A stretch of DNA of 19,108 nucleotides from Candidatus Omnitrophota bacterium (lineage in GTDB: Bacteria > Omnitrophota > JACPQZ01), in NCBI GenBank assembly GCA_016190205.1, contig JACPQZ010000026.1, forward strand, positions 1 to 19,108. The letters are read 5' to 3'. This document shows, piece after piece, positions 1 to 19,108 of the stretch; the first letter of the stretch is position 1, and every line of letters starts with the position of its first letter. A program made the translations under genes and the position numbers. The notes beneath the pieces were generated by a model. That model was given only the letters and a program-made list of their open reading frames with translations, did no database searches and was not told the origin of the DNA.

Positions 1-10
1 AAGTATAACA

Positions 11-24
11 CATTTTGCAAAATG
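11..24. promoter_or_regulatory. Perfect 14-bp palindrome upstream of the cysteine desulfurase gene
   Basis: CATTTTGCAAAATG is its own reverse complement and lies in the AT-rich first 64 bases, just before the first gene. It could be an operator, but I see no convincing -35/-10 pair around it. The upstream gene is outside the window, so this could also be the end of that gene. Function is inferred only from position. Confidence 0.25.
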
Positions 25-64
25 GGTATTTCTGCAACTCTTTTATTAGCAATAGGATATAAAT

Positions 65-1240
65 TTGTCTTCCGGTAGGGTCTATTTGGATTACAATGCC
101 ACCGCTCCTCCTGACCCGGAGGTTATAGCCCGGATCCGCCCCTATATGGAAGCGGATTTCGGCAATCCCTCCAGCCTTCACCGGGAAGGACAGCGGGCCC
201 GGGCGGCCATAAACGGGGCGCGGGCGGGGCTGGCCCGAATTTTACACTGTCAGGAAAACGAGATCCTCTTTACGTCGGGGGCGACCGAGGCCTTAAATCA
301 TGTGTTTTTGGGATTTCTGCAGCAGCCTGCCGGGCACCTCATCACCACTCAAATCGAGCACCTGGCGGTGCTCGAGCCCTGCCGTTTTCTCGAGAAGTCG
401 GGTTGGTCGGTCACTTATCTTCCCGTAGACGGAGATGGGCTTGTAAGCCCTGCGGCGGTCAGGCAGGCGGTACGGCCTGATACGCGGCTCATCTCCTGCA
501 TGCACGCGAACAATGAGACAGGCACGGTCCAGCCCGTCCGGGAGATCGGCGAGATCGCGCGCGCGGCCGGTATTCCCTTCCTGACCGATGCCGTCCAATC
601 CTTCGGGAAGATCTCCGTGGACCTCGCCGCCTGGAACGCGTCCTTCGCGGTCTTTTCGGCGCACAAGATAGGGGGCCTCAAGGGGACGGGGCTTTTGTAC
701 GTCCGACGGGACAGGGATCTTACCTCTTTAATTCGAGGTGGTCATCAGGAGCGGGGAGGGCGCGGCGGCACGGAAAACGTGGCAGGCATCGTGGCCATGG
801 CGGAGGCCGCGCGGCTCGCTGAAGCGCGTCGCGCGGGCGAGGCCGCGCGGCTTAAGACCCTCCGTGACACGCTGGAGGCCGGAATCCTGAAGCAGCTCAC
901 GGGAGCGCGCGTCACCGCGGGGGGTGCGGAACGGCTTCCGAACACCCTGCACGTGGTGTGGGAGCACTTAGATTCGGAGAAGCTCCTCATGGGTTTTGAC
1001 CTGGCGGGGATCGCGATTTCAAACGGATCCGCCTGCGATTCGGGCTCGGTGGAGCCCTCACACGTGGTCGCGGCGCTGGGCCTGCCGGATTCCTACAGGA
1101 AGGGGGCCGTACGGTTTTCGCTGGGGCGCGGGACGACCGCGGAAGAGATCGACCGGGCCTTGACGGAAACCATTCGGATCGTCCGTCATCTTCAAAAGGA
1201 GCGGGTTCATGCCGGCCCCGTCAAGCATGCCGGGAATTGA
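65..1240 (+). CDS. Cysteine desulfurase (NifS/IscS family)
   Basis: PLP enzyme that takes sulfur from L-cysteine as a persulfide, releasing alanine, for Fe-S cluster assembly or tRNA thiolation. Visible residues: LDYNATAP near the N-terminus, the SGATEALN phosphate-binding stretch (71-78), H99, NNETG (149-153), D175 with Q178, and the PLP lysine K201 in SAHKIGGLKGTG. The catalytic cysteine is C324 in GSACDSGSVEPSHV, the long-loop style of group I (IscS/NifS) rather than SufS. The length of 391 residues is normal. The start is TTG, preceded by AGGAT. The last residues (AGPVKHAGN and stop) are encoded by a repeated palindromic element shared with the next gene. No IscU, IscR or thiI/mnmA partner is in the window, so the sulfur acceptor is unknown and I give no symbol. 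Confidence 0.95.
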   Translation: MSSGRVYLDYNATAPPDPEVIARIRPYMEADFGNPSSLHREGQRARAAINGARAGLARILHCQENEILFTSGATEALNHVFLGFLQQPAGHLITTQIEHLAVLEPCRFLEKSGWSVTYLPVDGDGLVSPAAVRQAVRPDTRLISCMHANNETGTVQPVREIGEIARAAGIPFLTDAVQSFGKISVDLAAWNASFAVFSAHKIGGLKGTGLLYVRRDRDLTSLIRGGHQERGGRGGTENVAGIVAMAEAARLAEARRAGEAARLKTLRDTLEAGILKQLTGARVTAGGAERLPNTLHVVWEHLDSEKLLMGFDLAGIAISNGSACDSGSVEPSHVVAALGLPDSYRKGAVRFSLGRGTTAEEIDRALTETIRIVRHLQKERVHAGPVKHAGN

Positions 1241-2027
1241 GACGGGGCTCGTCGACACCCATGCCCACATGTTTTTTCAGGACTTCGATCGCGACCGGGA
1301 TGAGGTGTTTCAGCGCGCCCGTGCGAGCGGAGTCGAGCGCTTTGTGCTCGTAGGGACAGACGCGGCCACCAGCCGCGAAGCTGTGGCCCTTGCCCGCTCT
1401 CGGGAAGACTGCGTGGCCACCGTCGGGTTTCATCCCCATTACGCGGACCGTTTTAGTGAAAAGGATTTTGATGAGCTTAAAGGGCTGGCGGCGGAGGCGA
1501 AGGTGGTTGCGGTAGGCGAGGTCGGGCTCGACTATTTTAAGGGTTTCTCGAACCGTGAAAATCAAAGGCTGGTCTTAACGGCGATGCTGGGGCTCGCAAG
1601 GGACCAGGGGCTCCCTGTCGTCTTCCACTGCCGGGATGCGCATGAGGGTCTTATTTCCATGGTCTGTGATCCGGAATGGAGGGAGGTCCGGGCCGTCGTC
1701 CACTGTTTTACGGGGAGCGAGGCCGAGGCCGCGCAGTATCTTGAAAGGGGATTTTTTATCTCCTTTGCGGGTCAAATCACGTTTAAGAATGCGCGCGCCT
1801 TGGTGGAGGTTGCCCGCAAGGTCCCTTTGGACCGGATATTTATTGAGACGGATTGCCCGTATCTCGCGCCCGATCCTCATCGGGGGACGCGCAATGAACC
1901 GGCCCGGTGCGTCTTGATCGCCCGCCGCCAGGCGGAGCTTCATGGCGTGACGGAGGAAGAAGCCGCCCGTATCACGACGGCCAATGCTGGGCGGTTCTTC
2001 GGCCCCGCACTGGGGATCGTCCCGTGA
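1209..2027 (+). CDS. tatD: TatD-family metal-dependent DNase
   Basis: TIM-barrel metallohydrolase of the TatD/YcfH family, known for 3'-5' DNase activity and linked to DNA repair and RNA quality control. Metal ligands are visible: HxH in LVDTHAH (H18, H20), the Glu of VGEVGLDY, His in VFHCRDA, His in VHCFTGS, and Asp in ETDCPYLAP. ATG 1209 has a strong AAGGAG a few bases upstream, so translation starts 32 bases inside the cysteine desulfurase gene. Typical TatD proteins begin almost directly at LVDTHxH. Here the first ~13 residues (PAPSSMPGIETGL) come from a palindromic repeat also present in the next gene. The gene ends in a GTGA overlap with the CPBP protease. Confidence 0.95.
   Translation: MPAPSSMPGIETGLVDTHAHMFFQDFDRDRDEVFQRARASGVERFVLVGTDAATSREAVALARSREDCVATVGFHPHYADRFSEKDFDELKGLAAEAKVVAVGEVGLDYFKGFSNRENQRLVLTAMLGLARDQGLPVVFHCRDAHEGLISMVCDPEWREVRAVVHCFTGSEAEAAQYLERGFFISFAGQITFKNARALVEVARKVPLDRIFIETDCPYLAPDPHRGTRNEPARCVLIARRQAELHGVTEEEAARITTANAGRFFGPALGIVP
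1215..1249 (+). repeat. 35-bp palindromic coding element, copy 1
   Basis: Begins GCCCCGTCAAGCATGCC and ends GAGACGGGGCT. Its ends pair as a perfect GCCCCGTC/GACGGGGC stem around a ~19-base interior. It matches copy 2 at 2579-2613 at 33 of 35 positions. It lies across the cysteine desulfurase/tatD overlap: it carries the desulfurase TGA stop and encodes APSSMPGIETGL at the TatD N-terminus. Shared DNA in non-homologous genes shows this is a dispersed element, not conserved protein sequence. Confidence 0.85.
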
Positions 2028-3133
2028 ATATCATCAGGCAGCCCATGCTCTATTTTCTCTTACTCGGGCTCATCGCCCTCTTTGCAGCGGCGAGCTTCAT
2101 CGGACAGGACAGGGCCGCGCTGGATGAGATGGCCCACGAGAACACCGAGATCGTCTCGAATTTTGAAAAGCAGATCGAGGCGCGGTTCAAGGAGGGCTTA
2201 AAGGATGCGGACTCGGCCCGCGAGCTTCTGAAGTCAGACCCGGCCTTTGCGCTCCTGTTTGTCATTACGGCGGGGGTCGTGCTCGTGGCCATGCCCCTGG
2301 GGGGTCTCGTTTTGCTCGTGTACCTTTTCGTGCGGGCGCAGGGAAAGGAGTGGATTGGCCGCGTGCATGATCCCCCTCCCTGCGATTGGCGGGTTTCGGA
2401 TATAGGCCGGGTTGCCGTACTGTTCGTCTTTGTGGCTTATTGCGTGAGCATGGCAATCGGCCTCCTCGCGGGGGCGGGGTACATCTCGGAGGATGAACTG
2501 GCGCGCGAGTACCCGGTGGCAAGCACCCTCGCGCTCGATCTCTGGGCCGCGTTCCTGGTGCTGGTCTTTGCGAGGCTTGCCCCGTCAAGCACGCCGGGAA
2601 TTGAGGCGGGGCTTAACCGTGAGGGAAGCCCCATGCCGGCCCTGGGACTCGTGCGCAAGGGTTGGGCCCGCTCGCTTGCGTGGGGCGGGGTGGGCTACCT
2701 GTGTATCCTGCCGGTGTTCGCGTTATCTGTGAGCATCGTTATGGGAGTCGCCAAGCTCATTCAGTATGAACCCCCCACGCATCCCCTGGTCACCGTGTTT
2801 GTGGCAGAGGAATCTCCCATAACGCATGCCTTCTCCCTCATCCTGGGGCTGGGGGTGGGCCCGGTGGTGGAGGAGCTTTTTTTCCGGGGATTCTGCTATG
2901 CGGCGCTCAAGGCGTCCTATGGGGTGGGCCGCGCCATTGTCGTGAGCAGTCTATTGTTCAGCGTGCTCCACTGGAATCCTTTTAGCGCGCTTCCCATCTT
3001 CTGCCTCGGCGTGGCGCTGGCCTACCTTTATGAAAAGACAGGCACGCTGACGGCCTCCATCGCGATGCACGCGATCCATAACGGTCTTTTGATCCTGGGG
3101 CTTTTACTCATGAAAAGGCTCGTCGGTGCATAA
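2024..3133 (+). CDS. CPBP-family (CAAX/Abi) intramembrane metalloprotease
   Basis: Polytopic membrane protein of about 369 residues with the three CPBP motifs: EELFFR (E283, E284, R288), FSVLH (H316), and HAIHN (H349, N353). Family members include eukaryotic Rce1 and bacterial bacteriocin-immunity or maturation proteases; the substrate here is unknown. An N-terminal membrane segment (about 9-27) precedes a charged, probably soluble stretch (30-72), then about seven hydrophobic segments. I chose GTG 2024, which overlaps the tatD stop as GTGA. The frame is open further upstream, but that would lie within tatD. Residues 186-197 (APSSTPGIEAGL), in a loop between membrane segments, are encoded by copy 2 of the palindromic element. 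The stop overlaps the M50 protease start as TAATG. Confidence 0.88.
   Translation: MNIIRQPMLYFLLLGLIALFAAASFIGQDRAALDEMAHENTEIVSNFEKQIEARFKEGLKDADSARELLKSDPAFALLFVITAGVVLVAMPLGGLVLLVYLFVRAQGKEWIGRVHDPPPCDWRVSDIGRVAVLFVFVAYCVSMAIGLLAGAGYISEDELAREYPVASTLALDLWAAFLVLVFARLAPSSTPGIEAGLNREGSPMPALGLVRKGWARSLAWGGVGYLCILPVFALSVSIVMGVAKLIQYEPPTHPLVTVFVAEESPITHAFSLILGLGVGPVVEELFFRGFCYAALKASYGVGRAIVVSSLLFSVLHWNPFSALPIFCLGVALAYLYEKTGTLTASIAMHAIHNGLLILGLLLMKRLVGA
2579..2613 (+). repeat. 35-bp palindromic coding element, copy 2
   Basis: Second copy of the element at 1215-1249, with only two base differences. The ends pair as GCCCCGTC/GGCGGGGC with one G-T wobble, so the hairpin is kept. It is in the same reading frame as in tatD and adds about 12 residues to a cytoplasmic or periplasmic loop of the CPBP protease without breaking the frame. 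Confidence 0.85.
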
Positions 3134-3747
3134 TGTGGATTGATCTTTTGACGCTTGTTTCTTCGCTCGGCATTCTTTTTATGTCGGTAATCTTCCACGA
3201 GGTCGCCCACGGCTGGACGGCCCTCTATTTTGGAGACGACACGGCCAAGCGCCGGGGGCGCCTCACGTTAAACCCCAAAGTGCACCTGGACCTATTCGGA
3301 TCCATACTCCTGCCGTTTCTTTTAGCGCTTCTTCGGCAGCCCCTCTTGGGATGGGCCAAGCCGGTGCCCGTCAATTTTTCCTATCTTAGGGATCCCCGCG
3401 TGCACATGATCTGGGTGGCCCTGGCCGGTCCCTGTACGAACGTACTCATCGCGGTGCTGCTTTCGTTTATCGCGCGCCTTAACCTCGCGGAGGGGAGTTA
3501 TCTCTCGATGGTCACGAATTATGGAATTGTGATTAATCTCGTGCTCGCGGTTTTTAACATGGTGCCCATTCCGCCCCTGGACGGCTCGCGCGTGGTCATG
3601 GGCCTTCTTCCCAGGACCGCGGCTTATTATTATCAGCGCATCGAGCCGTACGGGATCGCGATTGTGTTTTTCGCCCTCTGGCTGGGGCTTTTTCAAAAGG
3701 GCGTCTATCCTGCGGCACTCTTGCTGGCAAAACTAATAGGGTTGTAG
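3133..3747 (+). CDS. Site-2-protease-like membrane metalloprotease (peptidase M50)
   Basis: Compact (204 residues) integral membrane zinc protease of the M50 family. Zinc ligands are in FHEVAH (H22, E23, H26); the third is in NMVPIPPLDGSRV (N142, D150). The small size, with no PDZ or CBS domain, places it in the minimal group often called YwhC/Rv-like M50B. These act within the membrane; the substrate cannot be read from sequence. The ATG shares its first base with the TAA of the upstream CPBP protease, so the two membrane proteases are almost certainly translationally coupled. The stop comes two bases before a MITE-like element. Confidence 0.93.
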   Translation: MWIDLLTLVSSLGILFMSVIFHEVAHGWTALYFGDDTAKRRGRLTLNPKVHLDLFGSILLPFLLALLRQPLLGWAKPVPVNFSYLRDPRVHMIWVALAGPCTNVLIAVLLSFIARLNLAEGSYLSMVTNYGIVINLVLAVFNMVPIPPLDGSRVVMGLLPRTAAYYYQRIEPYGIAIVFFALWLGLFQKGVYPAALLLAKLIGL

Positions 3748-3749
3748 CC

Positions 3750-3837
3750 ATGGGGTCAGGTCTTGCATTATCACATTTGATGAAGCGCCGGTCGCGGAGA
3801 AGTCGTAGCCGTGTTATATTGCAAGACCTGACCCCAT
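3750..3837. mobile_element. MITE-like foldback element with 18-bp perfect terminal inverted repeats
   Basis: The left end ATGGGGTCAGGTCTTGCA (3750-3767) is repeated exactly in inverse at 3820-3837. The match continues inward imperfectly (TTATCACA against ATATAACA), giving about 24 of 26 paired positions. The interior is about 50 bases with no gene of its own. From memory, ends containing GGTCAGGTCTTGCA occur near IS200/TnpA-REP (Y1) transposases in many genomes, so this is probably a non-autonomous element moved in trans. No transposase is in the window. It occupies the mtnA start, and its first three bases serve as a candidate ATG. Confidence 0.82.
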
Positions 3838-4985
3838 GTACCGTTGATTGGGTTAAGGGGCACGTGGTATTGATTGATCAAACACAGCTCCCGGCCAGGC
3901 TTGTTACACTGCGGTTGGTGAGTGTGGATATGGTGCGCGAGGCGATTCGCTCTCTGCGCGTGCGCGGGGCGCCGGCTATTGGGGTGGCGGCGGCCCTGGG
4001 GGTGCTTCTTGTTTTGAACGGCCGGCGCAGGGATTCGACCACCGCACTTGTGCGCCGAGTCCGGCAGGCCGCAAGCAGGCTTGAGAGCGCCCGTCCCACC
4101 GCGGTCAACCTCGCCTGGGCCTTAAGAAGGATGGTCTCCTGCGCCGAAAAAAGCAAGGAGCTGGCCCCGGCCATTTTTCGAAAATCCCTGGAGCGCGAGG
4201 CGCTTTTGATCCGCGATGAAGACCGCAGGCTTTGCCGCGAGATTTCCCGCCACGGAGCGGGGCTTTTAAGGAGTGGGGATTCTGTTCTTACGCATTGTAA
4301 CGCAGGGGCGCTGGCCACCGCCGGAATGGGCACGGCCCTCGGAGTCGTTTATGAGGCCGCGCGGTCGGGGAAGAAATTGAGCGTTTACGTGGGCGAGACG
4401 CGGCCTCTCCTTCAAGGAGCAAGGCTTTCTGCGTGGGAACTCATGCGCAGGAAAATAGGGGTCACGCTTATCACGGACAGCATGGTCGCGAGCGTCATGC
4501 GGCAGGGAAGGGTGGACAAGGTCGTGGTCGGCGCGGACCGCATCGCGGCGAACGGAGACACCGCCAATAAAATCGGGACCTATTCGATCGCCTGCCTCGC
4601 CCGGCTTCACAAGATTCCTTTTTATGTGGCCGCGCCGAGCTCGACTTTTGACTTTTCGATTCCCGACGGCCGGCATATCCCTATAGAAGAACGGGCCCCG
4701 CAGGAGATCACAGCCCCCTTCGGCCGCCCCACGGCCCCCAAAGGCGTGAAGGTTTTTAACCCGGCCTTCGATGTGACACCTGCGGGACTTATCACAGCCA
4801 TCATTACCGAGCGCGGTATCGCCCGCCCTCCTTTCAAGACAAGTCTAAGACATTTGTTGGGAAGGAGGAGGGATGAGAGAGGAGGGACGAAGGGCGTGGG
4901 AAGTGGGACGTTGGACGTGGGACGTCGGACGAACGAAGTGCGACGCACGAGGCACGAGGCACGAAGCACGAACGTGCTGCCATGA
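3750..4985 (+). CDS. mtnA: Methylthioribose-1-phosphate isomerase (eIF2B-like), possibly 5-deoxyribose-1-phosphate isomerase
   Basis: Converts 5-methylthioribose-1-phosphate, and in some bacteria 5-deoxyribose-1-phosphate, to the ribulose-1-phosphate form. Diagnostic stretches: LIDQTQLP, VRGAPAIGVAAALG, the catalytic Cys in THCNAGALATAG (C183), GETRPLLQGARL, and the catalytic Asp in GADRIAANGDTANKIGTY (D263). At 411 residues it is long for a family of about 345. The first ~29 residues are encoded by a MITE-like foldback and residues ~371-408 by a heptamer repeat array; the conserved core is roughly 31-360. The start is uncertain: ATG 3750 has a weak AGGG upstream, and ATG 3780 and TTG 3819 are also in frame. 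The end overlaps the next gene as ATGA, which points to co-expression with the aldolase-dehydrogenase. Confidence 0.9.
   Translation: MGSGLALSHLMKRRSRRSRSRVILQDLTPCTVDWVKGHVVLIDQTQLPARLVTLRLVSVDMVREAIRSLRVRGAPAIGVAAALGVLLVLNGRRRDSTTALVRRVRQAASRLESARPTAVNLAWALRRMVSCAEKSKELAPAIFRKSLEREALLIRDEDRRLCREISRHGAGLLRSGDSVLTHCNAGALATAGMGTALGVVYEAARSGKKLSVYVGETRPLLQGARLSAWELMRRKIGVTLITDSMVASVMRQGRVDKVVVGADRIAANGDTANKIGTYSIACLARLHKIPFYVAAPSSTFDFSIPDGRHIPIEERAPQEITAPFGRPTAPKGVKVFNPAFDVTPAGLITAIITERGIARPPFKTSLRHLLGRRRDERGGTKGVGSGTLDVGRRTNEVRRTRHEARSTNVLP
4862..4973 (+). repeat. Degenerate heptanucleotide tandem array (family 1), 16 units
   Basis: Sixteen consecutive 7-base units stay in phase. Early units are AAGGAGG, AGGGATG and AGGGACG. 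The middle ones are TGGGACG, TTGGACG, TGGGACG and TCGGACG. The last are CACGAGG twice, CACGAAG and CACGAAC. The consensus drifts from NGGGANG to CACGARG along the array. It encodes the Arg/Gly/Thr-rich tail of MtnA. It resembles the short tandemly repeated repetitive (STRR) heptamers known in cyanobacteria, although here it lies in a gene. Confidence 0.85.
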
Positions 4986-7042
4986 GGAATAAATGGTCTG
5001 ACGGCGTGACGAAGGGCATGGACAGGCTCGGGGAGCTCGTCTACCGCTCCCGCTTGATCGGCTCCGAGCCCAAACTGTGCGTGTGGGGCGGGGGAAATAC
5101 CTCGACCAAACAGCTTGAGCACGACTTAAGAAGCCGCGGGCGCATCATCCTGCGTGTTAAGGGTTCGGGCTCTGACTTAAAAGCGGCCCGGCCGCAGGAT
5201 TTTAGCCCCCTCGATCTGGAGTCTGTTATTCCCGCATTTAAAAGAAAGGCCATGACGGATGAGGAGATGGTGGAGTATCTGGCTTCGTGCTTAACGCAGA
5301 CCGGCGCGCCGAGGCCTTCGATCGAAGCGCTCCTCCATGCCTTTGTGCCGTATGCGGATATTGACCACACCCACGCCGACGCCATTTTGTCGGTGACCAA
5401 TAATGCCGATGGGCGAAGGCTCGCCCGGCGGCTTTTCGGCGGCGAGCTCATCTGGGTGCCGTACGTCAAGCCGGGTTTTCTCCTCGCAAAGCTCGTGGGC
5501 ACCCAGGTCAGGCGCTTTCCCAACGCAAAGGGCGCCATCCTCGAGAATCATGGCCTTATTACCTGGGGGGAATGTTCGAAGGAAAGTTACTCCCGCACCA
5601 TAGAAATGGTGACCCGGGCGGAGGAATTTTTCAAAAGCCGTGCCCGGAGGCACAAGGCCCTGGGCGGCCCAGCGACCCGGTCTCTCGCCCCCGCCGCGCG
5701 CGAGGAGTTTCTCCTTAAAATGCTTCCCGACATCCGGCGCTCATTAAGCCGGCGCAGGCCTGTCGTTTTGACCTTTCACGCGAACGCCGCCATACTCGAA
5801 TTTGTCAATTCCAGAAGGGGCGCGGAATCTTCCCAGGCGGGGCCCGCGACCCCGGATCACATGCTCCGGACGAAGCGTGTTCCCCTTTTTATTCGTCCGC
5901 CCGGTGGCGATCCCCGAAGGTTGACTGCACCGCTATTAACCCGGCAGATCGAGGCTGCGGCCCAAAGGCATTTACGTTATTATCAAAAGTTCCGCAAGGC
6001 AGGTATGGAAATGCTTGATCCCTATCCCAGGGTCATCCTCATTCCAGGAGTCGGCATGATTACGTCTGGTAAAGACCGCCGTGAGGCCGGGATCGTGGCC
6101 GAAATTTACGAGCATTCGATTGCCGTCCAGCGCAGCGTTTCCCTTGTATCCAGATACCGGTCGCTCCCTCTCGCGAAGGCGTTTGAGGTGGAATATTGGC
6201 CGCTGGAGCTTTACAAGCTCTCGCTTAGCCCCCCGGAGAAGGCGCTCGCGCGGCACGTGGCCTTTGTGACGGGGGCGGCAGGGGCGATCGGGCGCGCGAT
6301 CTCGGAAAGGCTTCGTGCAGAGGGAGCCCACGTGGTGGTGAGCGACATGGATTCCAAAAAGGTTGGAGCTTTCGTGACAGAGCTCAACCGAGACGGTGGG
6401 CGGCCGGAGGTATTGGGCATCGTCATGGACGTTACAAGTGAAAAAAGCGTAAGGGAGGCCCTCCGTAAAATCGTGCTTCATTTCGGCGGCATCGACATCG
6501 TAGTCTCCAACGCCGGAGTAGCGCATATCTCTCCCATTGATGAGCTTGAGCTAAAAGATTGGGAAAAATCCATGGCGGTGAACGCCACAGGCCATTTCCT
6601 CGTGGCCCGGGAGGCCCTCCGCTTTATGCGAAAGCAAGAGATGGGAGGTAACATCATTTTCATCACGACTAAAAATGTGCTTTCGCCGGGGAAGGATTTC
6701 GGTGCTTATTCGATTTCCAAATCGGCCGAGGCCCAACTCTGCAGGATGGTCGCGATTGAAAATGGGGAGTTTGGGATTCGGGCGAACATGGTCAACCCTG
6801 ACGGCGTGTTTGAAGGCTCCGGACTATGGAATGAAAGGGTGCGCCGTGACCGTGCGCGCTCCTACGGCATCCGGGCGGGCCGGCTCGAAGAGTTTTACAA
6901 GAACCGGAATCTTCTTAAGATACGTGTTACGGCACAGGATGTGGCGAATGCCGTGCTTTTCCTGGCATCCGATCAGTCGGCCAAGACCTCCGGCTGTATC
7001 TTGACGGTGGACGGCGGGCTTAAGGAAGCGTTTCCCAGATGA
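4982..7042 (+). CDS. Bifunctional class II aldolase / short-chain dehydrogenase (RhaEW-like)
   Basis: Fusion of 686 residues. Residues ~12-240 are a class II (fuculose-1-phosphate type) aldolase domain with zinc ligands H129 and H131 in DHTHAD and H190 in ENHGL. A linker region carries GPATPDH (287-293), typical of rhamnulose-1-phosphate aldolase/dehydrogenase fusions. Residues ~425-683 form a Rossmann dehydrogenase: TGAAGAIG (430-437), SNAG (509-512) and Y576-x3-K580. The usual catalytic Ser is replaced by T563. Such fusions cleave a ketose-1-phosphate to DHAP plus an aldehyde and oxidise the aldehyde. Rhamnulose-1-phosphate is the textbook substrate, but the ATGA overlap with mtnA and the lack of rhamnose genes point to 5-deoxyribulose-1-phosphate or methylthioribulose-1-phosphate. 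ATG 4982 has no clear ribosome site; ATG 5018 is an alternative. Confidence 0.88.
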   Translation: MRNKWSDGVTKGMDRLGELVYRSRLIGSEPKLCVWGGGNTSTKQLEHDLRSRGRIILRVKGSGSDLKAARPQDFSPLDLESVIPAFKRKAMTDEEMVEYLASCLTQTGAPRPSIEALLHAFVPYADIDHTHADAILSVTNNADGRRLARRLFGGELIWVPYVKPGFLLAKLVGTQVRRFPNAKGAILENHGLITWGECSKESYSRTIEMVTRAEEFFKSRARRHKALGGPATRSLAPAAREEFLLKMLPDIRRSLSRRRPVVLTFHANAAILEFVNSRRGAESSQAGPATPDHMLRTKRVPLFIRPPGGDPRRLTAPLLTRQIEAAAQRHLRYYQKFRKAGMEMLDPYPRVILIPGVGMITSGKDRREAGIVAEIYEHSIAVQRSVSLVSRYRSLPLAKAFEVEYWPLELYKLSLSPPEKALARHVAFVTGAAGAIGRAISERLRAEGAHVVVSDMDSKKVGAFVTELNRDGGRPEVLGIVMDVTSEKSVREALRKIVLHFGGIDIVVSNAGVAHISPIDELELKDWEKSMAVNATGHFLVAREALRFMRKQEMGGNIIFITTKNVLSPGKDFGAYSISKSAEAQLCRMVAIENGEFGIRANMVNPDGVFEGSGLWNERVRRDRARSYGIRAGRLEEFYKNRNLLKIRVTAQDVANAVLFLASDQSAKTSGCILTVDGGLKEAFPR

Positions 7043-7070
7043 ACCTCACGTCTCCCGACCTATCAAGGGA

Positions 7071-7355
7071 TCATTTCCTTGACCGAACTTCTGCGGTGAT
7101 TTTTTCATAGATGGTTTTGCGAGAACCAATGCCGATGACCACGACTGTAATAGTGGTGCGCTCGATCCGATATACGATTCGAAAACGCCTCGCACGGAAA
7201 GAATGGAAACCGGCGAGTTCATCCCTCAATGACTTGCCGATCCAGGGATCCTTTCGAATCTCGTCCAATGCTGCGCGGATGTAGCGCTTAATTTCCGGCG
7301 GGTAACTTCGTAAGGCAGTTTCAACTTCGGGCGTGACAACGAGGCGCCACTTCAC
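7071..7355 (-). CDS. RelE/ParE-family toxin
   Basis: Small basic protein of 94 residues with the RelE/ParE fold pattern: WRLVVTPEVETAL, LRSYPPEIKRYIRAALDEI, LAGFHSFRARRFRIVYRI, and a last strand VVVIGIGSRKTIYEKI. RelE members cut mRNA on the ribosome, while ParE members poison gyrase; sequence alone does not decide, though a YefM/Phd partner favours RelE/YoeB type. The GTG start overlaps the antitoxin stop as GTGA, so the pair is coupled with the antitoxin first. It converges on the aldolase-dehydrogenase gene with only 28 bases between the stops. Confidence 0.9.
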   Translation of the reverse strand: MKWRLVVTPEVETALRSYPPEIKRYIRAALDEIRKDPWIGKSLRDELAGFHSFRARRFRIVYRIERTTITVVVIGIGSRKTIYEKITAEVRSRK

Positions 7356-7627
7356 GCAAGACCCCAGCGCACCTTCTCCAGCGAGATCCCCTTGCCGCCG
7401 CGACGCAGATAGCGAAGAGAGGCTCGGATTTGAGCCATGAGCTTGGGGTCCTTTTTAATAGCGAGGGTCTCCGCAATGGACTGCCATTCTTCGTAAGAGA
7501 CTAACACCGCGGCAGGTTTACCTTTCGCAGTAATGATCACCTCGTCCCCCAGGCGATTGACCCGGCGCACGGCCTCTAAGGCGTGCGTCCGGAATTCAGT
7601 CACCGGTACCACGTTCGATATTTTCAT
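7352..7627 (-). CDS. Phd/YefM-family antitoxin
   Basis: Ninety-one residues. The N-terminal half matches Phd/YefM DNA-binding antitoxins: VVPVTEFRTHALEAVRRVN, then IITAKGKPAAVLVSYEEWQSI. The C-terminal half (from about 60) is basic and would wrap and neutralise the RelE-like toxin encoded immediately downstream. The ATG is preceded by AGGGGTG. A good sigma-70-type promoter with a palindrome over its -10 box lies directly upstream, which fits the autorepression known for this family. Confidence 0.9.
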   Translation of the reverse strand: MKISNVVPVTEFRTHALEAVRRVNRLGDEVIITAKGKPAAVLVSYEEWQSIAETLAIKKDPKLMAQIRASLRYLRRGGKGISLEKVRWGLA

Positions 7628-7636
7628 GAATCACCC

Positions 7637-7652
7637 CTACATCGTAGTGTAG
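7637..7652. promoter_or_regulatory. Candidate operator of the toxin-antitoxin pair
   Basis: CTACATCGTAGTGTAG contains the inverted repeat CTAC-ATC-GTAG followed by a further GTAG half-site. It covers the -10 box and lies next to the ribosome site, where a Phd/YefM antitoxin would bind to repress. Inferred from position and symmetry. Confidence 0.45.
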
Positions 7653-7674
7653 CATAAAAATGAGCATAAGTCAA
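7646..7674 (-). promoter_or_regulatory. Promoter of the toxin-antitoxin pair
   Basis: Read on the minus strand: TTGACT (7674-7669), a 17-base spacer, then TACACT (7651-7646). It lies about 20 bases before the antitoxin ATG with an AGGGGTG ribosome site between. Spacing and -35 are near consensus; the -10 is weaker. Confidence 0.65.
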
Positions 7675-7717
7675 TTAACCGGCTTGAGGAGAGGATTGCT
7701 CTATTAGGTAACCGAGC

Positions 7718-8743
7718 TCATAGAACACGGGCGCGCTTGACGAGATATTCAACGCTGGGAGACGTGTTCGTGGTCTCGATTTGTATGAAGGGATGAGCGG
7801 CCTTAAACACACGAAAGACTTCATCTGCGAAACCCTGCCCCACCCCCTTCACCCTCTTAAAGTCCAGCACGATTCTCTTGAACTTTTCCAGACCCAAAAG
7901 GAGCCTTTTTGCCTGGGAGCGTGAGATATACTCTCCCTCCCTCGCCGATAACCGCACGACCACCTTCGTCTTATCAAATTCAAAGTCACTGTTCGAGTAT
8001 TCGTCAAACAAGGCCTTTAAGGCTTTGCGGGATTTCTGCTTCAAGGTGAAAATCACGCGGGTGCCCCTGCGGTTCTGAATATCATTGAGCATGGTGTCGT
8101 CGATCACGTTGTCGACAACCAGTTCCAGCCTCGCGCTCTGCAGGGAGAACCGGTCGGCTATCTTCGAGGTAAAAAAGATCCCCTGACCCGAATGTCTTTT
8201 GGGATCTCGCGTCTGTTTACCTTTCAAAAGATGGGAGGCGGACTCGAAGGGGTCCCTTAAGCCGAATTTCCGGCGGACGCTTTCAAACACGCCTATCCCC
8301 GTGTCCACCACGTGGAATTCAAAATGACCCTGCCCGCATTCGAGCCGGACTGTCACGTGCCTGGACCTGGAGTGGTCTATGGCGTTATTGAGCATTTCTG
8401 TAAACGCGTAACCGGCAATTTGATAAGCCGCCGGAGACAGCGACCGCTTAAGCCCCATCCGCAGGTCTGCTTCTTGAAAGACCCGGTCTTCACTCAAGCC
8501 CTTAATACGATAGCGTGATGAAAACGCGCTCGCCCGGCCTGAAGGTCGTTTTGATGAGCTCCGGTAAGGCAGGTACGTCGCATTACGGGTTGAATGGAGC
8601 TTGACGAGCTTGTGGTCAGCGATGAGCTCCCTGAAGTGCTGGACGACCGTTTGTCTGGAGAGACCCGACTTTTTAACGATGTCCGACGTTTGGATCATGC
8701 CCCTCTCCCGGGCAAGTTTTAGAATCAGCTCTTTCGTTTTCAC
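7718..8743 (-). CDS. Fused HTH / GHKL ATPase / STAS-like (DUF4325-type) regulator
   Basis: 341 residues with three parts. Residues ~1-60 are a winged-helix/DeoR-like DNA-binding region (IQTSDIVKKSGLSRQTVVQHFRELI would be the helix-turn-helix). Residues ~100-235 are a GHKL ATPase: N-box E116, N120 and DH 123-124; DTGIG (147-151) as G1; SGQGIFF (185-191) as G2. Residues ~255-335 resemble the STAS-like DUF4325 domain (ISRSQAKRLLLGLEKFKRIVLDF, then GQGFADEVFRVF). There is no phospho-accepting His (H-box), so it is not an ordinary sensor kinase. It combines the anti-sigma kinase and antagonist ideas of SpoIIAB/SpoIIAA with a DNA-binding head on one chain. The start is GTG after a G-rich ribosome site. 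It probably regulates its own promoter; targets and signal are unknown. Confidence 0.8.
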   Translation of the reverse strand: MKTKELILKLARERGMIQTSDIVKKSGLSRQTVVQHFRELIADHKLVKLHSTRNATYLPYRSSSKRPSGRASAFSSRYRIKGLSEDRVFQEADLRMGLKRSLSPAAYQIAGYAFTEMLNNAIDHSRSRHVTVRLECGQGHFEFHVVDTGIGVFESVRRKFGLRDPFESASHLLKGKQTRDPKRHSGQGIFFTSKIADRFSLQSARLELVVDNVIDDTMLNDIQNRRGTRVIFTLKQKSRKALKALFDEYSNSDFEFDKTKVVVRLSAREGEYISRSQAKRLLLGLEKFKRIVLDFKRVKGVGQGFADEVFRVFKAAHPFIQIETTNTSPSVEYLVKRARVL

Positions 8744-8763
8744 CGCGAGCCCCCGCCGGCATA

Positions 8764-8799
8764 AATTGTAAGGTTAATTACTATACATAATTGTAAGGT
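8764..8799. promoter_or_regulatory. Two 11-bp direct repeats flanking the transcription start
   Basis: AATTGTAAGGT occurs at 8764-8774 and again at 8789-8799, 25 bases apart. The second copy covers the -10 box and the first lies just past the expected start site. This layout suits binding of the gene's own HTH domain as an autoregulator. Binding is inferred, not shown. Confidence 0.5.
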
Positions 8800-8818
8800 A
8801 TTTCGGACGTCCTGTCAA
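8790..8818 (-). promoter_or_regulatory. Strong sigma-70-type promoter of the HTH-GHKL-STAS gene
   Basis: On the minus strand TTGACA (8818-8813), a spacer of exactly 17 bases, then TACAAT (8795-8790). Only one base departs from consensus. The spacer contains the palindrome GGACGTCC. The initiation point should be near 8783, giving a leader of about 40 bases before the GTG start. It begins about 12 bases beyond the stop of the upstream hydrolase gene, so the regulator is transcribed independently. Confidence 0.75.
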
Positions 8819-8830
8819 GAAAGGGAAGTA

Positions 8831-9493
8831 TCACTCTACGGGTTGGAGCAGGGGATTGCTGATGAAATCCGAGGGTTTGACGCGCCAGCCGTCGAAGGGG
8901 GAGATGGGGTGGCCCGCTTCCTGGAAGGCGTCTACGATGAGCTCCGAGCAAAAGTAGGCGCCGTCCAGCCTGCAGAGTCTGTCTACCAGGCGGTTGTCGA
9001 AGAGCAGATTGAAACTGATGGGGACGATGGTGGAGAAGACGTAAAAAACGAGCCCGCGCCAGCCGTAACAGCATCCTTCCTGCGCCGCGCAGAATGCGAG
9101 CACCTTGTCTAATACGGTCTCGTCCGTGATGTACCGGTGGCGATAGGCACGCACGACAAAATCTCCCTCCAGATACTCGGCGATATCTTTCTCGATAATT
9201 CCCTCTGGCTGGGCTTCCCAGACCTTGCCGTTTCCCTGACAAATCGCCGCGTGCGTCCAGAAGCGGTGCTTGAGCTTGCGGGTCAGGACATTGGAGAGTT
9301 GAATATACCATCCTCCCCGGACGCCCTTTTTACCTGTTAGGATGATGTCGCCTTTTTTGAGCCTAGAAGCGTCCCGGATGGAATCATCGTATCTATAAAA
9401 GGGGCCCCAAATAAAAAGCCGGATAAGTGCGAACGCCAAGGGGAAAGTGAGGGGCCACCACGCGAGGAAAAAGTGCAAAAGCCTGCTGCCCAT
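8831..9493 (-). CDS. YiiX/YebB-like NlpC/P60-superfamily cysteine hydrolase, membrane-anchored
   Basis: 220 residues. A hydrophobic N-terminal segment (about 5-30) anchors it to the membrane or acts as an uncleaved signal. The rest has the circularly permuted papain-like pattern of YiiX/YebB (DUF830-type) proteins: KGDIILTG, catalytic His in FWTHAAI (H81), and catalytic Cys in YFCSELI (C182). Relatives are thought to act on lipids or peptides at the envelope; the substrate is unknown. A second hydrophobic stretch (about 146-165) may be buried or membrane-associated. ATG is preceded by GGAAGGTGAG. It is divergent from thiL, with a 79-base gap. Confidence 0.8.
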   Translation of the reverse strand: MGSRLLHFFLAWWPLTFPLAFALIRLFIWGPFYRYDDSIRDASRLKKGDIILTGKKGVRGGWYIQLSNVLTRKLKHRFWTHAAICQGNGKVWEAQPEGIIEKDIAEYLEGDFVVRAYRHRYITDETVLDKVLAFCAAQEGCCYGWRGLVFYVFSTIVPISFNLLFDNRLVDRLCRLDGAYFCSELIVDAFQEAGHPISPFDGWRVKPSDFISNPLLQPVE

Positions 9494-9535
9494 CTCACCT
9501 TCCTTTCCTGCTTCAGACTCATTTGGCTGTGAAAT

Positions 9536-9547
9536 GTAGTATACTAC
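9536..9547. promoter_or_regulatory. 12-bp perfect palindrome between divergent genes
   Basis: GTAGTATACTAC is a perfect palindrome in the gap between the hydrolase gene and thiL. It contains TATACT, a fair -10 box, about 27 bases before the thiL start, but no -35 at normal spacing. It could be an operator or part of the thiL promoter; weak evidence. Confidence 0.3.
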
Positions 9548-9572
9548 AAGTCCGCCAGGGTTCGCGGAGAAA

Positions 9573-10529
9573 ATGAGGATTGGATTTCACATGCGGCTTC
9601 ACTCTATGGGCGAGCAGGCTTTTATTGAGCGGTTGAAACGGCACACGTCTCGCCCTAGGGGTGTGATACAAGGGATTGGTGACGACGCGGCCGTCATGGC
9701 CTGGGGCCATGGCCGCTTGCTCCTCTTCACTACCGACATGCTCGTCGAGGGAGTGCATTTCCGGAGGGGGGAGCGGGACGCGGAGGGGATCGGGCATAAG
9801 GCCCTTGCCGTGTGCGTGAGTGATATTGCGGCCATGGGCGGGCGGCCCCGGGAGGCCGTGGTCTCGCTGGGGGCCCCGGCGGATACGCGGGTGAGTTTTC
9901 TGGAGTTATTATATAAAGGAATACTTAAGGCAGCCCACAGGTACGGCGCAAGCATCGTGGGCGGGGACACGGTGCGCTCGCCCCGGCTCGTCATCTCGAT
10001 TGCCCTTTTGGGAGAGGTTTCCAAAAAAGATTTGATATTAAGGAAAGGGGCGCGGCCGGGTGACGAGCTCTGGGTGACGGGGGGCTTGGGGGGTAATCCG
10101 AAGGGCAGGATTCTTAAAATCACGCCCCGTCTTGCAGAAGCGCGAAGGCTTGTAAAAAAATTTCGTCCGCGCGCCATGATGGACCTCTCCGACGGCTTAT
10201 GGACGGATGTGGGTAACCTCTCCAGGGCGTCGCGGGTGGGGGCAAGGATTTATTTGGGGCATCTCCCCGTCCACCCCTTTGCGGTCCGGGAAGCGCGGCG
10301 GCTTAAGGCGGATCCCAAGATGCTCGCCTTAACAGGTGGTGAGGAATTCGAGCTTTTATTTGCGGTTTCGCCCTCCGCCGGCGCGCGCCTTGCGAGAGCC
10401 GGGCGGCGCGCGCTGGGAGTTAAAATCAGCAAGGTGGGGGAGATTGTTCCCAGGAGTTTCGGGATTAAAGTTTATGCAAAAGGGTGCGTTGTTAAAGTCA
10501 AGGAAAGCGCGGTCTGGAAGCACTTCTAA
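9573..10529 (+). CDS. thiL: Thiamine-monophosphate kinase
   Basis: Phosphorylates thiamine monophosphate to the active diphosphate with ATP. It belongs to the PurM/ThiL superfamily: GIGDDAAV (34-41), TTDMLVEGVHF (53-63) and SDIAAMGG (83-90) are the metal/ATP-binding N-terminal set. GGDTVRS (130-136), MMDLSDGL and GGEEFELLF follow in order. At 318 residues it is slightly short, with a contracted stretch between TGGLGG and the TPRL segment. ATG 9573 follows GGAG at short spacing. In-frame ATGs at 9591 and 9606 are alternatives, the latter (MGEQAFIERL) closest to typical family starts. It overlaps the tsaE reading frame. The thiamine diphosphate it makes is the cofactor of acetolactate synthase encoded further along. 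Confidence 0.95.
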   Translation: MRIGFHMRLHSMGEQAFIERLKRHTSRPRGVIQGIGDDAAVMAWGHGRLLLFTTDMLVEGVHFRRGERDAEGIGHKALAVCVSDIAAMGGRPREAVVSLGAPADTRVSFLELLYKGILKAAHRYGASIVGGDTVRSPRLVISIALLGEVSKKDLILRKGARPGDELWVTGGLGGNPKGRILKITPRLAEARRLVKKFRPRAMMDLSDGLWTDVGNLSRASRVGARIYLGHLPVHPFAVREARRLKADPKMLALTGGEEFELLFAVSPSAGARLARAGRRALGVKISKVGEIVPRSFGIKVYAKGCVVKVKESAVWKHF

Positions 10530-10938
10530 AACCTGGGTGAGCCGCTCGGCGCGCGAGACGGAGGCCCTCGCGGCGCGCTGGGTCCGGACGCTTAAGGCTG
10601 GCTCCGTAGTTGCCCTCGTCGGCGAGCTCGGCAGCGGCAAGACCACCTTCGTCCGGGGCATGGCCAGGGGACTGGGCTCCCGTCATCGCGTCCAAAGCCC
10701 CACATTTGTCTTACTCCATACCTATCCCGGAAAAAAACCCCTTCACCACCTCGACTTTTATCGCCTGGAGTCTTTGGCCGAGTTGGAGGAGCTTGGAATA
10801 GAGGAGCTTTTCGCGGGGAGCGGTATCGCAGTTGTCGAGTGGGCCGATAAATTTCCAAAAAATTTTCCAAGGCATACCACGTGGGTGAGTTTAAAATACA
10901 GCGGCCCGGAGCGGCGCGCGATACACATCACCGGTTGA
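10474..10938 (+). CDS. tsaE: tRNA t6A biosynthesis ATPase TsaE
   Basis: ATPase that works with TsaB and TsaD to regenerate the complex making N6-threonylcarbamoyl-adenosine at tRNA position 37. P-loop GELGSGKTT (50-58), SPTF (75-78), HLDFYRL (92-98) and VEWADKF (121-127) are all typical. ATG 10474 gives 154 residues, the usual size, and a 56-base overlap with thiL. Family alignment would begin near VSRSARETEAL, so GTG 10537, just after the thiL stop, is a possible true start. Neither has a strong ribosome site; overlapping translation from thiL is likely. tsaB follows 30 bases downstream, but tsaD is not in the window. Confidence 0.93.
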   Translation: MQKGALLKSRKARSGSTSKTWVSRSARETEALAARWVRTLKAGSVVALVGELGSGKTTFVRGMARGLGSRHRVQSPTFVLLHTYPGKKPLHHLDFYRLESLAELEELGIEELFAGSGIAVVEWADKFPKNFPRHTTWVSLKYSGPERRAIHITG

Positions 10939-10968
10939 TGGTTTAAACGGCTATGGTAAGATAACGCT

Positions 10969-11673
10969 ATGCCTCTCATTTTCAGCGTGGACACATCTTC
11001 CAGCTATGTCGTGCTGGCACTGGGGGACGAGGAACGCCTTTTAAAGGGGGAGTTTGTTTGGGCGGACCGCTCGCACCAGACGCGACTTCACCCTTTGTCG
11101 CGGGATTTTTTAAAGCAGGCAGGCGTTGACCTAAAGTCAATCGCTGCCTTTGGGGTGGTGTCGGGTCCTGGGTCTTTTACGGGGCTCCGTATCGGGGTGA
11201 CCGCAGTCAAAGGCTTTGCCTGGGCACTTAAAAAACCGGTCGTAACCCTCTCGGCCCTCGACTGCCTGGCGGAAAACCTGGCCGGCGTGCCGGGATGGGT
11301 TTCGCCGGTTATAGACGCGAAAAGGGACATGGTTTATGCGGCGCGCTATCGCGCGGGTAAAGACGGAAGGCCTGTGCGCGTGGGGCGCGAGCAGGTGGTT
11401 ATTCCGAAAGAGTGGGCCGGCGTCCTTGAAGAAGGGACCACGCTCTTGGGAGACGGGGTCGCGCGCTACCGCGACGTTTTCTTAAACGGTTCCGGGAAAA
11501 AATTTAAGGCGGCGCCGGAGTCCTCGTGGGTCATCCAGCCCGCCTCTCTGTGGCGCCTCGCGCTTAAGAGTTTTAAGCGAAAGGATTTCGTCCCCCTTGA
11601 GCGGCTTGAGCCCAGGTATCTCCGCACCCCCGAAGCGATTGAGAACTGGCGGAAAAGGCGGCTAGCCAAATGA
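10969..11673 (+). CDS. tsaB: tRNA t6A biosynthesis scaffold TsaB (YeaZ)
   Basis: ASKHA-fold partner of TsaD in threonylcarbamoyl transfer to tRNAs reading ANN codons. The N-terminus has SVDTSSSYVVLAL, and the family signature GPGSFTGLRIG is at 66-76. The protein is 234 residues, normal for TsaB and too short for TsaD, and lacks the TsaD metal-binding His pair. It follows tsaE closely and its stop overlaps alr as ATGA, so tsaE-tsaB-alr should be one transcript. Confidence 0.95.
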   Translation: MPLIFSVDTSSSYVVLALGDEERLLKGEFVWADRSHQTRLHPLSRDFLKQAGVDLKSIAAFGVVSGPGSFTGLRIGVTAVKGFAWALKKPVVTLSALDCLAENLAGVPGWVSPVIDAKRDMVYAARYRAGKDGRPVRVGREQVVIPKEWAGVLEEGTTLLGDGVARYRDVFLNGSGKKFKAAPESSWVIQPASLWRLALKSFKRKDFVPLERLEPRYLRTPEAIENWRKRRLAK

Positions 11674-12848
11674 TTTCCCAAAACGGCGCCGTGCGGCGCG
11701 TGTGGACCGAAATAGATCTTAAGGCCATCCGCAGAAACTTAAGCACGATCCGCTCGCTCGTGGGTCCCGAGGCGGCGCTTCTTATCGTAGTCAAGTCGGA
11801 CGCCTACGGCCATGGAATGGTGGAGGTGAGCCGTACCCTTGTGCGCGGGCCGGGGCCCGCCCCCGCCGCGAGCTTGCAGAGCGGGCCGGGTGAGATGCTC
11901 TTTGGAATCGGCCGCCCCGAGGAGGCAGCCCGACTTCGGGAGGCGGGGATAGCGAATGACCTCATCTTATTGGCGCCCTTTTTAAGAAACGAAGTCCCGG
12001 ATATCTTTGAGCATAACATCACGCCCAGTGTGGGCGATGCAGCCGGGGCGGAGCTTTTAAACCGTGCGGCAATGGCTCGCGGAAAAAAGCTTGCCGTGCA
12101 CCTAAAGGTAGATACCGGCATGGGCCGGTCCGGGGTCTGGCACGAGGAGGCGCTGGATTTTGCTCTAGAGTTTCCGAACAACTTCCCTCATCTTCACATG
12201 GAGGGCGTCTTAACGCACTTTTCAGAAGCCGATAGCCCCGATGGCGATTTCACGGAGGCCCAGGTCCGGTCCTTTAATGCCCTGACCGCCGGGCTTGCGG
12301 CACATGCCATCAAACCGCGTTTCATCCATGCGGCCAATTCGGCCGCATTGCTTAAGCACCGCGCTACGTACTTCAATATGGTGCGCCCCGGGCTTTGTGT
12401 GTATGGCGTTTTCCCCGGCATCTGGCGCCCGCCTGATCTTAATCTCGCGCCCGTTCTTTCCTGGAAGGCGCGCGTCACCTTAGTCCGCGACGTGCCGGAG
12501 GGGCGTTTTATCAGCTACCGCCGCAGCTTCCAAACCCGCGGGCGGGCCCGCATCGCGACCGTTTCAGCAGGATACGCCGACGGCTACCCCGTGGCACTTT
12601 CCAACTGCGGGCGCGTCCTCGTGCGCGGCAAAAGCGCTCCAGTAGTGGGGCAGGTCACCATGGACCAGCTCCTTGTGGACGTGACCGCTATCCCTGATGT
12701 TTTCCCGGAAGACGAGGTTGTTCTCATCGGAAAGCAGGGGAAGGAGCAAATACTGGTAGAAGAACTTGCCCAAAGAGCCCGCACTATCCCGTACGAGCTA
12801 TTGTGCGGGATCAGCAAGCATATCCCCAGGTTTTACAACGAGTTATAA
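11670..12848 (+). CDS. alr: Alanine racemase
   Basis: PLP enzyme interconverting L- and D-alanine for peptidoglycan. The PLP lysine is K42 in VVKSDAYGHG. The second catalytic base is Y302 in SAGYADGYPVALSN. VDTGMGRSG (148-155), LTHFSEAD and GQVTMDQLLVDVT are standard. The start overlaps the tsaB stop (ATGA). At 392 residues it is a little long: residues ~60-76 (GPGPAPAASLQSGPGEM) replace the few residues normally found between the first helix and the substrate-entry strand. The DNA there is GC-rich and can fold into a hairpin, suggesting an insertion. Confidence 0.95.
   Translation: MISQNGAVRRVWTEIDLKAIRRNLSTIRSLVGPEAALLIVVKSDAYGHGMVEVSRTLVRGPGPAPAASLQSGPGEMLFGIGRPEEAARLREAGIANDLILLAPFLRNEVPDIFEHNITPSVGDAAGAELLNRAAMARGKKLAVHLKVDTGMGRSGVWHEEALDFALEFPNNFPHLHMEGVLTHFSEADSPDGDFTEAQVRSFNALTAGLAAHAIKPRFIHAANSAALLKHRATYFNMVRPGLCVYGVFPGIWRPPDLNLAPVLSWKARVTLVRDVPEGRFISYRRSFQTRGRARIATVSAGYADGYPVALSNCGRVLVRGKSAPVVGQVTMDQLLVDVTAIPDVFPEDEVVLIGKQGKEQILVEELAQRARTIPYELLCGISKHIPRFYNEL
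11854..11888 (+). repeat. GC-rich inverted repeat inside alr
   Basis: GGCCCGC followed about 20 bases later by GCGGGCC forms a perfect 7-bp stem. It coincides with the stretch encoding the apparent extra residues PAPAASLQSG of alanine racemase. No second copy was seen in the window, so calling it a mobile palindromic element is inference. Confidence 0.4.
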
Positions 12849-12855
12849 CCTCCAT

Positions 12856-12883
12856 TTGACCCGCCTGGTATATCTGATATAAT
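12856..12883 (+). promoter_or_regulatory. Promoter of the ilvB-ilvN-ilvC-leuA-aroE operon
   Basis: TTGACC (12856-12861), a 16-base spacer, then a perfect TATAAT (12878-12883) with an extended -10 TGA just before it. Initiation near 12890 gives a leader of about 57 bases. I see no leader peptide rich in Leu/Val/Ile codons and no T-box there, so classical attenuation upstream of ilvB is not supported. Confidence 0.8.
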
Positions 12884-12946
12884 ATACGTTTTATCTGTAG
12901 TATTAGATCTATTTCATATACAACGAGTTACGGAGTTTGCCTTACT

Positions 12947-14620
12947 TTGAAGCTCAAGGGCGCCAAGATCCTCATGGAATGTCTCATCCGCGAGGGGGTC
13001 GAAGTCATCTTCGGCTATCCCGGGGGGGCGAATCTGCCCACTTTCGATGAGATTTATGAGGGAAAGATAAAGTTTATCCTCGTGCGGCACGAGCAAGGGT
13101 CGGCCTTCATGGCCGACGGCTACGCCCGGGCCACCGGAAGGCCGGGTGTGTGCATGGCCACGTCGGGCCCCGGGGCCACCAATTTATTGACGGGTATCGC
13201 CTCCGCGTACAGCGATTCGATCCCCATCGTGGCGATTACGGGCCAGGTCCGCACCTGGCTCATCGGAAACGATGCCTTCCAGGAGTCGGACGTCATAGGG
13301 CTTACGCGTCCCATTACGAAGCACAATTTTCTGGTTAAAGATGTGCGGGACCTTGCGCGCACCGTGCGCGAGGCGTTTCATATTGCCTCAACGGGAAGGC
13401 CCGGTCCGGTCTTGATCGATCTTCCCGTGAATGTCACGCAGGATGAGACGGAATTTGAGTGGCCGGAGAAGGTGTTTATCCGGGGCTATCAACCTACGGT
13501 GGACGGCCACCCGGGCCAGATCAAAAAGGCTGCGGACTTGATCGCCAAATGCAAGCGCCCCGTGATCTACACGGGGGGAGGGGTCAATCTCTCGGGCGCT
13601 TCACAGGAATTGACGGAGTTTGTTCGTAAAACCGGCTTTCCAATTACGATGACCCTCTTGGGGTTAGGAGCCTATCCCGGCACCGATCCTTTATCCCTTG
13701 GGATGCTCGGGATGCACGGCCACGCCTCGACCAATCACGCCGTGCAAAACTGTGATCTCTTGATCGCGATCGGCGCGCGCTTTGACGACCGGGTCACGGG
13801 GAAGATAGAGGCCTTCTGTCCCAAGGCCAAGATCATCCACATTGACATTGACCCCGCCTCCATCAGCAAGAATGTGGTGGTGCACGTTCCCATCGTGGGC
13901 GATGTAAAGCTCGTCTTGAGGGGCTTGAACGATATCGTTCAGGCGCCCGACGTGAGCGAGTGGTGGGCCGAGATCCGCGAGTGGCAGAAGAAATACCCGC
14001 TGTGGTACAAGGAAGACGGGTCCATCAAGCCCCAATACCTGTGCGAGGCGATCTACCGCGCGGCGGGCAAGGACGCCATTGTGGCGGCAGACGTGGGCCA
14101 GCACCAGATGTGGCTCGCCCAATATTACCGTTTTGATTATGCGCGGACGTTTTTGACGAGCGGGGGCTTGGGCGCCATGGGTTATGCCTTCCCCGCCGCG
14201 ATCGGTGCGCAGGCCGCTTATCCCAATCGCCTGGTGATCGCGCTCGTGGGCGACGGCGGGTTTCAGATGACCATGAACGAGCTCTCCACGGTGGTGCAGT
14301 CCAAACTCCCCGTCAAGATCGTCATCATGGACAACAAATGTCTAGGCATGGTCCGCCAGTGGCAGGAACTCTTTTATAAAAAGCGCTATTCCCAGGTGTT
14401 TCTCGATGAGGGCAGCCCAGATTTTGTGAAGCTCGCCGAATCCTACCGTGTCACGGCGAAGCGTGTGTCGAAAAAAGACGATCTGGGGCCCGCGCTCAAG
14501 GAGATGATCGCAACGCCCGGCCCGTATCTTTTGCACGTGGAGGTGACGGTCGAGGAGAACGTCTATCCCATGGTTCAGGCGGGCCGCGCCCTTGACGATA
14601 TGATCGGCTCCCTATCCTGA
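12947..14620 (+). CDS. ilvB: Acetolactate synthase, large (catalytic) subunit
   Basis: Thiamine-diphosphate enzyme making 2-acetolactate from two pyruvates, or acetohydroxybutyrate with 2-oxobutyrate; first common step to valine, leucine and isoleucine. E49 in VRHEQGSA activates the cofactor; the ThDP/Mg motif runs from GDG (435-437) to N463. W472 in MVRQWQELFY matches the residue that favours 2-oxobutyrate in true anabolic enzymes. At 557 residues it is normal. The start is TTG 12947, with GGAG 11 bases upstream; MKLKGAKIL aligns with family N-termini better than the next ATG (12974). The small subunit follows. Confidence 0.97.
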   Translation: MKLKGAKILMECLIREGVEVIFGYPGGANLPTFDEIYEGKIKFILVRHEQGSAFMADGYARATGRPGVCMATSGPGATNLLTGIASAYSDSIPIVAITGQVRTWLIGNDAFQESDVIGLTRPITKHNFLVKDVRDLARTVREAFHIASTGRPGPVLIDLPVNVTQDETEFEWPEKVFIRGYQPTVDGHPGQIKKAADLIAKCKRPVIYTGGGVNLSGASQELTEFVRKTGFPITMTLLGLGAYPGTDPLSLGMLGMHGHASTNHAVQNCDLLIAIGARFDDRVTGKIEAFCPKAKIIHIDIDPASISKNVVVHVPIVGDVKLVLRGLNDIVQAPDVSEWWAEIREWQKKYPLWYKEDGSIKPQYLCEAIYRAAGKDAIVAADVGQHQMWLAQYYRFDYARTFLTSGGLGAMGYAFPAAIGAQAAYPNRLVIALVGDGGFQMTMNELSTVVQSKLPVKIVIMDNKCLGMVRQWQELFYKKRYSQVFLDEGSPDFVKLAESYRVTAKRVSKKDDLGPALKEMIATPGPYLLHVEVTVEENVYPMVQAGRALDDMIGSLS

Positions 14621-14638
14621 TTGGGCGTGGGATTACTG

Positions 14639-14678
14639 CGCTGAAGGGGATAGCTTCTGCCTTCAGCGTGCGTTTTTT
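14639..14678 (+). terminator. Hairpin plus T-run between ilvB and ilvN
   Basis: CGCTGAAGG (14639-14647) pairs perfectly with CCTTCAGCG (14660-14668) around a 12-base loop, then TGCG and six T's. It looks like an intrinsic terminator, although the 4-base gap before the T-run weakens it. It lies inside an operon and touches the ilvN ribosome site GGAGG (14679-14683), so it may trim downstream expression or control ilvN translation rather than end the transcript. Confidence 0.6.
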
Positions 14679-14689
14679 GGAGGTATCCG

Positions 14690-15193
14690 GTGACACATAC
14701 CATATCCGTGCTGGTCGAGAACAAGGCCGGGGTCCTGGCCCGAGTGGCGGGGCTTTTTAGCGCCCGCGCGTTCAATATCGACAGCCTTGCGGTGGGCGAG
14801 ACCGAAGACCCCACGGTGAGCCGCATGACCATCGTGGTCCGCGGAGATGACCGAACTTTAGAGCAGATCATTAAACAACTCAACCGTCTGGTGGACGTGA
14901 TCCGAGTCCGCGACATCAGCAAGGAGCCGTTCTTCGACCGGCAGCTTATGCTCATCCGCGTGGGACTTGACGGCAAGAGCCGTGAGAAGCTGCTCAAACT
15001 CGCCCAGGACCTGGGGGCGCAGGTGGTTGACGCGCACCAGGACAACGCGATCTTTGAACTTGCGGGCGATCAGAAAAAAATGGACGGCATGCTGGAGGCC
15101 ATGAAGCCCTTCGGCATCCGGGAAGTGGTGCGGACGGGGCGTATCGCGCTTTCGCAAAAGACAGAGGTAACCCTTAAGGACTTGAAAGAGTAA
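14690..15193 (+). CDS. ilvN: Acetolactate synthase, small (regulatory) subunit
   Basis: ACT-domain subunit that activates IlvB and confers valine feedback. The N-terminal ACT domain (about 3-75) opens with [31 protein letters not shown], whose valine-site Asn/Gly pattern is conserved. The second domain (about 80-160) matches the IlvH/IlvN C-terminus. 167 residues is the usual size. GTG 14690 has GGAGG six bases upstream. It follows ilvB after a 69-base gap containing a hairpin with a T-run and precedes ilvC by 16 bases. Confidence 0.97.
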
Positions 15194-15209
15194 AGCAGCA
15201 GGAGCGAGT

Positions 15210-16202
15210 ATGACTAAGATCTATTACGATGATGACGCGGATTTAAGCGTGTTGAAGGGAAAGACGATCGCCGTGGTGGGCTATGGTATTCAGGGGCGCG
15301 GCCAGGCCCTCAATCTGCGCGACTCCGGTTTAAAGGTGGTGGTGGCCCAGAGGCTTGGGCCCCACTACGACAGCGCTGTGAAAGACGGCTTTAAGCCGGT
15401 CACGGCCGCGGAGGCGGCACGGGCGTCGGATCTTACCCAGATTCTCACGCAGGATCATTTGCAGGCGCAGATTTATAAAAGCGACATTGCCCCGCACCTT
15501 AAAAAGGGAAAGGCCCTCGTCTTTTCGCACGGCTTTAACATCCACTTCAAGCAGATCGTGCCTCCCAAGGATGTGGATGTCTTTATGATCGCGCCCAAGG
15601 CTCCGGGAAGCCGCGTGCGCGAGCTTTTTCAGGAAGGCAAGGGGACGCCGTGCCTCGTGGCCATTCACCAGGATTTTACGGGGAAGGCCCTCGACACCGC
15701 CCTGGCGTATGCCAAGGGCATCGGCGGAACGCGCGCCGGGGTGCTTGAGACCACGTTTAAAGAAGAGACGGAGACCGATCTCTTTGGCGAGCAGACTGTT
15801 CTCTGCGGCGGGGTGAGCGAGCTCATCCGCGCGGGTTTTGAGACCTTAGTCGATGCGGGTTACCAGCCGGAGCTCGCCTATTTCGAGTGCCTGCATGAGC
15901 TCAAGCTCATCACGGACTTGATCTACGCGACAGGCATCAAGGGGATGCGCAGGCGGGTGAGCAACACGGCGGCCTATGGAGATATGACCCGCGGGCGCCG
16001 CATTGTCGACCAGCACACGCGGGAAGAGATGCAAAGAATCCTTAAAGAGATTCAGTCCGGAGAGTTTGCCCGGGAGTGGATCAAGGAAAATGAAGAGGGC
16101 AGGCCGCATTTTGACCAAATCCTTAAGAAGGACGACAGCCATCTCATTGAGCAGGTGGGTGAGCGCTTGAGGCAGGCGATGCCTTTTATGGTGCAAAAAT
16201 AG
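15210..16202 (+). CDS. ilvC: Ketol-acid reductoisomerase (class I)
   Basis: Isomerises and reduces acetolactate to dihydroxyisovalerate. 330 residues, class I length. Nucleotide-binding GYGIQGRG is at 24-31. Catalytic H107 lies in SHGFNIHF. Metal ligands are D190 and E194 (TDLFGEQ), and E226 and E230 (YFECLHELK). The loop that normally binds the NADPH phosphate with Ser/Lys residues reads [10 protein letters not shown] (47-56) here, with Pro, His, Tyr and Asp instead, so the cofactor preference may differ. AGGAG lies five bases before the ATG. The stop is followed by the heptamer-repeat intergenic region. Confidence 0.97.
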
Positions 16203-16208
16203 ACGGTT

Positions 16209-16432
16209 CGTACAGCGTACTGCGTTGTGCGTACAGCGCAATGTCGGGGTGAGCAAAGATTCGTACAGCGTACAGCGTCGTGCGTACAGCGAACGAAAAC
16301 CCATGCTCAACTTTCACGCAGTACGCTGTACGCAGTACGCAGTACGAGCAAATGAGCCGAATTGCTGTAAACCTGGTGACTAGGCTATGACGCAGTACGC
16401 GGTACGCTGTGCGCTGTACGCAGTACGATGCG
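16209..16432. repeat. Heptamer repeat cluster (family 2) in four blocks, two forward and two inverted
   Basis: The ~240-base ilvC-leuA gap is mostly 7-base units. Block A (16209-16243) and block B (16262-16296) are built from CGTACAG with variants CGTACTG, CGTTGTG and CGTCGTG. Block C (16317-16351) and block D (16391-16432) are built from CGCAGTA and CGCTGTA. These are the reverse complement (rotated) of the A/B unit, so the left and right halves can pair. Single-copy spacers of about 18, 20 and 39 bases separate the blocks. The unit differs from the mtnA array. No promoter stands out. Confidence 0.85.
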
Positions 16433-16444
16433 GGGTACCTTGGT

Positions 16445-17983
16445 ATGACTGAAAAAAGAATCATCATCTTCGACACTACCTTGCGGGACGGCGAGCAGTG
16501 CCCGGGCGCGAGCCTTACTCCCAAAGAGAAGCTCGAGATCGCCCGTCAGCTCGCGCGGCTTAAAGTGGACGTCATCGAGGCGGGCTTTCCCGTATCGTCT
16601 CAGGGCGAGGTCGAGGCGGTCCGGCTGATCTCGAAAGAAGTCAAGGGGCCTGTCATTGCAGGGCTTTCGCGCGCGATCCGCAAGGATCTCGAGGTGTGCC
16701 TGAAGGCCCTGGAGGGGGCCAGAAAGAAGCGCGTACACTTATTTTTAGCGACCTCCCGCATCCACATGGAGTTTAAACTTAAAAAGAGCGAGCAGGAGGT
16801 CATGGACATCGCGGTAAAAGAGGTTCGCCAGGCCCGCAAATTCGTGGATGACGTCGAGTTTTCTCCGGAAGACGCCTCGCGCTCGAATCCCGAGTTTCTG
16901 GTCAAGCTCATCCGCGAGGTCATACGTGCGGGGGCCACCACGATCAACATACCGGATACCGTGGGCTATGCCATCCCCGACAAATTCGGGGAGCTCATCC
17001 ACTACCTCATCCGGGAAATACCGGATTTGGCGCAAGGCGTCGTGCTTTCGGTGCACTGCCACAATGACCTGGGGCTCGCCACGGCCAATAGTCTCGCCGC
17101 CGTTTTGAACGGCGCCCGGCAGGTGGAGTGCACCATAAACGGCATCGGGGAGCGGGCGGGGAATACCTCGCTCGAAGAAGTCGTCATGGCCCTTAAGACG
17201 CGGGAAGATTTTTACGGGGTGACCACGGGGATTGACACGACCCAGATCCACCCCGCGAGCCGTCTTGTAAGCCACCTGACCGGAATGGTGGTGCAGCCCA
17301 ATAAGGCGATCGTAGGAGCGAATGCCTTCGCCCATGAGGCGGGGATTCACCAGGACGGGGTTATCAAGAAGGCGATTACCTATGAAATCATGGACCCGAA
17401 GTCCGTGGGGCTTTCTGGGAGCACCCTTGTGATCGGAAAGCATTCCGGCAGGCACGCCTTTCTGGAGCGGCTCAAACAATTGGGGTATGAGCTTAAGGAA
17501 GACCAGGTCGAGCGCGCCTTCGAGCTTTTCAAGGAATTGGCGGACAAGAAAAAGGATGTCTTTGACGAGGACCTGACCGCGCTCATCGAGCAGGAGATCG
17601 TGGGCGAGCCGTGCTTGTGGGAGCTGGATCACTTCACGATCACGAGCGGGGACGCCGCGACCCCGAAGGCCACCCTGGGGCTTTCCAAGGACGGCAAGGT
17701 CCTCGAGGCCACCATGACGGGCGACGGCCCCGTAGATGCATGCTTTAAAACTATCGAAAAGATCACGGGGGTCAAGGGCGCGCTCCTCGACTATTCCACG
17801 CGCTCCGTGACGCGGGGGAAAGATGCCTTGGGAGAAGTTTCCGTGCGCGTTTCTTCGGGCAAGAGGCTTGTGTCCGGGCGGGGCTTGTCCACCGACGTCA
17901 TCGAGGCGAGCATCAAGGCGTATCTTTCGGCGATCAACCGGCTGGCCGTTCTGGCCGAACGGATCCCCGGCGATCACCCGTGA
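16445..17983 (+). CDS. leuA: 2-isopropylmalate synthase
   Basis: Condenses acetyl-CoA with 2-oxoisovalerate, the committed step of leucine synthesis. HMGL-like barrel: FDTTLRDGEQCPG (9-21; catalytic R14, metal D15), metal His pair HCHNDLGLATA (H204, H206), and INGIGERAGNTSLEEV with N240. A LeuA dimerisation/regulatory domain (about 390-505) is present, so leucine feedback is likely. ATG 16445 gives 512 residues, the usual size. The frame is open upstream to 16409, but only through heptamer repeats, so I reject the longer start. The ribosome site is poor (GGGG 10 or more bases upstream). The stop overlaps aroE as GTGA. Confidence 0.96.
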   Translation: MTEKRIIIFDTTLRDGEQCPGASLTPKEKLEIARQLARLKVDVIEAGFPVSSQGEVEAVRLISKEVKGPVIAGLSRAIRKDLEVCLKALEGARKKRVHLFLATSRIHMEFKLKKSEQEVMDIAVKEVRQARKFVDDVEFSPEDASRSNPEFLVKLIREVIRAGATTINIPDTVGYAIPDKFGELIHYLIREIPDLAQGVVLSVHCHNDLGLATANSLAAVLNGARQVECTINGIGERAGNTSLEEVVMALKTREDFYGVTTGIDTTQIHPASRLVSHLTGMVVQPNKAIVGANAFAHEAGIHQDGVIKKAITYEIMDPKSVGLSGSTLVIGKHSGRHAFLERLKQLGYELKEDQVERAFELFKELADKKKDVFDEDLTALIEQEIVGEPCLWELDHFTITSGDAATPKATLGLSKDGKVLEATMTGDGPVDACFKTIEKITGVKGALLDYSTRSVTRGKDALGEVSVRVSSGKRLVSGRGLSTDVIEASIKAYLSAINRLAVLAERIPGDHP

Positions 17984-18831
17984 CTGAAGTTCGTCTTTTT
18001 GCCGTCATCGGGGACCCGATCGAGCACAGCCTCTCCCCGCTCATGCAGAATGCCGCTTTCAGGGCGGCGAGTATCAAGGCGTTTTATTTTGCCTGGCGCG
18101 TCAGGAAGAGGGATCTGGGAAAGGCGCTCCGGAGACTGCGCTCGATGGGGGTTGCCGGTTTCAATGTGACCCTGCCGCACAAGGAGGCGATCCTGAAGCA
18201 CCTCGACGGGGTGGAACGCAGGGCGCGGCGGCTGGGGGCGGTGAATACCGTATGCGTGCGTAAGGGGCGTTTCATCGGATATAACACCGACCTGGATGGT
18301 TTCCTTCGTTCTTTGAAAGCGGATCTCAAATTTGATCCCAGAGGGAGGAGGGCGGTCGTCCTGGGCGCGGGCGGGGCGGCGAGGGCTGCGGGGTTCGCCC
18401 TTTCGGCGGGCGGTGTCCGGCACCTGGTGGTCGCCAACCGGCACAGAAGCCGCGCCGAGCACCTTGCGCGCGAGCTCAAGAGAAACGTCCGGCCGCCGGC
18501 TCAAGTCCAGGCGGTTTCCTTTAAGGGCAGGGAACTTTGTGCGCGCGTCAAGGAAGCAGATCTCGTGGTCAATGCGACCCGGCTGGGTCTAAATCCGGGC
18601 GACCCGTTGCCAGTTCCAGTAGCGTGGTTACAGCGGGGGCAGAAGGTGTTGGATTTGGTGTATGGTCCTGGGTCGACCCGGTTCGTGCGTCTTGCGAGAA
18701 GACGCGGGGCGGCCGCGCAGGACGGCTTGGGCATGCTGGCGGGCCAGGGCGCGGCGAGCTTCAAGCTTTGGACGCGCCGCAGGGCACCGGTGATGACGAT
18801 GAGGCGCGTGCTTAAGGCGGCGGTCAATTGA
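17980..18831 (+). CDS. aroE: Shikimate dehydrogenase
   Basis: NADP-dependent reduction of 3-dehydroshikimate to shikimate in aromatic amino acid synthesis. Substrate-binding HSLSPLMQN (S17, S19), catalytic K68 in NVTLPHKE, N89, and D104 in YNTDLDGF are present. The nucleotide-binding GAGGAARAA follows at about 129-137, and [11 protein letters not shown] holds the C-terminal substrate-contacting Gln. The NANRH-like motif reads [10 protein letters not shown], with basic residues fitting NADP. The length of 283 is normal. GTG 17980 overlaps the leuA stop, so an aromatic-pathway gene is translationally coupled to leucine synthesis. Confidence 0.96.
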
Positions 18832-19108
18832 TACCCTTCGAGGCGGTCCTGTTTGTCCTGGGCGCGGCCGTGGGAAGCTTCGCCAACGTTTGTATCTACC
18901 GGCTTCCCCAAGAGGGGCTTTCCATCGTGAGGCCCCGCTCTTTTTGCCCGGCATGCAAAAAGATGATTGCCTGGTACGATAACGTACCGCTCATAAGCTG
19001 GCTTTTACTCGGCCGGCGGTGCCGCAGGTGCCGCGCCCCCATACCGGTGCGATACTTTCTGGTCGAGCTCGTGCTGGCCCTGGGTTTTTTGGGGCTTTAT
19101 TTTTTTTA
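18828..19108 (+). CDS. pilD: Prepilin peptidase (PilD/GspO, A24), N-terminal part, cut by window end
   Basis: Bifunctional inner-membrane aspartic peptidase and N-methylase that processes type IV pilins and type II secretion pseudopilins. Ninety-three residues are visible. [17 protein letters not shown] (11-27) is the family signature. RPRSFCPAC (C40, C43) and [13 protein letters not shown] (C65, C68) are the tetracysteine zinc motif, and [13 protein letters not shown] lies between. The catalytic Asp residues would lie beyond the window. The start is TTG 18828, overlapping the aroE stop as TTGA; no ATG is near. It implies a pilus or type II secretion system elsewhere. Confidence 0.92.

Follow-up and report, generated by a model that had tools for sequence, protein, structure and literature searches.

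A 35-bp repeat with complementary ends encodes a near-identical peptide in two unrelated neighbouring proteins and may have arisen by local duplication

The DNA analysed here, hereafter the window, is the whole of contig C18 (19,108 bp) of a 1.65-Mb genome estimated to be 92.8% complete. Its first three genes lie on the plus strand and encode a cysteine desulfurase (NifS-like, Aminotran_5; 65–1240), a TatD-family DNase (PF01026; 1209–2027) and a CPBP/Rce1-like membrane protease (PF02517; 2024–3133), the last assigned by its Pfam match and by orthologue comparison. An AAGGAG motif (1196–1201, plus strand), likely the ribosome-binding site of tatD as judged from its sequence, lies 7 nt before the ATG at 1209. 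Two 35-nt plus-strand segments, one covering codons 3–14 of tatD (copy 1, 1215–1249) and one in the protease gene (copy 2, 2579–2613), were found to be identical at 33 of 35 bases, and direct comparison thus bore out the repeat pair that an earlier note on this DNA had reported. The match has an E value of 7.7e-9 within the window and of 3e-7 within a 0.79-Mb sample of the same genome, and the longest exact run common to both copies is only 13 nt, so that an assembly artefact via shared k-mers is unlikely.

Both copies are read in the same frame, giving APSSMPGIETGL as TatD residues 3–14 and APSSTPGIEAGL as protease residues 186–197, and since PF01026 and PF02517 are unrelated families, the claim of a near-identical peptide in two unrelated proteins holds as well. 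The two base differences between the copies each change an amino acid, and this 2/35 divergence indicates that the copying event is not fresh. Copy 1 has a further coding role that was absent from the earlier note: in a frame other than that of tatD it also encodes the final residues of NifS and the TGA stop (1238–1240), and because the 65–1240 ORF terminates at this TGA, a single segment forms both the NifS end and the TatD start.

The ends of the repeat are complementary. In copy 1, the left arm GCCCCGTC (1215–1222) and the right arm GACGGGGC (1241–1248) form a perfect 8-bp pairing; in copy 2, the left arm GCCCCGTC (2579–2586) and the right arm GGCGGGGC (2605–2612) form seven Watson–Crick pairs and one G.U pair. 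Among random 36-mers drawn from the same genome, only 2.7e-4 began and ended with complementary 8-bp stretches, and GC content therefore does not trivially explain the hairpin-like ends. The RNA hairpins predicted for each copy with its flanks were, however, no stabler than those of shuffled sequences (z = −0.64 and 0.08).

At the protease site, an alignment of 29 same-phylum orthologues revealed that 28 lack 13–14 residues exactly where the repeat lies, while in the remaining one (L029) the loop is partly extended yet does not reach the length of that in the window protease; the orthologues do not encode the peptide. Concordantly, once 12–14 residues were cut at this position, an orthologue-only HMM scored the protein at 298–302 rather than 286 bits, a gain of 12–16 bits. 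By this sequence comparison, the protease repeat is a genuine insertion. In an AlphaFold2 model of the protease (mean pLDDT 86.9), residues 186–197 form a coil between the helices 156–185 and 203–207 and make up the lowest-confidence block (pLDDT about 52), and the insertion is thus placed by the model in a loop between helices. A 5-bp direct repeat, GGCTT, brackets the insertion on the plus strand (2574–2578 and 2610–2614); too short to be significant by itself, it could be either a target duplication or a microhomology.

The tatD copy is harder to read. The canonical TatD start is MLVDTHAH, whereas here 12 additional residues, downstream of the well-positioned AAGGAG, separate M from LVDTHAH, and most relatives show M with 0–2 residues followed by (L/V/I)DTH. 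In addition, the repeat ends exactly at the start of the TatD domain, the Pfam match beginning at residue 15, just after the repeat-encoded residues. These alignments suggest that the tatD repeat is probably a 12-residue insertion after the start codon, and this is less certain than the protease insertion because TatD N-termini are variable in some relatives (L008 and L023) and the upstream neighbour differs from that of the relatives compared. In the window this neighbour is nifS, whereas L010, L012, L020 and L023, the four relatives read, have metG there, assigned as a methionyl-tRNA synthetase end from a KMSKS-type motif; the 5′ junction of tatD has thus undergone rearrangement in one of the two lineages, and copy 1 could stem from this junction and have acted as a source. 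The change in gene order is located exactly at the 5′ end of tatD. No direct repeat beyond one base flanks the tatD copy. The in-frame insertion that the earlier note had assumed at both genes is hence supported by a clean orthologue gap and an HMM gain at the protease, and at tatD is no more than probable.

The earlier note had likened the pair to mobile palindromic elements and reasoned that other copies in this genome would define a new family of coding repeats. No third copy was found in the own genome by patterns that allowed up to 3 mismatches or were degenerate, by half-element patterns or by a covariance model; the repeat with up to 3 mismatches was likewise found neither in 144 nor in 383 other genomes, all labelled as the same phylum only and nothing nearer, and the exact pattern was found neither in GTDB contigs nor in viral contigs. 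Beyond the two copies, the 12-nt left end gave only one-mismatch matches at the rate of the control pattern, and no transposon ends sharing the arm were recognised. Searching with the hairpin arms alone, at up to 2 mismatches, yielded 25 matches, of which the candidates inspected were ordinary coding sequence with loops unlike the element, resembling by inspection parts of ProB, GlmU, an aminotransferase, LarC and a subtilase; the best of them (C67) had p = 0.02 among 11 tested. A peptide scan of the 0.79-Mb sample gave as next best only chance-like matches of 7/12 residues, one resembling a PyrK motif, and the remaining same-frame pairs in long genes from a self-BLAST of the sample look like homology (ATPase motifs) or within-protein repeats. 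Because about 18 kb in seven small contigs of the sample were masked and genome completeness stands at 93%, a missed copy is possible, but a sizeable family is unlikely. The two known copies have the same orientation and lie 1,364 bp apart, and the probability that two random insertions fall that close is 1.7e-3, or 8e-4 with the strand also matching. The proposed mobile family thus gained no support from these searches, with two copies only, close together, and none in the 383 genomes.

Taken together, we consider a one-off local short duplication, possibly hairpin-assisted and tolerated since it was in frame and in a loop, to be the best reading, with a probability of about 0.58. A single local event is favoured by the closeness of the copies in one orientation, and the inverted-repeat ends favour the involvement of a hairpin, either through a template switch or through a hairpin-ended unit hopping locally. 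Under such a duplication, one copying event within the gene cluster would have put a second copy of a hairpin-ended segment of 33–36 bp at a distance of 1.36 kb, most likely by a replication template switch or short-patch repair, and the 8-bp inverted repeat may have aided the event by letting a single strand fold and misprime. The receiving gene would have remained open, the length being a multiple of three and the used frame having no stop, and the added 12–13 residues would have fallen in the interhelix loop of the protease and been tolerated there. The likelier direction would be from the nifS–tatD junction to the protease gene, the junction being a plausible source because the 5′ neighbourhood of tatD is rearranged, and the repeat would have no sequence-specific function of its own. 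Mechanism, direction and neutrality are what we infer here. Several findings count against a local duplication: the tatD copy is also insertion-like, and two insertions of one unit would be expected of a mobile element; a segment copied at random would not be expected to end in an 8-bp inverted repeat; and, with the copies diverged at 2/35 positions, no intermediate or empty-site strain is at hand among genomes that are all of the same phylum only.

The leading alternative is a low-copy mobile palindromic element, namely a unit resembling a very small MITE or RPE that a transposase acting in trans inserted independently into tatD and the protease gene. It would account for the apparent 12-residue additions at both sites, for inverted repeats placed precisely at the unit ends against a chance of 2.7e-4, and for the direct repeat GGCTT that brackets the protease copy, and the genome does encode four Y1/REP-type transposases; nothing, however, ties these four to the 35-bp repeat. 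Against this reading, no third copy was found in the own genome or in the 383 other same-phylum genomes searched, no transposon ends with a matching arm were recognised, single-mismatch matches occurred only at the control rate, the tatD site has no target duplication beyond one base, and both copies lie within 1.4 kb (P about 1e-3), and independent insertion thus appears unlikely. The narrower idea of a minimal palindromic mobile unit (33–36 bp) that spreads in frame into coding sequence and is sampled at very low copy here, in a lineage without sequenced close relatives, is decidedly unlikely; if it were true, sister genomes would show more copies.

Another possibility is that the segment is native to tatD, as a variable N-terminus or as nifS–tatD junction sequence, and that only the protease copy was inserted. 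The variable TatD N-termini of L008 and L023 and the exchange of nifS for metG as upstream neighbour speak for this, but most relatives have no more than M and 0–2 residues before DTH and the end of the repeat coincides with the start of the TatD domain, which makes a native origin quite improbable; it is compatible with the local-duplication account and would mainly fix its direction. Selection might have kept the repeat at both sites as a functional motif in RNA or protein, such as one for translational coupling at nifS–tatD or a shared peptide signal; in favour of this, the nifS stop falls within the hairpin loop, and tatD starts shortly before the hairpin. Such selection is highly improbable given that the hairpins are no stabler than shuffles, the protease orthologues lack the peptide, and the searches found neither a further copy in the genome nor, in the 0.79-Mb sample, another peptide that closely matches. 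As both base differences alter the residue and the orthologues are without the peptide, nothing suggests that the peptide is conserved or selected.

Compared with known systems, the repeat resembles in effect the Rickettsia (RPE) and Wolbachia (WPE) palindromic elements as well as REPs lying in ORFs (PMC2229807, PMC10969869, PMC4224334, PMC3733652). RPE measure 105–146 bp (PMC2229807) or about 150 bp, with ten families and 44 insertions in R. conorii (PMC10969869). Like RPE and WPE, the repeat has complementary ends, lies in frame in unrelated genes, keeps an open frame and is apparently tolerated; unlike them, it measures 33–36 bp and occurs as two copies in one gene cluster with no family. 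REPs, GTAG- or CGTC-tagged, are palindromic, 20–40 bp long, often near gene ends and occasionally inside genes (PMC3733652), and the repeat matches those in ORFs in its size, its palindromic form and its position within genes, whereas REPs are high-copy, mostly extragenic and tagged, and the two copies here are both coding and without a tag outside the stem. Of the features of an RPE-like family, in-frame insertion was found, while dispersed copies and presence at other loci in same-phylum genomes were not, and because of these two absences and its size the repeat, by this comparison, should not be filed as RPE, WPE or REP. For comparison with a MITE the observations are mixed: the ends carry an 8-bp inverted repeat and the 5-bp GGCTT repeat at the protease may be a target duplication, but nothing beyond one base is repeated at tatD. 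Short non-tandem local duplications formed by template switching or micro-homology resemble it in having two nearby short copies in one orientation and no family, but they do not require the 8-bp inverted-repeat ends seen here. The locus offers a clear small example of how a short hairpin-ended segment can extend two unrelated proteins by the same dozen residues and rewrite the C-terminus of NifS as well, without closing any of the three reading frames. Its significance would be greater were there a family of such minimal coding repeats, against which the searches argue.

The self-BLAST of the sample further revealed that this genome has many short repeats of REP-like, MITE-like or simple heptamer type. 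REP-like repeats of the form CGTCATTGCGAGCCCCGC.GAGCGGGGCGAAGCAATCTC are dispersed (L103:9135–9183, L084:13719–13767 and L137:11469–11513), and some overlap long ORFs. Within the window, an inverted repeat, TGGGGTCAGGTCTTGCA...TGCAAGACCTGACCCCA, at 3749–3838 has close copies in contigs L107, L108 and L125 and overlaps the called start of an mtnA-like ORF (3750–4985), in a genome that has four Y1 transposases. Heptamer-like repeats (GGGACGTTGGACGTGGGACG, CACGAGGCACGAGGCACGAAG) at 4900–4980 are read as the C-terminal tail of the same ORF, and this tail is probably not real coding sequence. A cluster of short direct and inverted repeats, CGTACAGCGTAC / GTACGCTGTACGCAGTACGC, at 16207–16430 surrounds the gap between the ilvC-like and leuA-like genes, and many similar arrays occur across the genome. 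On the minus strand, two small overlapping ORFs (7071–7627) have by eye the look of a RelE/ParE-type toxin and a Phd/RelB-type antitoxin.
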